This document shows positions 1 through 64,000 of a DNA stretch of 64,000 bases, one piece after another. The stretch is from an uncultured Bacteroidales bacterium. Its GTDB lineage: Bacteria > Bacteroidota > Bacteroidia > Bacteroidales > Bacteroidaceae. The notes below the pieces were generated by a model. That model was not told the DNA's origin. It made no database searches and saw only the letters and a list, made by a program, of their open reading frames with translations. Position 1 is the first letter of the stretch. Every line of letters starts with the position of its first letter. The stretch spans positions 1 to 64,000 of the forward strand of contig CACZAN010000009.1 in NCBI GenBank assembly GCA_902779165.1, written 5' to 3'. The translations under genes and the position numbers were made by a program.

Positions 1-24
1 CCCAGCGGGGCTTGATAGAGGTAG

Positions 25-218
25 CCAGCCAATTCATTGGCTGGTACATAAGGGACAGGGAATATGCGTGCCTTTAGGTACGCGACATCAAATCCCTGTT
101 GCGTACCTACGGCACGCTATCCGTTAACATCCTCAATACCAGCCGTTGAAACGGCTGGCCGCTCGGCCCAAAGGGACGCTTGACACTTCAAGAACCATTG
201 TCAGATGCCTACGGCATC
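25..218. repeat. Cluster of short palindromes, REP-like
   Basis: Several near-perfect hairpins follow one another. CCAGCCAAT at 25-33 pairs with ATTGGCTGG at 36-44. CAGGGA at 56-61 pairs with TCCCTG at 93-98 around an inner stem, GCGTGCCT at 66-73 with AGGTACGC at 76-83. GCGTACC at 101-107 pairs with GGCACGC at 111-117. CCAGCCGTT at 139-147 pairs with AACGGCTGG at 150-158. GATGCC at 204-209 pairs with GGCATC at 213-218. No protein is encoded. The layout resembles repetitive extragenic palindromes, which are often mobilised by Y1-type REP transposases, but no such transposase is in the window, so the class is inferred. Confidence 0.5.
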
Positions 219-280
219 ACTTGCGAAACGTCAAACAATTAACAAAGAATTAAAGAACCACAAAAAGAAAGGAGAAGGAT

Positions 281-376
281 ATGAATGAAGGTACAAAGAG
301 GACGCTGAAGCGCGTCATTGACATCGTGATTGCAGTGCTGACGGCACGCTGGCATCGTGCGGTAAGGAAACGTTGA
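281..376 (+). CDS. Possible 31-residue small ORF, resembling a decayed 'smalltalk' peptide
   Basis: An ATG at 281 follows a purine-rich AAAGGAGAAGG stretch and opens a 31-codon frame with a basic start, a hydrophobic middle (VIDIVIAVLTA) and a very basic end. Bacteroidota genomes often carry tiny 'smalltalk' peptides of about this size with a hydrophobic middle and a small-residue end. Here the tail becomes Arg/His-rich; reading one frame over near 344 gives a more typical small-residue end (TLASCG). That would fit a frameshifted remnant. It could also be chance. I do not assign a function. Confidence 0.3.
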   Translation: MNEGTKRTLKRVIDIVIAVLTARWHRAVRKR

Positions 377-425
377 AATATTGAAAAGTTGAAACGTTGA
401 AAATTAGAAAAAAAGATTAAAGAGA

Positions 426-464
426 AAAAGCCCCGCTGCGTTGAAGAGACGCGGCGGGGCTTTT
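426..464. terminator. Bidirectional intrinsic terminator
   Basis: AAAAGCCCCGC and GCGGGGCTTTT frame a hairpin with a long GC stem (430-440 with 450-460). T-runs occur on both strands. It ends purF, which is read leftward and stops at 501, and anything read rightward from position 281. Confidence 0.8.
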
Positions 465-500
465 CTGCCTTGATGCAGGGCAAGTAGCTTTCGCAGGGGA

Positions 501-1952
501 TTAGAAGTGGCTGCTGCCGTCGAAGCAGTGGGTGCAGACCTTGCACTTGGGCAGTCCTATGGCTTTGATGAGGATCTCGAGGGTGTTGAACTTCAGGCTG
601 GAGAGTCCGAGTCGTCGGCCCATTTCCTCGACCATAGCGCGGTACTTGGGGCTGTCGGTCTGTGCATACTGCTGCAGGATCTCATTGGGTGTGGAGGCTT
701 CTCCTCCGATGCCGCCGGGAGTCTTGTCGCGGTCGTTCTCGAGGTCGTGGATGACCTGTCGGGTGAGCAGTTCCATGTCGCTCTTGGAGGCAGAGAAGTT
801 GATGAAGGGGCAGCCGTAGATGAGTGGTGGGCATGCGATGCGCATGTGCACTTCCTTGGCTCCGAGTTCAAAGAGCCCGCGCACGTTGTCGTGCAGCTGG
901 GTGCCGCGCACGATGCTGTCGTCGCAGAAGAGGCAGCGCTTGCCCTTGAGTGCATCTTGGTTGGGGATGAGCTTCATCTTTGCCACCAGGTCGCGTGTCA
1001 GCTGGTTGCCGGGCATGAAGCTGCGGGGCCACGTGGGGGTATATTTCGAGACTGCGCGGCGATAGGGTACGCCGATGCCTTCGGCATATCCTGTAGCCAT
1101 GCCCACGCCTGAATCGGGAATGCCGCTTACGCTGTCCACCTCGGTGTCGTCCTGCTGTCCCATGAGGACTCCGCAGGTGTGGCGCATGGCTTCGACGTTG
1201 CGGCCTTCGTAGGTCGATGTGGGGAAGCCGTAGTAGACCCAGAGGAAGGAGCATACCTGCATCTCCTCGTTGGGCTTGCGCAGCTGTTCCATTCCCTTCG
1301 CGGTAAGGCGAATGATCTCGCCGGGTCCCACGAAGTGCTCCACCTCATAGCCGAGGTTGGGGAAGGCAGTGGTCTCGCTGCTGACGGCCCATGCTCCTTC
1401 TTCGCGCCGCCCGATGACGATGGGTGTTCGGCCGAGTTTGTCGCGAGCGGCGATGATGCCGTTTTCGGTGAGGATGAGCATGGAGCAGGATCCTTTGATC
1501 TTATTAAATACGTTCTCTATGCCATCAACAAAGCTCTTGCCGCGGGCGATGAGCAGAGTGACGAGTTCGGTGGGGTTCGTCTTGCCGCTGGACATTTCGC
1601 TGAAGTGGTCGCCCTCATCGAGGAGTTCGCGGGTGAGTTCTTCCAGGTTGTTGATTTTCGCCACGGTGACGACGGCCATCTTCCCCAGATGGGAATTGAT
1701 GACGATGGGCTGGGGGTCGGTATCAGAGATGACGCCGATGCCAGCCTCGCCCGGGAACTTCTGCAGTTCCTGCTCGAAGCGTGTGCGGAAGTACTGATTT
1801 TCGAGGTTGTGGATGCTGCGGTAGAATCCTTTCTCCGCAGAGAAAGTGGCCAGACCACCGCGCTTGGTGCCAAGGTGGGAATTGTAGTCGGTGCCGTAGA
1901 AGAGGTCTGTGATGCACCGCTGAGTGGAGATTGTTCCGAAGAAGCCGCCCAT
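501..1952 (-). CDS. Amidophosphoribosyltransferase-like protein lacking the N-terminal nucleophile Cys
   Basis: The 483-residue protein has the PurF architecture: an N-terminal Ntn-type glutaminase fold and a C-terminal phosphoribosyltransferase. The PRPP loop is visible as CDDSIVRGT at about residues 343-351. Cysteines at 234, 381, 473 and 476 match the spacing of the [4Fe-4S] ligands of Bacillus-type PurF. Canonical PurF begins MCG, and after Met removal Cys1 is the glutaminase nucleophile. Here the protein begins MGGFFG, so that Cys is Gly. It may be ammonia-dependent, or a paralogue of a canonical PurF elsewhere. It lies 51 bp downstream of the SulP gene on the same strand. Confidence 0.85.
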   Translation of the reverse strand: MGGFFGTISTQRCITDLFYGTDYNSHLGTKRGGLATFSAEKGFYRSIHNLENQYFRTRFEQELQKFPGEAGIGVISDTDPQPIVINSHLGKMAVVTVAKINNLEELTRELLDEGDHFSEMSSGKTNPTELVTLLIARGKSFVDGIENVFNKIKGSCSMLILTENGIIAARDKLGRTPIVIGRREEGAWAVSSETTAFPNLGYEVEHFVGPGEIIRLTAKGMEQLRKPNEEMQVCSFLWVYYGFPTSTYEGRNVEAMRHTCGVLMGQQDDTEVDSVSGIPDSGVGMATGYAEGIGVPYRRAVSKYTPTWPRSFMPGNQLTRDLVAKMKLIPNQDALKGKRCLFCDDSIVRGTQLHDNVRGLFELGAKEVHMRIACPPLIYGCPFINFSASKSDMELLTRQVIHDLENDRDKTPGGIGGEASTPNEILQQYAQTDSPKYRAMVEEMGRRLGLSSLKFNTLEILIKAIGLPKCKVCTHCFDGSSHF

Positions 1953-1967
1953 GGGGTATTGTATTGA

Positions 1968-2007
1968 GAGTTTAAAGTTTAGAGTTTAAGAGGTTTAAGG
2001 GGTTTAA
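1968..2007. repeat. 8-bp-period tandem array, GTTTAA type
   Basis: Five successive octamers run without a break: gagtttaa, agtttaga, gtttaaga, ggtttaag, gggtttaa. The array covers the stop codon of the SulP gene (2004-2006) and most of the gap before the purF-like start codon at 1952. Confidence 0.7.
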
Positions 2008-3713
2008 TTCTTTTCGCCGAGAACTTCGTTGGCCCGCTGGAGGGCGAGGTTGATGTGAGGCTGGATGTTCTCTTCGCCCAGCAGTTTTCCGAAGTCGTTG
2101 TGCATGAGGACTTCGTGGACTTTGGGCGTGACGCCGGAGAGGATGACATGTATGCCGTCCTGCCGTGACATCTGAATGAGGTTCTGGAGGTTATGCATTC
2201 CCGTGCTGTCGACGAAGGGCACCTTTCGCATGCGTATGATGCGCACTCTCGGGCGGCTTCCCATGCGCCCCATGATCTCCTCGAAGCGGTTGGCGATGCC
2301 GAAGAAGAAGGGGCCGTTGATTTCATAGACCTCGCAGCCGTCGGGAATCTTGAAGTGTTCGAGGTTGGTGGCTTCGAAGTCCACCTCCGTGGCGGGGTCG
2401 ATCTCATCGGTGAGCACGCTGACCTGTGTGGTCTCAGCCATTCGTCGCATGCAGAGCAGGCAGGCGAGCATCAGTCCCACCTCGATGGCCACCGTGAGGT
2501 CGAAGATGACGGTGAGCAGGAAGGTGATGAGCAGCACGCTGATATCCGACTTGGGGTTCTTCAGCAGCTGGCGGAAGGTGCGCCAGCCACTCATGTTGTA
2601 TGCCACGATGACCAGCACGCCTGCCAGGCAAGCCATGGGGATATACTGAGCGTAGGGCATGAGAATGAGGAAGATAAGCAGCAGCACGATGGCATGAATG
2701 ATGCCGGAGACAGGTGTGCGGCCGCCGTTGTTGATATTCGTCATCGTGCGGGCGATGGCTCCCGTAGCGGGGATTCCGCCGAAGATGGGACTGACGAGGT
2801 TGGCCACACCTTGAGCAATGAGTTCCTGGTTGCTGTCGTGGCGGTCGCCGATGACACCGTCGGCCACCGTTGCCGAGAGCAGCGACTCGATGGCACCCAG
2901 CACGGCAATCGTCAGCGCGGGAGCAAAGAGCTGGCGCACGACCTCCCACGAGAGGTCCGGAACGTTGGGAGCAGGCAGCGAGGCATTGATGCGGAAGCGG
3001 TCGCCGATGGTGTCTACGTGTTCCGCCAGTCCGTAGTGCTTCAGGACGAGCACGCCCACCGTCATCAGGATTATGGCCACGAGAGAGCCGGGAATCTTGT
3101 TCAGCGCCGAGGCCTTGCCACCCACGTATTTAATGCGATTCAGCAAGGGCCAGCAGGCGATGAGCACCACACTGCCCACCCCGACGATGGCGCTCCAGAG
3201 GTCTATGCTGCCGAAGCTGCGGGCATAGCACACCCACTTCGACACGAAGTCGGCAGGCACCGAGCCATCGATGGTCAGGCCCAGCAGATCCTTCACCTGG
3301 GTGGTGAAAATCGTGAGGGCGATGCCGCTGGTGAAACCCACTACAATGGGATAAGGAATGAACTTGATGATGGTGCCGAGGCGAAAGACACCTAATATAA
3401 TAAGGAGTAAGCCCGCGAGGACGGTGGCAACGGCCAAGCCCGTCATTCCATACTGCTGGATGATGCCCGCGATGATGACGATGAAGGCTCCCGTGGGACC
3501 TCCTATCTGCACCTTCGACCCGCCGAGCAGCGAGATAATGAGACCTGCCACAATGGCGGTGATAATACCCTGTTCGGGTGTCACGCCAGAAGCGATACCG
3601 AAAGCGATGGCCAGCGGCAGGGCTACGATGCCCACAATGATGCCCGCGAGGACGTCCTTCGTCAATGTCTCCTTGTTATAGCCTTTGAGGCAGCTTAAGA
3701 ATGCTGGTTTCAT
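2004..3713 (-). CDS. SulP-family inorganic anion transporter with STAS domain
   Basis: Inner-membrane transporter of 569 residues. The N-terminal two thirds are a long series of hydrophobic segments with the SulP hallmarks (GIIVGIVALPLAIAFGIASG near the start, then a Gly/Pro-rich IGGPTGAF). The last ~130 residues form a cytoplasmic STAS domain. The family moves sulfate, bicarbonate or other anions; the substrate cannot be read from the sequence. A Met nine codons upstream was rejected because the -7 box at 3738-3745 would overlap it, and AAAGGAAA lies just before the chosen ATG. Confidence 0.9.
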   Translation of the reverse strand: MKPAFLSCLKGYNKETLTKDVLAGIIVGIVALPLAIAFGIASGVTPEQGIITAIVAGLIISLLGGSKVQIGGPTGAFIVIIAGIIQQYGMTGLAVATVLAGLLLIILGVFRLGTIIKFIPYPIVVGFTSGIALTIFTTQVKDLLGLTIDGSVPADFVSKWVCYARSFGSIDLWSAIVGVGSVVLIACWPLLNRIKYVGGKASALNKIPGSLVAIILMTVGVLVLKHYGLAEHVDTIGDRFRINASLPAPNVPDLSWEVVRQLFAPALTIAVLGAIESLLSATVADGVIGDRHDSNQELIAQGVANLVSPIFGGIPATGAIARTMTNINNGGRTPVSGIIHAIVLLLIFLILMPYAQYIPMACLAGVLVIVAYNMSGWRTFRQLLKNPKSDISVLLITFLLTVIFDLTVAIEVGLMLACLLCMRRMAETTQVSVLTDEIDPATEVDFEATNLEHFKIPDGCEVYEINGPFFFGIANRFEEIMGRMGSRPRVRIIRMRKVPFVDSTGMHNLQNLIQMSRQDGIHVILSGVTPKVHEVLMHNDFGKLLGEENIQPHINLALQRANEVLGEKN

Positions 3714-3737
3714 AGGTTTTCCTTTGAAAAATCGCTG

Positions 3738-3745
3738 CAAAGGTA
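3738..3745 (-). promoter_or_regulatory. -7 box of the SulP gene
   Basis: TACCTTTG is read leftward 24 bp before the ATG at 3713, matching the Bacteroidota TAnnTTTG element. No clear -33 TTTG is seen at 19-20 bp. Confidence 0.55.
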
Positions 3746-3819
3746 CGCCAAAACCGCCTTTTTCGGAAGTAAATGAAAGAAAAACCGACGAAATGCATAC
3801 ACTTTCTTGATTTATTTGT

Positions 3820-3827
3820 TACCTTTG
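3820..3827 (+). promoter_or_regulatory. -7 box of the POT transporter gene
   Basis: TACCTTTG points toward the gene starting at 3968. A transcript from here would have a leader of about 135 nt that contains the octamer array at 3863-3948. Confidence 0.55.
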
Positions 3828-3862
3828 TGCCCGAAATACGATGAAAATGGCCGTTTCACCCC

Positions 3863-3948
3863 TCGAAATCTCGAAATGCCGATGTCGAAATGCCGAAATA
3901 TCGAAATGCCGAAATATCGAAATGTCGAAATGTCGAAAAATCGAAAAA
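3863..3948. repeat. 8-bp-period tandem array, TCGAAAT type, in the POT leader
   Basis: Ten octamers of the form tcgaaatg or ccgaaata follow head to tail, interrupted once by the hexamer ccgatg. The array ends 19 bp before the ATG of the POT gene and lies inside its predicted 5' leader. Confidence 0.8.
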
Positions 3949-3967
3949 TCATAAAATAAATTAACTC

Positions 3968-5494
3968 ATGTTCGAAAATCAACCTAAAGGGCTCTATGCC
4001 CTCGCACTCGCTAACACCGGCGAACGCTTCGGCTACTACACGATGATAGCCGTCTTCGCTCTCTTCTTGGGCGAGAACTTTGGTCTCTCGGAATTCGTTT
4101 CCGGCATCATCTACGGCGTCTTCCTCGGCCTCGTTTATTTCCTCCCCCTCGTGGGCGGTATCATGGCCGACAAGTTCGGCTTTGGCCGCATGGTCACCAT
4201 CGGCATCCTCATCATGTTCTTCGGTTACCTGCTGCTGTCCGTACCTCTTGGCGGCGGCAGTGTGGCACTGGCCGGAATGTTTGCCGCCCTGCTGCTGATC
4301 AGCTTTGGCACCGGCCTCTTCAAGGGCAACCTGCAAGTGATGGTCGGCAACCTCTATGACGAGGCCCAGTACGCCTCGCGTCGCGATTCGGGCTTCTCGA
4401 TTTTCTATATGGCCATCAATATCGGCGCCCTCTTTGCCCCCACCGCTGCTGTGGAAATCATGAAATGGGCACAGGAAGATCTGGGCTTCAGCCGCGCAGA
4501 CTCCTACCACTTCGCCTTCGCTGTGGCTTGCGTGTCGCTGATTCTCTCCATTGCCATCTACTATGCCTTCCGCAGCACCTTCCGCCACGTGGAAGGCGAC
4601 AAGAAGAAGGAAGCTGCCGCAGGAGCTGCCGCCGCCGAGCAACTCACTCCCGAGGAGACACGCCAGCGCATCACCGCTCTCGTTCTGGTCTACGCCGTCG
4701 TGATCTTCTTCTGGATGGCATTCCACCAGAACGGCCTCTCGCTCACCTACTTCGCCGACCAGTTCACGCAGAAGACTGCAGAGGGCGTGCACACCATGCC
4801 GTTCAGCGTCTGGAACCTCGTGGCCATCATCATCATCGTCTACGGTCTGTTCTCACTTTTCCAGAGCAAGAAAGCCCAAACGAAGGCAGCAGCCACCACG
4901 GTGACTTTGTTGGCATGCTGTTTCCTTTACTTCCAGTACACGCGGTCTACCGGCTCTGTTGACATCAGTGCCCCCATCTTCCAACAGTTCAACCCCTTCT
5001 ATGTCGTAGCCCTGACACCGGTCTCTATGGCCATTTTCGGTTCCCTCGCCGCCAAAGGCAAGGAGCCCAAGGCGCCGCGCAAGATTGCCTATGGCATGAT
5101 CGTCGCCGCCGTGGCCTTCTGCCTGATGATCTTCGCCTCACAGGGACTGCTGACGCCCAACGAGCAGAAAGCCGCCATCGAGGCCGGCACTGCCACCTAC
5201 CCCGCGTCGCCCTACTGGCTCATCAGCGTCTATCTCGTCCTCACCTTTGGCGAGCTGCTGCTCTCTCCGATGGGCATTTCCTTCGTCTCGAAGGTGGCAC
5301 CTCCGAAGTACAAAGGCATGATGATGGGCGGCTGGTTCGTGGCTACAGCCATCGGCAACCTCCTCGTCTCTGTGGGCGGCATCCTCTGGGGAGGCCTGTC
5401 ACTGACCGTCGTATGGCTCGTCTTTGCCGGCCTCTGTCTCCTCAGCGCCCTCTTCATGTTCTCTATGATGAAGCGCCTGGAGAAAGTCGCATAA
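3968..5494 (+). CDS. POT/PTR-family proton-dependent oligopeptide transporter
   Basis: The 508-residue inner-membrane protein has about 12-14 hydrophobic segments and the POT signature near its start (GERFGYYTM). A second conserved stretch runs near residues 115-145 (GTGLFKGNLQVMVGNLY), with a DSGFSIFYMAINIGA motif after it. The family imports di- and tripeptides with protons. In the usual ExxERFxYY motif the first Glu takes part in proton coupling; here it is Asn16 (N16-T-G-E19-R20). A peptide importer fits the secreted peptidases nearby, although co-regulation is not shown. Confidence 0.9.
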   Translation: MFENQPKGLYALALANTGERFGYYTMIAVFALFLGENFGLSEFVSGIIYGVFLGLVYFLPLVGGIMADKFGFGRMVTIGILIMFFGYLLLSVPLGGGSVALAGMFAALLLISFGTGLFKGNLQVMVGNLYDEAQYASRRDSGFSIFYMAINIGALFAPTAAVEIMKWAQEDLGFSRADSYHFAFAVACVSLILSIAIYYAFRSTFRHVEGDKKKEAAAGAAAAEQLTPEETRQRITALVLVYAVVIFFWMAFHQNGLSLTYFADQFTQKTAEGVHTMPFSVWNLVAIIIIVYGLFSLFQSKKAQTKAAATTVTLLACCFLYFQYTRSTGSVDISAPIFQQFNPFYVVALTPVSMAIFGSLAAKGKEPKAPRKIAYGMIVAAVAFCLMIFASQGLLTPNEQKAAIEAGTATYPASPYWLISVYLVLTFGELLLSPMGISFVSKVAPPKYKGMMMGGWFVATAIGNLLVSVGGILWGGLSLTVVWLVFAGLCLLSALFMFSMMKRLEKVA

Positions 5495-5613
5495 TCGATA
5501 AGTATTGCATCATTGAAGCACCTCTCTTTGCGGTGGCCGGCGAATCCCGCTCAGCATCCTGAAAATGCCGAGTTCACTGGCCGCCGCAAAAATACATGGC
5601 AAGCAACCTCCTT

Positions 5614-6783
5614 ATGAAAGAAACACTGAAATACTGGGGGCTTTCCCTCATCCTGACCCTTTGTAGCGCAACGGGGTTCTCGGCGTGTTCGAACAGCGAG
5701 AAATCCTCTGAGGAGGATAGCGTATCGGTGATTGCCGACAAGGTTTGGGCCTTCAGCCAAAACCACCCCGACGGGTTCACCCTCGACATCCGCACGATGG
5801 CGGAGCAAACTGAGGGCATCGCCGTCAGCTACGCAGAGACGAATAACAGCCACTCCCGCCAGCAACTCAACAAGGTGGTCAGCCATGCACTCGCGCACGA
5901 CGGCATTGTCGGCGGCTGGTTGAACAGAGAAAACGGGCTGTATTATTTCGACAGTACAAAGCTCTTCCCCGAAACCTCCTTCAAAGAAGCCTTCCGGTTC
6001 GGGAAGGAAAACGGACAGAGCACGGTTTTCATCCTTTCCACCTACTCGGATATTCCGGTTGATGGCAAACTGGCGGAGATCGTTGAACGGGGCACGCTCA
6101 TCGTGGGCACCACCGGCGACTATTGTCCGCTGACGTTCCGAGAGGAAGACGGCACCTATTGGGGCTTTGACATTGAAGTAGCAAAAGAGATTGCCAGCCA
6201 CATAGGCGTAGGCGTCACCTTTGTGCAGACTTCATGGCCCACGCTGACGGCAGATGTGCTGGCAGCACCGCAGAACTTTGATCTCGCCATCGGCGGCATC
6301 ACCATTACTGCCGCCCGTCGGGAGGTCATGCTGATGAGCGAGGGTTATCTGGCTAACGGCAAGACCATTCTTTGTCGCGCAGCAGAAGCAGACCGCTTCC
6401 GCTCGCTGGCCGACATCGATAAACCGGAAGTGCGGGTAATGGTTAATCCCGGAGGGTTGAACGAGAAGTTTGCACGAGAAAACCTCACTCTGGCCACCAT
6501 CATTGTCCACCCCAGGAACGAAGAGATCCCCGGACTCATAGCAAAGGGAGAAGCCGACGTGATGATCACGGAAATCACCGAAGCGCCCTATTACGTGAAA
6601 ACAGACACCCGTCTGGCAGCGCCGCTGCTGAACGAACCTTTCACGCATGGCGAAATTGGAGTGCTGATGAAGAAAGGACAGGAGGACCTGCTGCAGATGG
6701 TGAGCAACAAAATCCAGAAAATGAAAGCTGACGGCACCCTGCGCCGACTGCATGAGAAATATGGATTGATATATGCATACTAA
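5614..6783 (+). CDS. Lipoprotein: unknown N-terminal domain fused to a PheC-like solute-binding domain
   Basis: The 389-residue protein starts with a lipoprotein signal whose lipobox gives Cys25 (GFSAC). Residues about 51-142 form a small domain with blocks HPDGFTLDI, AHDGIVGGWLN and GLYYFDS; I know similar blocks in Bacteroidota hypothetical proteins but not a function. From about 152 to the end it is a family-3 periplasmic binding protein. The motifs GTTGDYCPLTF, SWPTLTADVL and the arrangement around them resemble cyclohexadienyl dehydratase PheC. An upstream ATG at 5596 is in frame, but neither has a good ribosome site. It may bind an amino acid or act as an enzyme. Confidence 0.7.
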   Translation: MKETLKYWGLSLILTLCSATGFSACSNSEKSSEEDSVSVIADKVWAFSQNHPDGFTLDIRTMAEQTEGIAVSYAETNNSHSRQQLNKVVSHALAHDGIVGGWLNRENGLYYFDSTKLFPETSFKEAFRFGKENGQSTVFILSTYSDIPVDGKLAEIVERGTLIVGTTGDYCPLTFREEDGTYWGFDIEVAKEIASHIGVGVTFVQTSWPTLTADVLAAPQNFDLAIGGITITAARREVMLMSEGYLANGKTILCRAAEADRFRSLADIDKPEVRVMVNPGGLNEKFARENLTLATIIVHPRNEEIPGLIAKGEADVMITEITEAPYYVKTDTRLAAPLLNEPFTHGEIGVLMKKGQEDLLQMVSNKIQKMKADGTLRRLHEKYGLIYAY

Positions 6784-6789
6784 ATTAAT

Positions 6790-8361
6790 ATGAGGAAACT
6801 CTTCTGGATTATCATACTGACACTCGCCATGACATCACAGGTGTCGGCCCAACAGGGAGCAGAAAGAGAAGAGCCCACTGCTCATCTGCGTAGCTGCAGG
6901 AGAGGAACACCTCGCCGCAATTTCAGCCTTCACCGCGCACCATCGTTGTCCAGCAGCGAGAATCCATATATCGGCAACCGCCGACAGTTGGTAGTGCTGG
7001 CATCATTTCAGGATCAGGATTTTGAGGACGACCAGGCCACCACGTATCAAAAATGGAACAAGATCTTCAATGCCGAAAACTACAACGAGGGCAATTACGT
7101 CGGCTCCATGCACGACTACTTCTTGGCTCAAAGCTATGGGCGATTTAACCTGACGTTCGACCTCCTCTTTGTGAAGTTGCCGGACGAACGCAAGAAGTAT
7201 AGAAGCACAGCATGGCACGATGAAAATTCACAATACATGGTTGATGACATCGTGGATGCGCTGCAGACACAGAACATCGATTGGAGCCTCTATGACTGGA
7301 ACGGCGACTCGTACGTGGACCAGTTGCTCATTCTCTACGCGGGGAAAGGCATGGACGCGGGTGGTGATTCGACCACCATTTGGCCGCATCAATGGTGGTT
7401 GGACCAGCATCTGAATTTGGAGACTGAGGCCACTGATGATAATCGCAGCTACCGCACCATTATCTGCGGCGACAAGGAGTATTACATCAACTGCTACTGC
7501 TGTGTGCAGGAAGAAGTAAATACAAAAAACACCAAGTCAACCTTTGGCACCCTCTGTCACGAATACAGCCACTGCTTCGGATTACCTGACATTTACTATA
7601 GAAGCATTAAGGTGGTTGGAAATTGGGACCTGATGGATTCTGGCAACTACAACGGACTGGGGTTCAGACCATGCAATTATTCTGCACACGAACGAATGCT
7701 GATGGGGTGGATTACACCTATTGAACTCACCAGCGACACGACCGTCAACGACATTCCGTCGCTCGACACTGAGCCCGTCGCATACCTCATACGCAACGAT
7801 GGCGCGGAAAACGAATTCTACCTCTTAGAGAACCGCCAGCAACACGGCTGGGACGAGAAACTGCCTGGCAGCGGCATCCTCATTTTCCACATCGACTACG
7901 ACCCGAGTCTCTGGGTGAGTGTCACCGAATATGTCAACTCCAGTATTAAGAAGCACTATAGCATTATCATGGCAAACAGCTATTTCGGACTTTTGGATGC
8001 TGCAGGCTGGCCCTACCCCTATGTGAAGGAAGATGTCCTCGGCAACGACTCGCTGGCCAACGACTGCCTGACCAACACCTCCGAGCCGGCTGCCACCTTG
8101 AACAATCCCAACCTTGATGGCGAACTGCTGATGTCGAAGCCCATCACCCAAATGGCCGTCGACACCAACGGACTGGCGTCATTTGTATTTAAGAATGACA
8201 TCGCTACATCCGTCGCAGAAACGCCCCGCCATCAAGAGCAGATTCGCAAGAGCGGCAGCCTCATGTATGATTTGCAAGGGCGGCCTCTTTCCTCACCCGC
8301 CAAAGGTCTGTATATACAAGGGAACAAACTGATCATGAGGAAGTCTTCGAGTATTAAGTAG
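6790..8361 (+). CDS. Secreted M6-family (immune inhibitor A-like) metalloprotease
   Basis: The 523-residue protein has a signal peptide ending near VSAQ. Its zinc motif HEYSHCFGLPD lies at residues 257-267, with His257, Glu258 and His261 as the expected catalytic and ligand residues, followed by GNWDLMDSG, typical of M6 peptidases. The last ~40 residues (YDLQGRPL, then KGLYIQGNKLIMRK) resemble C-terminal sorting domains of the type IX secretion system. It starts 6 bp after the preceding stop, so the two are probably cotranscribed. It is probably an extracellular or surface protease. Confidence 0.85.
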   Translation: MRKLFWIIILTLAMTSQVSAQQGAEREEPTAHLRSCRRGTPRRNFSLHRAPSLSSSENPYIGNRRQLVVLASFQDQDFEDDQATTYQKWNKIFNAENYNEGNYVGSMHDYFLAQSYGRFNLTFDLLFVKLPDERKKYRSTAWHDENSQYMVDDIVDALQTQNIDWSLYDWNGDSYVDQLLILYAGKGMDAGGDSTTIWPHQWWLDQHLNLETEATDDNRSYRTIICGDKEYYINCYCCVQEEVNTKNTKSTFGTLCHEYSHCFGLPDIYYRSIKVVGNWDLMDSGNYNGLGFRPCNYSAHERMLMGWITPIELTSDTTVNDIPSLDTEPVAYLIRNDGAENEFYLLENRQQHGWDEKLPGSGILIFHIDYDPSLWVSVTEYVNSSIKKHYSIIMANSYFGLLDAAGWPYPYVKEDVLGNDSLANDCLTNTSEPAATLNNPNLDGELLMSKPITQMAVDTNGLASFVFKNDIATSVAETPRHQEQIRKSGSLMYDLQGRPLSSPAKGLYIQGNKLIMRKSSSIK

Positions 8362-8369
8362 CTAACAAT

Positions 8370-10901
8370 ATGAGACATCATCGATTATTACTGACAGCGT
8401 TGCTGGTGGCGGCGGCTGCCGGATTAAATGCCCAAGGGCGAACAGAGATGCTGCTGACAGAAGGTTGGCAGTTCTGCAAAGGAAGCGATGCAGGAATGCA
8501 GGGCGCAGAAGAATGGCAGACCGTAAGGGTGCCGCACGACTGGGCCATCGCGGGCCCCTTCGACAAGAAATGGGATTTGCAGAAGGTAGCCATCGTGCAG
8601 AACGGCGAGACGGAGGCCACGGAGAAGAGCGGCCGCTCGGGTGCTCTTCCCTGGATTGGCGAGGGACGATACAAGCGCACACTGACTTTGCCAGAGGGGG
8701 TCGGGCACGCTGAACTCGTGTTCGACGGTGCGATGTCTGAACCCACCGTGAAGGTAAACGGGCAGCTGGCGGGCTACTGGGCTTATGGCTACAACACGTT
8801 CCGGGTAGATATCACCCCCTTCGCTCATGCTGGCGAGAATCTGCTGGAAGTCAGCCTGAAGAACATGGAGGAGAGCTCGCGCTGGTACCCCGGTGCCGGC
8901 ATCTACCGCCCCGTGACGCTCATCACCACCGACAAGACACACTTGGATGACTGGAGCCTCGTGGCGCGCGCTACAAATATCAATGATAAAGGCATTCTGA
9001 GGGTTGAAGTGGAAGGAAAGGTGGTGAATGTGCCACCGATGACAAAGCCCAATGTGACCACAATGGCCAAGGTGGTCATGACAACGCCTGATGGCGAAAA
9101 AGTCAAAAGTGATGACCTGCGCTTGGCCGATGACGGTTCGTTCCACACGAATTTCTTCTTCAAGAATGCCAAACTCTGGTCGCCAGAGACACCTTATTTA
9201 TACACGGTCACGGCCACGGTGAACCGCGTGAACAGTAATGCACCCCAGGAAGTTTACGACGGACAGTCGTACGAACTGCTCGACAGCAAGACTTTCAAGA
9301 CGGGTCTGCGCACTGTCCGTGTCAGCCGCGAACACGGTTTCCAACTCAACGGACAGACGCGTAAGATAAAAGGTGTCTGCCTGCACCATGACCTCGGTCC
9401 CTTGGGGGCTGCAGTGAACAAAGCGGCCCTCATCCGACAAATCAAGATTATGAAGGCGATGGGCTGCGATGCCATCCGCACAGCGCACAATATGCCTTCG
9501 CAGTGGCAGATGGAGATCTGCGACTCATTAGGAATGATGGTGATGGCCGAGTCGTTCGACATGTGGCTCTATCCCAAGTGCAAGAACGGCTACGCCCGCT
9601 TCTTCCGCGAGTGGGCTGATAAGGACATCACCAACCTGGTGCTGGCTAACCGCAATCATCCCTCTATCGTCATGTGGAGCATCGGCAACGAGATCCCTGA
9701 GCAGTGGAGCGAGGAAGGACGCCAGATAGCTATCCGCCTACAGGGACTCTGCCACAGCCTCGACCCCACACGCCCCGTCACACAGGGCTGCGACCGCGTG
9801 GACAACGCCCTCAGCAGCGGCTTCATGCAGGCCATGGATGTGCCGGGCCTCAACTACCGTCTGAACAAATACCAGAAGGCCTACGAGACCCTGACGCACG
9901 GCTTCCTGCTGGGCAGCGAGACGGCTTCCACCGTCAGCTCGCGCGGCCGCTACTACTTCCCCGTCACCCCCACCGACCGAGGACAGCACCCCGATGGACA
10001 ATGCTCGGGCTATGACGTGGAATGGTGCTCGTGGAGCAACCTGCCCGACGACGACTGGCGCTGGCAGGACGACAAACCGTGGGTCATCGGTGAGTTCGTG
10101 TGGACGGGCTTCGATTATCTGGGCGAGCCCACGCCCTACGATGAATACTGGCCTTCGCGCAGCAGCTACTTCGGCATCTGTGACCTGGCAGGCCTGCCCA
10201 AGGACCGCTACTTCCTCTATCGCTCGCATTGGAACACACGGGAGCACACCATCCACCTGCTGCCACACTGGACGTGGGGCAAGGAACGTCGAGGAGAGGT
10301 GACACCCGTCTATTGCTACACCGACTATCCTGCCGCTGAACTCTTCGTGAACGGAAAGAGTCAGGGGAAGAGAGTGAAAGCAGAGAATTCAGTCTTAAGG
10401 AGGGATGAAGATCAGCTAAAGGATAAAGACAGACTGGACCGCTACCGTCTGCGCTGGAACGAGGTGAAGTACGAGCCTGGAGAACTGCGCGTGGTGGTCT
10501 ATGACAAAGCCGGAAAACAGGCTGGCGAACAGGTGCTGCGCACGGCCGGCAAGCCGACTCAACTGAAGCTGGACGTGTGGACACAGCACGATGAGCCCTG
10601 GCTGAAAGCCGACGGCGAAGACCTCGCTTTTGTCACCGTTTCACTGACCGACGCCAAGGGAACCTTCGTTCCTGATGCCGATGATACACTGACCTTCGAG
10701 GTGACGGGAGCCGGCCGTTTCGAGGCTGCCTGCAATGGTGATGCCACCAGCACTGAAACCTTCACGCAACCGACAATGCGGCTCTTCAGCGGACAAGTGG
10801 TTGTCATCCTTCGCAGCACAAAAGAGGCGGGAACGATGACCCTGAAAGTCACCGACTCCCGCCGTAAGCTCCGCAAGGTCACCACCTTGCAGACGAGATA
10901 A
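8370..10901 (+). CDS. Secreted glycoside hydrolase family 2 enzyme (beta-galactosidase-like)
   Basis: An 843-residue exported enzyme with a signal peptide (LLVAAAAGLNAQ). It has the GH2 order: a jelly-roll sugar-binding domain (WYPGAGIYRPV near 172), an Ig-like domain, a TIM barrel, and further beta domains. The acid/base Glu441 sits in WSIGNEIP and the probable nucleophile Glu517 in LLGSETAS. GEFVWTGFDYLGEP follows. GH2 enzymes remove beta-galactose, glucuronate or mannose; the exact sugar is not decided here. No SusC/SusD pair is nearby. It starts 8 bp after the M6 gene and converges with cysK. Confidence 0.9.
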   Translation: MRHHRLLLTALLVAAAAGLNAQGRTEMLLTEGWQFCKGSDAGMQGAEEWQTVRVPHDWAIAGPFDKKWDLQKVAIVQNGETEATEKSGRSGALPWIGEGRYKRTLTLPEGVGHAELVFDGAMSEPTVKVNGQLAGYWAYGYNTFRVDITPFAHAGENLLEVSLKNMEESSRWYPGAGIYRPVTLITTDKTHLDDWSLVARATNINDKGILRVEVEGKVVNVPPMTKPNVTTMAKVVMTTPDGEKVKSDDLRLADDGSFHTNFFFKNAKLWSPETPYLYTVTATVNRVNSNAPQEVYDGQSYELLDSKTFKTGLRTVRVSREHGFQLNGQTRKIKGVCLHHDLGPLGAAVNKAALIRQIKIMKAMGCDAIRTAHNMPSQWQMEICDSLGMMVMAESFDMWLYPKCKNGYARFFREWADKDITNLVLANRNHPSIVMWSIGNEIPEQWSEEGRQIAIRLQGLCHSLDPTRPVTQGCDRVDNALSSGFMQAMDVPGLNYRLNKYQKAYETLTHGFLLGSETASTVSSRGRYYFPVTPTDRGQHPDGQCSGYDVEWCSWSNLPDDDWRWQDDKPWVIGEFVWTGFDYLGEPTPYDEYWPSRSSYFGICDLAGLPKDRYFLYRSHWNTREHTIHLLPHWTWGKERRGEVTPVYCYTDYPAAELFVNGKSQGKRVKAENSVLRRDEDQLKDKDRLDRYRLRWNEVKYEPGELRVVVYDKAGKQAGEQVLRTAGKPTQLKLDVWTQHDEPWLKADGEDLAFVTVSLTDAKGTFVPDADDTLTFEVTGAGRFEAACNGDATSTETFTQPTMRLFSGQVVVILRSTKEAGTMTLKVTDSRRKLRKVTTLQTR

Positions 10902-10905
10902 CCGC

Positions 10906-11853
10906 TCAGAGAGGATAATCCTCGAAGGCGTAGAGGACTGTGGAGAGATAGCGCTCTCCTGTATCGGGCAAGAGGGCCACAATCTTCTTGCCTTTGTTTT
11001 CCGGGCGACGGGCCACCTCAATGGCTGCATAGAGAGCTGCACCGGAACTGATGCCCACCAGCAGACCTTCGGCTTGGGCTACTTCGCGACCGGTGCGAAT
11101 GGCGTCATCGTTCTCCACGTCGAAAACTTCGTCGATGACCGAGGCATCGTAGGTCTTAGGAACAAAGCCGGCGCCGATACCCTGAATCTTATGAGGACCG
11201 CTCTGACCGCCGTTGAGAACGGGGCTGGATTTAGGTTCTACGGCGATAATCTTGACGTTGGGATTCTGCTCCTTCAGGAACTTGCCTGTGCCGGAAATAG
11301 TGCCGCCAGTGCCCACTCCGCCTACGAAAATATCAACTTTCCCATCGGTATCGCGCCAGATCTCAGGACCCGTCGTAGCATAGTGCTTAGCGGGATTCGC
11401 AGCATTCTCGAACTGCTGAAGGATGACGCTTCCAGGAATCTCATCGCGCAAGGCCTCAGCAGCACGAATAGCACCAGGCATACCATCCTTGCCAGAGGTG
11501 AGACGCACCTCGGCACCATAGGCTTTCACGAGGTTTCGACGCTCAACGCTCATCGTTTCGGGCATCGTGAGAATGAGGTGATAGCCCTTGACGGCGCTGA
11601 TGAGAGCGAGTCCTACGCCCGTGTTGCCGCTGGTGGGTTCGATGATAGTGGCGCCAGGCTTCAGGATTCCCTTTGCCTCTGCATCCTCAATCATGGCGAG
11701 CGCTATACGGTCCTTGACACTGCCGCCCGGGTTGAAAAATTCCACTTTAGCGATGACTGGAGTGGCCAAGCCTTTGATCTGTGAATACTTATTGAGCTCT
11801 AAGAGAGGGGTGTCGCCGACGAGCTCAGTCAGCTGTTTTGCAATCTGTGACAT
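10906..11853 (-). CDS. cysK: Cysteine synthase A (O-acetylserine sulfhydrylase)
   Basis: The 315-residue PLP enzyme makes cysteine from O-acetylserine and sulfide. Lys47 in NPGGSVKDR is the PLP lysine, and PTSGNTG binds the substrate carboxylate. The phosphate-binding GVGTGGTISGTG loop is also intact. A 22-codon upstream extension was rejected because it is translated from the octamer array at 11861-11940. The gene converges with the GH2 gene with 4 bp between stops. It lies next to metY, in a sulfur-assimilation pair. Confidence 0.95.
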   Translation of the reverse strand: MSQIAKQLTELVGDTPLLELNKYSQIKGLATPVIAKVEFFNPGGSVKDRIALAMIEDAEAKGILKPGATIIEPTSGNTGVGLALISAVKGYHLILTMPETMSVERRNLVKAYGAEVRLTSGKDGMPGAIRAAEALRDEIPGSVILQQFENAANPAKHYATTGPEIWRDTDGKVDIFVGGVGTGGTISGTGKFLKEQNPNVKIIAVEPKSSPVLNGGQSGPHKIQGIGAGFVPKTYDASVIDEVFDVENDDAIRTGREVAQAEGLLVGISSGAALYAAIEVARRPENKGKKIVALLPDTGERYLSTVLYAFEDYPL

Positions 11854-11860
11854 GGTTTTA

Positions 11861-11940
11861 TTTGACAATTTAATAATTTGACAATTTGACGTTATTTCGT
11901 TATTTCGACATTTCGACATATCGATATTTCGACATTTCGT
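11861..11940. repeat. 8-bp-period tandem array in the cysK leader
   Basis: Ten octamers follow without a gap: tttgacaa, tttaataa, tttgacaa, tttgacgt, tatttcgt, tatttcga, catttcga, catatcga, tatttcga, catttcgt. The sequence drifts from one unit type to another while the period is kept. The array fills the leader between the -7 box at 11961-11968 and the cysK ATG at 11853. Confidence 0.8.
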
Positions 11941-11960
11941 TTTTTTCGACTTTTGCGCCG

Positions 11961-11968
11961 CAAAGGTA
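11961..11968 (-). promoter_or_regulatory. -7 box of cysK
   Basis: TACCTTTG read leftward, about 108 bp before the cysK start. The repeat array would be transcribed as leader RNA. Confidence 0.55.
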
Positions 11969-12013
11969 CAAAGAATATTTTATTCTTCTCCTTTCTTTCA
12001 CCATTTTTAATCA

Positions 12014-13306
12014 TTAAATTTTATCCAGAGCTTGTGCGAGGTCATCAATGATATCGTCGATATGTTCTGTGCCGATTGACAGGCGCACGGTGGAGGGAGT
12101 GATGTGCTGTTCGGCCAGTTCCTGTTCCGAGAGCTGTGAGTGGGTGGTGGTGTAAGGATGAATGACCAGACTCTTCACATCAGCGACGTTGGCCAGCAAC
12201 GAAAAGATCTGGAGGGCATCGATGAACTTCCAGGCTTCGTCCTGACCGCCCTTGATCTCGAAGGTGAAAATCGAGCCGCCTCCGTAGGGGAAGTACTTCT
12301 GATAGAGTTTGTGGTCGTGGTGACTCTCGAGCGAAGGATGATTCACACGTGCTACTTTAGGATGATTCTTCAGGAAGTCCACCACCGCCAGAGCGTTCTC
12401 TACGTGGCGCTCGACGCGCAGGCTCAGAGTCTCCACACCTTGCAGCAGGATGAACGCATTGAAGGGCGAAATGGCAGCACCCGTATCGCGAAGCACCACC
12501 GCACGGATGCGAGTCACAAAGGCTGCAGGCCCAGCCACATCGGCAAAGACCGCACCGTGGTACGAGGGGTCGGGCTTCGCCAACGTAGGGAAACGGTCGG
12601 CATTGGCTTTCCAGTCAAACGAACCGCCATCGACGATGACACCGCCCAACGAGGTGCCATGACCACCCAGAAATTTGGTGGCGGAGTGAACCACGATGTC
12701 TGCGCCGTGCTCCAACGGGCGAATCAGGAACGGAGTGCCGAAGGTGTTGTCGACGATGAAGGGAATACCGTGCTTGTGAGCCACGGCGGCCACTCCTTCC
12801 AGATCGAGGACATCGGAGTTCGGATTGCCGAAAGTCTCAGCATAAATCACTTTCGTATTAGGCCGGATAGCAGCTTCGAGGGCGTCGAGATCATTCACAT
12901 TGATAATCGTGTTGGTGATGCCCTGAGTGGCTAACGTGTGAGTAATAAGGTTGTAGGAACCGCCGTAGAGGTTGTCTGCTGCCACAATGTGGTCGCCTGC
13001 CTGAGCGATGTTCTGCAGAGCGTAGGTGATGGCAGCGGCTCCAGAGGCCACAGCCAGTCCGGCCACACCTCCTTCGAGGGCTGCCACGCGGTCTTCGAAG
13101 ACGGCCTGAGTGGAATTGGTCAAACGACCGTAGATGTTACCTGCATCACGCAGGCCAAAGCGGTCGGCAGCGTGCTGAGAATTGCGGAAGACATAGGACG
13201 TGGTCTGATAAATGGGCACCGCACGTGCATCGGTTGCGGGGTCGGCTTGTTCCTGGCCTACGTGGAGCTGCAGGGTCTCGAAACGATAATTCTTCTTTGT
13301 ACTCAT
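12014..13306 (-). CDS. metY: O-acetylhomoserine sulfhydrylase
   Basis: The 430-residue Cys/Met metabolism PLP enzyme makes homocysteine from O-acetylhomoserine and sulfide. It opens with FETLQLHVGQ, typical of MetY. The PLP-binding lysine is Lys211 in HSATKFLGGHGT, and Asp186 in FIVDNTFGTP contacts the cofactor ring. Length and the start match the family. It lies upstream of cysK on the same strand, but cysK has its own -7 box. It is divergent from the Lrp-type gene, which probably controls it. Confidence 0.93.
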   Translation of the reverse strand: MSTKKNYRFETLQLHVGQEQADPATDARAVPIYQTTSYVFRNSQHAADRFGLRDAGNIYGRLTNSTQAVFEDRVAALEGGVAGLAVASGAAAITYALQNIAQAGDHIVAADNLYGGSYNLITHTLATQGITNTIINVNDLDALEAAIRPNTKVIYAETFGNPNSDVLDLEGVAAVAHKHGIPFIVDNTFGTPFLIRPLEHGADIVVHSATKFLGGHGTSLGGVIVDGGSFDWKANADRFPTLAKPDPSYHGAVFADVAGPAAFVTRIRAVVLRDTGAAISPFNAFILLQGVETLSLRVERHVENALAVVDFLKNHPKVARVNHPSLESHHDHKLYQKYFPYGGGSIFTFEIKGGQDEAWKFIDALQIFSLLANVADVKSLVIHPYTTTHSQLSEQELAEQHITPSTVRLSIGTEHIDDIIDDLAQALDKI

Positions 13307-13347
13307 AATTTTCTATTTTTATTGGTTATTTGTTTTGTTTTGCGCTG

Positions 13348-13379
13348 CAAAGGTACGGAGTTTAGAAATAATGACCAAA
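13348..13379 (-). promoter_or_regulatory. metY promoter
   Basis: Read leftward: -33 TTTG at 13379-13376, a 20-bp spacer and -7 TACCTTTG at 13355-13348, 42 bp before the metY ATG. The -33 box lies inside the dyad at 13367-13393. Confidence 0.7.
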
Positions 13380-13393
13380 TTTCTTGCATTATT
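13367..13393. promoter_or_regulatory. Candidate operator between metY and the Lrp-type gene
   Basis: AATAATG (13367-13373) and CATTATT (13387-13393) are inverted, with 13 bp between; the half-site starts are 20 bp apart, about two helical turns. The dyad covers the -33 boxes of both divergent promoters. Binding by the Lrp-type protein is inferred. Confidence 0.5.
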
Positions 13394-13414
13394 CAGAAAT
13401 ATCACCTATCTTTG
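13384..13414 (+). promoter_or_regulatory. Promoter of the Lrp-type gene
   Basis: -33 TTGC at 13384-13387, a 19-bp spacer and -7 TATCTTTG at 13407-13414, giving a leader of about 65 nt. Confidence 0.65.
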
Positions 13415-13485
13415 CACCAACAAAGAGAAGTTTCCTCCAAAAGCAAGCCCAAAAGAGCACCCAAACAGAATTATATTCTAAGATT

Positions 13486-13953
13486 ATGGCCGAAACATTA
13501 GACGAAACCGACATTTTGCTGCTGAAAACACTGCAAAAGAATGCAAAATTAACCACAAAAGAACTGGCTGAGGCCGTTCATCTGACCCCAACGCCCGTCT
13601 TTGAGCGCCAAAAGCGACTCGAACGACAAGGTTATATCCGAAAATACGTAGCCGTACTCGACCCCGAGAAGTTAGGGTTGGGACTGCAAGTCTTCTGCAA
13701 GGTGAAACTGCAGCAAATCAACCACGAAATTGCCGAAGCCTTCACTCGTCGTATCATGCGTGTGCCTGAGGTCACCGAGTGCTACAACACCTCCGGTGCC
13801 TATGATTATCTATTAAAGGTACGCGCGCGCGACATGAAGCACTATCAGGAATTCGTGCTCAACATATTAGGCGAAATCGACAATGTAGCATCTATCGAAA
13901 GCACCTTTGTCATGAGCGAGATCAAGCAGAACAGCGGAATCTATATCCCTTGA
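13486..13953 (+). CDS. Lrp/AsnC-family transcriptional regulator
   Basis: The 155-residue protein has an N-terminal winged helix-turn-helix (ILLLKTLQKNAKLTTKELAE, then the recognition helix region TPTPVFERQKRLERQG) and a C-terminal RAM amino-acid-binding domain ending VMSEIKQNSGIYIP. The family forms dimers and octamers that respond to amino acids. The ATG at 13486 is preferred over an ORF start at 13384, which would lie inside the promoter. The divergent neighbour metY and the shared dyad suggest control of sulfur amino-acid genes. Confidence 0.9.
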   Translation: MAETLDETDILLLKTLQKNAKLTTKELAEAVHLTPTPVFERQKRLERQGYIRKYVAVLDPEKLGLGLQVFCKVKLQQINHEIAEAFTRRIMRVPEVTECYNTSGAYDYLLKVRARDMKHYQEFVLNILGEIDNVASIESTFVMSEIKQNSGIYIP

Positions 13954-13974
13954 TGCGAGCATCTGCGATGTGAG

Positions 13975-14715
13975 TTATCGCCCTAAGAACTTAGCCTCCA
14001 GATAAGTCTGGAAGGCCTCTTTATAAAGATCACCTATCGGCAGGTTGACATCTGGTCCAAGGATGACACGGTTCTTATTAACCTCCTGAATCTTAGAGAG
14101 GTTGATAATATAAGAACGATGTATGCGCATGAACGTATCCGGCAACCGTTCCTCCATTTTCTTCATCGACAACAGGGTGATGATGGGTTTGGGCTGACTG
14201 ACAAGCCACACCTTCAGATATTCGCTCATCGCCTCCACGTAGCGGATATCGGATATGCTGATCTTGCAGATGCGGCTGTCGGTCTTCAGGAAGAGGATAT
14301 CATCTCCCGGACCATTCTTCACGGTGGGCTGAGACGACACATCTTCAGAACTGGGAACATACTCCAGCCTAACCTTTAAGCGTTGGGCTGCCCGCTGAAA
14401 ATCCTGCAGACCGAATGGCTTCAGCAAGTAATCTACGGCGTTCACCCGAAAGCCCTCAACGGCATATTCCGAATAAGCGGTAGTGAAGACAACAAGGGGC
14501 GGCGCCACGAGCGATTTCACAAAATCCATGCCATTCAGGTCGGGCATGTTGATATCACAGAAGATAGCGTCTACCACGTCGTGCTCCAGAAACTCACGGG
14601 CCTCCAGTGCACTTTGGCACTGAGCTGCGAGTTCCAGGTAGGGCACCTTGTTTATATATGCGACGAGTTGTTGAAGTGCCAATGGTTCATCGTCAATTGC
14701 GAGACATGAAATCAT
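13975..14715 (-). CDS. LytTR-family response regulator
   Basis: The 246-residue protein has a receiver domain with the acidic pair in AIDDEP (Asp8, Asp9) and the phosphorylation site Asp54 in FCDINMPDLNG. A LytTR DNA-binding domain follows (about 140-240), with FMRIHRSYIINL as its landmark. It is the last gene of a four-gene run, 8 bp after the kinase, so the two form one two-component system. Confidence 0.93.
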   Translation of the reverse strand: MISCLAIDDEPLALQQLVAYINKVPYLELAAQCQSALEAREFLEHDVVDAIFCDINMPDLNGMDFVKSLVAPPLVVFTTAYSEYAVEGFRVNAVDYLLKPFGLQDFQRAAQRLKVRLEYVPSSEDVSSQPTVKNGPGDDILFLKTDSRICKISISDIRYVEAMSEYLKVWLVSQPKPIITLLSMKKMEERLPDTFMRIHRSYIINLSKIQEVNKNRVILGPDVNLPIGDLYKEAFQTYLEAKFLGR

Positions 14716-14723
14716 ATTGAGAG

Positions 14724-15911
14724 TTATATTGGTATCTTGAGTTCTACGGAATAGCAGTCCTCTGCGTCATTGATATGCAGCAGGTAGTCTTTATCATAAA
14801 GCAGATCCAAACGCTTGCGCACGTTGGTCAACCCCACTCCGCCCTTTTCCTCGTTCGGATTGTTGGCCTTTGAGTTGCGGCAGATGAATCTAAGTTCCCC
14901 ACCATCAACCGTAATTTTCACCTCAATGAATGAGTCGCGCTGATAACTGACTCCGTGTTTGAATGCATTCTCGATGAACGGAATGAGCATCAGCGGAGGA
15001 ATTGTCCTGTCGGGAACTTCCGTGGGCAGATCGAGCGTGATACAGACCTTTTCGGTGTAGCGCAGCTGCATCAGCTTCACGTAAGTACGGATGAACTCCA
15101 ACTCGCGGCTGAGGGGTACTCCGGTCCTGTTGCCCTCATAGAGTACGAAGCGCATCATCTTCGACAATTCTACAATCGTCTCCTGCGCCTTCGCCGGATC
15201 AATGTCAACCAATGCATGAATATTGTTGAGGGTGTTCATGAAGAAGTGAGGATTGATCTGATAGCGCAGGTACTCTAATTGCTGCTCCAGATTCTCTTTC
15301 TCCAATGCTGCTATCCGCTTTTGGTCTTCGCGACTGCAGAAATAAAACTTCAGACCCAAATTGACGCCAAACATCAGAATGAGCACCACGATTGCCATGA
15401 TGTCATGTTCACCAACAATTGGAGGGGGCTGAACAGGGCGGAACTCACGGGAACGAGCGTCTCCGCGTGGCGGACGGAGTTGATCGTGGGGGCGAAGATC
15501 GTCATGAGGACGGAGTGACTTGTGGGGTGAACGATATTCCTCTAAGGAAGGAGAAGTTGCCTCACTTCGTTCTATACGATGGGGCCCCCCATGACCTCTG
15601 GGACCTCTCCGGCCCGGACCTGTAGTGCACTGATAAACGGTGAACAGCGCCAACACCACAACCATGATAGAAAAGTATAGCGCACGCTGATTTCTATGTA
15701 CCAATAGAGGTGCCAGCAGAAAGTTATGAGCAAGGAACAGTAACAGATAGACCGAAAACTTCCGCCACACGACAAACACTTCCGACCAATCGAAAACGAT
15801 ACTCGAGTCGCCAGCCGTACGCACATACAGACTCAGCAGTGGGGCCGTGAAGAGCACCACCCACACTGTCAAGTAAATCAGATTCTCCTGTCGAATTTGT
15901 CGAGGCATCAT
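14724..15911 (-). CDS. LytS-type sensor histidine kinase
   Basis: A 395-residue membrane kinase with four hydrophobic segments, then the His_kinase family signature YQINPHFFMNTLNN with phospho-acceptor His222, and a GHKL ATPase end (GGVGLTNVRKRLDLLY). Between segments three and four lies a ~70-residue loop, about 97-167, very rich in Pro, Arg and His with repeated RPHD units. The ATG at 15911 was chosen; an in-frame TTG at 15935 is possible. Its gene begins close after the stop of the beta-helix protein gene, so the stimulus may relate to that secreted product. Confidence 0.88.
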   Translation of the reverse strand: MMPRQIRQENLIYLTVWVVLFTAPLLSLYVRTAGDSSIVFDWSEVFVVWRKFSVYLLLFLAHNFLLAPLLVHRNQRALYFSIMVVVLALFTVYQCTTGPGRRGPRGHGGPHRIERSEATSPSLEEYRSPHKSLRPHDDLRPHDQLRPPRGDARSREFRPVQPPPIVGEHDIMAIVVLILMFGVNLGLKFYFCSREDQKRIAALEKENLEQQLEYLRYQINPHFFMNTLNNIHALVDIDPAKAQETIVELSKMMRFVLYEGNRTGVPLSRELEFIRTYVKLMQLRYTEKVCITLDLPTEVPDRTIPPLMLIPFIENAFKHGVSYQRDSFIEVKITVDGGELRFICRNSKANNPNEEKGGVGLTNVRKRLDLLYDKDYLLHINDAEDCYSVELKIPI

Positions 15912-15938
15912 ATCGGCTAACAAAGTGCTATTCAATGA

Positions 15939-17858
15939 TTATCTTCCGCCGCCACTATACGACGAGAGGCTGACGGTAGATCCGCCGCTGACGGTACTGT
16001 CCAGCAGTCCCATGCCGCCAAAGATACTGGTGCCGCCGCTGACGGTCACTCCTGATTTCATACTGGGTTTCGAGGCACCGGAAACCACGATGCCACTACC
16101 GCCGCTCGCTGGAGTCTTGAAGGCGACGGTCTCATCACCAACGGTCAGCGCGTACCAATTATTCTTGGTCCACGACGACGCCTGATAGCACGACTGCGTC
16201 AGGCTGCTACCTTTCTCTATTCCACCGATAGCAATGAGGGTGCCGCCTGTGAGGTAGAGTTTATAACCGCCTTCTGTATTGGCATCCAATGCCACCTCGG
16301 GCGAACCCTTGCAAATGCCATAGACTAGTCCACCTTTAATATACATATTCCCATTGGAGTCCAGACCGTCGTTGCCCGTAGAATATCCACAGACACGTCC
16401 GCCGCTAATCGTCAAATGACTGGCAGCATTGATGGCATCATCACCGGCCTCAGCATAGACTTCGCCACCACTGACGGTAATTGTGCCCTTCGACTCCATG
16501 CCTTCATGGTTCTTGGAGTAGACATTCAGCGTACCGCCAGAGATCGTGATATTGCCATCAGCTTTCACTCCCTTGGCGTATTTGTGAGGAGAAGATGAGC
16601 CGCCACCACCGGGCCAACCGCCACCACCGCCTGGCCTACCACCGCCACCGGGACCGCCACCGCCGCCTGATGAGCCGTAGTTGGAACCTTGAGCCTGGGC
16701 ATTTATGGTGCCGCCACTGATGGTCAGGGTGCCATCGCTGTTAATTGCCCGACCACCTTGTCCTGTATTCGTCAGTGTCAGTGTACCTCCTGCGATGACG
16801 ATTGCCTTATCACTCTTCAGACAAGCACTGCTCGAAATATCTGTTTCGTCCGAGGTATCTGCGCCGCCAGAGTTTGTTATGGTAACCGTCGTAGCCTCGC
16901 TGTTCTCATTGATATTCAGCACACCCGTGGCCTTGATTCCCTTGGAAGCTGTTGCCGTAGCCGCCACTTTCAATGTGCCTCCTTCGATATAGATGTTACC
17001 ACTGTCTTCGTCCTCGTGGTCCGCGGTCTCGCCTGTCGAAGTGGTGCCATCGAGATCGCACTGAATGCCATCGTCCCCCACTCCACTGATGCTCACCGAG
17101 CCACTCTCCATAAGGAAATACTCGTTGCACGAGATGCCGTCGGCCACGGCTCCCGTGATGTTTAGTGTCAGGTTCTTTATAGCGATATAGTCACCGCTCT
17201 TAATCGCATGCTTTGTCTTGCCCACCACATTCAGTGTACCATTACCCTGCAGGTGGATCTGCCCCTTGCTGTAGATACATCCGGTCTGAGAGCCGCCGGT
17301 GCCATCTGTCAACGTGTTCTCAGTATTCTTTTTCGCACTGATTTTGATGCGTTTGCCATTAGCGATATTGATAGCTGCGCCACTGGGATTCGCCAACGAC
17401 AGACCTGCCAGCGACAAAGTACATTTATAAGAACCCGTGAGGGAAAACTCGCCATCGGTCGTCTGGCCAGAGAGAATATATGTTATCTCCTCGGGCTCTT
17501 CAACATCTTCCGACGATGCTGCCAGGCTCTGTACTATTGATACATGGGCGCCACTCACGATGGCTTCCACATACTGCGCCACATTACCTGCCACACTGAC
17601 GGTGGCTGCGGTGCCGTCATAACAGATGCTGACAGCGTTGTCCGTGACCTCTGTCTCATCCACTGTCATCTCGTCTATCTCGCTTAGATTAAATATCTTA
17701 CCCTGAACCGACAGCGTCTGTCCATCAGTGTAGTTCATCTCGCCCGTCTGAGCAGAAGGAAACTGATAGGTCACGCTGCCCACACGAACATTCAGCGTCT
17801 GCGCTCCAGCCACCAATGTCAGTGCCAGAGCCATGAGTATAACATATACCTTCTTCAT
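15939..17858 (-). CDS. Secreted beta-helix-type carbohydrate-binding domain protein
   Basis: The 639-residue protein has a signal peptide (LALTLVAGAQ). After a ~120-residue N-terminal region, it is built of many short beta repeats such as ISGGTLNVYSKNHEGMESKG. These resemble the Cthe_2159-type polysaccharide-binding parallel beta-helix (PF14262). A Gly-rich linker at about 393-423 contains PGGGG repeats. The family binds acidic polysaccharides with calcium; its role here is inferred. It overlaps the preceding small gene by ATGA and precedes the kinase by a short gap. Confidence 0.75.
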   Translation of the reverse strand: MKKVYVILMALALTLVAGAQTLNVRVGSVTYQFPSAQTGEMNYTDGQTLSVQGKIFNLSEIDEMTVDETEVTDNAVSICYDGTAATVSVAGNVAQYVEAIVSGAHVSIVQSLAASSEDVEEPEEITYILSGQTTDGEFSLTGSYKCTLSLAGLSLANPSGAAINIANGKRIKISAKKNTENTLTDGTGGSQTGCIYSKGQIHLQGNGTLNVVGKTKHAIKSGDYIAIKNLTLNITGAVADGISCNEYFLMESGSVSISGVGDDGIQCDLDGTTSTGETADHEDEDSGNIYIEGGTLKVAATATASKGIKATGVLNINENSEATTVTITNSGGADTSDETDISSSACLKSDKAIVIAGGTLTLTNTGQGGRAINSDGTLTISGGTINAQAQGSNYGSSGGGGGPGGGGRPGGGGGWPGGGGSSSPHKYAKGVKADGNITISGGTLNVYSKNHEGMESKGTITVSGGEVYAEAGDDAINAASHLTISGGRVCGYSTGNDGLDSNGNMYIKGGLVYGICKGSPEVALDANTEGGYKLYLTGGTLIAIGGIEKGSSLTQSCYQASSWTKNNWYALTVGDETVAFKTPASGGSGIVVSGASKPSMKSGVTVSGGTSIFGGMGLLDSTVSGGSTVSLSSYSGGGR

Positions 17859-18250
17859 CGTACCATCATTTTATATGTTTTCTCCCTCGTCTTGACAATA
17901 TACACTCCCTGCGGCAATCGTCCTTTCATGGACGATCCGTTCAAGATGCGCCGTCCGTTCAAATCATATACTTCGGCAATGCTAAAATCTGACAACGCCT
18001 GTTCATCGACATCCTCTATCCCCGTTGTGGTTTCGTTGGTATTGGAGAAATACATCTTACTGAGGTTCGTCAGCGTGAACGACAACGAGCCCGCTTTCAG
18101 CGTATTACCGCTGATGGCCAACGTTAGCTGAGTAACATCTACAGAAACCTTTGAGCCATCAGTCAGTTCAAAGGTCAGATAGGGAAGCCCTTCAGCACTC
18201 GTGGTCAAAGCACTTACCAGCAGCAAAAAAACAATCGCAATCTTCTTCAT
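17855..18250 (-). CDS. Short secreted protein with a type IX-like C-terminal sorting motif
   Basis: The 131-residue protein has a signal peptide (LLLVSALTTSAEG), a short beta region ending in LTNLSKMYFSN, and a C-terminal block IAEVYDLNGRRI then LPQGVYIVKT that resembles T9SS sorting domains. Its middle resembles the N-terminal part of the next protein (LSEIDEM). An upstream start 31 codons earlier was rejected because the -7 box at 18279-18286 would lie within it. It starts a four-gene operon. Function unknown. Confidence 0.75.
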   Translation of the reverse strand: MKKIAIVFLLLVSALTTSAEGLPYLTFELTDGSKVSVDVTQLTLAISGNTLKAGSLSFTLTNLSKMYFSNTNETTTGIEDVDEQALSDFSIAEVYDLNGRRILNGSSMKGRLPQGVYIVKTREKTYKMMVR

Positions 18251-18278
18251 AATCGATACTATTATGGTTTTGATGCTG

Positions 18279-18310
18279 CAAAAGTACACAAAAGCCCCCG
18301 TCCCACCAAA
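18279..18310 (-). promoter_or_regulatory. Promoter of the secreted-protein/LytS/LytTR operon
   Basis: Read leftward: -33 TTTG at 18310-18307, a 20-bp spacer and -7 TACTTTTG at 18286-18279, 28 bp before the ATG. Confidence 0.65.
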
Positions 18311-18468
18311 TTTTTTCAACAAACAGCCTACTTTCTTCGGCAAAATTCCTTATTCCCCACACTAATTTTCAGAAAGAAAGCAAAAATGGCGCGAATCGTG
18401 CCGTAGAATGTAGCATAGCCATCACTTCAGCGCTTATTATTCTCCGTCTGCAGATAGGGGCGTACTGT

Positions 18469-18578
18469 CGAGTTCCACTGCTGGAACTCGCGAATTCCAC
18501 TGCTGGAACTCACGAATTCCACTGCTGGAACTCACGAATTCCACTGCTGGAACTCACGAGTTCCACCCTTGGAATTTC
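18469..18578. repeat. 22-bp-period array with palindromic units
   Basis: Five units begin at 18469, 18491, 18513, 18535 and 18557. The core is GAATTCCA-CTGC-TGGAACTC, or GAGTTCCA-CTGC-TGGAACTC, an 8-bp dyad around a 4-bp centre. The first four units are almost identical; the fifth is degenerate and is followed by a partial TGGAACTCC. The gap 18251-18698 holds nothing else I recognise apart from the operon promoter. Confidence 0.85.
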
Positions 18579-18698
18579 CTGGAACTCCTAATCGATTGTT
18601 CTTTGTTGACGGCTCCAGCTGAGGAGTAGTACAGCTCGAACCCAAGCACAAAATGGATGAAAGATGTACAGCAAATATTCCCAATTATGGAAAAAAAA

Positions 18699-19952
18699 TC
18701 ATTGTTCGCTCTGCGCTTGCGATGCTTCGCGCTTGAAGTGTTTTTTCCTTCGATCGTAGTATTCTGCTGTAGCGGTGAAAAACACATCACCGCTGGAATT
18801 AAGGGCTGTCTCCACACTATCTTGAATGACTCCGATGATGAAGCCAACGCCTACTGCCTCCATAGCAATATCGTTTCCTATACCAAAAAAAGAACATGCC
18901 ATAGGAATAAGCAGCAACGAACCGCCGGCGACACCTGAAGCACCACATGCTCCCAATGTGGCAATAATACTGAGGAATAGGGCCGAAATGAAAGTGACCT
19001 CAATGCCCATGGTGTGTGCCACAGCCAGTGTCATCACCGTAATCGTTACAGCAGCACCGTTCATGTTGATGGTGGCGCCGAGCGGAATACTCACCGAATA
19101 GAAGTCCTCGTCGAGGCCCAATTCCTTACATAGATTCAGGTTTATGGGAATATTAGCCGCTGACGATCGGGTGAAGAATGCATTCAGTCCACTTTCTTTC
19201 AGACATTTGAAGAGCAGTGGATAGGGGTTCTTTCTCATCATCAGGAAAGATATCAGCGGATTGAATACTAAGGTATTTGCCAACATACACCCCACGAGCA
19301 ACAACACAAGGTGCCCATAGGTGGTGAAGACTTCAAGTCCGCTCTCTGACACGGATGAGAAGACTAAGCCCAAGATACCAAAAGGAGCAAACTGAATAAC
19401 CCACTTCACAGTCTGCGATATTACTTCTGCAAAATCATTCACCATATCTATCGTAGGCTTGGAGGCATGTATTTTCAGCGCAATTCCGACAAGAATCGCC
19501 CAGAAAAGGATACCTATGTAGTTTGCCGAAGACACAGACATCAATGGATTTGTCACCATATTAGTCAGCATATTTGTAAAGACGTCGGTGAGGGAACCTG
19601 GCGCTGCGCCCTCTGCCATATCTGTCAACTGAAGAGTGACAGGAAATAGGAAACTGCCTGCTACCGCACACATTACGGCTATGAATGTGCTCAGGAGATA
19701 GCATGAGATGACCGTACGAAAACGCGGACCCAATCCGCCATTTGCCTTAGCGAGACTCGCCGCCACGAGCACGGCCACCAGTACCGGGGCTACAGCTTTC
19801 AAAGCACTAACGAAAACCTGTCCCAATATAGAGATGCCTGTCCATTCGGGTACTATCAGTCCGAGAACAGCACCAATCACAAGACCAATCAAGATGCGAA
19901 GTACAAGACTTGTCTGGCTCCAACGCTTAATCAGAAGTTCAACTTTATTCAT
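18699..19952 (-). CDS. sstT: Serine/threonine:Na+ symporter
   Basis: A 417-residue inner-membrane transporter of the dicarboxylate/amino acid:cation symporter family, closest in wording to SstT. The hallmark FFTRSSAANIPINLN loop, the sodium/substrate region INMNGAAVTITV and the closing SVETALNSSGDVFFTA are all present. It imports serine and threonine with Na+. The ATG at 19952 fits the family better than an in-frame ATG at 19967. It starts a short distance after the NigD-like gene. Confidence 0.92.
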   Translation of the reverse strand: MNKVELLIKRWSQTSLVLRILIGLVIGAVLGLIVPEWTGISILGQVFVSALKAVAPVLVAVLVAASLAKANGGLGPRFRTVISCYLLSTFIAVMCAVAGSFLFPVTLQLTDMAEGAAPGSLTDVFTNMLTNMVTNPLMSVSSANYIGILFWAILVGIALKIHASKPTIDMVNDFAEVISQTVKWVIQFAPFGILGLVFSSVSESGLEVFTTYGHLVLLLVGCMLANTLVFNPLISFLMMRKNPYPLLFKCLKESGLNAFFTRSSAANIPINLNLCKELGLDEDFYSVSIPLGATINMNGAAVTITVMTLAVAHTMGIEVTFISALFLSIIATLGACGASGVAGGSLLLIPMACSFFGIGNDIAMEAVGVGFIIGVIQDSVETALNSSGDVFFTATAEYYDRRKKHFKREASQAQSEQ

Positions 19953-19973
19953 AACGGAATACCCCATAGCTTC

Positions 19974-20660
19974 TCAATTCAGGTTGTTGAACCGCCAGGT
20001 GAGGGGGCCTGTATATGTGACAATAGTGAAAGAAAGAGAGTCCGAGGGGTTAAAGGCTGCGATGGAATCCAAAGGAATACTGAGGTAAAGATCGCCGCTA
20101 TAAGCTTGTTGGTCGTCCATTTGACGGTGGAAAAGTGAGAGATGATAGGTGTTACCTCCGAAAGCATTTTTACTTACGCTGTCAGTCAAGTATGCCCAAC
20201 TTTGCTTACCGCCCTGCGTCTTGGGACGAAGGTGGCAGTTGATGAACCGTCCGCCCAGCCAAACGCTTTCCACTCCTGTGGGATCATGAGAAGGGGACTC
20301 CTTGCCGACATAGTCGCTCAGAACGGGAATGGCCTTCGCCGTGTAGATCCAAGCGCGCTGTGATGTCTGGCTTCCATCGTTGTCCTCTATAGAATAACCC
20401 ATCAGAACGCGAGCCGACTCATTAGCATCCATCCCTTTTACCTCATTAGCAACATAATAAGTGCGACCTGCATCCGTGATAAAATGATTGAGTAGTCCTT
20501 CACCGTCGGCATAAGCCATCGTAAATTCCGTGATGAGTGCAGGGTAGCCTTCCTCATCATCACTACCAGAGCAGGAGAGGAACATCAGGGAAGAACAGAC
20601 GAACAGGAGACTCAACAGGGAACGATGTAGGTAACAGCAGGTGGGGATGGTGGGCATCAT
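19974..20660 (-). CDS. NigD-like lipoprotein
   Basis: The 228-residue protein has a lipoprotein signal ending MFLSCSGS, then a two-part beta-rich body. The N-terminal part (YPALITEFTMAYADGEGLLN, then GRTYYVAN) and the rest resemble NigD-like proteins found widely in Bacteroidales. Their function is mostly unknown. It stops just before sstT and is probably cotranscribed. Confidence 0.6.
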   Translation of the reverse strand: MMPTIPTCCYLHRSLLSLLFVCSSLMFLSCSGSDDEEGYPALITEFTMAYADGEGLLNHFITDAGRTYYVANEVKGMDANESARVLMGYSIEDNDGSQTSQRAWIYTAKAIPVLSDYVGKESPSHDPTGVESVWLGGRFINCHLRPKTQGGKQSWAYLTDSVSKNAFGGNTYHLSLFHRQMDDQQAYSGDLYLSIPLDSIAAFNPSDSLSFTIVTYTGPLTWRFNNLN

Positions 20661-20723
20661 GGGAGAAAAACTTTTCGGCTTAGTAGAAAAATGGTTAAGT
20701 AGAATTGAAGGAATCGGCAGGAA

Positions 20724-21905
20724 TTACTGTGCCGCCTCTTGGTTGAAGAGGGGATTAGCATACATCGTCAACAGCCGCTCGCGCAAGAATTCAGTATCCG
20801 GCTGCGGCAAGTTAATTAAGGCTATGCGACTCGCTACGTAGTCCTCGAATGCAGAACGCTGCGCTGAGGTATAATGATCTGAATAGGCGGTTGTTCCCTT
20901 CAGAAGGTCGGCAGCCACATAGTTGCCTGGGAAGAGGCGATAGCTGCGGTGTATCTCGCGATCTATACCTTGTGCCAGAGCCTGGAAGAACTCCTTTTCG
21001 GGCAGTGCGGAGAGGCTGTCGATCCACCCATTTACGGGGCGACCTGTCTGGTAGTGTACGTGTCCCTTCTGTCCGAAAATGCCAGTCTTCATGTTGTTGA
21101 GGTCATCCTGTTTCGACTTCTTCCAGGTGGCATCGTCGCGCTTCTGCTGGAACTCCTGAGCCTTCAGGTAATCACAAGGGTCGTACTCATAGCTGATGGC
21201 CAGTGGCACAATATTCAGTTCCTTAAGACTCGCAATGGCTCCAGCCGTGCCCTCATCGCCGTTGATAGCCAACATCTTCAGCAGCGACACTTGTGTCTGA
21301 TCACTTGAATCCTTAGCCCGCCCCTCGCGCTGGGCGATCCAGATGTTTTCGTGCTTTTTGGTAACGGCGAAATGAATGTAGCGGCTCATGGTTTGGCTGG
21401 CTTTCAACATTTCACGCATGGGAAGGGAGCGCTGAACGATGAAGGCCTTATTCAACCGCACAAGGGTACGTATCCACTTATATATTAGCAGGTTGTCGCC
21501 AATAGCAATCTCACACGTTGTAGGAAACTTTTCGTCATGAAGCAAAGCATCAAGGATTGCGCTGTCGAGTACGATATCGCGATGGTTGCTCACAAACGTG
21601 AAGCGATCAGGACCTGGTGCTATATCTTGATGTATGAAGGAATAATCCGTCGTGCAACGCCGCAGTATTCGTTTCACCACAGGCTTCATAAAACGTACCT
21701 GAAAGCTCAAGGTGGAATGAATACCTACTGTGGCTAATCGCAAGATACCACGACTGATGCTCAAAGGCAGAAAAGGTACGAACCCCTTCAGTATATGGGA
21801 GAACTGGCGGTCATGGAGAAGACTGTCAATAGCTCCACGCACTTCGTCGTCGTTGTAAGGACGAATATCCTTGAATTCTTCGGGAATCTGCGGTGAATTA
21901 TTCAT
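20724..21905 (-). CDS. 1-acylglycerol-3-phosphate acyltransferase-type protein
   Basis: The 393-residue protein has a PlsC-like acyltransferase core. SNHRDIVLD at 106-114 supplies the catalytic His108 and an Asp, and WIAQREGRAKDS at about 203 is the second block. It probably transfers an acyl chain to a lipid precursor at the membrane. The C-terminal third is specific to a longer Bacteroidota subgroup. It lies 16 bp after ddl in the ddl/rluD/PASTA operon. Confidence 0.8.
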   Translation of the reverse strand: MNNSPQIPEEFKDIRPYNDDEVRGAIDSLLHDRQFSHILKGFVPFLPLSISRGILRLATVGIHSTLSFQVRFMKPVVKRILRRCTTDYSFIHQDIAPGPDRFTFVSNHRDIVLDSAILDALLHDEKFPTTCEIAIGDNLLIYKWIRTLVRLNKAFIVQRSLPMREMLKASQTMSRYIHFAVTKKHENIWIAQREGRAKDSSDQTQVSLLKMLAINGDEGTAGAIASLKELNIVPLAISYEYDPCDYLKAQEFQQKRDDATWKKSKQDDLNNMKTGIFGQKGHVHYQTGRPVNGWIDSLSALPEKEFFQALAQGIDREIHRSYRLFPGNYVAADLLKGTTAYSDHYTSAQRSAFEDYVASRIALINLPQPDTEFLRERLLTMYANPLFNQEAAQ

Positions 21906-21921
21906 TATCGATTATACTTTA

Positions 21922-22932
21922 TCAGAGTTTATCCTCAATAATATCTGAAAGCACATCCTTGATGTCCAGCTTTGCTGCCCTCACCTGCTGAGGTATGAAA
22001 CTGGTGGTTGTCATCCCTGGCGTAGTGTTGATTTCCAGCATGTTGATGCGCACATGTGCCTTACCCTCATCGTCTGTCTGTGTCGTAACGATGTAGTCCA
22101 CACGTATGATTCCAGAACAACCAAGGATATCATAGATGGCACTCGTCAGTGCTTGCACGCGGTCTCTCAGGTCGTTGGGAATTCGGGCTGGTGTGATTTC
22201 ATCGACTTCGCCGTTGTACTTAGCATCGTAATCGAAGAACTCGTTGTGGGTGACGACTTCCGTGACAGGGAATACCACCTCCTTGCCAGCAACTTTGTAG
22301 CAACCGCAAGTCAGCTCGGTACCAGGAATAAATGCCTCGACCATCACCTCGTCGCTCTCCTTCATCGCCAACTTGATGGCTGGTCGCAGTTGATCCAATG
22401 TCTTTACTTTAGAAACTCCAAAGCTGCTGCCACCCGCATTGGGTTTCACGAAACAAGGAAGACCTATATGTTCTATGATCTCGTTATCTGTGACCAGATC
22501 CTCATTACCCTTGCGTACCACCAGACTCTCAGAAACATTAACACCAAAACCTTTGAGGTATTGGTTTAGCGTGAACTTATTGAAAGTCAAAGCCTCTACG
22601 AGTACGCCACTGGTGGAATAAGGCATATGGATAAGATCGAAATATCCTTGCAGAATACCATTCTCACCTGGGGTTCCATGAATGGTGATATAGGCAAAAT
22701 CAGGACGGACTTTACGACGACCGACCTTGAATGAGAAGTCCTCACGGCTGACTGGAACTTTCTTTCCGGCTGGAAGATGTGCTTCCCAGGTGAGTCCGTT
22801 TATCTCTACAATAAAGACCTCGAATTTCTCCTTATCTAAAAAACTCTCTATACCCTGTGCACTACGCAAACTCACATCGTGCTCAGAACTATCACCGCCA
22901 CATACAACGGCTACATTTTTTTTCTTTTCCAT
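21922..22932 (-). CDS. ddl: D-alanine--D-alanine ligase
   Basis: The 336-residue ATP-grasp enzyme makes D-Ala-D-Ala for peptidoglycan. VVCGGDSSEHDVSLRSA near the start, GTPGENGILQGYFD, and the C-terminal MLEINTTPGMT are family motifs. The ATG at 22932 was chosen because AAGGAG lies just before it; a GTG two codons upstream overlaps that site. It follows rluD in the operon. Confidence 0.95.
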   Translation of the reverse strand: MEKKKNVAVVCGGDSSEHDVSLRSAQGIESFLDKEKFEVFIVEINGLTWEAHLPAGKKVPVSREDFSFKVGRRKVRPDFAYITIHGTPGENGILQGYFDLIHMPYSTSGVLVEALTFNKFTLNQYLKGFGVNVSESLVVRKGNEDLVTDNEIIEHIGLPCFVKPNAGGSSFGVSKVKTLDQLRPAIKLAMKESDEVMVEAFIPGTELTCGCYKVAGKEVVFPVTEVVTHNEFFDYDAKYNGEVDEITPARIPNDLRDRVQALTSAIYDILGCSGIIRVDYIVTTQTDDEGKAHVRINMLEINTTPGMTTTSFIPQQVRAAKLDIKDVLSDIIEDKL

Positions 22933-22972
22933 TGTCACTCCTTATCATTATATATTGGTTAATTTGCAGGAA

Positions 22973-24085
22973 TTATAATTGGTTTTGCGCGTAGGCGCGC
23001 CATTTATCGATAAGTTTCGTCAAATCCTCCGGCTGCGGGCTCTCGAAGAACATTTCCTGTTTGGTGCGCGGATGCACAAACCCCAAAGTGCGAGCGTGCA
23101 AGGCTTGACGTGGACAAAGAGCGAAAGCATTCTGCACAAACTGCTTATATTTCGCAGTGGGTTGACCGCGCAGAACCTCCATGCCTCCATAGCGTTCGTC
23201 TGCAAAGAGTGGATGACCGATATGCTTCATGTGAGCACGGATTTGATGTGTGCGACCGGTCTCAAGCACACATTCCACCCAAGTCACAGGGCCGAAGGCT
23301 TCGAGTACTCGCCAGTGAGTGACAGCAGGCTTGCCCACCTCGCTCTCTGGCGGAAAGACCGTCATTCGCTGGCGGTCCTTCGGGTCGCGAGCGATGTTTC
23401 CTTCAATGCGTCCTGCCGGGTCGTCAAAACTGCCCCAAACCAGTGCATTGTATGCCCTGCGGGTTGACTTGACGAAGAATTGATGACAGAGGTCGGTCTT
23501 CGCCTCAGCCGTTTTCGCCACAACAAGCAGACCACTGGTGTCCTTATCTATTCGATGAACAAGACCCACGCTTGGGTCATTTGGGTCATAGTCGGGATTG
23601 TCGCGCAAGTGCCACGCCAAAGCATTTACCAGTGTTCCAGAATAATTACCCACTCCTGGATGAACTACCAACCCCGCTGGCTTGTCGACCACAAGCAGGT
23701 CGCTGTCTTCATAGACCACATTCAACGGAATATCTTCTGGAACGACCTCTGTCTCCATACGTGGATGATCTAACATCAGTGTCACCACGTCCAGCGGTTT
23801 TACACGGTAATTGCTCTTGACTGGGCGGTCGTTAACGTGAATGCAACCAGCCTCTGCAGCTCGTTGGATGCGTGCCCGACTGGTGTCGCGCAAGTGCTCC
23901 ATGAGAAACTTATCCACGCGCAATAACGTCTGGCCTTTGTCGGCAACCACGCGGCGATGCTCATACAGCGTACCGTCAGCGCCAGCCTCCAGCCCGTCAT
24001 CGTCCAGGTCTAATGACTCGTCCAAGTCTAAGCTATCACTCCTCATGGGCTCAGGATCCTTGTCACTGCACTCTTCCAACATCAT
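22973..24085 (-). CDS. rluD: 23S rRNA pseudouridine synthase, RluD family
   Basis: The 370-residue protein begins with an acidic ~38-residue tail, then an S4 RNA-binding domain (TLLRVDKFLMEHL) and the pseudouridine synthase domain with catalytic Asp180 in HRIDKDTSGLL. It is likely to modify 23S rRNA helix 69 or a similar site. Its ATG overlaps the stop of the PASTA gene (TGATG), so translation is probably coupled. The acidic tail of many Asp and Glu is unusual for the family. Confidence 0.9.
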   Translation of the reverse strand: MMLEECSDKDPEPMRSDSLDLDESLDLDDDGLEAGADGTLYEHRRVVADKGQTLLRVDKFLMEHLRDTSRARIQRAAEAGCIHVNDRPVKSNYRVKPLDVVTLMLDHPRMETEVVPEDIPLNVVYEDSDLLVVDKPAGLVVHPGVGNYSGTLVNALAWHLRDNPDYDPNDPSVGLVHRIDKDTSGLLVVAKTAEAKTDLCHQFFVKSTRRAYNALVWGSFDDPAGRIEGNIARDPKDRQRMTVFPPESEVGKPAVTHWRVLEAFGPVTWVECVLETGRTHQIRAHMKHIGHPLFADERYGGMEVLRGQPTAKYKQFVQNAFALCPRQALHARTLGFVHPRTKQEMFFESPQPEDLTKLIDKWRAYAQNQL

Positions 24086-24726
24086 CACTCTGCGTCAACG
24101 GGCGGCGCATCATTAAAAGAGGGAGATACTCCCGCTGCTGCGTCGTCATCCAGATTGTCAAAATCATCAAGTTCTTCGTAGCCTGAGTCTTTTCCTACCT
24201 GCAACACCAACGGTACGTCGATAGGCACTCGCTCGCCCGCGTAGACATTACGGCCTTGGCTCTTAACGCCATAGACCCAGTCGAGATCACCAGACACGTA
24301 TTCTACGGGGCCAAGTTTGAATCCCATTGCCGTGAGTTTGGCCTGAGCCTCACGCAGGGAACTATTGTCTGCTATATCAGGCAGAGCCATTGTTGGCGTG
24401 CTCTCTGTATTGATAATCAAGTAAATCTCGCGGCCACTCTTCACCTTACGCCCCTTCGCTGGTGTCTGCTCGAGAATGCAGCCGGCAGGCAACTGTTTGT
24501 TGTAGGCCGAATCCACGACAACACCTTTCAACCCCTTACTGTCAAGGATATAATACGCATCATTTACCTGATGCCCTACCACATCGGGAACAACGATACT
24601 CTCGCCGTGGTGAGTATAAACGGACAGGAAGTACCATGCGCCAATTACCGCCAGTATTACCGCCAGCACCAATGCCAGCAAATTACCCCACACCAGAGGG
24701 CTGAGTATTTTCTGCTTGAATCCCAT
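24085..24726 (-). CDS. Membrane-anchored PASTA-domain protein
   Basis: The 213-residue protein has one N-terminal membrane segment (about 12-32) and two PASTA domains outside, about 40-110 (VVPDVVGHQVNDA) and 112-188 (LPDIADNSSLREAQ). An acidic C-terminal tail follows. PASTA domains bind peptidoglycan fragments. Here no kinase domain is attached. Its place before rluD and ddl is a common Bacteroidales arrangement and suggests a cell-wall role. Confidence 0.85.
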   Translation of the reverse strand: MGFKQKILSPLVWGNLLALVLAVILAVIGAWYFLSVYTHHGESIVVPDVVGHQVNDAYYILDSKGLKGVVVDSAYNKQLPAGCILEQTPAKGRKVKSGREIYLIINTESTPTMALPDIADNSSLREAQAKLTAMGFKLGPVEYVSGDLDWVYGVKSQGRNVYAGERVPIDVPLVLQVGKDSGYEELDDFDNLDDDAAAGVSPSFNDAPPVDAE

Positions 24727-24765
24727 GTTGATAGATTAAACACTTCACATGTTTGCATAAAAAAC

Positions 24766-24855
24766 GTTAGCATGTTAACAGGCTAACAAGTTAACAGGCC
24801 ACAAGGCTCTCGTTTTTGTCAGTCTGTTAACGTGCTAACGTGTTAACGTGTTAAC
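24766..24855. repeat. Two 8-bp-period arrays, GTTAAC type
   Basis: Four octamers at 24766-24797 (gttagcat, gttaacag, gctaacaa, gttaacag) and four at 24824-24855 (ctgttaac, gtgctaac, gtgttaac, gtgttaac). They fill the gap between rpmH and the PASTA gene. Confidence 0.75.
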
Positions 24856-24862
24856 GGTGGAC

Positions 24863-25018
24863 TTACTTTCCGTGACGCTCGTCCGAAACGGTGAGCTTCT
24901 TGCGACCCTTGGCACGGCGGGCGGCGAGCACGCGGCGGCCATTAGCGGTCAACATACGTTCACGGAATCCGTGCTTGTTCTTTCTCTTGCGATTGTGGGG
25001 TTGAAATGTTCTTTTCAT
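24863..25018 (-). CDS. rpmH: Ribosomal protein bL34
   Basis: The 51-residue basic protein begins [17 protein letters not shown] and contains [20 protein letters not shown], which is diagnostic for bL34 of the large ribosomal subunit. It ends with a short extension [12 protein letters not shown]. It has its own promoter and may be read into the PASTA gene. Confidence 0.97.
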
Positions 25019-25065
25019 TGTTGTATATTTTATATGTTTTGCTCTAAAAGTGCGCTAACGGGCTG

Positions 25066-25097
25066 CAAAAGTAGGTACTTTTTTTCATTCACGCAAG
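25066..25097 (-). promoter_or_regulatory. rpmH promoter
   Basis: -7 TACTTTTG at 25073-25066 and a weaker -33 CTTG at 25097-25094 with a 20-bp spacer, read leftward. Confidence 0.6.
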
Positions 25098-25147
25098 TCT
25101 TAGATGATTTTTTCCGCTTTCTCTTGCGTTTTTTGGTTAATTTTCAC

Positions 25148-25155
25148 TACCTTTG
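25148..25155 (+). promoter_or_regulatory. -7 box of efp
   Basis: TACCTTTG about 97 bp before the efp ATG; TTGC at 25124-25127 is a possible -33 box with a 20-bp spacer. Confidence 0.6.
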
Positions 25156-25252
25156 CACCCGATTTCGAGAGTTATGCCCTCAAAAAGACATCTCTATCCA
25201 CGTATAAAGCGTAAACAATCACCATAACATAAACTCATAAATTCAAAAAGTC

Positions 25253-25819
25253 ATGATCAATTCACAAGACATCAAGAAGGGCACCTGCATCCGCATGGAC
25301 GGCAAGCTCTATTTCTGCATCGATTTCCTTCATGTGAAGCCAGGAAAAGGCAACACCATCATGCGCACTACCCTGAAGGACGTGGTCACCGGCAATGTCC
25401 TCGAGCGCCGTTTCAATATCGGTGAGAAACTCGAAGACGTGCGCGTAGAACGTCGCAGCTATCAGTACCTCTACATGGAAGGTGAGGATTATATCTTCAT
25501 GAACAACGAGACCTTCGAGCAGATTCCCATCGCCAAGGCACTCATCAATGGCGTAGATTTCATGAAGGAAGGCGAGAACGTAGAAGTTGTCACTGATGCT
25601 TCCACTGAGACCGTGCTCTATGCCGACGTTCCCGTGAAGGTTAGGCTCGCTATCGTCTGGACAGAACCCGGATTGAAAGGTGATACCGCCACCAACACCC
25701 TTAAGCCTGCTCGTGTAGAGACTGGAGCCGAAATCCGCGTTCCCCTCTTCATCAACGAAGGTGAAATCGTGGAAGTAGACACACGTGATGGCAGTTACCA
25801 AGGCCGCGTGAAGGCTTAA
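25253..25819 (+). CDS. efp: Translation elongation factor P
   Basis: The 188-residue protein has the three beta-barrel domains of EF-P. It relieves ribosomes stalled at proline runs. The tip of domain I reads HVKPGKGNT with Lys32 at the site that is modified, or supported by arginine or other chemistry, in different bacteria. The C-terminal part contains EVDTRDGSYQGRVK. Single gene with its own promoter and a terminator behind it. Confidence 0.96.
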   Translation: MINSQDIKKGTCIRMDGKLYFCIDFLHVKPGKGNTIMRTTLKDVVTGNVLERRFNIGEKLEDVRVERRSYQYLYMEGEDYIFMNNETFEQIPIAKALINGVDFMKEGENVEVVTDASTETVLYADVPVKVRLAIVWTEPGLKGDTATNTLKPARVETGAEIRVPLFINEGEIVEVDTRDGSYQGRVKA

Positions 25820-25824
25820 TTGTT

Positions 25825-25864
25825 ACGCGATCATACGCGCGACGCGCGCACCCGCGTACGCGTG
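25825..25864. repeat. Alternating purine-pyrimidine GC tract
   Basis: After efp a 40-bp stretch made of cgcg, acgcg and gcgcac steps alternates purine and pyrimidine almost throughout. It stands out from its surroundings in base composition. It could take a Z-form or act as a helper hairpin for the terminator that follows. Confidence 0.5.
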
Positions 25865-25878
25865 GTTATTAATAATGA

Positions 25879-25914
25879 GTTCCGCAGTAGGAGTTTTCAC
25901 TTCCCCTGCGGAAC
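25879..25914 (+). terminator. Hairpin after efp
   Basis: GTTCCGCAG at 25879-25887 pairs exactly with CTGCGGAAC at 25906-25914 around an 18-nt loop; flanking ATGA and TTCAT extend the pairing imperfectly. The T-run is weak. Confidence 0.6.
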
Positions 25915-25957
25915 TTCATTTATGTTCTTATCCGACTTCTAATCCTCTCCGGAGATA

Positions 25958-26503
25958 TTATGTAGTAGCTGCCACCTCTGGACGAGTCATCAGAAGATAG
26001 ACGACGGCGGCTATAAGTCCAAGGATAATTAGAACAACGAAAATGCCAATGATGCAGCCGACAGGACCGCAACCAGGTTGCTCCTCCTGTGGAGCACCGC
26101 CCTCAGGGAGGGTGTCTGGGGTATCCTTCCCAGGAGTTATTGAGGGATTGTTGGCAGCTTCTTCAGCATCAGCAATAGCTTCATCAAGAGATGGCACTGT
26201 GGTGGAACCTTTCTTGCCTTTTCTCGTGGCACCCTTGGTGGTGGTAGTCGCTGGGGTCTTGCCAGCTTTCTTTGCAGCTGTGCCCCCGAGGCCGAGCATA
26301 CTCAGGAGATTAAGTTTCTTCCAGGTGATGAGTCGCTTGCTGTAGCCCACGCCTTTTCCGAGGCTCACGTTGACATTCACACCCGTACTGCCAATATTCA
26401 GGGTCTTGCCTTTTGGACCAATAGTGAGGCTGACACCACTTTTGCCTACGTTCATTGTGACGTAGGGCAGGATTTTCATTCGTTTATTAAATCGAACACC
26501 CAT
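25958..26503 (-). CDS. DUF4236 protein with C-terminal membrane anchor
   Basis: The 181-residue protein starts MGVRFNKRMKILPYVTMNVG and has KSGVSLTIGPKGKTLNIG, the DUF4236 pattern of short beta repeats. A Thr/Lys-rich and then Pro-rich middle leads to one C-terminal membrane segment (about 150-173). The function of the family is not known to me. Longer in-frame starts were rejected because the -7 box at 26553-26560 would lie inside the gene. Confidence 0.75.
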   Translation of the reverse strand: MGVRFNKRMKILPYVTMNVGKSGVSLTIGPKGKTLNIGSTGVNVNVSLGKGVGYSKRLITWKKLNLLSMLGLGGTAAKKAGKTPATTTTKGATRKGKKGSTTVPSLDEAIADAEEAANNPSITPGKDTPDTLPEGGAPQEEQPGCGPVGCIIGIFVVLIILGLIAAVVYLLMTRPEVAATT

Positions 26504-26552
26504 AGAGAGGAGTTTTGAGTTTAGAGTTTGGTAACTTATGACTTTCTGGGTG

Positions 26553-26560
26553 CAAAGATA
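26553..26560 (-). promoter_or_regulatory. -7 box of the DUF4236 gene
   Basis: TATCTTTG read leftward, 49 bp before the ATG at 26503. Confidence 0.5.
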
Positions 26561-26634
26561 GGAAAAATACGGCGAATTCTGCGCATGAAAGGCAAAAACT
26601 TTCAACTATAGCCCCCCGACTCAGAACTTTTTTG

Positions 26635-26642
26635 TACCTTTG
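26635..26642 (+). promoter_or_regulatory. -7 box of the thiamine operon
   Basis: TACCTTTG lies just before the TPP aptamer, so transcription should start within a few bases of it. Confidence 0.6.
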
Positions 26643-26650
26643 CGCCCGAA

Positions 26651-26733
26651 TTATCAAGGGGTGCCCGTTTTTCGGCGGGCTGAGAACAAACCCTTCATAC
26701 CTGATGCGGGTAATACCGACGTAGGGATGATAA
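26651..26733 (+). ncRNA. TPP riboswitch (THI box)
   Basis: P1 pairs TTATCA (26651-26656) with TGATAA (26728-26733). Between them are the conserved THI-box blocks CTGAGA (from 26700 back), CCCTT, CCTGATGCGGGTAATACCG and GTAGGGA. The element precedes a thiamine-type TonB receptor, PnuT and thiamine pyrophosphokinase, which fits repression by thiamine pyrophosphate. Confidence 0.93.
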
Positions 26734-26748
26734 GCGGAATCTTCTGTA

Positions 26749-26772
26749 GCAGGCAACTGGCCTGCGCCCCTT
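26749..26772 (+). promoter_or_regulatory. Candidate expression platform of the TPP riboswitch
   Basis: GCAGGC (26749-26754) and GCCTGC (26760-26765) form a hairpin. The overlapping GCGCCCCTT (26764-26772) can instead pair with AAGGGGTGC (26656-26664) in the aptamer. The two folds exclude each other. No long T-run follows, so control may be at translation or by an unusual terminator. Confidence 0.5.
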
Positions 26773-26809
26773 TATTGTTTAACTATTAACAAATAAAGGA
26801 AAAGAAATT

Positions 26810-29179
26810 ATGAAACAAACATCTAAGAGAACTTTGCTTGCAGCCCTCATCGGGCTGGCGACATTCGTTGGGAATGTTTTCAGCGCAACAGCCTCGGTTG
26901 GAGAAAATGACGCAAATGACAGCGGTGACTCGCTGCAGATAGAGCAATTACAGGAAATGGTGGTGCGCAGTGTCAGAGCTTCGAGCAAGACGCCAGTGGC
27001 CTTCACGAACATGACCAAGGACCAGCTGCAGCAGGTGAACTACGGGCAGGATGTGCCTTACCTGCTCTCGCTCACTCCAAGTGTGACCATGACCAGTGAT
27101 GCTGGTAATGGCATCGGATACACCTCATTGCGCGTACGAGGCAGCGACCCCTCGCGCGTTAACATCACCGCCAACGGCATCCCGCTAAACGATGCAGAGA
27201 GCGCCACGGTCTTTTGGGTAAACATGGGCGACTTCGCCAGCAGTGTGCAGTCCATGCAAATCCAGCGCGGCGTGGGCACCAGTACCAACGGCGCAGGTGC
27301 CTTCGGAGCCACGCTGAACATGCTGACAGAGAACATTGGTATGAAACCCTATTTCGGCCTCGACGTCAGCGGTGGTTCCTACAGCAGTCACAAGGAGACG
27401 CTGCGCTTCGGTACGGGTATGCTGGCGGAGCACTGGGGAATCCAGGGGCGCCTATCGAACATCGGTTCGAAAGGTTATCTGGACCGTGCTTCCACGAAGC
27501 TGAATTCTTACTTCCTGCAGGCTGGATGGTTCGGAGCGAATACTACAGTGAAGTTCATCACCTGGAACGGAGTAGAAGAGACATACCACGCCTGGAACTA
27601 CACATCGAAGTACGAGCAGAGCCTCTACGGACGCAGGTACAACTCCTGCGGAGTTATGGGCTACGATGCCGAAGGCAAGCCCAACAGCTACTACGAGGAC
27701 CAGACCGACAACTACCACCAGCAGAACTATCAGCTCATCTGGAACCAACACATCACCCCAAAACTCAATTCCAACGTGGGTCTGCACTACACAAAAGGGA
27801 AGGGCTACTACCAGCAGTTCCAAAGCGAAGCCACGCAGCTGATGTACGGCAAGTCGTGGGCTGACTTCGGACTCAGCCAGGACCCCACCGTTACGGGTGA
27901 CCTGGCAGACCAGCAGAAAATGGACAACGACTTCTACGGAGTGGTGGCATCCCTGAACTACAGCAACCGCAAGAACTTGGAAATCATAGGCGGAGGAGGA
28001 TGGAACTGCTACTCGGGCGACCAGTTCGGACACATCGTCTGGGCTAAACCGGGCGTGGGCACGACGGTACCAGAGCCTGCGGCACTGACGCCCGACTTCG
28101 AATACTACCGCAACCACTCGCGCAAGACGGACTTCAACATCTACGCCAAGGCATCGTATGAATTCCTCAAGGGCATGAACGCCTTCGTGGATCTGCAGTA
28201 CCGGCACATCACCTATAAGCTGCAGGATCCCACGGTTGCGTATGGCGTCAACCTGGATAAGAGCTACGTCATCGACAAGAAATACAATTTCTTCAACCCA
28301 AAGTTCGGTATCAATTACGACATCACCGACCAGCACAAGGTCTATGTCTCCTATGGGATCGGCCACAAGGAACCCGTGCGCAACAACTTCATGCAGCAGA
28401 TTGCTAACCCCACCCGCACGGACACGCAGGCACGCCCGGAGCAGCTGGGTGACCTGGAGGCCGGCTACAAGTTCCAGAGCACCCGCTTCTCCGCCGGAGC
28501 CAACATTTACTGGATGCACTACAAGGATCAGCTGGTGCTGACGGGTGAGCTCAACGCCATCGGCGAGGCACTGACTAAGAATCTCGACAAGAGCTACCGG
28601 CTGGGTCTGGAGCTGGAGGCTGCATGGATGCCTGCGGACTGGTTCCGGTGGGATGCCAATGCCACACTCTCGCGCAATCGCGTGAAGGACATGGTCGTCA
28701 CCCTCACCGATGGCTCCAATGCCAACTTAGGCGAACAACCGCTGGCCTTCTCGCCCAACCTGATTCTGAACAACATCTTCACCTTTACCTACAAGGGGGC
28801 TAAGGCCAGCATCCAGAGCCAGTACGTCGGTGATCAGCTGCTCACGAACACAGGTTTCGAGGAAATGGAATGCACAGACGCCAACGGGCAGCGCACGATG
28901 GAGACGCTGATGCTGAAGAAGCACTTCACCACGAACGTGGATCTGAGCTACAACTTCACCCTTAGCCGCATCGGCATCAAGAGAGCTTCCGTGGGCGTGA
29001 CATTCTACAACATATTCTCTGCCAAGTTCGACAACAACGGCTGGGCAGCACCTCAGTTCGTCAACGACAACGGGCGCATCAAAGCCGTGAACGAATGGGG
29101 CATCCGGGACAGCGGGGCAGCGGGATTTGCGCCATCGGCACCCTTCAACGTGATGGCCCACCTCTCCGTCAACTTCTAA
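26810..29179 (+). CDS. TonB-dependent outer-membrane receptor, probably for thiamine
   Basis: The 789-residue protein has a signal peptide, a TonB-box-like QIEQLQEMVV region, a plug domain (YTSLRVRGSDPSRVNITANG, then GAFGATLNM) and a 22-strand-type barrel ending in LSVNF with a terminal Phe. It lacks the long N-terminal carboxypeptidase-like domain of SusC proteins. The TPP riboswitch in front and PnuT behind indicate uptake of thiamine across the outer membrane. AAAGGAAAAG precedes the ATG. Confidence 0.92.
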   Translation: MKQTSKRTLLAALIGLATFVGNVFSATASVGENDANDSGDSLQIEQLQEMVVRSVRASSKTPVAFTNMTKDQLQQVNYGQDVPYLLSLTPSVTMTSDAGNGIGYTSLRVRGSDPSRVNITANGIPLNDAESATVFWVNMGDFASSVQSMQIQRGVGTSTNGAGAFGATLNMLTENIGMKPYFGLDVSGGSYSSHKETLRFGTGMLAEHWGIQGRLSNIGSKGYLDRASTKLNSYFLQAGWFGANTTVKFITWNGVEETYHAWNYTSKYEQSLYGRRYNSCGVMGYDAEGKPNSYYEDQTDNYHQQNYQLIWNQHITPKLNSNVGLHYTKGKGYYQQFQSEATQLMYGKSWADFGLSQDPTVTGDLADQQKMDNDFYGVVASLNYSNRKNLEIIGGGGWNCYSGDQFGHIVWAKPGVGTTVPEPAALTPDFEYYRNHSRKTDFNIYAKASYEFLKGMNAFVDLQYRHITYKLQDPTVAYGVNLDKSYVIDKKYNFFNPKFGINYDITDQHKVYVSYGIGHKEPVRNNFMQQIANPTRTDTQARPEQLGDLEAGYKFQSTRFSAGANIYWMHYKDQLVLTGELNAIGEALTKNLDKSYRLGLELEAAWMPADWFRWDANATLSRNRVKDMVVTLTDGSNANLGEQPLAFSPNLILNNIFTFTYKGAKASIQSQYVGDQLLTNTGFEEMECTDANGQRTMETLMLKKHFTTNVDLSYNFTLSRIGIKRASVGVTFYNIFSAKFDNNGWAAPQFVNDNGRIKAVNEWGIRDSGAAGFAPSAPFNVMAHLSVNF

Positions 29180-29225
29180 AAGGCGTTCTCCAGGACATAA
29201 CCCGTAAACACCATCATCGAGGAAT

Positions 29226-29804
29226 ATGGAATTTCTTGTCAATCATTGGCTTGACCTGCTGACCACGGTACTCGGCCTGCTCTATATCTGGCTTGAATTC
29301 CGTGCCAGCATTGCCCTGTGGTTCGTCGGAATCGCCATGCCTGCGTTGGATATATTCCTGTATTGGAGCCATGGTCTCTATGGCGACGCAGGCATGGCGG
29401 TCTACTACACAGTGGCATCGGTCTACGGCTACGTGGCCTGGACGTGTGGCAAAGGTGAGCATCAGGAGCGCCCCATCACCCACATGCCCGCCCGCCTGTA
29501 TGTACCCACCTTCGTCTGCTTCCTGGCAGCGTGGGGCATCACCTATTATATATTAATACATTGGACCAACTCCACGGTTCCGTTGCTGGACTCTTTCACC
29601 AACGCCCTGTCGTTCGTCGGCTTGTGGGCACTGGCTCGCAAGTACTTGGAGCAGTGGTTCTTCTGGATTGTAGTGGATGTTGTCTGCTGCGTTCTCTACG
29701 TGCAGAAGGGCATCCCCTTCAAGGCGGGTCTCTACGGACTCTATGTGGTCATCGCCATAGCAGGATATTTCAAATGGAAACAACTTTCGAAGCAGTTATC
29801 GTAG
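29226..29804 (+). CDS. pnuT: PnuT-type thiamine transporter
   Basis: The 192-residue inner-membrane protein of the PnuC fold has about seven hydrophobic segments. Trp-rich segments such as GLYGDAGMAVYYTVASVYGY and the closing KAGLYGLYVVIAIAGYFKWK match the family. PnuC-type proteins move vitamins by facilitated diffusion with trapping by phosphorylation. The next gene, a thiamine pyrophosphokinase, would be the trap. It overlaps that gene by 31 bp. Confidence 0.88.
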   Translation: MEFLVNHWLDLLTTVLGLLYIWLEFRASIALWFVGIAMPALDIFLYWSHGLYGDAGMAVYYTVASVYGYVAWTCGKGEHQERPITHMPARLYVPTFVCFLAAWGITYYILIHWTNSTVPLLDSFTNALSFVGLWALARKYLEQWFFWIVVDVVCCVLYVQKGIPFKAGLYGLYVVIAIAGYFKWKQLSKQLS

Positions 29805-30391
29805 CTGCCGGCAGCTTCCCCGCACATCCCGTGCCGCTCGGCATCCTTCGTCGGGCGCCGCACATTGTGGCCTGCGATGGGGCAGTGAGCAGCGTGCCCG
29901 AGGCAGAAGCCGTGGTGGGCGATGGCGACAGCGTGCCCGCAAGCTTCGCACAGCGGCTGGTGCGCATCGATGAACAGGAGGACAACGACCTGACCAAGGC
30001 CACGCGCTACTGCCTGGAGCAGGGATGGCGTGACATTGCCTACCTCGGAGCCACGGGTCGGCGTGAAGACCACACGCTGGGCAACATCTCGCTGCTCATG
30101 CGCTACTACCGCGATTTCGGCATCCGCTGTTCGATGTTCACGGACTATGGTTTCTTTACGCCAGCCCAGGGGTATCGCACCTTCGATGCCTTCGCGGGTC
30201 AGCAGGTGAGCATCTTCAACTTCGGCAGCACCCGCCTCGCCTCCACGGGGCTGAAATGGAACTCGTATGCCTACGGGCAATGGTGGGAGGGTACCCTAAA
30301 CCAATCCGTCGGCGACCATTTCTCGCTGGACGCCGACGGATTCTACCTGGTCTTTCAGACCTATGAGCCGAAGGATGCAGGCTTTTCATAA
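29774..30391 (+). CDS. Thiamine pyrophosphokinase
   Basis: The 205-residue enzyme converts thiamine to TPP with ATP. Motifs VVGDGDSV, DNDLTKATRYC and GATGRREDHTLGN are the family's metal and substrate sites. The ATG at 29774 was chosen since the protein begins with the expected EAVIVAAGSFP strand; an ORF start further upstream is read from pnuT in another frame. It converges with rlpA, with a 33-bp gap. Confidence 0.92.
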   Translation: METTFEAVIVAAGSFPAHPVPLGILRRAPHIVACDGAVSSVPEAEAVVGDGDSVPASFAQRLVRIDEQEDNDLTKATRYCLEQGWRDIAYLGATGRREDHTLGNISLLMRYYRDFGIRCSMFTDYGFFTPAQGYRTFDAFAGQQVSIFNFGSTRLASTGLKWNSYAYGQWWEGTLNQSVGDHFSLDADGFYLVFQTYEPKDAGFS

Positions 30392-30424
30392 GATAACGGG
30401 GACAATGTACCTGCTGGCTCCTCA

Positions 30425-31066
30425 CTATTTTTTCTTTGACTGTTGGGTTTCTTTCTTCTTGGCGACCGGCTTTTTGATGATTGCCTGCCGCAACGTGGTG
30501 TCTCTGGTCAGTGTCATTTCCAGAGAGTCGCGATAAGCCTGTACGACGGCAGTGCGCGAGAGGCGGTGGCGAGCCCAATAAATACTATCATCTTGCCATA
30601 CAGGTGGACCCAAATCAACATCCGTCGAGTAGCCCAAGTCCAATTCCGGACGTTCGTCCAAAGGCACATATTTATAAGGAACACGTCCTGCTATGTAAGG
30701 CATTATCTCCACCAACTGGAAACCGGTATGGATGATGTCCAATTGGCGTGCAGCAGCACGGGAGAGATCAATAACGAACTTACGTGAATAGGGACCGCGG
30801 TCGGTTACTGTCACTACTACTTCGCGACCATTAACAATGTTACGCACCAAAAGTTTGGTACCAAGAGGATAGCGAAGATGTGCACAGGTCATACTGTCGC
30901 GATGATATACCTTGCCGTTCGCCATAAGCCGTCCGTGGAACCGATCTGCATAATAAGAGGCATTGCCCTGCTGAGTAAAGAGAATCTGAGCTCTGGCAGA
31001 AGCTGCACTGAAGAATGGCACAATCAGCACAAAAAAGATGTAAAGATGGTGAAAATTGGCTTTCAT
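30425..31066 (-). CDS. rlpA: RlpA-like septal ring lytic transglycosylase
   Basis: The 213-residue exported protein has a signal peptide (VPFFSAASARA) and a double-psi beta-barrel domain, about 33-125. GNASYYADRFHGRLMANG, GTKLLVRNI and VTDRGPYSRKFVIDLS are family landmarks. RlpA cleaves denuded glycan strands at septa. The SPOR domain found in E. coli RlpA is absent; a lysine-rich tail ends the protein. A TTG start 38 codons upstream was rejected because of the signal peptide. Confidence 0.88.
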   Translation of the reverse strand: MKANFHHLYIFFVLIVPFFSAASARAQILFTQQGNASYYADRFHGRLMANGKVYHRDSMTCAHLRYPLGTKLLVRNIVNGREVVVTVTDRGPYSRKFVIDLSRAAARQLDIIHTGFQLVEIMPYIAGRVPYKYVPLDERPELDLGYSTDVDLGPPVWQDDSIYWARHRLSRTAVVQAYRDSLEMTLTRDTTLRQAIIKKPVAKKKETQQSKKK

Positions 31067-31165
31067 AAGCGTCTGAAAGGTTGTCTTTCGGCCGCAAGGT
31101 ATGTATTTTTCACCATGTGACCAACTTTTTTCGGTTTTTTGTGTGATTGGTTGCATAAAAATATG

Positions 31166-31173
31166 TAACTTTG
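31166..31173 (+). promoter_or_regulatory. -7 box of the tyrosine autokinase gene
   Basis: TAACTTTG about 53 bp before the ATG at 31227; no good -33 box at 19-20 bp. Confidence 0.45.
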
Positions 31174-31226
31174 CACGCAAATTAGTTTTTACGTTTCAAA
31201 ATCCGCGTCTTTTAACGCATTATTTT

Positions 31227-33650
31227 ATGGTAGCTACTCAGAAAACAAAACAGAATCAGAGAGTCGACGAGATGATCTCGCTGCGCGACATTCTGGATAT
31301 TTTTGTTTATAACTGGAAATGGTTTGTCCTATCAATCATTTTTTGTTTGATTGTTGGACGCGCGTACTTATATATAAAGCCCAAAATCTACAGGCGTTCG
31401 GCTGTTATGCTGGTGAAGGACGATTCGAGTGGCGGAGGCAGTTCTTCCTCTCGTTCACGTGGCGGCACCGATGCTTTGATGCAGCTCAATGGAGTAATGA
31501 TGGGAACCAGCGTGCAGAACGAAGTTTACATTCTGCAAAGCCATCAAATCATGAAACAGGTGGTACGTAGTTTACATTTGGATGTTAACTACACTCATCG
31601 ACATCGCTTACAGACACGTAATCTCTACCATACCCGCCCGTTCACCGTGCGCTTCGACAGTGTTGACATTGAGACTCTGAAGCCCTATAGTTTTCAGGTG
31701 GAGCTCAATGGAAAACAAGCTCACATTTCGAAGTATATGGCTCCACATGAGGAGGATGAAGAAGTGCCAGAGGTAGACATTGTTGTAGAACTGGGCAAGC
31801 CATTCCAACTGCCCATCACACAGAAGCCAATCGTGCTGATACCTCATGAGGCGAATCTGGAGGAATTCCAAGGGGAGCGTATTACCGTATCGCACGTCAC
31901 CGTTGAAGCTGCCGCCAATGCCTATGGAGCCTCACTTGAAGCAGGAGAAATCGACAGGCAAAGCACCTTGGTAGGCATTACTTACACCGATCAGTATATT
32001 CCTCGCGCTGAGGATATTTTGAATGCTGTGCTCTCAGCTTATCGACGCAGCATCATTGACGATAAAAACCGCATCGCCCAGAGTACTGCCGCATTTATTG
32101 ATGAGCGTATAGAACTCATCAGTAAAGAGTTGAGCAAGGTCGAAGACGATCTGGCTGATTTCAAACAGCGCAACCGCATTGTGGACGTAAAAGCCGATGC
32201 AAACAACTTCCTCCAACAGAGCAATCAGGCCAGACAGCGTAGCATTTTGTTGGAATCCCAAGTGAGTGTTGTACAGTTTCTCTTGGACTTTGTCCGTGAC
32301 AGATCACGCGGTTTCAATTTGATTCCTACACTCTCAGGCCTCACCGACAACGGCATTCAGTCTCAGATTTCCCGTTACAACGAACTAATGCTGGAGCGCA
32401 ATCGTCTCATCGAGCATTCCAGTGCAGATAATCCGAGGGTTCGTCAGGCCGATCAGAATTTGGAACAGATGCGCGAGACAATTATTGCTTCAACCGAAGC
32501 ATACCTCTCCTCGCTGAATGTGCAACTACGCCGATCGAAGCAGGAAGAAAGCGGACTGAATCAGGTTATCTCCTCAGTACCTGCAAAAGAAAAGCAGTCG
32601 CTTGACATTTCGCGTCAACAGGCCATCAAGGAAACCCTGTATACGTACTTGTTGAACAAGCGTGAGGAAACAGCCCTTCAGCTCGCTATCACAGAGGCTA
32701 ATATCCGAGTCATCGAAGCTCCATTCGGAAGCAATAAGCCCATCTCACCCAACGCAAAAATCATAATGCTTGTGGCATTGTTGATAGGTATCATTGCCCC
32801 CTTCACTTTCTTCCACTTCCGCAACTTATTAAACATGAGCGTTCGCGGACGAAAGGACGTCGAAGACTACACTACCATCCCTGTATTAGGAGAGATTCCA
32901 CATCGAAAGGAAGACATCAACGGCAGCGAGATCGTCGTGGGTGACCAGAAGTCTGACCCCATCAATGAATCATTCAGGATGTTGCGCTTCAGCCTCAATT
33001 TCATACAAAAGGAAGCCCGCGTTATTATGTTCACTTCGACCAGGCCGGGTGAGGGAAAGACTTTCATCTCCCGAAATTTCTCTGTAACCTTAGGCATGAC
33101 CGGCAAGAAAGTCATCCTCATTGATGCCGATATCCGTAAGCGTACACAGAGTAGGCTTTCCGGCAGCGTCCATCGCGAAGGATTAACATCATATCTCAGC
33201 GGCTCCACGGATGATCTCGACAGATTAATTATCCGCGATACAGCAGGCAACAATGTAGATTTGTTACCTGCCGGCATCACACCTCCGAACCCCTCGGAAC
33301 TTCTAATGAGCGACCGTCTGGAATCACTGATAGCACTCTTGAAAGAGGAATACGAATACATCGTTATCGACAATGTACCCGCTCAAGTGGTGGCAGATGC
33401 AGGTATCGTCAATCGTGTGGCAGACGTGACCCTCTACGTCATCCGCGAAGGCAAGATTGACCGACGCTATCTCCCCGAATTGCAACGTCTTTACGAAGAA
33501 AAGAAGTTCAACCATCTCTGCATCATCATCAACGATAGCAAAATGGAACAGAAGCGCTACGGATACGGTAACTATGGTTATGGTCGATATGGTTACGGCT
33601 ATGGCTACGGCTACGGCTATGGCTATGGCGCCGAAGATAAAAAGAAATAA
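31227..33650 (+). CDS. Wzc-like chain-length determinant and BY-type tyrosine autokinase
   Basis: The 807-residue inner-membrane protein has an N-terminal membrane segment, a Wzz domain with a long coiled-coil periplasmic part, a second membrane segment (about 510-530), and a cytoplasmic kinase. Walker A is GEGKT with Lys611, followed by VILIDADIRKR; Walker B-like is VIDNVPA. The C-terminal tail is a run of YG pairs, giving more than ten tyrosines for autophosphorylation. Such proteins control polysaccharide export. No Wza or glycosyltransferase genes are next to it. The upstream 42-codon extension was rejected. Confidence 0.92.
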   Translation: MVATQKTKQNQRVDEMISLRDILDIFVYNWKWFVLSIIFCLIVGRAYLYIKPKIYRRSAVMLVKDDSSGGGSSSSRSRGGTDALMQLNGVMMGTSVQNEVYILQSHQIMKQVVRSLHLDVNYTHRHRLQTRNLYHTRPFTVRFDSVDIETLKPYSFQVELNGKQAHISKYMAPHEEDEEVPEVDIVVELGKPFQLPITQKPIVLIPHEANLEEFQGERITVSHVTVEAAANAYGASLEAGEIDRQSTLVGITYTDQYIPRAEDILNAVLSAYRRSIIDDKNRIAQSTAAFIDERIELISKELSKVEDDLADFKQRNRIVDVKADANNFLQQSNQARQRSILLESQVSVVQFLLDFVRDRSRGFNLIPTLSGLTDNGIQSQISRYNELMLERNRLIEHSSADNPRVRQADQNLEQMRETIIASTEAYLSSLNVQLRRSKQEESGLNQVISSVPAKEKQSLDISRQQAIKETLYTYLLNKREETALQLAITEANIRVIEAPFGSNKPISPNAKIIMLVALLIGIIAPFTFFHFRNLLNMSVRGRKDVEDYTTIPVLGEIPHRKEDINGSEIVVGDQKSDPINESFRMLRFSLNFIQKEARVIMFTSTRPGEGKTFISRNFSVTLGMTGKKVILIDADIRKRTQSRLSGSVHREGLTSYLSGSTDDLDRLIIRDTAGNNVDLLPAGITPPNPSELLMSDRLESLIALLKEEYEYIVIDNVPAQVVADAGIVNRVADVTLYVIREGKIDRRYLPELQRLYEEKKFNHLCIIINDSKMEQKRYGYGNYGYGRYGYGYGYGYGYGYGAEDKKK

Positions 33651-33665
33651 TTCACTCCAAGGAGT

Positions 33666-34532
33666 ATGAGTGTTAACCAACTACCCTTTGAGCACATATC
33701 TATAGAAGATGTCGCTGCAGCTTTGGAAGGAAATGAGCTGATGTCCCTTGTGGATGTCTGTGGGTTCTTCTTGTGTCAGAAGGGTTCTGCTGTTGTCAGC
33801 TTAAATGACCAGACATTTCATATTCAAGCCGGAGATATATACGTCTACACCCCTTCCACCTTCATCAGTGTCCTCAATCGTTCGTCGGATCTTGAGGGAA
33901 TCGCCGTGAAATGCCAGATGGATTTTGTGTTACCAATGATGGAGCGCATTGTCAACGTTCGCGACTTCCTCACACTGCGCGATAATCCATGCATCAGCTT
34001 AAGTCCAGAACAACAGAGTGACCTGGAAAAGATGCTGAAAGGGCTGCGCAAACGTCAGATGCTCCTGGAAAAGCTCACACCTGATTCTGGTACTTTTTTC
34101 ATAATGCAGAATCTGGTCTTAGCGTTGGCAGAGGCCGTGTTCCATGAACTTCTTTTTGACTACGCCAGCACCCAACACATAGAACCCCAGTCGCAAGATC
34201 CTAAGGATCGTATCTTCCAGAATTTCCTCATCTCGCTTTTCAAGAACTATAAATGCGAGCGCGACGTTACGTTTTATGCCAACGAGCAATACCTCTCTCC
34301 CCGCTATTTCTCGAGCATCATCAAAGAGAAGAGCGGGCATTCTGCCCTTCAATGGATTATTCAGATGGTCATCTCCTCCATTCGTCAGACGCTGAAGAAC
34401 AGCGACCGCTCCATCAAGGAAATTTCTTCAGAGTTCAATTTCCCCACCCAGTCATTCTTTGGCAAATACTTCAAACAATATACTGGACTTTCGCCAAAAG
34501 AATATCGTGCGACGGTAGGGAACAACGCATGA
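33666..34532 (+). CDS. AraC-family transcriptional regulator
   Basis: The 288-residue protein has an N-terminal cupin-like sensor region (about 10-110) and a C-terminal AraC double helix-turn-helix (about 188-284), with QSFFGKYFKQYTGLSPKEYR as the signature. It follows the tyrosine autokinase gene after 15 bp, so it may be in the same transcript and may regulate polysaccharide or surface genes. It converges with argF' across 18 bp. Confidence 0.9.
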   Translation: MSVNQLPFEHISIEDVAAALEGNELMSLVDVCGFFLCQKGSAVVSLNDQTFHIQAGDIYVYTPSTFISVLNRSSDLEGIAVKCQMDFVLPMMERIVNVRDFLTLRDNPCISLSPEQQSDLEKMLKGLRKRQMLLEKLTPDSGTFFIMQNLVLALAEAVFHELLFDYASTQHIEPQSQDPKDRIFQNFLISLFKNYKCERDVTFYANEQYLSPRYFSSIIKEKSGHSALQWIIQMVISSIRQTLKNSDRSIKEISSEFNFPTQSFFGKYFKQYTGLSPKEYRATVGNNA

Positions 34533-34550
34533 TAAACAGGATGCCTGAGA

Positions 34551-35525
34551 CTACAAAGCCTCAAGCATCCTCTTTAAAACTACTTCAGCAGAAATCTCAC
34601 GATTGGCCGCTTCAGGAATCACTAAAGAACGAGACGACTCTATGACATCGTCCGTCACAATCATGTTGCGGCGAACGGGCAGACAGTGGAGGAATCCTGC
34701 ATTGTTGGTCACAGCCATCTGGCGAGTGCTGACGCACCAGTCCATCATCGTGTGGTAGTCATGCAACACCTTACCATAGTCCTCTGGACGGGTGACACCT
34801 GGGCAACTCCAGTTTTTAGCATAAACGAAATCTGCACCTTCGAAAGCTTTCATCTGGTCATACTCCACCCGGGCACCCTTTACAAACTGCGGGTCAAGTT
34901 CATAGCCCTCCGGGTGCGTAACGACGAAATCTACGTCAGCAGCCATCATCCATTCTGCAAACGAGTTAGGAACGGCTTGCGGCAATGATTTGGGGTGGGG
35001 CGCCCACGTCATCACCACCTTGGGACGGCTTTCCCCTTTCCAGTCCTCTTTTATAGTGATGAGGTCTGCGAAGGCCTGTAAGGGATGCACAGTAGCACTC
35101 TCCATAAAGAATACTGGCCGACCACTGTATTTGATAAATTGCTGGAGGATTTTCTCCTCGTAGTCATCCTCACGGCTCTCAAAGCGGGCAAAGCTGCGGA
35201 CACCAATAATGTCACAATAGCTGCCCATCACAGGAATAGCCTCGAGAAGGTGTTCGCTTTTGTCGCCATCCATGATGACACCTCGCTCGGTCTCCAGCTT
35301 CCAAGCACCTTGGTTGACATCGAGTACGATGACATTCATACCAAGATTCATGGCAGCTTTCTGAGTGGAGAGGCGTGTACGAAGCGAATTGTTGAAGAAA
35401 ATGAGCAGAGCTGTCTTGTTCTTACCAAGATACTGCCACTGGAAGCGGTCGCGCTTCACTTCTTGCGCTTCCGCGAGGGCGACGCTGAGGTCGCCGAGAT
35501 CTGTAACGTGTTGAAAAACTTTCAT
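34551..35525 (-). CDS. argF': N-succinylornithine carbamoyltransferase
   Basis: The 324-residue transcarbamylase belongs to the Bacteroidota succinyl/acetylornithine branch. SLRTRLST at 47-54 binds carbamoyl phosphate and HCLPVRRN near 292 is the second loop. Residue 90, in DGDKSEHL, is Ser; a small or Pro residue here is associated with succinyl substrates and Glu with acetyl. It makes N-succinylcitrulline for arginine synthesis. The 18-codon upstream extension was rejected since it is read from the 9-bp array (SPI repeats). Confidence 0.88.
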   Translation of the reverse strand: MKVFQHVTDLGDLSVALAEAQEVKRDRFQWQYLGKNKTALLIFFNNSLRTRLSTQKAAMNLGMNVIVLDVNQGAWKLETERGVIMDGDKSEHLLEAIPVMGSYCDIIGVRSFARFESREDDYEEKILQQFIKYSGRPVFFMESATVHPLQAFADLITIKEDWKGESRPKVVMTWAPHPKSLPQAVPNSFAEWMMAADVDFVVTHPEGYELDPQFVKGARVEYDQMKAFEGADFVYAKNWSCPGVTRPEDYGKVLHDYHTMMDWCVSTRQMAVTNNAGFLHCLPVRRNMIVTDDVIESSRSLVIPEAANREISAEVVLKRMLEAL

Positions 35526-35526
35526 T

Positions 35527-35562
35527 GGGTTAATGGGGCTAATGGGGCTAATAGGGCTTATG
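35527..35562. repeat. 9-bp-period array, GGGCTAATG type, before argF'
   Basis: Four nonamers: gggttaatg, gggctaatg, gggctaata, gggcttatg, continuing weakly as agactcaca. The array starts 1 bp before the argF' ATG and fills the gap to the TldD-like gene. Confidence 0.8.
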
Positions 35563-35583
35563 AGACTCACAGGTCCCATGGGA

Positions 35584-38500
35584 TTAGCGATGTAATGGGA
35601 ATGTCAGTGTGAGCTTCGCCTTCTGTTCCGGATTATGTGGAGGAACTTCTACGTCGTTTAGTATCATGGCCTTTGGACCAACGATGGAGAAACGGGCCCC
35701 ACCATCCTCACTATGAGTGACTGCTTCCTGTTCCGAAGAAAGGGCGCTGATATGACGCATGTGCTGGTCGGTGGGAACGATCTCCAACTGACGCACGGGT
35801 GTCTCGCTGCCATCCTTGACGCTGACTCGGAAGGCATAATCGCCTTGAACAATATAGGCATGATCATATCCTTCGCGTTGTGCATCGCGCAACAGTTGTT
35901 TACGCATCTTCTTCAGAGGCACCGTCTTACTGCTTTCTATACGAAGGACACCAGGAGCTGTGCTGACGCCCAAGGGGCTGTTCCAATTGAACGGATCGTT
36001 GAACCGCAGGTTTCCGGTTGGAGCATTCGTTCCGAGGGCTGGCGTGGCGCCACTGAGTTGTCCGCGGAAGATGCCATGTTCCACGAGTGTCACAGCCTGC
36101 GGCGTTTGACCATCAGCATCAGCAGCATAGTAGCCAACGAGCGGTTTGCCATTCCACTGACTGAGGGTCGGATCCTGTCGGATGCTGATCTTATCATCAA
36201 CAATCTTACGGTCGCGTTTGACAAAGATGGCGCGGTCGCTCTGTGCAAAGGGATGCCATGCACGGAAATTGTGGCGGGAACCATTCGTGCGGTCGTAGAT
36301 GATCTTGCTGGCTCCCTTCTCTATCAACACAGGACCGACATAGTAATCTTCGGTTTCAGGCTGCCGCTGAAGGTCGAGACGACGACGGACGTAATCACGA
36401 ACTTGCTTCGTAAAGCGGGCACTGTCGGCCAAAAGCTCTGCAACAGAGCTATACTCATAATCAGACGATGATGTCGCGAAGCCACCACTTGCCTGTCGGT
36501 AACGTAGGAACGTGAAAGAAATGGTGATGAGGTCACTTTGAGGCTGTGCTACGCGTACTCCCTCACTGGTAAGGCGGTAGATGTCTGCTTGCTTCACAGA
36601 TAAAGAAGCATCACTTTGGGTCAGTTCCGGGAACTCCGTGCCAATGAGTGAGAGACGGCGCACGTATGCTTCGAGTTCGTCGGCACGGAGGTCCATGGTT
36701 TCAGGCGAACGTTCCTGGACACTGGTAGCCGGTTGTGCAGGGAAGAAGTCATCCAAGGCCTCCTCGTCGGCGGGCAGTGTGAGTTTACTCAGCTGTTGCA
36801 GCTTGGCATCAAGAGTTCCAAGAGCAGATTTATAGTTGGCATCGGTGGCAAACCAGGCGGCACGGCGCAAGTTATCATAATCCAAGGCCATAGGGATGCT
36901 GACGCCACGAGACTGTGGTTCAGGGGCCCGTAGGCTACTGCGATGATGATTGCCAAGAATCACTTCACAATTCAGGTTCTGTCTCCAAGGAGACTCCATC
37001 CTCCGTATCAGCTCGCCACGAACGGCAGTAATGTCAAGAGAGCGCGAACGCTGCAAGCGGTAGTCTATGAGGAAAGGTGCAGGCAACCCTTGAATACGCA
37101 AACTGTCCATGGAACGATGGAGTTCATCGGAGAGCGCATCAAAAACTACAGATGACATGGAGTCTTGAGCAGAGAGCCTTGCATCCAGGCTTGGTGCTGC
37201 CAGCACCGGCATCAAAGCACTTTTCTGTTGGCGTCTTTGCGTCTCTATCTTCGAACAGAAAATCATGGGAGATGTGGCACTGACAGGCACCCAACCACTC
37301 TCGGCACCACAGACGCCGATGAAGGTAGAGGGGGTGTCGCCACCTGCCTCGATATTAGAGAACATGGAGAGGGGCGTACCGATGAGGTCCACGCCGCGTA
37401 CTAACTCATCGGGGCGGCCATCCACATAAACGCGATAGACTTCTAGCGGGTTGACGTTGAAGGAATTGATGCTGTTCCCTTCACCCGTCTGGGTGTATCC
37501 TCCGCTGACGCTCTGGAAGAGATAGCCGTAGTCCTTGCCTTGGCGACGCGCCTCGTCACGCAGCATTTGGCGTAGCTGAGATTCAGTATAGGGTTTGCGA
37601 GTCTCCACAACGAGGTTGGATTGGCGCGAGACGGGGTCTCTGCCTTCTGCAGTACGACCGTGGCCGTTGCTCTCAGGGAAACTGTCGAGGGGTACGCGGC
37701 TCATCAGGAATTCCTTCAGGACGCCATCCACCACATTATTTACTCTACGTGCGCGCGTACCCTCGTCATCATAGCGGTAGCCGCCGTTCAAGGGCTGTGC
37801 GCCGTAGTGAGTGAGCGTGGGGTCGCAATAGACTTGAAAGTCCACAGGTAGCAACTGTTCACCCACCATCTTGCGGAAGGTCTGGCCGCCAGTTTTCATC
37901 CGATGTCCTTCCAAACGGTGCCCAAAAATCTCGTGGAAGAAAACGCCACTGGCGGGACCGCTCATAAGAGCAGGACCTGTGAAGGGGTCGGCAATTGGAG
38001 CTGCTGCCAGGGCGACAAGCCGTCGGCCCATATCCTCTGCATCGCGCAACATCACGTCTTCAGAGGGCAACGAGTCAAGTGCTGTGGCATAGTAGCTTTG
38101 GACGAGAGGCAGCTCCATGCCATCTTCTGTTTTCACTTCTGCCTGAATGAAAAGACGAAAGCTGACACGATTCTGCACGATAGAAGCCCCATCGGTATTG
38201 ACCAAATGGGATCGAAGATTCTCCGCCTGCAGGTTGACAATAGCCTCGTTGAACTGAGGCCACTGACGAAACACGGCGCTGATACGGCAGACGCGCTCCT
38301 CCCATGCATGTTGTTCTTCAGGAGTGAGGGCTGGGTGCGGAAGGCGAGGTTCGTAATAAGTCTCAGCGACAGAATCGCGGAGCACAGTGAAGCAAGGAGC
38401 TTTGTCCTCGTTGTCGGCTTGGGAACGCAGGCGGTTCTGGACATTACGATATGCAGAGACTACACGGTCATAGGAATTAAGCATCTGGGTCCATATCATG

Positions 38501-38868
38501 GTTCTGATAGCATCCGGCGAGGAATCGGTAAGAGGCAAGGCTATACCACCCTCATTGGACTGGTTATCGAACTTGAAGTTATCCAACTCTGGCGTCCCTA
38601 CACGAATCTGCGGGGTGAAGGTGCGTGTGTGCTGTTGGATGGAAGTGCCCAGATAGCCAAAGGTGGCAGCGATGGCTGCATTGTGACTCTCCTGTACGCG
38701 GAAGCTCATGAAATAAGGCTTCAATTCCTGATTCTGCAGTTCCTGAAAATCTGCTGCCAGTTCCTCGCGGAGGACACGAAGGAGGGTGTCTGTTTCCGCA
38801 GTCTGGGAGGCAACGCCTGTGGTCATCAATGACAACAGGCATACAACGAATAGTTTTTGTAGTTTCAT
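35584..38868 (-). CDS. Secreted TldD-TldE-like fusion protein
   Basis: The 1094-residue protein has a signal peptide (LLSLMTTGVASQ). The first half resembles TldD and carries its metal motif HEIFGHRLEGH, with His312, Glu313 and His317. The second half, from about residue 573, repeats the same order of blocks (compare LPAPFLIDYR with LKPYFMSFR, and GPVLIEKGAS with GPALMSGPAS). At the place of the HExxxH motif it has YDRTNGSRHN near 858, so it looks like TldE, the inactive partner. TldD and TldE are normally separate cytoplasmic proteins that form a heterodimer protease. A single exported chain is unusual. Confidence 0.8.
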   Translation of the reverse strand: MKLQKLFVVCLLSLMTTGVASQTAETDTLLRVLREELAADFQELQNQELKPYFMSFRVQESHNAAIAATFGYLGTSIQQHTRTFTPQIRVGTPELDNFKFDNQSNEGGIALPLTDSSPDAIRTMIWTQMLNSYDRVVSAYRNVQNRLRSQADNEDKAPCFTVLRDSVAETYYEPRLPHPALTPEEQHAWEERVCRISAVFRQWPQFNEAIVNLQAENLRSHLVNTDGASIVQNRVSFRLFIQAEVKTEDGMELPLVQSYYATALDSLPSEDVMLRDAEDMGRRLVALAAAPIADPFTGPALMSGPASGVFFHEIFGHRLEGHRMKTGGQTFRKMVGEQLLPVDFQVYCDPTLTHYGAQPLNGGYRYDDEGTRARRVNNVVDGVLKEFLMSRVPLDSFPESNGHGRTAEGRDPVSRQSNLVVETRKPYTESQLRQMLRDEARRQGKDYGYLFQSVSGGYTQTGEGNSINSFNVNPLEVYRVYVDGRPDELVRGVDLIGTPLSMFSNIEAGGDTPSTFIGVCGAESGWVPVSATSPMIFCSKIETQRRQQKSALMPVLAAPSLDARLSAQDSMSSVVFDALSDELHRSMDSLRIQGLPAPFLIDYRLQRSRSLDITAVRGELIRRMESPWRQNLNCEVILGNHHRSSLRAPEPQSRGVSIPMALDYDNLRRAAWFATDANYKSALGTLDAKLQQLSKLTLPADEEALDDFFPAQPATSVQERSPETMDLRADELEAYVRRLSLIGTEFPELTQSDASLSVKQADIYRLTSEGVRVAQPQSDLITISFTFLRYRQASGGFATSSSDYEYSSVAELLADSARFTKQVRDYVRRRLDLQRQPETEDYYVGPVLIEKGASKIIYDRTNGSRHNFRAWHPFAQSDRAIFVKRDRKIVDDKISIRQDPTLSQWNGKPLVGYYAADADGQTPQAVTLVEHGIFRGQLSGATPALGTNAPTGNLRFNDPFNWNSPLGVSTAPGVLRIESSKTVPLKKMRKQLLRDAQREGYDHAYIVQGDYAFRVSVKDGSETPVRQLEIVPTDQHMRHISALSSEQEAVTHSEDGGARFSIVGPKAMILNDVEVPPHNPEQKAKLTLTFPLHR

Positions 38869-38944
38869 GTAATGTGGTTAAGTTTAAACGCTTCTTAATG
38901 TAGACTGATGGATAGTGGTGACCCCGCTTTGTAATGAAATCATA

Positions 38945-40177
38945 TCAGGGGCGTGTCTGCCCCTCTCCTTTGATCAGCCATTTGTAAGTGGTAATTTCTT
39001 CGAGTGCCATAGGGCCGCGAGCATGCAGTTTCTGAGTACTGATACCAATTTCCGCGCCTAATCCGAACTGTCCTCCATCGGTAAAGCTGGTGGGGGCATT
39101 GTGGTAAACGCAGGCGGCATCTACTTCTGCAAGAAAGCGGCGGGCAGTCTCTGAGTCTTCGGTCACGATGCTTTCGCTATGACCAGAGCCGTAACGGGCA
39201 ATGTGTTCAAGGGCTTCATCCAAGCTGCCAACGACCTTCAAGGACATACGCAGGGAGAGAAATTCTGTGCCGAAGGACTCTTCCCCAGCCTTCACGGTCT
39301 GAGAGGGAGCTATTACCTGAAGCTGTTCGAATGCTTCTTCGTCTGCCTCTATGAACACATTTTTATCGAACAAGGGTTGACAGAGGGCCGGCAGGTCGGC
39401 AAGGCGGTCGCGATGGATGATGAGGCAGTCAAGGGCATTACAAACGCTGACCCTACGCGTCTTGGCATTCAGGACAATCGCCTTTGCTTTCTCCATATCA
39501 GCAGCACGATCCACATAGCAATGAACCACTCCGGCACCCGTTTCAATAACAGGTACTTGTGCGTGCTCACGAACATAATTTATCAGTCGGCTGCTGCCTC
39601 GCGGGATGATAAGATCCACCAAGCCGTGAGCCGTGAGCAGGCGGTCTGTGTCCTCGTGGCTGGTGAGTAACAGAGCGGCTTCAGCAGCCACGCCATGCCG
39701 CTTCAGGACTTCGTGGATAAGCCCGACAATAGCCGTACAGCTATCCTTGGCATCGCTTCCTCCTTTGAGGATGCAGGCGCTGCCCGCTTTCAGGCAGAGG
39801 GCGAAGCAGTCGAAGCACACGTTTGGACGCGCCTCAAAAATAATGCCAATCACCCCGAAGGGAACGCTGACACGATTGATTTCGAGACCGTTAGGAAGAA
39901 TACTGTGCTTCAACACGCGACCGAGCGGCGACGGCAGAGATGCCACCTTTCGCAGATCTGCTGCAATGTCCTTCAAGCGGCCTTCGGTCAGCTGCAAGCG
40001 GTCATAACGCGGGTCGGCCTGATTCATTCTGGCAAGGTCGAGCGCATTAGCAGCCAGTAATTCTGCAGTGTGAGCCTCTGTGGTTTGGGCCAGATCAAGA
40101 AGAATGGCATTACGTTCTTCGTCAGAAAGGCGAGCTATCAGCCTACTGGCTGATTTGGTTTCTATAAAGTCCTTCAA
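38945..40177 (-). CDS. proA: Glutamate-5-semialdehyde dehydrogenase
   Basis: The 410-residue enzyme reduces gamma-glutamyl phosphate with NADPH in proline synthesis. The catalytic Cys lies in SVCNALDCL, and IPRGSSRLINYV is another family block. The start is a TTG at 40177; no ATG occurs in frame before about codon 51, which would remove conserved sequence. It lies 11 bp after proB. Confidence 0.95.
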   Translation of the reverse strand: MKDFIETKSASRLIARLSDEERNAILLDLAQTTEAHTAELLAANALDLARMNQADPRYDRLQLTEGRLKDIAADLRKVASLPSPLGRVLKHSILPNGLEINRVSVPFGVIGIIFEARPNVCFDCFALCLKAGSACILKGGSDAKDSCTAIVGLIHEVLKRHGVAAEAALLLTSHEDTDRLLTAHGLVDLIIPRGSSRLINYVREHAQVPVIETGAGVVHCYVDRAADMEKAKAIVLNAKTRRVSVCNALDCLIIHRDRLADLPALCQPLFDKNVFIEADEEAFEQLQVIAPSQTVKAGEESFGTEFLSLRMSLKVVGSLDEALEHIARYGSGHSESIVTEDSETARRFLAEVDAACVYHNAPTSFTDGGQFGLGAEIGISTQKLHARGPMALEEITTYKWLIKGEGQTRP

Positions 40178-40188
40178 TGTAGTATCTT

Positions 40189-40956
40189 TCAGAGTTTTGG
40201 AATGAATATTGTATGCGGAGTTTCCTCGGCACGCTGCATCAGGTCGATAAGGATGTTTTCGCGTTCACCGTTAGCGATGATGACTCGGATGCCAGCAGTC
40301 TGCACGCGAGTGGCCGTCGTGTACTTCGAATGCATTCCTCCACGTCCGAAGGCGCTTTTTTCCGTTCGGATATAGGTCGAGAGGTCCGTGCCTTGAGCCA
40401 CGTTGCGAATCAACTGCGACTGTGGGTCATCGGGGTGACCTGTATATATCCCATCGATATTCGAGAGCAGGATGAGCGTGTCGGCTTCCATCATCTGAGC
40501 GATAAGGCCGCTGAGTTCATCGTTATCGGTGAACATGAGCTCGGTGACGCAGACGGTGTCGTTCTCATTGACGATGGGCAGCACACCATTCTCCAACATC
40601 ACCCTCATGCAGGCTCGTTGGTTCTCGAACTGTTCGCCGGGCTGGAAGTTCTCCTTCATGGTTAACACCTGTCCCACGTGGATATGGAACTCGCGGAAGA
40701 GGTCGTAGTAGAGTCCCACCAGCTTCACCTGTCCAAGGGCAGAGAACAACTGGCGCTGTTCCACGGTATCAAGTGCATGGTCCACCTTTAACTCGCGACG
40801 GCCACAAGCCACAGCACCACTGGACACGAGAATGACCTCATGGCCTTGCTGCCGCAACCACGCCACCTGATCCACCAGGGCTGACATACGGGTGACATCC
40901 AGCTTGCCGTCTGAACGAGTCAGGACATTGCTGCCGATTTTGATGACTATTCTCAT
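40189..40956 (-). CDS. proB: Glutamate 5-kinase without PUA domain
   Basis: The 255-residue amino-acid kinase phosphorylates glutamate. IVIKIGSNVLT, ILVSSGAVACG and FGRGGMHSKYTTA are family motifs. The C-terminal PUA domain seen in the 367-residue E. coli enzyme is absent, which occurs in several phyla. It sits between proC and proA on one strand. Confidence 0.94.
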   Translation of the reverse strand: MRIVIKIGSNVLTRSDGKLDVTRMSALVDQVAWLRQQGHEVILVSSGAVACGRRELKVDHALDTVEQRQLFSALGQVKLVGLYYDLFREFHIHVGQVLTMKENFQPGEQFENQRACMRVMLENGVLPIVNENDTVCVTELMFTDNDELSGLIAQMMEADTLILLSNIDGIYTGHPDDPQSQLIRNVAQGTDLSTYIRTEKSAFGRGGMHSKYTTATRVQTAGIRVIIANGERENILIDLMQRAEETPHTIFIPKL

Positions 40957-40958
40957 GG

Positions 40959-40994
40959 GGAGGTATGGGGTTTATGGGGCTAATAGGGCCTATG
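40959..40994. repeat. 9-bp-period array before proB
   Basis: Four nonamers: ggaggtatg, gggtttatg, gggctaata, gggcctatg, followed by agacctatt. It begins 2 bp before the proB ATG and shares its unit and its end (gggcNtatgagac) with the array before argF'. Confidence 0.8.
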
Positions 40995-40998
40995 AGAC

Positions 40999-41799
40999 CT
41001 ATTTCGCTTGTGGGATAGATGCCATCAGGCCTTCGATGATACTGGTGGTGAAGCCGTTGCGCTCCATCGCATTCAGGCCACGAATGGTCAGACCGGCAGG
41101 AGTGGTGACCTTGTCGATTTCAGCCTCTGGGTGAGAGTGGTCAGTACTCAGCAGGCTGGCGGCTCCCTTCATTGTCTGTGCCACGATACGCTGTGCGTCT
41201 GCGGGTGTGAAGCCAAGGAGCACACCACCTTGGGTGTTGGCGCGGATGTAGCGGAGGGCATAAGCGATACCGCAGGAAGCCAGTACCAGACCGGCATTCA
41301 TCAGTCGTTCTTCTACCAACATGGCATCGCCCAAGTCTTTGAAGACTGCCAATAGTGCTTCGTCCTGCTCCTTTGTGGCACCCACAGACGAGAGAAAGGT
41401 CATGCTCTCGCGGGCAGCGATGGCGGTATTGGGAATGAGATAGTAGAGGGCAGGGCATTTGCCGTCTTTCTGGAATACTGCCTGCAAGTCCTTCAATCCA
41501 ACGCCGCCGACCATAGAAGCCACAATCTGACGTTCATAGTCCAACCAAGGCTTCAGCTGTTCCGCTGCTTCTTGCAGTTTCCAGGGCTTCATGGCCAGTA
41601 CCACGACGTCGGCACCTTCAATGCACTCGCGGTTGTCTGTGGTGGTGCGGATAGCGGGGTCAAACGCCTTGATGCGTTCCAACTTCTCCGGGTGCGTATT
41701 GCTGATGCAGATGTCTTCTGTGCGGACGAGCTTGCTTTGTGCGAGGCCAAAGGCCAGCGCGCTGCCGATATTTCCGGCTCCGATGATAGCGAATTTCAT
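40999..41799 (-). CDS. proC: Pyrroline-5-carboxylate reductase
   Basis: The 266-residue NAD(P)H enzyme carries out the last step of proline synthesis. The Rossmann start AIIGAGNIGSALAFGL and the C-terminal block TTPAGLTIRGLNAMERNG are diagnostic. It lies upstream of proB and 33 bp after the acyl-CoA synthetase gene. Confidence 0.95.
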   Translation of the reverse strand: MKFAIIGAGNIGSALAFGLAQSKLVRTEDICISNTHPEKLERIKAFDPAIRTTTDNRECIEGADVVVLAMKPWKLQEAAEQLKPWLDYERQIVASMVGGVGLKDLQAVFQKDGKCPALYYLIPNTAIAARESMTFLSSVGATKEQDEALLAVFKDLGDAMLVEERLMNAGLVLASCGIAYALRYIRANTQGGVLLGFTPADAQRIVAQTMKGAASLLSTDHSHPEAEIDKVTTPAGLTIRGLNAMERNGFTTSIIEGLMASIPQAK

Positions 41800-41832
41800 G
41801 TTGATGTATATTTGATAATGAATAATGTAGAA

Positions 41833-43470
41833 TCAGGCTTGCGCATTGTCTTTCCGCCTAATCTCCACCCTACGTATCTTGCCGCTGATGGTCTTGGGCA
41901 ACTCGTCTACGAACTCGATGATGCGGGGATATTTATAGGGGGCGGTCTCACGCTTCACATGCTGCTGCAGCTCTTTGATAAGTGCATCGCCGGCCTTGTC
42001 TTTCCACTCCTTGCCGAGTACCACGGTAGCCTTCACGACCATTCCGCGGATATCATCAGGCACACCCGTGATAGCACACTCGACGACGGCGGGATGCGTC
42101 ATCAGGGCGCTCTCGACTTCGAAGGGGCCAATGCGATAGCCACTGGACTTGATGACGTCGTCGATGCGACCCTCGAACCAATAGTAGCCGTCTTCATCGC
42201 GCCAGGCCATATCGCCCGTGAAGTAGTAGCCATCGTGCCAGGCCTGGCGCGTCAGTTCCTCATCACGGTAGTATTCCTTGAAGAGTCCCACAGGCTTCTT
42301 CTCTCCTACCCTCACTACAATCTCGCCCTTCTCACCATCTTCGCAAGGGGTGCCGTCGGGTTTCAGCAGGTCAATCTCATACTGTCCGTTGGGTTTACCC
42401 ATGGAACCTGGTTTGGGTTCCATCCAAGGCATCGTGCCCAGGGTCATCGTCGTCTCGGTCTGCCCGAAGCCTTCCATGAGGCGGATGCCCGTCTGCTCCA
42501 GGAACTTATCATAGACGGCGGGGTTCAGCGCTTCGCCTGCCGTACAACAGTAGCGCAGGGCGCTGAGGTCGTACTTCGAGAGGTCTTCGCGAATCATGAA
42601 ACGGTAGATGGTAGGTGGCGCACAGAAACTGGTAACGTGGTATTTCTCCATCTGGCGCAGCAGGATGTTGGCATCGAACTTCTCGTGGTCAAAGACGAAG
42701 ACCGTGGCACCGGCAAACCATTGTCCGTAGAACTTTCCCCATACGGCTTTGCCCCAACCCGTATCAGCAACGGTCAGATGCAGGCTGTTCTCATTGAGGT
42801 TGTGCCAGAAGACACCCGTGGTCAGGTGCCCCATAGCATACAGGAAGTCGTGGGCCACCATCTTTGGCTCGCCGCTGGTGCCGCTGGTGAAGTACATCAG
42901 CATCGTATCGTCGTTGTTATTCTTTTCTGCAGGGCGCTGGAAGGTGGAGAAGGCAGAGATCTCGGAGTGCCAGCGTTCCATCGTGATGACTTGTTCCACG
43001 GTGGGACTCTCGGGCAGAGCGGCCTCGATCTGACTAATCACATAGGGGTCGTCCACACAGATGATAGCCTTCACGCTCGCGCGCGTGTTCCTATATACAA
43101 TATCGTGCTTGGTGAGCATGTGAGTGGCAGGGATGACGACAGCAGCCAGCTTGTGCAGGGCCAGCATAGTGACCCACCACTCATAGCGGCGCTTCAGTAT
43201 CAGCATCACGGGGTCGCCTTTCTGGATTCCCAGACTCTGCAGGTAGGCTGCGGCCTGGTCGGTCTGCTGCTTCAGTTCCCCGAATGTCGTGCGGCGCTCC
43301 ACGCCCTCGTCGTTAGTCCAAAGGAGGGCGAGCTTATCAGGAGCCTCCTCCGCCCACGCGTCCATCACGTCGTAGGCGAAGTTGAAGTGTTCTGGGATGA
43401 TGAACTCCAAGTGTTCATTGTAGTCCTCAAAGGACGTGAATTGTGTTTGTTTTAGGAATCGTTCTACCAT
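41833..43470 (-). CDS. AMP-forming acyl-CoA synthetase
   Basis: The 545-residue adenylate-forming enzyme has the P-loop YFTSGTSGEPKMV, the GFGQTETTMT block, YYFTGDMAWRDEDGYYWFEG and the C-terminal lysine motif TISGKIRRVEIR. It resembles medium-chain and short-chain acyl-CoA synthetases. The substrate is unknown. Its place between argD/XRE-cupin and proC recurs in Bacteroidales, as I know them, but the reason is unclear. Confidence 0.9.
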   Translation of the reverse strand: MVERFLKQTQFTSFEDYNEHLEFIIPEHFNFAYDVMDAWAEEAPDKLALLWTNDEGVERRTTFGELKQQTDQAAAYLQSLGIQKGDPVMLILKRRYEWWVTMLALHKLAAVVIPATHMLTKHDIVYRNTRASVKAIICVDDPYVISQIEAALPESPTVEQVITMERWHSEISAFSTFQRPAEKNNNDDTMLMYFTSGTSGEPKMVAHDFLYAMGHLTTGVFWHNLNENSLHLTVADTGWGKAVWGKFYGQWFAGATVFVFDHEKFDANILLRQMEKYHVTSFCAPPTIYRFMIREDLSKYDLSALRYCCTAGEALNPAVYDKFLEQTGIRLMEGFGQTETTMTLGTMPWMEPKPGSMGKPNGQYEIDLLKPDGTPCEDGEKGEIVVRVGEKKPVGLFKEYYRDEELTRQAWHDGYYFTGDMAWRDEDGYYWFEGRIDDVIKSSGYRIGPFEVESALMTHPAVVECAITGVPDDIRGMVVKATVVLGKEWKDKAGDALIKELQQHVKRETAPYKYPRIIEFVDELPKTISGKIRRVEIRRKDNAQA

Positions 43471-43559
43471 AATGGTATTTTATGATTTGAGGATTATATT
43501 GGGGGATGGCAATGTGTCTCCGTTAACCCTTTAAATCTTTAAATTGTTAGATCATTTAA

Positions 43560-44114
43560 TCAAAAGATGATGGCGAAGAAGCGCACTTCCTTGCCTCCGA
43601 GAGCCCGCATTCCGTGGGGCTGAGTGGCATCGAAGTAGATGCTGTCGCCCTCTTCAAGCACCAGTGTCTTCTGGCCTATGGTCAGTTCCAACTGGCCTTC
43701 GAGCACCATATTGAACTCCTGACCCGGGTGGGAATTGCTCTCGCGTGGAGCGTCTTCAGGTTTAGGCTCCACGGTGACGATAAAGGGGTCTGCCTTGCGA
43801 CCGCGGAAACCGCTGGCCAGGCTTTCGTAGTTGTAAGCTTTGCGGCGTTCCACCTTCAAGCCCTGACCCTTACGGGTGAGGAAGTAGGTGCTCATGTGGG
43901 GCTCTTCGCCGAAGAGCAGCACGTTCAGCTCCACGCCATATTCTTTGGCAATTTTCTGGAGGTTGGCCACAGAGAGCTCGCCCTCGCCGCTTTCCATCTT
44001 CAGATAATGTTCCAGCGAGATGCCGCAGAGGTCTGCCACCTCCTGTGCTTCGACATCCAACACATCGCGCAGTCCGCGCAGGCGTTCGCCAATCTGTTTC
44101 AGTTGTTCGTCCAT
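43560..44114 (-). CDS. XRE-family regulator with C-terminal cupin domain
   Basis: The 184-residue protein has a helix-turn-helix at about 8-62 (LRGLRDVLDVEAQEVADLCG) and a cupin at about 108-180 (SHPGQEFNMVLEGQLELTIG, GDSIYFDATQPHGMRAL). Such proteins sense a small ligand in the cupin and bind DNA as dimers. It starts 3 bp after argD and is followed by the acyl-CoA synthetase, which it may control. Confidence 0.88.
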   Translation of the reverse strand: MDEQLKQIGERLRGLRDVLDVEAQEVADLCGISLEHYLKMESGEGELSVANLQKIAKEYGVELNVLLFGEEPHMSTYFLTRKGQGLKVERRKAYNYESLASGFRGRKADPFIVTVEPKPEDAPRESNSHPGQEFNMVLEGQLELTIGQKTLVLEEGDSIYFDATQPHGMRALGGKEVRFFAIIF

Positions 44115-44117
44115 ATA

Positions 44118-45245
44118 TTATAGTGTTTTTTGTATTTTCTCCAGGAACTCATCGGCATCTGCCAAACTCAGGCACAGCGGCGGCAGCAGGCGCAGCACAT
44201 TCGTGCCCGCGCAGCCCGTGAAGACATGCTCGTCGAAGAGCAGCCGCTGGCGCACCTCCTTATAAGGCACATCCAGCTCGATTCCAATCATCAGGCCGCG
44301 GCCGCGAACCTCTTTGACTCTCTCATTATTTAATGACTTAATCTCTGAAAGCAGGTGCTCGCCCACCACGCGTGCATTCTCTATCAACCCTTCGCCCTCG
44401 ATGACATCCAGCACAGCCAGCGCTGCCGCACAAGCTAGATGGTTACCGCCGAAAGTGGTACCGAGTTGTCCATAGACCGCCTCGAACTTGGGCGAAATCA
44501 GCACGGCACCCATCGGGAACCCGTTGGCAATACCCTTCGCCACCGTGATGATATCCGGCTGCACGCCCAGCCACTGGTGAGCGAAGAACTTGCCCGAGCG
44601 ACCGTAGCCGCATTGGATCTCGTCGCAGATGAGCACGGTGCCCACCTCGTCGCAGGCAGCGCGCAGGCCTTGCATGAATTCGGCCGTTGCCAGCTGAATG
44701 CCGCCAACCCCCTGAATACACTCCACGATGCAGGCAGCCACATCGCCCTTCGCCAGTTCAGCCTTCCACGCCTCCAAGTCGTTCAGCGGCAGGAAGGTGG
44801 TATGGCCGTTGGCATTGATGGGAGCAATAATCTTAGGATTCGCCGTCACCTCCACAGCAAGCGAGGTGCGGCCGTGGAAAGCCTTTTGCGCAGAAAGCAC
44901 ACGGGTGCGGCCTGTATGGAACGAGGCCAGCTTCAGCGCATTCTCGTTGGCCTCTGCGCCACTATTGATGAGGAACAGGCTGTAATCATCGTAGCCGCAG
45001 GCCTTGCCCAAACGCTCGGCCAGCTGCTGTTGCAGCTTGTTCACCACGGAGTTGGAGTAGAAGCCCAACTGCGCCACCTGACGGCCCACAGCCTCTACAT
45101 AATGCGGATGGGCATGACCTATCGAAATGACGGCATGACCTCCATAGAGGTCCAGATATTCAGTTCCTTGCTCATCCCATACGCGACAACCCTGGCCGCG
45201 CACAATATGGATGGGAAAAAGAGGATAAACGTCGAAGAGTTTCAT
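44118..45245 (-). CDS. argD: Acetylornithine/succinylornithine aminotransferase
   Basis: The 375-residue class-III PLP aminotransferase has the block LINSGAEANENALKLA, the ring-stacking IVECIQGVGG, the pre-lysine ICDEIQCGYGRSG and the PLP lysine in TVAKGIANGFPMG. It forms acyl-ornithine, the substrate for the argF' product a few genes downstream. First gene of the arginine/proline block with its own promoter. Confidence 0.93.
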   Translation of the reverse strand: MKLFDVYPLFPIHIVRGQGCRVWDEQGTEYLDLYGGHAVISIGHAHPHYVEAVGRQVAQLGFYSNSVVNKLQQQLAERLGKACGYDDYSLFLINSGAEANENALKLASFHTGRTRVLSAQKAFHGRTSLAVEVTANPKIIAPINANGHTTFLPLNDLEAWKAELAKGDVAACIVECIQGVGGIQLATAEFMQGLRAACDEVGTVLICDEIQCGYGRSGKFFAHQWLGVQPDIITVAKGIANGFPMGAVLISPKFEAVYGQLGTTFGGNHLACAAALAVLDVIEGEGLIENARVVGEHLLSEIKSLNNERVKEVRGRGLMIGIELDVPYKEVRQRLLFDEHVFTGCAGTNVLRLLPPLCLSLADADEFLEKIQKTL

Positions 45246-45277
45246 ATCGCGCTTGTTTACTTTTGAAGATTTGGGTG

Positions 45278-45285
45278 CAAAGATA
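45278..45285 (-). promoter_or_regulatory. -7 box of argD
   Basis: TATCTTTG read leftward, 32 bp before the argD ATG. Confidence 0.55.
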
Positions 45286-45438
45286 GCTCAAAAATATGAA
45301 TTTCTTCATCTTTTTGCTGTCAAATCGTATTAACCGAAAGAAAATTGCCCAACTTTCAGCCCGAAAACTATCATTTGTCATCTGCCCCCGTACTTTCCCT
45401 ACAGATAACACCTCTCCTTCAAATGAATAAAAAGCCCT

Positions 45439-45614
45439 CACGTCCTCCACAACAAGACGATACGTCTTCCGCAACAATCCGTCACGTCTTCCGCAAAAGG
45501 TCGTCACCTCTTCCACGAATGGTCGACACGTCTTCCACGAAAGGTCGTCACCTCTTCCACGAATGGTCGACACCTCTTCCACGAATGGTCGTCACCTCTT
45601 TTGTGAAAGGACGT
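45439..45614. repeat. 22-bp-period array of eight units
   Basis: Eight units of exactly 22 bp start at 45439, 45461, 45483 and so on. The common part is CACGTCTTCCACGAA or CACCTCTTCCACGAA followed by NGGTCGN. Units one, two and eight are the most divergent. Because 22 is not a multiple of three, selection on a protein would not preserve this period. Confidence 0.88.
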
Positions 45615-45644
45615 AGCAGCTTACACATATATATGTCTCAGCAA

Positions 45645-45688
45645 GCCTCACCAGCGAGACACGGCAGTCTCATCAGTGAGACAAAACC
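45645..45688. repeat. 22-bp-period array of two palindromic units
   Basis: Two units: GCCTCACCAGCGAGAC plus six bases, then GTCTCATCAGTGAGAC plus six bases. The second contains a perfect 6-bp dyad around TCAG. A partial GTCTCA lies just upstream. Confidence 0.7.
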
Positions 45689-45712
45689 CCACACAAAGGG
45701 ATGAGTTGAACA

Positions 45713-45800
45713 AACTATAGTTACTTAGACGACTAACTATAGTTCCACGCACGACAGACTATACTTCCTCAAACGACCAAGTATACTTCCTGCGCAATCA
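45713..45800. repeat. 22-bp-period array of four palindromic units
   Basis: Four units of exactly 22 bp each begin with a 10-bp palindrome, AACTATAGTT twice, the imperfect GACTATACTT, then AAGTATACTT. Twelve variable bases follow, usually containing ACGA. The array ends 58 bp before the -33 box of the GH3 gene. The rest of 45246-45959 holds the argD and GH3 promoters and no gene. Confidence 0.85.
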
Positions 45801-45857
45801 GGTATAAAGAATTATCCATAAAAGATACTATAAAGACCATCTTTCTTCCATTTTTTC

Positions 45858-45888
45858 TTTGTTTTCTCACAACTTTTATCTACCTTTG
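45858..45888 (+). promoter_or_regulatory. Promoter of the GH3 lipoprotein gene
   Basis: TTTG at 45858-45861, a 19-bp spacer and TACCTTTG at 45881-45888: an exact match to the Bacteroidota two-box pattern. The leader is about 65 nt. Confidence 0.75.
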
Positions 45889-45959
45889 CAGCGTGTTAAC
45901 CATTCGCACTTCAACATGACTTACATGAGCATCGACTCGTAAAACATAAATAACAAACA

Positions 45960-47135
45960 ATGAAAAAAAACTATCTATTGATGCTGGTCGCCATCATGAT
46001 TTGCGGCCTTACAGTGACCTCCTGCTCGAAAGACGATGAGGCAAATTCGGATGAGACAAATTCGCAGAAGGACGAGGTCGAAGCGCAACTCTCAAAGATG
46101 ACTCTGCGTGAGAAAGTGGGGCAGATGTTCTTTGTCCGTATGGAAACGCTCGACACCACCATTCACTGGAATGCCTATGCCGACCTCCAGGAGAATCCCA
46201 TCCTTGAGGTGAACAAGACAATGCGCGATGTGAACGCAAACTACCCCGTGGGCGGACTTATCCTCTATGCGTGGAATATCGAGAACGAGGCACAACTCTC
46301 GACACTGATTTCCCAGATACGGTCGCTCAATGGCAATCCGCTGCTCTGTATTGACGAGGAAGGCGGGCGCGTGGCTCGCATTGCCAACAACCCGAACTTC
46401 AATGTCAAGAAGTACGAGTCGATGAGTGCCATCGGTGCTACGGGCGATGCGAGAAACGCCTACGAGTGCGGAAACACTATCGGCACCTATTTGAAGCACT
46501 ACGGGTTCGACATCGACTTTGCGCCCGTGGCCGACGTGAACACCAACCCAGAGAACATCATCATCGGCGCGAGGGCTTTCAGCGATAATCCCGAAGTGGC
46601 TGCACCTATGGTGACAAACTACCTGCAAGGACTGAAGGATGCCGGTGTGACAGGGTGTATGAAACACTTCCCCGGACATGGCGACACGAAAACCGATACA
46701 CATTTCGGCTACGCATCGACTCAGAAGACGTGGGCAGAGATGATGGATTGTGAAATGGTGACCTTCAAGGCCGGCATTCAATGGGGCTGCCAGTTGATTA
46801 TGACAGCACATATCGGAGCACCCAAAGTAACGGGAACTGATGTTCCTTCAACCATGTCGTCTGTTATCCTTCAAGATAAACTCCGTGGCGAACTGGGCTA
46901 CCAGAACATCATCATCACCGATGGAATGGAGATGGGGGCCATCACTCAGCAGTACTCCAGTGCAGAGGCCGCCGTAGGCAGCATCCAGGCAGGCGTTGAC
47001 ATTGTGCTGGGTCCGAAAAATCTTGTTGAGGCATTCGATGCCGTCATCGCAGCTGTCAACAACGGTACAATCAGCGAGGAACGCATCAACCAGAGCGTAC
47101 GCCGAATTCTAAAACTAAGAATGAATAAACAATGA
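45960..47135 (+). CDS. Lipoprotein glycoside hydrolase family 3 (NagZ-like)
   Basis: The 391-residue protein has a lipoprotein signal (ICGLTVTSC) and a GH3 TIM barrel. KHFPGHGDTKTDTHFG is the NagZ-type loop that carries the catalytic His/Asp pair, LLCIDEEGGRVARI is the substrate strand, and Asp in ITDGMEMGAI is the nucleophile. It is likely to remove beta-N-acetylglucosamine from peptidoglycan or glycans, at the inner face of the outer membrane or on the surface. Confidence 0.9.
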   Translation: MKKNYLLMLVAIMICGLTVTSCSKDDEANSDETNSQKDEVEAQLSKMTLREKVGQMFFVRMETLDTTIHWNAYADLQENPILEVNKTMRDVNANYPVGGLILYAWNIENEAQLSTLISQIRSLNGNPLLCIDEEGGRVARIANNPNFNVKKYESMSAIGATGDARNAYECGNTIGTYLKHYGFDIDFAPVADVNTNPENIIIGARAFSDNPEVAAPMVTNYLQGLKDAGVTGCMKHFPGHGDTKTDTHFGYASTQKTWAEMMDCEMVTFKAGIQWGCQLIMTAHIGAPKVTGTDVPSTMSSVILQDKLRGELGYQNIIITDGMEMGAITQQYSSAEAAVGSIQAGVDIVLGPKNLVEAFDAVIAAVNNGTISEERINQSVRRILKLRMNKQ

Positions 47136-47140
47136 AAAAA

Positions 47141-47181
47141 GCGAGACCACGAATCTTACAGTTCGTGGTCTCGCTTTTTTT
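47141..47181. terminator. Strong bidirectional terminator
   Basis: GCGAGACCACGAA pairs with TTCGTGGTCTCGC, 13 bp around an 8-nt loop, with seven T after it on the + strand and six on the - strand. It separates the convergent GH3 and acyl-CoA dehydrogenase genes. Confidence 0.95.
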
Positions 47182-47193
47182 AGGCAGTAATCC

Positions 47194-48930
47194 TCAGCAG
47201 GAAACTTCGGCAGCGCGGAAGCTGGCGAGGTCCTCTGGACAGAAGGCTGCAATGTATGCGGCTTTGCCGATGACATTTTCCTCAGCCATACGGACATAGA
47301 CGTTGGCGCTCTTCTCGAAGAGTTCGGGATCCTTGGCGGCATCGCGGATGATGAGCAGCGACATCACGATTTCGCAGGTCATGTCGTAGAGGCGACGCGA
47401 GAGGAAATCGATGGCATCCTGGTCCTCGAGGCCCTTCACAGTGTTGAGGGCTTGCTCGTAGACTTCCGTCATCTTCTCTACGCGGGCAAGAAGCGCAGCC
47501 AACTTCTCACTTTTCCCTGCATCATCCTTCACTTCCACTGCCATCTCCTTAATATTCTGGAGCATGGTACCGTTAATGATGTAGCGGATGGCAGCAACAA
47601 CCTGCAACTGAGTCGTACCTTCGTAGATGCTGAAAATGCGGGCATCGCGGTAGAGGCGCTGCGACTTGTACTCCATGATGAATCCGCTGCCTCCATGAAT
47701 GGAGATAGCATCGTAGGCGTTCTGATTGGCGTACTCAGAGTTCATGCCTTTGGCCAGCGGTGTGAAGGCATCAGCCAGACGCTGATACCTCTTCAGTTCC
47801 TGCTTCTCCTCGGGAGTGAGCTTGCGGTCGCGCTCGATGTCTTCCAGAGCCTTGTAGATATCCACATAAGCGGCTGTCTGATAGAGCAGCGAGCGGCCAG
47901 CATCGAGTTTGGCCTTCATGCGAGAGAGCATATCATAAACTGCAGGGAACTCAATAATCTTCTGTCCGAACTGAGCACGCTCCTTGGCGTAGGCAAGTCC
48001 TTCGTTGTAAGCTTCCTGAGAGAGACCAACCGACTGGGCAGCAATGCCTAAGCGGGCGCCGTTCATGAGAGCCATCACATACTTGATAAGTCCCAGACGA
48101 GTGCTGCCGCAGAGTTCTGCCTTCGCGTTCTTATAGGTCAGCTCGCAGGTAGGAGAACCGTGAATACCTAATTTGTGCTCGATGTGGCGCACATTGACAC
48201 CACCGTTGCGCTTATCGTAGATAAACATCGAGAGGCCGCGGCCGTCCTTGGTGCCCTCCTCAGAACGGGCGAGGACGAGGTGGATGTCCGAGTCACCATT
48301 GGTGATGAAACGCTTCACACCATTCAGGCGCCAGCAGTTCTCCTTCTCATCGAAGGTAGCCTTCAGCATCACGCGCTGCAGGTCACTACCTGCATCCGGC
48401 TCAGTCAGATCCATCGACATTCCTTCACCAGCACATACACGGGGGATGTACTTCTGGCGCTGTTCTTCGGAGCCGAACTCATAGAGGGTGTCGATGCAGC
48501 TCTGCAGGCTCCAGATATTCTGAAAACCAGCATCGGAGGCAGAAATGACCTCAGAGAGCATGGAGAACACAAGGTTCGGGAGGTTCAGACCGCCGTAGCG
48601 ACGGGGCATGGAGACACCCCAGAGGCCTGCCTTGCGGGTGGCATCGAGGTTCTCGAAGGTCTTGCTGGCGTAAATCATGCGTCCGTTCTCAAGGTGGGGT
48701 CCTTCCAGGTCCACGCTCTCGGAGTTGGGAGCGATGATGTTGGCAGCCACGTCGCCCGTGATGTCGAGAATCTGCTTGTAGTTCTCGATGGCGTCGCCCA
48801 AATCCACGGGCGCATAGTCATATTCTTTCGCATCAGCGAAACCCTTTTCTTTTAGCTCAACGATACGAGCCATCAGGGGGTGGTTCAAGTAGAACCCGAT
48901 CTCAGGATGATCGCTATAATAGTTTGCCAT
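47194..48930 (-). CDS. Acyl-CoA dehydrogenase
   Basis: The 578-residue FAD enzyme is of the longer type. MDLTEPDAGSDLQRVMLKA and RFITNGDSDIHLVLAR are FAD/substrate blocks, and IYEGTTQLQ near 435 holds the likely catalytic Glu. It oxidises or reduces an acyl-CoA and exchanges electrons with the electron-transfer flavoprotein encoded just upstream. The C-terminal ~120 residues are an extension typical of this subgroup. Confidence 0.92.
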   Translation of the reverse strand: MANYYSDHPEIGFYLNHPLMARIVELKEKGFADAKEYDYAPVDLGDAIENYKQILDITGDVAANIIAPNSESVDLEGPHLENGRMIYASKTFENLDATRKAGLWGVSMPRRYGGLNLPNLVFSMLSEVISASDAGFQNIWSLQSCIDTLYEFGSEEQRQKYIPRVCAGEGMSMDLTEPDAGSDLQRVMLKATFDEKENCWRLNGVKRFITNGDSDIHLVLARSEEGTKDGRGLSMFIYDKRNGGVNVRHIEHKLGIHGSPTCELTYKNAKAELCGSTRLGLIKYVMALMNGARLGIAAQSVGLSQEAYNEGLAYAKERAQFGQKIIEFPAVYDMLSRMKAKLDAGRSLLYQTAAYVDIYKALEDIERDRKLTPEEKQELKRYQRLADAFTPLAKGMNSEYANQNAYDAISIHGGSGFIMEYKSQRLYRDARIFSIYEGTTQLQVVAAIRYIINGTMLQNIKEMAVEVKDDAGKSEKLAALLARVEKMTEVYEQALNTVKGLEDQDAIDFLSRRLYDMTCEIVMSLLIIRDAAKDPELFEKSANVYVRMAEENVIGKAAYIAAFCPEDLASFRAAEVSC

Positions 48931-48932
48931 AA

Positions 48933-49109
48933 TTATTCTTTTTCTTTATCCAAGTTTATCCATACTCTGTAAAAAGCAATAGAGAAATAGATTGCAATCA
49001 CCTCATTGAGGACTCTTCTCCATGTTGTCTTATTCGGGTCGAGCGACAACCAAACGGACGCGATGACGAGAGCTGCATACAGAAGTAGAAATAGAACTTG
49101 TTTCTTCAT
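48933..49109 (-). CDS. Small membrane protein between etfA and the acyl-CoA dehydrogenase gene
   Basis: A 58-codon frame starts at ATG 49109, one base after the etfA stop, and stops 2 bp before the dehydrogenase ATG. The product begins MKKQVLFLLLYAALVIASVW, a membrane segment, followed by DPNKTTWRR and a second hydrophobic stretch, then an acidic-basic end. The tight spacing on both sides and the balanced composition support a real gene. I do not recognise the family. It might anchor the ETF/dehydrogenase pair to the membrane. Confidence 0.7.
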   Translation of the reverse strand: MKKQVLFLLLYAALVIASVWLSLDPNKTTWRRVLNEVIAIYFSIAFYRVWINLDKEKE

Positions 49110-49110
49110 T

Positions 49111-50133
49111 TTACTTCGAGTTCTGCTTATAATACTTGATCAATTTCGGCACGACTTCTTCAACGGTACCAACGATAACGTAGTCGGCAATGCGGTTGAT
49201 GGGTGCATCGGGGTCGCTGTTGATGCTGATGATGATGCCTGAATCCTGCATACCGGCGATGTGCTGAATCTGACCGCTGATGCCGCAGGCGATATACACC
49301 TTCGGGTGAACGGTGACACCCGTCTGACCGATCTGACGGTCGTGGTCACAGAATCCTGCATCTACGGCAGCACGCGAGCCGCCGACTTCGCCATGAAGCA
49401 CCTTGGCGAGGTCAAAGAGCATATCGAAGCCTTCCTTCGAACCCATACCATAACCTCCAGCCACCACGATGGGAGCACCCTTCAGGTTGTGCTTGGCAGC
49501 CTCCACATGGTGGTCGAGGACCTTTACGACGAACGCCTCTGGAGAGACATACTTAGAAACTTCGGGATAGACCACTTCCTTGCGGCAAGCGCCTTCGTAG
49601 ACAGACTTCTGCATCACGCCTGAGCGTACGGTAGCCATCTGCGGACGATGTTCTGGGTTCACAATCGTAGCGACGATATTTCCTCCGAAGGCAGGACGAA
49701 TCTGATAGAGCAGGTTCTCATATACCTTATTATTCTTTTTGTCCTCATACGGACCAATCTCCAACTCCGTGCAGTCGGCGGTGAGGCCGCTGGTGAGGGA
49801 AGAGGAAACGCGGGGGCCGAGGTCGCGACCGATCACGGTAGCACCCATCAAACAAATCTGAGGCTGCTCCTCCTTGAAGAGGTTCACAAGGATATCGGTG
49901 TGGGGAGCTGAGGTGTAGGGGAAGAGGTCCTTGCCGTCGAAGACAAAGAGTTTGTCAACGCCATAAGGAAGTATCTGATCTTCCACCTTTCCTTTAATAC
50001 CTGTGCCTGCTACGACAGCATGCAGCTCCACACCCAGTTCATTGGCGAGCTTGCGACCCTTGGTCAGCAACTCTTGAGATACTTCCTGTACTTGAGTACC
50101 TTCTATCTCGCAATATACAAATACATTATTCAT
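49111..50133 (-). CDS. etfA: Electron transfer flavoprotein alpha subunit
   Basis: The 340-residue protein has the N-terminal adenine-nucleotide-like fold and the C-terminal FAD domain. VVAGGYGMGSKEGFDML, GGSRAAVDAGFCDHDRQIGQ and YIACGISGQIQHIAGM are family motifs. With EtfB it carries electrons from the acyl-CoA dehydrogenase encoded in the same operon. Confidence 0.95.
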   Translation of the reverse strand: MNNVFVYCEIEGTQVQEVSQELLTKGRKLANELGVELHAVVAGTGIKGKVEDQILPYGVDKLFVFDGKDLFPYTSAPHTDILVNLFKEEQPQICLMGATVIGRDLGPRVSSSLTSGLTADCTELEIGPYEDKKNNKVYENLLYQIRPAFGGNIVATIVNPEHRPQMATVRSGVMQKSVYEGACRKEVVYPEVSKYVSPEAFVVKVLDHHVEAAKHNLKGAPIVVAGGYGMGSKEGFDMLFDLAKVLHGEVGGSRAAVDAGFCDHDRQIGQTGVTVHPKVYIACGISGQIQHIAGMQDSGIIISINSDPDAPINRIADYVIVGTVEEVVPKLIKYYKQNSK

Positions 50134-50138
50134 ATCTC

Positions 50139-51008
50139 TTAACCAATAATCTTTTCGTCCAACAATTCTTTGATCATTCCCTCGATGTCCGCATCACTGG
50201 CTGTCAGCGTCTTGCTCTCCTTGGCCTGGAACACAATGTTCTTGATAGCCTTTACTTTCGTAGGAGAACCGCTGAGACCGCATTGTGCGGGATCGCCATC
50301 GACATCAGCCACGCTCCATTGATTCAGCGTAAGGTAGGGACGCTCCTCGTAGAGGTTATCATAGGGTGTTCCCTCTGCGGGACGCTCCAGTGGGCAGGAG
50401 GCACGCTTGTACTTCATCACCAGCTTAGCGTTTTGAGGGCGGCAGGGAGCTGCACTTCCGTTGACGGTGATGACCACGGGCAGGGGAGCTTCTACGGTCT
50501 CCACGCCACCGTCGATGTGACGTTTCACAGTTGCCACGCCGTCTTTGACGCTGATTTCTTCTGCATATGTCACCTGATTGAGGCCCAGTTTCTGAGCCAC
50601 CTGCGGACCTACCTGAGCCGTATCGCCGTCGATAGCCTGACGACCACCTATGACGATATCCACATCACCAATTTTCTTGATGGCAGTAGCTAATGCGTAA
50701 GAAGTAGCAAGGGTATCAGCACCTGCGAAGAGACGGTCGGTAAGCAACCAACCAGTATCAGCGCCGCGATAAAGTCCCTGACGGATAACCTCTCCTGCAC
50801 GTGGAGGACCCATCGTGAGGATTCCTACTGTGGAGCCCGGATTCTGCTCTTTCAAACGAAGGGCCTGCTCCAGGGCGTTCAAATCTTCGGGGTTGAAGAT
50901 AGCGGGAAGGGCTGAACGGTTCACGGTGCCTTCAGCAGTCATTGCATCCTTGCCCACATTTCGGGTGTCTGGCACTTGCTTAGCCAGCACAACGATTTTA
51001 AGACTCAT
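50139..51008 (-). CDS. etfB: Electron transfer flavoprotein beta subunit
   Basis: The 289-residue protein starts LKIVVLAKQVPDT and contains NPEDLNALEQALRLKE and VIGGRQAIDGDTAQVGPQVA, which bind the nucleotide. It heads the operon etfB, etfA, small ORF, acyl-CoA dehydrogenase. Confidence 0.95.
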   Translation of the reverse strand: MSLKIVVLAKQVPDTRNVGKDAMTAEGTVNRSALPAIFNPEDLNALEQALRLKEQNPGSTVGILTMGPPRAGEVIRQGLYRGADTGWLLTDRLFAGADTLATSYALATAIKKIGDVDIVIGGRQAIDGDTAQVGPQVAQKLGLNQVTYAEEISVKDGVATVKRHIDGGVETVEAPLPVVITVNGSAAPCRPQNAKLVMKYKRASCPLERPAEGTPYDNLYEERPYLTLNQWSVADVDGDPAQCGLSGSPTKVKAIKNIVFQAKESKTLTASDADIEGMIKELLDEKIIG

Positions 51009-51047
51009 ATTCTTCTAATTTAACATTCCATGTATCTTTAGCGGGTG

Positions 51048-51079
51048 CAAAAGTACTCACAATTTTCGAGATTGACAAA
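51048..51079 (-). promoter_or_regulatory. etfB operon promoter
   Basis: Read leftward: TTTG at 51079-51076, a 20-bp spacer and TACTTTTG at 51055-51048, 40 bp before the ATG. Confidence 0.7.
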
Positions 51080-51160
51080 AAAAAGCGAAAAAAACGGCCT
51101 TTGGACGCCAGCTATACAACAAATTATGGAGATATCTTTTATGCTTTGAAGCATTATTCG

Positions 51161-51168
51161 TACTTTTG
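51161..51168 (+). promoter_or_regulatory. -7 box of the beta-barrel protein gene
   Basis: TACTTTTG, 31 bp before the ATG at 51200. Confidence 0.55.
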
Positions 51169-51199
51169 CGGCGCAGAACAACAAAAACACTTATTAATT

Positions 51200-51775
51200 A
51201 TGAAGAAGATTATCCTTTCTCTGATGGCCATTATGCTCGTTGCCATCGCGCCTGCCAGCGCCAAAGTGAAATTCGGTGCCAAGGGCGGTATCAACATTAC
51301 ACATCTGTCTTTTAATCAAGACGTGTTTAGTTCTTCCAACAGGGTCGGTTGGTTCATAGGCCCCACGCTAAAGGTTGGGCTTCCCTTGGGCTTTGGAGTC
51401 GACGGCGCAGTGCTCTTCGACTCTCGTAAGACGGACGTGGACGGCAACAAACTTACCTTCAACAGCCTCCAGATTCCTGTTAATGCCCGTTTTGACGTCA
51501 ATCCCGTCAAGGCCCTGGGAATCTATATTGCCACAGGCCCTCAATTCGGAATCAATTTTGGGGACACACAAGTCAAGTTAAATGATTTAGGCAATACCAT
51601 GGACATGAACCGCGCAGCCATTTCCTGGAATATTGGTGCCGGTTTGATTTTGTTTAAGCACTTGGAGCTGGGAGCTGCCTATAACTTCCCTATCAGCAAG
51701 TTGGGTGACATTATAACCCTCGGCGATGATACCAGAACCAAGGTCTGGACAGTCAGCGCCGCGTATTATTTCTAA
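51200..51775 (+). CDS. Outer-membrane beta-barrel protein (PorT/OmpX-like fold)
   Basis: The 191-residue protein has a signal peptide (LVAIAPASA) followed by KVKFGAKGGINITHLSF, alternating strands, and a C-terminal strand ending VSAAYYF with terminal Phe. This fits an eight-stranded barrel of the Bacteroidota outer-membrane family 2 type. Its function is not known. A 33-codon upstream extension was rejected since it covers the promoter. Confidence 0.85.
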   Translation: MKKIILSLMAIMLVAIAPASAKVKFGAKGGINITHLSFNQDVFSSSNRVGWFIGPTLKVGLPLGFGVDGAVLFDSRKTDVDGNKLTFNSLQIPVNARFDVNPVKALGIYIATGPQFGINFGDTQVKLNDLGNTMDMNRAAISWNIGAGLILFKHLELGAAYNFPISKLGDIITLGDDTRTKVWTVSAAYYF

Positions 51776-51795
51776 CAGCAGGAAAGGCCAACAGG

Positions 51796-53103
51796 TTATT
51801 TCTGTCGGATAAAGATATTGATGGGAGTGCCGGAGAAATTCCAGCGCTCCCTAATCTTATTCTCCAGGAAACGGCGGTAAGGCTCCTTCACGTACTGAGG
51901 CAGGTTGGCATAGAAGACAAAGCTGGGGATACGGGTATCCGGCAGCTGGGCACAGTACTTGATTTTAATGTACTTACCTTTGATGGATGGAGGAGGATAA
52001 GCCTCTATCAGAGGCAACATCTCCTGATTGAGTTTGGTGGTTCCCACTCGAGCCCTACGATGTTTGTCGACGGCTGCGGCAGCCTCCAGCACTTTGAAGA
52101 TACGCTGCTTGGTGAGTGCCGAGGCGAAGATGATGTCGAAATCTGTAAAAGGCGCCATACGCTCGCGAATGGTGTCCTCAAAGTACTTGATGGCAGTTGT
52201 AGACTTATCCTCGACGAGGTCCCACTTATTAACCACCACAACAAGTCCCTTTTGGTTGCGCTGGATGAGCTGGAAGATATTCAGATCCTGAGCCTCAACA
52301 CCACGGGTGGCATCCAACATAAGAATACATACGTCGGAGTTCTCGATTGCCCGGATACTACGCATGACGCTGTAGAATTCCAAGTCTTCGCTGACCTTGG
52401 ATTTACGACGAATGCCCGCCGTATCTACAAGCAGGAAATCGAATCCGAACTTCTGGTAGTGGGTATAAATACTATCGCGGGTGGTGCCAGCTATGTCTGT
52501 GACGATGTGTCGCTCCTCACCAATAAAAGCATTTGTAAGACTGGACTTCCCAACGTTAGGACGTCCAACGACAGCGATACGCGGTAGTCCAGGATCTTCT
52601 TGCACTTCATCGACCTTCGGCAGTTTCTCTATCACAAGGTCAAGGAGGTCACCCGTTCCACTTCCCGTAGCCGATGAAATACAAAACGGATCGCCCAGGC
52701 CCAAAGCATAGAACTCTGCCGCCTGCCACTGCTGGTCATTATTGTCGGTTTTGTTTGCCACAAGAATGACAGGCTTGGTTGCACGGCGTAGGATGCCCGC
52801 CACCTGCTGGTCGAGATCGGTGACACCTGTGGTGACATCAACGAGGAATAGTATCACGTCGGCCTCCTCGGTAGCAAGGGTGACTTGCTTGCGGATTTCT
52901 TCTTCAAAGATATCGTCGCTATTGACGACCCAACCGCCCGTATCAACGACAGAAAACTCACGGCCCACCCATTCGCACTTGCCGTACTGGCGGTCGCGAG
53001 TGGTTCCGGCCTCGTCGGAAACGATGGCGTGACGCGTCTTAGTCAGACGGTTAAAGAGGGTGGACTTGCCTACATTGGGGCGTCCTACGATTGCTACTAA
53101 CAT
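51796..53103 (-). CDS. der: Ribosome biogenesis GTPase Der
   Basis: The 435-residue protein has two tandem GTPase domains, each with its own P-loop ([12 protein letters not shown] near 7 and [12 protein letters not shown] near 180), NKTD and NKWD guanine motifs, and a C-terminal KH-like domain ([19 protein letters not shown]). It acts in 50S subunit assembly. It lies 9 bp after era. Confidence 0.97.
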
Positions 53104-53112
53104 AAGAATAAA

Positions 53113-53994
53113 TTATTCCAGTTTATATCCATATTGCTTCATGGCGCGTTCGCTGTTGCGCCAGTCCTTGTCGACTTTGACGAAGCATTGCAGATAAATC
53201 TTCTTGCCGAAGAAACGTTCGAGTTCGCGGCGGGCCTCGCTGCTGACACGCTTGAGGGCAACGCCCTGATGTCCGATAATGATGCCTTTCTGGCTCTCGC
53301 GTTCCACATATACCACAGCTTCAATTCGGATGAGGTCATCGGTCTCCTTGAAGCTCTCCACGACGGGTTCTACGGAGTAAGGAATCTCCTTATTATAATA
53401 TAAGAGAATCTTCTCGCGGATGATCTCCGTGACAAAGAAACGGGCGGGCTTATCGGTCCATGTGTCCTTGTCAAAATAAGCGGGCGACTCGGGCAGCAGC
53501 TCCTTGATACGCTGCAACACCTGATCTATGCCGAACTTATGAAGAGCTGAAATGGGGAAGAACTCCGCCTGAGGCAACACCGCATGCCACTCTTCCACCT
53601 TCTGGGCGAGGGCTTCCTGATTGCTGAGGTCTATCTTATTGATGAGGACGAGAATGGGTACCGACAGGTGCTGCACCTTCTGAAGGAAATCAGCATTTTT
53701 ATCGGGCGTTTCGACCATATCCGTGACATACAGCAAGATGTCTGCGTCTTCGAGAGCGCCCTCGGAAAACTGCAACATCTGCTCCTGCAGCTTGTAGTTG
53801 GGTTTCAACACGCCAGGAGTGTCTGAGAAGCATATCTGCATCTCGGGCGTATTGAGGATACCCATGATACGGTGGCGCGTAGTCTGTGCCTTGAAGGTGG
53901 CAATGGAAATACGTTCGCCCACGAGGAGATTCATGAGCGTGGATTTCCCCACATTCGGGTTCCCAACAATATTTACGAAGCCAGACTTGTGCAT
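53113..53994 (-). CDS. era: GTPase Era
   Basis: The 293-residue protein has one GTPase domain ([20 protein letters not shown]) and a C-terminal KH domain for the 16S rRNA 3' end (IGHQGVALKRVSSEARRELE). It helps 30S maturation. Its ATG overlaps the fabH stop by one base (TAATG). Confidence 0.97.
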   Translation of the reverse strand: MHKSGFVNIVGNPNVGKSTLMNLLVGERISIATFKAQTTRHRIMGILNTPEMQICFSDTPGVLKPNYKLQEQMLQFSEGALEDADILLYVTDMVETPDKNADFLQKVQHLSVPILVLINKIDLSNQEALAQKVEEWHAVLPQAEFFPISALHKFGIDQVLQRIKELLPESPAYFDKDTWTDKPARFFVTEIIREKILLYYNKEIPYSVEPVVESFKETDDLIRIEAVVYVERESQKGIIIGHQGVALKRVSSEARRELERFFGKKIYLQCFVKVDKDWRNSERAMKQYGYKLE

Positions 53995-54992
53995 TATTTA
54001 CTGTCGTAGCCCCATTTCATGTAAGCTGCACCCCAAGTGAAGCCTGCACCAAATGCGGTGAAGATGAGGTTGTCGCCTTTCTTCAGTTGTTTCTCATAAT
54101 CCCAGAGAGCCAGAGGCAGCGTACCGCTGGAGGTGTTGCCGTACTTCTGGATATTCAGCATAACCTTCTCCATTGGCATTTCCAGCCGCTTGGCAACCGC
54201 CTCGATGATGCGTACATTCGCCTGATGCGGAATAATCCAGTCAATGTTTTCATTGGTGAGGCCATTGCGCTCGGCAATGCGTGCACAGGCGTCGGACATG
54301 TTGGTCACTGCGAACTTGAAGACGGTGCGACCTTCCTGATGCAAATAGTGCATGCGATGCTCCAAGGTGAAATAGGACGGAGGGGTGGCGGAACCGCCAG
54401 CCTTCAGACAGAGGAAGGGCAGTCCCTGACCGTCGGTGCGCAGGTAGCTATCCTGCCAACCGAGATCCTCGGTAGTGCCTTCCACCAGTGTGGCAGCAGC
54501 ACCGTCGCCGAAGATGGCACAGGTCTGACGGTCTGTAAAGTCGAGAATGCTCGACATCTTGTCTGCGCCAATAACGACAATCTTCTTATACCTTCCGCTC
54601 TCAATCATACAAGCGGCCTGTTCCATGGCGAATAGCCACCCTGAGCATGCAGCAGAGAGTTCAAAAGCGTGGGCGTTGGTCATTCCACACTTGCCCAAAA
54701 CAATACTTGCCGTAGAGGGGAAATGATAGTCAGCCGTAGAGGTAGAGCAAATGACTGCATCAACGGTGAGCGGGTCGGTACCCGTCTTCTCCAGCAGTTG
54801 CTTCACTGCTTTGCGCGCCATATAGCTCGTACCCAGTCCTTCTTCGTTGAGGATGCGACGCTCTTTGACTCCGATACGGGTCATTATCCATTCGTCGGAG
54901 GTATCTACCATCCGGCTGAGTTCATCATTGGTGAGGACATAATCGGGAACATAGCCCCCCACACCAGTGATGATGGCATGTAGTTTTTCCAT
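53994..54992 (-). CDS. fabH: 3-oxoacyl-ACP synthase III
   Basis: The 332-residue condensing enzyme starts fatty-acid synthesis from acetyl-CoA. Catalytic Cys116 is in SAACSGWLF, His in [11 protein letters not shown], and Asn in [11 protein letters not shown]. The ATG at 54992 was chosen; a 25-codon extension is translated from the octamer array in the leader. Part of the yceD-rpmF-fabH-era-der run; plsX, often found before fabH, is missing here. Confidence 0.96.
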
Positions 54993-55006
54993 GAAGAGTC
55001 TGTTTT

Positions 55007-55102
55007 TGTTGAAACGCTGAAAAGTTGAAACGTTGAAAGTTACCTTATGCGAATTATACGTCAGCAAAGGTACCTTTCAGCTTTTCAACTTTTCCACCTT
55101 TC
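55007..55102. repeat. Two 8-bp-period arrays around the fabH promoter
   Basis: At 55007-55038: tgttgaaa, cgctgaaa, agttgaaa, cgttgaaa. At 55071-55102, in the opposite sense: tacctttc, agcttttc, aacttttc, cacctttc. A -7 box lies between them. The first array is almost the same as that at 371-402. Confidence 0.75.
55065..55072 (-). promoter_or_regulatory. -7 box of fabH
   Basis: TACCTTTG read leftward between the two octamer arrays, 72 bp before the fabH ATG. Confidence 0.5.
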
Positions 55103-55111
55103 AATGTTTGG

Positions 55112-55294
55112 TTACGCTTCTTCCTTCTCTATAGCGACCTTGCCACGATAGTAGCCGCAGGCAGGGCAAACGGTGTGGTAGATGTGAAACTCACCGCAGT
55201 TAGGGCATTTTGCCAGTGCGGGTGCTACTGCCTTGTCGTGAGTTCTGCGCTTAAGGGTGCGAGTTTTTGATTGTCTTCTTTTAGGATGTGCCAT
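55112..55294 (-). CDS. rpmF: Ribosomal protein bL32
   Basis: The 60-residue protein begins MAHPKRRQSKTRTLKRRTHD and has a zinc ribbon with CPNCG and CPACG, so the zinc-binding form. It follows yceD as in most bacteria. Confidence 0.97.
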   Translation of the reverse strand: MAHPKRRQSKTRTLKRRTHDKAVAPALAKCPNCGEFHIYHTVCPACGYYRGKVAIEKEEA

Positions 55295-55369
55295 TTTGAT
55301 TTACTATTTGGTTGTTTACTATTATTTACGACTATTGCCCTCCGATCGGGGGGGAGTTTCTGGGGCGCT

Positions 55370-55909
55370 CTATTCATCGAACGAGAGTCCCTTGAGTGCA
55401 TCCCATCGCGAATCGGTGGGCTGCGGAGTGGACGTTGCGCTTTCGCCGTCGTCACTTCCGGGTTCGTCGTCGGTGACGAGAAACTGACTCACATCCTCCA
55501 TGCATCCACCTTCGGGGTGCACATGAGCAATAGGTATAGCCAGCGCGATAGTCTCATAAAGATTCCATGCGATGTCGAGAATAGGTCTATCCTCTGGAAC
55601 GATGATACGTTCGCCGTCGTCATCGAACTGGTCGCCTAAGCGAACTTCGATTTCGTCCTCGGCCTCGATGGGTTGAGTCATCGGCGCGAGGCAACGGTCG
55701 CAAGGAATCTCAATGATTCCAGTAGCGTGGATCACGAGAAGGAAGCCAGCAGCCTTCTTTTTCACCCGAAGCGTGGCCTGCAGCTGTCCGTGCTCGATTT
55801 CCTGTTCATCAAGAGCGCTAAAAAAATGATCATCGAGCGTCCACGAGAGGGTCGTTTCCCCATCTCCAAACTCTCGGAAATCTATCTTGAAGCGTCCTGC
55901 TGTGTCCAT
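55370..55909 (-). CDS. DUF177 (YceD-like) protein
   Basis: The 179-residue acidic protein has the DUF177 core IIEIPCDRCLAPMTQPIEAE and a conserved DIAWNLYETIALAIPI block. The family is implicated in 23S rRNA accumulation and is nearly always next to rpmF, as here. Its -7 box lies only 8 bp before the ATG. Confidence 0.9.
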   Translation of the reverse strand: MDTAGRFKIDFREFGDGETTLSWTLDDHFFSALDEQEIEHGQLQATLRVKKKAAGFLLVIHATGIIEIPCDRCLAPMTQPIEAEDEIEVRLGDQFDDDGERIIVPEDRPILDIAWNLYETIALAIPIAHVHPEGGCMEDVSQFLVTDDEPGSDDGESATSTPQPTDSRWDALKGLSFDE

Positions 55910-55917
55910 ACGGGCGG

Positions 55918-55948
55918 CAAAGGTAAGCGTTTTTTCTCGAGTGACAAA
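55918..55948 (-). promoter_or_regulatory. yceD promoter, almost touching the start codon
   Basis: Read leftward: TTTG at 55948-55945, a 19-bp spacer and TACCTTTG at 55925-55918. The ATG is at 55909, so the mRNA leader would be only a few nucleotides or absent. Confidence 0.7.
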
Positions 55949-56044
55949 GGATTAGGGCAAAAACTTTAGCATTTAGCCAGTAAAGTTTAGTGTTTTTAGC
56001 GTTTAAGGCCCTAAAAATGCACCTTTGTTGCATCCCAATTGCAC

Positions 56045-57217
56045 TTATTTCGCATTATTTTTCTTCAGCTCAATGCGAAAAGTCGTTCCCTTTCCGATTT
56101 CTGAAGATTTAATGAAGATCTTCCCGTGATGATACTCTTCCACGATACGTTTTGCCAGCGAGAGTCCCAAGCCCCAGCCACGCTGTTTGGTGGTGTAGCC
56201 GGGCTGGAAGACGCTGCTCCACTGCCCCTTCGGAATCCCCTTTCCCGTATCTGCTACTTCGACCACGAATCGCGTGAGCTCCTCCAGGGCTGTAATCGTG
56301 ATGTCGCCCGAACCGTCCATAGCATCGACAGCATTCTTGCACAAATTCTCCACCACCCATTCAAAGAGAGGCGCAGAGAGCATGGCGAAGAGAGGTTGCT
56401 CTGGCAGACGTGTAGTTATCTTTACCCTATTCGACGTGCGACGTCCGATGTACTCCGCCACATGAGCTATCACCTCATTGAGATTCTCGGGCTTGGGTTC
56501 TGGCATTGAACCAATCTTCGAGAAGCGCTCGGCAATCATCTGCAAGCGCTTGACGTCCTTATCCATTTCAGGCAGCAGCTGGTCGTCGGGGTACGTTTCG
56601 CGCAGCACCTGAGTCCACGCCATCAGCGATGAAATGGGCGTTCCAAGCTGGTGAGCCGTTTCCTTCGACAAGCCCACCCACACTTTATTCTGCTCGGCAC
56701 GCTTGCTGCTGAGCAAGGCAAATACCGCAACAGCAAGGAAGATGAGCACTACAGCTAACTGGATAAAAGGATAGCGTGCCAGCCGCTTGAGCATAATGCT
56801 CTCGTCATAGCACACCTCCATAAAGGTGCCTTGATCCTCGTCCAGTTCGATGCGGATGGAGCGCCCCTGTTCTTTCATTGCCAACGCTTTCTCCCGGACA
56901 ATGCGGTCGACATCTTCCGGGGATTTGGCGCGGACGGCCAGGTTACGATATGTCTGCACCTCCCCTTCCTCGTCGAGGACGATGACAGGAATCGTGTTGT
57001 TGCCGTTAATCACCTTCAGCACCAGCGAGAGGTCTGTTTGGTCGTCAGCCATATCAAACGTACGCATCGCCTCGGCCCACACCTCCATACGTTCCCTTTC
57101 TTCGAGCGAAAGGTCGGCAACAAGGTAATGGGTCCACGTGAGCGACGCTGCACAGATAATTACAGCCGCACAAACAAGCAAAAACTTTACTTGGCGCATT
57201 CTATCGGTCCATTGCAT
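56045..57217 (-). CDS. Orphan sensor histidine kinase
   Basis: The 390-residue protein has a membrane segment near 10-28, a periplasmic domain, a second segment at about 155-175, and a kinase core. The phospho-acceptor His is in KETAHQLGTPISSL, the N box is NLCKNAVDAMDGSG, then ADTGKGIPKG and RGWGLGLSLAKRIV. No response regulator is adjacent. The start MQWTDR at 57217 was chosen; the longer frame would include the -7 box. Confidence 0.9.
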   Translation of the reverse strand: MQWTDRMRQVKFLLVCAAVIICAASLTWTHYLVADLSLEERERMEVWAEAMRTFDMADDQTDLSLVLKVINGNNTIPVIVLDEEGEVQTYRNLAVRAKSPEDVDRIVREKALAMKEQGRSIRIELDEDQGTFMEVCYDESIMLKRLARYPFIQLAVVLIFLAVAVFALLSSKRAEQNKVWVGLSKETAHQLGTPISSLMAWTQVLRETYPDDQLLPEMDKDVKRLQMIAERFSKIGSMPEPKPENLNEVIAHVAEYIGRRTSNRVKITTRLPEQPLFAMLSAPLFEWVVENLCKNAVDAMDGSGDITITALEELTRFVVEVADTGKGIPKGQWSSVFQPGYTTKQRGWGLGLSLAKRIVEEYHHGKIFIKSSEIGKGTTFRIELKKNNAK

Positions 57218-57221
57218 GGGG

Positions 57222-57229
57222 CAAAGATA
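57222..57229 (-). promoter_or_regulatory. -7 box of the histidine kinase gene
   Basis: TATCTTTG ends 4 bp before the ATG at 57217, which would give a leaderless transcript; the -33 region is weak. Confidence 0.5.
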
Positions 57230-57293
57230 AAGAGTTTTTATTAAAGAAACGAAAAACATTGCCTTTTTCGTATGTTATTTGAGAAAAAAAACG

Positions 57294-57301
57294 TATTTTT
57301 G
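57294..57301 (+). promoter_or_regulatory. -7 box of the C11 protease gene
   Basis: TATTTTTG lies 6 bp before the ATG at 57308; the -33 match is poor. Confidence 0.4.
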
Positions 57302-57307
57302 CGCCCG

Positions 57308-58540
57308 ATGAACGAAAAAAACGCACACATTATATATATAATACTCCTCCTGACGGGACTTTTTGCAGGTGCTTGTCATGATGAGGAGGCGACTCCACGG
57401 CTACCGGGAAACGTAGGCGACACGCTGGAGCGCACCATCATCTTTTATATGGCTGCCGAGAATTCCCTGAACAGCTATATGACCGCTGATTCCGTAGAAA
57501 TCGCATGGGGCACAGACAGCCTGCCGGAGCACACACGCGCCGTCCTTTTCCTGGACGACGTCAAGAGCAGCCGGCTATGCGTCGGAATGCGCGGATTACC
57601 ACTTCAGACCGTGAAGACATACGAGGGAAACATCTGCAGCACCGACAGCCAGTCGATGGTCAATATTTTCCACGACATTCTCCGCCTTTACCCTGCCCGC
57701 TCCTATGGCCTCGTTATGTGCAGCCACGCCTCGGGCTGGCTTTTCGACGACCCCGTTACCAAGGCACAGGATTCACGTCGCCGTTCCTTCGGCATCGACA
57801 ACGGGAAACGCACCACAGCCAACCAAGGCCAGAAGATGAATATTCCCACGCTGGCCGGAGTACTCGAAGGCTGTACGCATTTTGACTACGTGATGTTCGA
57901 CGCATGTTTCATGCAATGCATCGAAGTGGCGTATGAACTGCGCCACACTGCCGACTATATCATCGCTTCGCCGGCAGAGATTCCAGGAACCGGGGCCCCC
58001 TTCACCAAACTGATGCGCCTTTTGGCAGCCACACCGACAGATGCCGCCACGGCTGCCGCCATCGCTGAACGTTATGCCAGCGAGGCATTATCCTCGACTT
58101 ATCGAGGCGCCGAGCTTTCGGTCATCCGCACAGACCGCCTGGAACACCTGGCACAAACCACGGCACCAATCATGCAGCAGTTGTTGGCCAACGCCAAAGA
58201 ACTCAACACCTACGGCGTGCAGCACTACTATCCCGACCTCTGGTCGACGTATTACCCCGCATTTTACGATATGAAACACCTGCTGTACACCCACCTCGAC
58301 TCTGCCACTTATGCTCAGTGGGACAGAGTCTTCGAGGAAGCGGTGCCTACACAAGCTCTGACGCCAAGCTGGTATTCCGCCTACAACTGGGGTTCCCAGC
58401 AGTACCTCATCGACCAGACCCACACGGGCGGGGTCTCCATCTACCTCCCTCGTTCCACTCATAAAACTCTGGGTTGGATCGATGACTATCACCGTCTGCA
58501 ATGGTATAAAGACCTCGGACTGGAAGTTACTAATTGGTAA
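57308..58540 (+). CDS. Clostripain-like (C11) cysteine protease lipoprotein
   Basis: The 410-residue protein has a lipoprotein signal (LLTGLFAGAC). A caspase-like fold follows with His140 in MCSHASGW and Cys200 in MFDACFMQC as the catalytic dyad of the C11 family, which cuts after Arg or Lys. FYMAAENSLNSYM is the first conserved strand. Clostripain-type lipoproteins are common in Bacteroidales. The ATG at 57308 gives the correct signal peptide. It is followed at 4 bp by a small gene. Confidence 0.88.
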   Translation: MNEKNAHIIYIILLLTGLFAGACHDEEATPRLPGNVGDTLERTIIFYMAAENSLNSYMTADSVEIAWGTDSLPEHTRAVLFLDDVKSSRLCVGMRGLPLQTVKTYEGNICSTDSQSMVNIFHDILRLYPARSYGLVMCSHASGWLFDDPVTKAQDSRRRSFGIDNGKRTTANQGQKMNIPTLAGVLEGCTHFDYVMFDACFMQCIEVAYELRHTADYIIASPAEIPGTGAPFTKLMRLLAATPTDAATAAAIAERYASEALSSTYRGAELSVIRTDRLEHLAQTTAPIMQQLLANAKELNTYGVQHYYPDLWSTYYPAFYDMKHLLYTHLDSATYAQWDRVFEEAVPTQALTPSWYSAYNWGSQQYLIDQTHTGGVSIYLPRSTHKTLGWIDDYHRLQWYKDLGLEVTNW

Positions 58541-58544
58541 GCCT

Positions 58545-58805
58545 ATGGCAATAAATAATCATTACAAGAAACAGACGACCCAGCAGGAGCGTGAGGAATG
58601 CTACCAGTGGTTCGAACAGCACATGGACAACCTGCCCAAGCAGCTGGAGATGGGATTCATGTCCATTGATGACGTGCCCAGAACCGCAAAGCGCTTCATC
58701 AGGAAAATGCGCAATCAGAAAGAAAACGCCAGCATCTTCGAGGGACAATTTGCCGTCCTTCAGATGATCCGCGAGTTCGCAGAGAAGACGATGAAAGAAC
58801 AATAA
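58545..58805 (+). CDS. Unknown 86-residue protein
   Basis: The frame MAINNHYKKQTTQQEREECY begins 4 bp after the C11 protease stop and ends 15 bp before the aminopeptidase P gene. The product is charged, helical in look, with one Cys and no signal peptide or membrane segment. I do not recognise it. The tight operon spacing suggests a real gene. Confidence 0.7.
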   Translation: MAINNHYKKQTTQQEREECYQWFEQHMDNLPKQLEMGFMSIDDVPRTAKRFIRKMRNQKENASIFEGQFAVLQMIREFAEKTMKEQ

Positions 58806-58820
58806 ACACCTATATTCTAT

Positions 58821-60224
58821 ATGTTATTCAGCAAACAAACTTATATCGACAGACGCGAAATACTGCGTCGCCGTATTGGGAACGGACTGATTGTGTTATT
58901 CGGCAACAACGACTCGCCAATGAACTACCCCTCCAACGGCTATCAGTTCCGGCAGGACAGCTGTTTCCTCTACTATTTCGGCCTACATCGCGACGGCCTC
59001 GTGGGAGTCATCGACGCAGACTCGGGCGACGAGTGGCTTATCGGCAATGACATCGACATCGAGGACATCGTGTGGTTCGGCTCCGTAGAGAGTGTTGCAG
59101 ACATGGCAGAACAAGTGGGCGTGCAGCGCAGCGCCCCCATGCATCGGCTCGAGAGTCTCTTCCGCGATGCCTTGGACAGCGGTCGCGAGATTCATTTTCT
59201 CCCGCCTTACCGCCACGACCTTATGATTCAGCTAATGGACCTCACGGGCATCCATCCCCGCGACCAGCGTTCCCGCGCTTCGCTGAAACTCATCCAGGCA
59301 GTAGTCGAGCAACGCATCGTGAAGTCAGCCGAAGAAGTGGCAGAAATCGAACGCGCATGTGCCATTGGCTATGAAATGCACACTACTTCCATGCGCCTTT
59401 GCCGACCAGGTGTCAGCGAACAGGAAATTGCAGGTCGCATCAGCGGCATCGCATCCTCCAAAGGCTGCATCGTCAGTTTCCCCTCCATTCTCTCCATGCA
59501 TGGTGAAATCATGCACGGCTATCCTTCAACCAAGCCACTGGAGGCTGGACGCCTGATGCTCTGCGACTGCGGAGCTGAGACGAATGAAAACTACTGCAGC
59601 GACAACACCCGCACCACGCCCATCAGCGGACGCTTCACTTCGCGTCAGCGCGACATCTATCAGATTGTCGTCGACGCCCACGACCGCGCCTACGAAATGG
59701 CCCGTCCGGGCGTGAAATGGTGGGACGTTCACTTCGAGGCCGCCCGTGTCATCACCGAAGGGCTGAAGGCACTCGGATTGATGCGCGGCAACACCGACGA
59801 TGCCTTGGCAGCCGGCGCTCATGCCATGTTCTTTCCGCATGGACTCGGACATGCCATGGGCATGGATGTTCACGATATGGAAGGCCTCGGACAGATCTAC
59901 GTCGGCTTCGACGATGAGGTGCGCCCAAACCTCGAGCAGTTTGGCACCAACTGCCTGCGCTTCGGCCGACGGCTGCAGGAGGGCTACGTGATGACCGACG
60001 AGCCCGGCATCTATTTCATCCCCGCGCTCATCGATGACTGGCGCGCCAGCGGCCACTGCGCCGAGTTCCTCAATTTCGACCTTCTGGAGAGCTACAAGGA
60101 CTTCGGCGGCATCCGAATCGAGGACGACCTCCTCATCACCGCCGACGGCTGCCGTTACCTCGGCGAAAAGATGATTCCCTATCACGTCAAGGAACTCGAG
60201 GAGTTCCTGGAGACCAGAGAATAA
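58821..60224 (+). CDS. Xaa-Pro aminopeptidase (aminopeptidase P, M24B)
   Basis: The 467-residue enzyme has the N-terminal creatinase-like domain and a pita-bread catalytic domain. Metal ligands are visible in CDCGAETNENYCSDNTR, HGLGHAMGMDVHDM, TDEPGIYF and GGIRIEDDLL. It removes an N-terminal residue before proline. There is no signal peptide, so it is cytoplasmic. It fits with the peptide importer and secreted peptidases in this window. Confidence 0.93.
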   Translation: MLFSKQTYIDRREILRRRIGNGLIVLFGNNDSPMNYPSNGYQFRQDSCFLYYFGLHRDGLVGVIDADSGDEWLIGNDIDIEDIVWFGSVESVADMAEQVGVQRSAPMHRLESLFRDALDSGREIHFLPPYRHDLMIQLMDLTGIHPRDQRSRASLKLIQAVVEQRIVKSAEEVAEIERACAIGYEMHTTSMRLCRPGVSEQEIAGRISGIASSKGCIVSFPSILSMHGEIMHGYPSTKPLEAGRLMLCDCGAETNENYCSDNTRTTPISGRFTSRQRDIYQIVVDAHDRAYEMARPGVKWWDVHFEAARVITEGLKALGLMRGNTDDALAAGAHAMFFPHGLGHAMGMDVHDMEGLGQIYVGFDDEVRPNLEQFGTNCLRFGRRLQEGYVMTDEPGIYFIPALIDDWRASGHCAEFLNFDLLESYKDFGGIRIEDDLLITADGCRYLGEKMIPYHVKELEEFLETRE

Positions 60225-60269
60225 CCCATAATCCTATTTGCCCCAATAGCCCCATTACAACACCCCCAA
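60225..60269. repeat. 9-bp-period array before the C1 aminopeptidase gene
   Basis: Five nonamers of the reverse sense: cccataatc, ctatttgcc, ccaatagcc, ccattacaa, cacccccaa. It begins directly after the aminopeptidase P stop and ends 17 bp before the next ATG. It is the same family as the arrays before argF' and proB. Confidence 0.7.
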
Positions 60270-60286
60270 TAATTATCAAACAAACT

Positions 60287-61483
60287 ATGAAGAAAAACCT
60301 TTTCATCGCCCTCCTGGCAGTATTGTTCGCCAGTGGTCTTCAAGCACAAGAAGAGAACCCCAACAAGAAGCCCGTCTTCACGACCATCAAGGAGTTGCCC
60401 ATCACCAGCGTCAAGAACCAGAACCGCAGCGGCACCTGCTGGGCCTACAGCACCCTGAGTTTCTTTGAGTCCGAAATCCTGAAGAAGACCGGCAAGACCT
60501 ACGACCTCGCCGAGATGTTCATCTGCAACAAAGATTATATGGAACGCGCCGACGTGACCGTGCGCATGCATGGCGACTGCGACTTCTCGCAGGGCGGTTC
60601 TGCCGGCGACGTGCTTTTGATCATCAAGAATCATGGCATCATCCCAGAGGAAGCCATGGCCAAGCCTGGCACGATGATTGGCGACACGCTGGCTAACTTC
60701 AACGAGTTCTTCAGCGTCATGACCCCCTACGTCAAAGCCATCGCCACCAGCAAGAGCAAGACCATCACGCCGCAGTGGAAATCCGGCCTGCAAGGCATCC
60801 TTGATGCCTACCTCGGCAAGACCCCCGAGACCTTTACCTACGAGGGCGTCACCTACACCCCGCAGTCCTTCGCCCAAAGCCTCGGCCTCGACTGGAACGA
60901 CTACGTCAGCATCACCAGCTATACCCATCACCCCTTCTACACAAGTTTTGCCGTCGAAGTACAGGACAACTGGCGCTGGGACCACAGCTACAACGTTCCC
61001 ATGGACGAGATGATGCGCATCATCGATAACGCACTCGAGAACAACTACACGGTTGCCTGGGGCGGCGACGTTAGCGACGAAGGCTTCACCCGCCAGGGAC
61101 TTGGAGTCCTCTATAACACCAAAACCGCCGACGGCCTCTCCGGCAGCGACCAGGCCAAATGGCTGAACATGAAGCCCACAGAGCGCGCACACCTCATCGA
61201 TAGCCTTGGCATCACCGCACCCGAAATCGTGCCCACCCAGGAACAACGCCAGAAAGACTTCGACAGCTGGGAACTCACCGACGACCACGGCATGCACATA
61301 TACGGTTTGGCCAAGGACCAGAACGGACGCGAGTACTACATGGTCAAGAACTCTTGGGGCGAAGCTGGCGAATACAAGGGCATCTGGTACATGACCAAAG
61401 CCTTCATCGCCGCCCGCACCATGGATTTCCTTATTAACAAGAACGCTATCCCCAAGGACATCCGCAAGAAACTTGGCATCTGA
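60287..61483 (+). CDS. Exported C1-family aminopeptidase (PepC/bleomycin hydrolase type)
   Basis: The 398-residue papain-fold enzyme has a signal peptide (LFASGLQAQ). Cys51 in SGTCWAYSTL, His334 in DDHGMHIYG and Asn355 in MVKNSWG make the catalytic set, and NQNRSG before Cys supplies the oxyanion Gln. Most PepC are cytoplasmic hexamers; export to the periplasm is a Bacteroidota trait. A hairpin at 61528-61565 follows. Confidence 0.9.
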   Translation: MKKNLFIALLAVLFASGLQAQEENPNKKPVFTTIKELPITSVKNQNRSGTCWAYSTLSFFESEILKKTGKTYDLAEMFICNKDYMERADVTVRMHGDCDFSQGGSAGDVLLIIKNHGIIPEEAMAKPGTMIGDTLANFNEFFSVMTPYVKAIATSKSKTITPQWKSGLQGILDAYLGKTPETFTYEGVTYTPQSFAQSLGLDWNDYVSITSYTHHPFYTSFAVEVQDNWRWDHSYNVPMDEMMRIIDNALENNYTVAWGGDVSDEGFTRQGLGVLYNTKTADGLSGSDQAKWLNMKPTERAHLIDSLGITAPEIVPTQEQRQKDFDSWELTDDHGMHIYGLAKDQNGREYYMVKNSWGEAGEYKGIWYMTKAFIAARTMDFLINKNAIPKDIRKKLGI

Positions 61484-61527
61484 TGTCGAGTGCATCGTAT
61501 TGACGAAAGTTGCAATTGAAATAGTGG

Positions 61528-61576
61528 TTCCATCGCTCCAGAACTGTCGTTTTGAAGCGATGGAATCATCATTTTT
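61528..61576 (+). terminator. Probable terminator after the C1 aminopeptidase gene
   Basis: TTCCATCGCT at 61528-61537 pairs with AGCGATGGAA at 61556-61565 around an 18-nt loop; TTTTT lies a few bases later. Confidence 0.55.
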
Positions 61577-61652
61577 GGGTAAAAAGCAAGGCGAAAGGAG
61601 TTTTTTATAGAAATATAACATTGTTGAGAACTGCTGTTCGCGGTTTTTTTCC

Positions 61653-61660
61653 TACCTTTA
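61653..61660 (+). promoter_or_regulatory. Possible -7 box of recJ
   Basis: TACCTTTA, one base from the consensus, about 62 bp before the recJ ATG. Confidence 0.4.
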
Positions 61661-61722
61661 CGCGCTCTTATAGCCATATTCATGGCTCTTCGCGAAAGAA
61701 ATAGGATAAAAACAACATATAA

Positions 61723-63447
61723 ATGAATTACAAATGGAATTACGAACCTCCTACAGAAGAACGTTGGGAAGCAGCTAAGGCGCTGGCGCAAGAGGTGAAT
61801 ATTCACCCTGCGCTGGGAAAGTTGTTGCTCGACCGCGGCGTCACCTCTGTCGCCGAAGCGAGGCGGTTCTTCCGCCCGCAGCTCACGGGATTGCTGGATC
61901 CTTTCCTCTTTCGTGACATGCATGTGGCGGTGGACCGACTGAACCAGGCACTGGGCCGCAAGGAGCGTATCCTCGTGTATGGAGATTATGATGTAGACGG
62001 TTGTACGGCCGTGGCACTCGTCTACAGGTTCTTACAACAATTCACGACCAACCTGGACTTCTACATCCCCGACCGCTATGAGGAGGGATATGGAGTCAGC
62101 CACAAAGGAGTGGACTATGCCCACAGTACGGGAGTCGGGCTGATCATCGTGCTCGACTGCGGCATCAAGGCTATCGAGGAAATCGCCTATGCAAAGGAGT
62201 TGGGCATCGATTTCATCATCTGCGACCACCACGTGCCGGACGACGAACTGCCCCCAGCCGTGGCAATCCTAAATGCCAAACGGGTAGATGCCACCTACCC
62301 CTACGAACACCTCTCGGGTTGTGGCGTAGGATTCAAACTGATGCAGGCGTTCGCCATAAACAACGGCATCCCCTTCAACCAGCTGACGCCCCTGCTGGAC
62401 CTGTGTGCAGTGAGCATCGCGTCGGACATTGTCCCCATTTTGGGCGAGAACCGCATCCTGGCTTACCACGGACTGAAGCAGATCAACGCTAACGCAAGCG
62501 TGGGACTGAAGGCCATCATTGAGATCTGCGGACTGGGCGAGCGCGAGGTGACGATGAGCGATATCATCTTCAAGATTGGGCCGCGCATCAACGCCTCCGG
62601 CCGCATGCAAAACGGCGGCGAAGCCGTGGCGCTACTGGTGGAAAAAGACCCCGACCGCGCACATCGCATGGCACTACAGATCAACGCCTACAACGACCAG
62701 CGCAAAGATCTCGACAAGGAGATGACCCAAGAGGCTAACGGCATCGTGGAGCGTCTGGATTCGGGCCACGAACACAAGGCAATCGTCATCTACAACGAAG
62801 AGTGGCACAAGGGTGTCATCGGTATTGTGGCTTCGCGACTGACGGAAATCTACACCCGCCCCTCCGTGGTGCTGACGCGTACCGACGACATGGCTACTGG
62901 CAGTGCGCGCAGTGTCTCGGGCTTCGATATCTACAAAGCCATCGACAGCTGTCGTGACCTGTTGGAGAACTTCGGCGGCCACACCTACGCTGCCGGCCTG
63001 TCGATGAAGGTGGAGAATGTGCCGGAGTTTAAGCGCCGTTTCGAGGAATACGTGGAGGCGAACATCCTTCCCAACCAGATACAGTCGGAACTGACCATCG
63101 ATGGAATGCTGGATTTCCACGACATCAACCACCGGTTCCTCATCGACCTCAGGAAGTTCGCGCCCTTCGGCCCCGACAACCAGAAACCGCTGTTCTGCAC
63201 CGAGCACGTCTATGACTATGGAACGAGCAAGGTCGTAGGGCACCATCAGGAGCACATCAAGTTGGAACTGGTGGACAACAAGAGTTCCAACGTAATCAGT
63301 GGTATCGCCTTCGGCCAGAGTTCCCAGGCCCGTTTCATCAAGAGCAAACGCGCCTTCGACATCTGCTACAGCGTGGAGGAGAACACTCACAAGCGCGGCG
63401 AGGTGCAGCTGCTCATTGAGGATATCCGTCCGTGTGAGGAGGAATGA
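61723..63447 (+). CDS. recJ: Single-stranded-DNA-specific exonuclease RecJ
   Basis: The 574-residue 5'-3' exonuclease has DHH motif I GDYDVDG at about 87-93, the DHH motif itself in CDHHVPDDELP, a DHHA1 domain with GGHTYAAG and a C-terminal OB fold. It works in recombination and mismatch repair. Its stop overlaps the recQ start (ATGA), a pairing that makes sense since RecQ unwinds ends that RecJ degrades. Confidence 0.96.
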   Translation: MNYKWNYEPPTEERWEAAKALAQEVNIHPALGKLLLDRGVTSVAEARRFFRPQLTGLLDPFLFRDMHVAVDRLNQALGRKERILVYGDYDVDGCTAVALVYRFLQQFTTNLDFYIPDRYEEGYGVSHKGVDYAHSTGVGLIIVLDCGIKAIEEIAYAKELGIDFIICDHHVPDDELPPAVAILNAKRVDATYPYEHLSGCGVGFKLMQAFAINNGIPFNQLTPLLDLCAVSIASDIVPILGENRILAYHGLKQINANASVGLKAIIEICGLGEREVTMSDIIFKIGPRINASGRMQNGGEAVALLVEKDPDRAHRMALQINAYNDQRKDLDKEMTQEANGIVERLDSGHEHKAIVIYNEEWHKGVIGIVASRLTEIYTRPSVVLTRTDDMATGSARSVSGFDIYKAIDSCRDLLENFGGHTYAAGLSMKVENVPEFKRRFEEYVEANILPNQIQSELTIDGMLDFHDINHRFLIDLRKFAPFGPDNQKPLFCTEHVYDYGTSKVVGHHQEHIKLELVDNKSSNVISGIAFGQSSQARFIKSKRAFDICYSVEENTHKRGEVQLLIEDIRPCEEE

Positions 63448-64000
63448 CCTACAAAGAGATCCTCAGGCAGTACTTTGGCTTCGATGAATTCCGTGGCATT
63501 CAGCAGGAAATCATCGAAAGTATAGGTGCAGGCCGCGACACACTGGGGCTGATGCCCACAGGAGGCGGCAAGAGTATCACCTTCCAGGTGCCGGCACTGG
63601 CTAAGGAGGGCGTCTGCCTCGTCATCAGCCCCCTGATTGCCCTTATGAAGGATCAGGTGGAGCACCTGCGCAAGAAAGGTGTCAAGGCGATAACTATCCA
63701 TACGGGAATGTCGCACGAAGAGGTACTGGTGGCATTGGAAAACTGTATCTATGGCAACTTCAAGTTCCTGTACGTCTCGCCAGAACGCCTGTCCTCCGAA
63801 CTCTTCATCGCCAAACTCAGCCACATGCAAGTGAGCTTCATCGCTGTCGACGAGGCTCATTGTATCTCGCAGTGGGGATATGATTTCCGGCCTTCATACC
63901 TCAGCATTGCGCAGGTGCGGCGCGTACTGCCGAATGCTCCCGTTCTGGCACTGACGGCCACCGCCACTCCCGCCGTGGTCCAGGATATCCAACGACAGTT
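63444..64000 (+). CDS. recQ: RecQ-family ATP-dependent DNA helicase, 3' end beyond the window
   Basis: The first 185 residues are seen. YFGFDEFRGIQQEII is the Q-motif region, LMPTGGGKS with Lys43 is Walker A, and VDEAHCISQWGYDFRPSY combines the DEAH box with the RecQ aromatic loop. ALTATATPAV is motif III. The gene is cut by the end of the window, not broken. It overlaps recJ by 4 bp. Confidence 0.95.
   Translation, partial: MTYKEILRQYFGFDEFRGIQQEIIESIGAGRDTLGLMPTGGGKSITFQVPALAKEGVCLVISPLIALMKDQVEHLRKKGVKAITIHTGMSHEEVLVALENCIYGNFKFLYVSPERLSSELFIAKLSHMQVSFIAVDEAHCISQWGYDFRPSYLSIAQVRRVLPNAPVLALTATATPAVVQDIQRQ

Follow-up and report, generated by a model that had tools for sequence, protein, structure and literature searches.

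What could lead several stretches of DNA that are unrelated in sequence to share exactly the same repeat length? This question is raised by an intergenic region of 714 bp in an uncultured Bacteroidales bacterium, within the stretch of 64,000 nucleotides analyzed here (the window). The region is flanked by a class-III aminotransferase gene (argD-like; 44118-45245, reverse strand, Pfam PF00202) and a gene encoding a glycoside hydrolase of family 3 (GH3; 45960-47135, forward strand, Pfam PF00933). A gene for a helix-turn-helix and cupin regulator adjoins the argD-like gene (43560-44114, reverse strand). The original prediction placed three successive arrays of eight, two, and four units between the two flanking genes, all of exactly 22 bp, and the sequence confirmed this layout. 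Array 1 (family A; 45439-45614, forward strand, by sequence and TRF) comprises eight units, with CGTCACGTCTTCC-like units inside. It is followed by a single palindrome that the prediction had missed, ACATATATATGT (family T; 45625-45636), of which shuffled sequences contained none. Array 2 (family B; 45645-45688) consists of two units of the form GTCTCA-NNNN-TGAGAC plus a 6-nt linker, the first being GCCTCA-CCAG-CGAGAC, while GTCTCA-TCAG-TGAGAC stands at 45667-45682. Array 3 (family C; 45713-45800) has four units, each made of a AACTATAGTT/AAGTATACTT-like palindrome and 12 further bp, with AACTATAGTT at 45713 and 45735 and AAGTATACTT at 45779-45788. The window holds a second array locus at 18464-18574 (family D), with five 22-bp units of GARTTCCA-NNNN-TGGAAYTC, the last of them imperfect. 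The palindrome and the arrays of families B, C, and D have no strand assigned. The 22-bp rows of the window arrays displayed 0% indels (TRF).

Lag-22 scores were 91.4 for array 1 (45440-45614), 11.4 for array 2 (45644-45683), and 27.0 for array 3 (45710-45791), while 300 dinucleotide shuffles of the intergenic region never scored above 11.2 at lags 18-26. Arrays 1 and 3 are certainly far beyond chance. Array 2, having two units, is borderline by period alone and is secured because the same family recurs elsewhere. The family T palindrome is centered exactly 22.0 bp ahead of the center of the first unit of array 2, and this motif forms 22-bp arrays at other loci of the genome. Meanwhile, arrays 2 and 3 are 43 bp apart from center to center, not 44. 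Dyad symmetry had been claimed for most units; this holds for arrays 2 and 3 (p = 0.01 for the latter) and not for array 1 (p = 0.52).

The prediction stood to fall if the genome contained no other 22-bp arrays, and many others were found. A similarity search of the source genome (75 contigs, 85.95% complete) with the array region of the window yielded 64 matches, including the region itself. Twenty stretches of 20 kb (400 kb together), not selected for arrays, contained 14 lag-22 arrays, including a low-complexity run. With the window added, this amounts to 17 lag-22 arrays in 464 kb, against 0, 3, 1, 1, and 0 at lags 19, 20, 23, 25, and 26. Lags 21 and 24 were likewise raised in this sample (11 and 8 arrays), which we tentatively put down to arrays of 7 and 8 bp, since 21 and 24 are multiples of these periods and both periods are common in the genome. 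Five main families are found repeatedly: A (array 1), T (ACRTATATAYGT), B (GTCTCA-N4-TGAGAC), C (AACTATAGTT), and D. Family D (GARTTCCA-N4-TGGAAYTC) has 65 sites genome-wide, with none for the reversed control, and family C is found in many related places across the genome.

The families also occur in a recurrent order. The full A-T-B-C succession of the window is repeated at two more loci (L002 and L003), and the A-T junction was seen at about ten fetched loci, half of which were fetched for matching the window. Some junctions are in register, with T to B measuring exactly 22 bp at three loci and 66 bp at two, and D to T exactly 22 bp at two; these may be copies of one junction. Others are off register: distances between family C and its neighbors are 19, 38, 41, 43, 61, and 64 bp, and A to T measures 34.5 or 56.5 bp by motif center.

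The pitch was also measured with a free gap, by searching whole genomes for pairs of palindromes separated by 0-30 bases. All 79 family B pairs (GTCTCA-N4-TGAGAC) in five whole genomes were spaced at 22 bp (71) or 44 bp (8), and the reversed control gave 0. For family D in the source genome, 34 of 35 pairs were at 22 bp (28) or 44 bp (6), with one at 34 bp and 0 in the control. Among same-family spacings of 14-31 bp at loci of the source genome, 157 of 163 were exactly 22. Ten motif sets together provided 220 adjacent pairs at 22 bp, between which there were 1195 substitutions: the sequence drifts, but the unit length stays fixed, and even at about 25% unit divergence there was little length drift. 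A loose motif from a relative (G011) had just 38 of 70 spacings at 22 and many off pitch, which we tentatively read as the background of a loose motif. When perfect-arm palindromes were taken with no repeat criterion, center distances peaked at 22.0 (38) and 44.0 bp (20), with 11.0 (22) and 33.0 (18) also raised; 9.0 (22, equal to 11.0), 12.5, and 13.5 (17 each) were high too. The peaks at 22 and 44 were gone when only dissimilar palindromes were compared (5 and 4), and therefore register between unrelated palindromes rests on the T-B and D-T junctions. The distances of 11.0 (21) and 33.0 (18) stayed, which fits alternating 11-bp sites within arrays.

The internal structure of the units provided insights into what may read them. 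In a test of 66 arrays against a column-permutation null, 28 displayed a dyad at p ≤ 0.05, 15 of these at p ≤ 0.01, and 38 had no significant dyad; this is a strict test, in which the evident palindromes of the family D array in the window score p = 0.18. When one unit alone set the dyad axis, the core columns of adjacent units differed in 17.2% of cases vs 30.5% for spacer columns (193 comparisons, 55 arrays), and 0 of 2000 rotated controls were as extreme. Within dyads, 9 of 15 double changes were complementary vs 23 of 72 on shifted axes; because the axis was chosen on the same data, this does not count as proof of compensatory change.

Family B allowed a closer view, with 100 units from 19 arrays of two relatives (G047 and G017), each array being located through one or more exact units and then extended. 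The left arm (GTCTCA) was intact in 85 units and the right arm in 90. The center is loosely YYRR, with G at position 1 in 2 units and C at position 4 in 0, and the six-base linker is A-rich, then T-rich. Facing bases of centers and linkers do not covary across these 100 units, and those of the center match in 24 and 31 cases, below the approximately 38% predicted from column composition. The fact that facing bases match no more than composition predicts suggests that the 11-bp half-sites are independent, and from these sequences each half-site of family B appears to be read separately. Such a pattern characterizes protein half-sites, as opposed to a hairpin or cruciform, where facing bases must pair. 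Deviant half-sites of family B displayed no clear coordination across the center or the linker (3 vs 1.5 and 2 vs 0.9 expected). At one G017 locus (C28:44628) matching variants occur across the linker; L267 and L277, two loci with common flanks, do not count as independent.

The possibility that the arrays act as RNA was also addressed. The intergenic region folds better than shuffles on both strands (z of -2.8 and -2.5). When strand is ignored, dyad mismatches are G.T in 73 cases vs A.C in 36, but when the 18 co-directional arrays are oriented by their flanking genes, in transcript orientation, the counts are G.U 45 vs A.C 38, with no clear asymmetry. There was one terminator-like match vs 0.5 in shuffles, and Rfam gave no match at E ≤ 0.5. 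A structured RNA leader, one of the functions first proposed, is thus not supported, given no clear G.U over A.C asymmetry, no pairing constraint in the family B centers, and no Rfam match.

The position of the arrays relative to genes was evaluated in ten genomes, sampled regardless of arrays except for the window. Gene calls were made here from hexamer scores, expectations were derived from intergenic bases, and only arrays with both neighbors called were included, those at the ends of stretches being omitted. The 44 loci were distributed as 19 convergent (8.0 expected, p = 1e-4), 18 co-directional, and 7 divergent (12.8 expected, p = 0.035), a bias towards gene 3′ ends in this sampled set; two further arrays lie inside called genes. 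The 19 family B arrays of G047 and G017 did not repeat the convergent excess (2 convergent, 1 divergent, 13 co-directional, 3 unclassified), and 10 of the 13 co-directional ones are nearer to the 3′ end of the upstream gene. The window arrays themselves, between the argD-like and GH3 genes, belong to the divergent minority. Operators would be expected at promoters, whereas divergent loci are short and convergent loci in excess among the 44. The arrays lie mostly after genes and are therefore not ordinary operators. The suggestion of operators for dimers spaced two helical turns apart thus holds in part: dimer sites are supported at the DNA level, while the preference for gene 3′ ends speaks against operators.

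Collectively, we postulate, with a probability of roughly 0.57, that the arrays are tracks of alternating 11-bp half-sites for one or more dimeric, possibly polymerizing, putative sequence-specific DNA-binding proteins, located mostly after genes. The basic element would be a half-site of 11 bp, or one helical turn, whose orientation alternates along the array. Two half-sites would form one palindromic unit of 22 bp, read by one dimer, and successive dimers, all placed on one face of the helix, could touch, so as to form a filament. Sequence would be fixed only at the bases read by the protein, leaving the bases of the center and linker loose but not their length. Families A, T, B, C, and D, together with others in relatives, would differ in protein specificity and share the same geometry. 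For the complex, a role in chromosome architecture or in insulating the ends of transcription would be more likely than one in controlling promoters, because arrays lie mostly just after genes, with few at divergent promoters. Some points weigh against the model. With several families in one genome, either several proteins or a very permissive one would be required, and the fixed module order at many loci is unexplained by a binding-site role alone. The lack of a significant dyad in array 1 and in 38 of 66 arrays, the off-register junctions, and the place of the window arrays between divergent genes also count against it.

Relatives of the source bacterium displayed the same geometry. Lag-22 arrays were found in other members of the genus (13 in 200 kb of G011, 10 in 200 kb of G017, 4 in 200 kb of G082, 3 in 100 kb of G105, and 2 in 100 kb of G136), some of low complexity, and at least one was found in six of the seven other genera of the family that were sampled (10 in 400 kb). 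Among 38 named rumen Prevotella-type loci (570 kb) there were 12 intergenic and 2 coding lag-22 arrays, lag 21 being equally common (14), while 42 more distant named loci (736 kb) had 1 intergenic and 1 coding. Twenty other Bacteroidales families (394 kb) provided 2 lag-22 matches, a number not exceeding those at lags 20, 21, 23, and 24; one of the two is a convincing array. The array class is thus not strictly confined to the family. Relatives' arrays are each built from their own palindromes, and the exact or near-exact motifs of the home palindromes have 0-2 sites each in 0.66-1.46 Mb of other sampled sequence. Hence, the statement that period and symmetry are conserved, not sequence, was borne out both in the source genome and in its relatives.

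Family B is shared more widely. Its tandem pair is present in 5 of the 61 genomes drawn (the source genome, G000, and G017, G047, G073, and G106) and absent in its exact form from 56, while a few further genomes have single matches by similarity. In G017, G047, G073, and G106 the half-sites keep a pitch of 22 or 44 bp. A genus-wide similarity search matched 9 of 139 genomes, a count that understates relatives since at most five candidates were scored per genome. One G047 locus (L274; C44:2484-2550) carries two 33-bp units (22 + 11), GTCTCA-N15-TGAGAC, before a family B array, and these look as if 11 bp had been inserted in register. As for the locus in the window, none of the 28 other loci compared had a GH3 match in the 1.5 kb upstream of argD (L030 having almost no upstream DNA and L034 being left out), and therefore no empty site could be demonstrated. 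Orthologous arrays sought through their flanks among the 38 named loci gave one pairing, which was uninformative.

A broader proposal, which we regard as speculative and would rather doubt than assert, is that Prevotella-type Bacteroidaceae possess a fast-evolving chromosomal filament system. The 22-bp geometry would be frozen while the specificity of the putative dimers changes, arrays behind genes would be coated, and arrays and their readers would co-evolve by lineage. The logic of such a system would be comparable to that of eukaryotic satellites and their binding proteins.

Selfish elements, either BIME/REP-like or MITE-like, are the rival that survives best, although we consider them unlikely. 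A transposase or copying enzyme would recognize the palindromes and spread the arrays, and the 3′ bias would reflect selection against insertion upstream of genes. The repetition of the A-T-B-C order and of fixed junctions at separate loci is in line with this, as is the restriction of most families to single genomes in our samples. At several loci the arrays are flanked by two other dispersed families for which inverted-repeat arms are suggested, a hint that mobile elements help in composite spread. An unknown copying process, as first proposed, may account for how composites reached many loci. However, the ends of the composites vary, the 45-bp flanks of 33 loci displayed no common terminal repeat or target duplication by eye, and selfish spread by itself gives no account of a 22-bp pitch common to unrelated families and genera. 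The genome has three matches to Y1 transposases, two of them over the Pfam cut-off, but none of the three gene loci (L167-L169, about 1.5 kb on each side) contains a lag-22 array. A link to RAYT was rejected, as the Y1-transposase genes have no adjoining array.

Regarding the other dispersed families, the first adjoins arrays at L003, L137, L139, L145, and L146, with a match pattern that suggests inverted-repeat arms of about 32 bp. The second lies near arrays at L002, L005, L006, L140, L144, and L155, its match pattern suggesting arms of about 49 bp. The Y1-transposase-like proteins of L168 and L169 are long (385 and 343 aa), and a 281-aa neighbor at L168 looks HU-like by eye.

The arrays resemble REP/BIME sequences, as described in the parts of the literature covered, in being dispersed intergenic palindromes with composite mosaics, regular spacing, and alternating orientation (PMC3733652, PMC2817692). 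They differ in that their units stand head-to-tail at a 22-bp pitch with short half-sites, and no GTAG tag was noticed by eye in units of families B, C, D, and T. Array 1 contains CGTC, yet without a dyad. REP elements are recognized by a GTAG/CGTC tag and a RAYT gene, and no transposase gene was found beside the arrays. The original prediction had called the arrays unlike iterons, CRISPR, and REP; its REP part needs softening in view of this BIME-like layout of dispersed mosaic intergenic palindromes. CRISPR loci do not match, since repeat plus spacer would measure only 22 bp here and the arrays are dispersed at many loci. Iteron and partition-site arrays, such as 22-bp iterons and 11-bp parC repeats, share with our arrays the regular placement of protein sites, here putative, at whole-turn spacing. 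Our arrays differ from them in being scattered over the chromosome, with no tie to replication or partition genes at the loci looked at. A plasmid or phage iteron does not fit either, given many loci per genome and, in the window, aminotransferase and GH3 genes as neighbors.

Compared with the protein-track model, an origin as neutral minisatellites is improbable. Slippage or unequal recombination would have produced the arrays, and 22 bp would be an accident inherited from an ancestral array. An array orthologous to the family D array of the window was present in one (G035, a close relative) of six relatives searched, with 2 units vs 5 in the source genome. The alignment gap is exactly 66 bp, flanked by 92% identity over 161 bp on one side and 83% over 107 bp on the other. 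Unit number probably changed by slippage or recombination in whole units, which a neutral origin would accommodate. This sole orthologous pair, differing by exactly three units, also answers the objection that unit length might drift at random between strains. A neutral origin is opposed by the core varying less than the spacer, by a unit length that drifts little despite about 25% unit divergence, by the same pitch in unrelated families and genera, and by the location bias. Quite improbable, finally, are transcribed hairpin arrays in 3′ UTRs serving as terminators, mRNA stabilizers, or small RNAs, which agree with the 3′ location, the folding scores, the unoriented G.T excess, and the transcription reported for constant-size repeats of Bacillus coagulans (in the part of PMC8625621 covered), but not with the oriented mismatch counts, the lack of covariation between facing bases of family B, the near absence of an RNA stem from palindromes such as AACTATAGTT, the terminator and Rfam results, or a fixed pitch that has no obvious RNA reason.

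The protein-track model can be placed among known repeats of constant length. In the parts covered of the work of Subirana and Messeguer, bacteria are described as having tandem repeats whose size is constant while their sequence varies, with a class of 20-23 nt in many groups (PMC8161180, PMC6749651). These repeats are noncoding; a species has several families, which share one repeat length and have a species-specific sequence (PMC8161180, PMC6749651). Their describers call them enigmatic, note that the length corresponds to two helical turns, and suggest a protein polymerizing on DNA, or small RNAs (PMC8161180, in the parts covered). The window arrays are a case of this class. One repeat length is found at many loci of the source genome in at least five unrelated sequence families, and 44 array loci lie between called genes vs 2 inside them; species specificity has an exception in family B, present in 5 of 61 genomes. 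Further work on constant-size repeats reportedly appears in a J Bacteriol paper of 2020 by Subirana and Messeguer. Relative to the class as described, our data add the alternating half-sites of family B, a palindromic core conserved over the spacer, the free-gap pitch, the preference for gene 3′ ends, and the distribution across the window's GTDB family. The terms Prevotella, Bacteroid, palindrom, and hairpin are all absent from the main text of PMC8161180. Within titles, the beginnings of abstracts, and parts of PMC8161180, the literature describes no such arrays in Prevotella-type genomes. New relative to this coverage, with possible overlap with Subirana and Messeguer 2020, are the construction from palindromic half-sites, the pitch measured with a free gap, the bias towards gene 3′ ends, and the family-wide spread.

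A comparison within the order of the source bacterium is offered by Porphyromonas gingivalis. Its BrickBuilt elements, in the parts of the report covered, are 23-nt minisatellites inside a MITE with a leader, a tail, and IS5-like terminal repeats; for strain W83, repeats of 22 nt are mentioned as well (PMC4596501). Like our arrays, they are intergenic, dispersed, and built of a variable number of units of near-equal length; unlike them, they form one sequence family with 0-6% indels within elements, whereas the arrays described here have many families, no common ends seen, and units of 22 bp (PMC4596501).

The half-site anatomy, the measured pitch, and the 3′ location make the idea of a polymerizing protein directly testable with family B or D arrays. 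The five genomes with family B, set against the 56 of 61 without its exact tandem pair, offer a route to the protein through gene presence and absence.

The window contains another class of constant period. Arrays with a period of 8 bp (or 16 bp) and differing sequences occur at 367-411, 3863-3946, 11860-11939, 24776-24856, and 55008-55104, and periods of 7 bp are also common in the genome sample.
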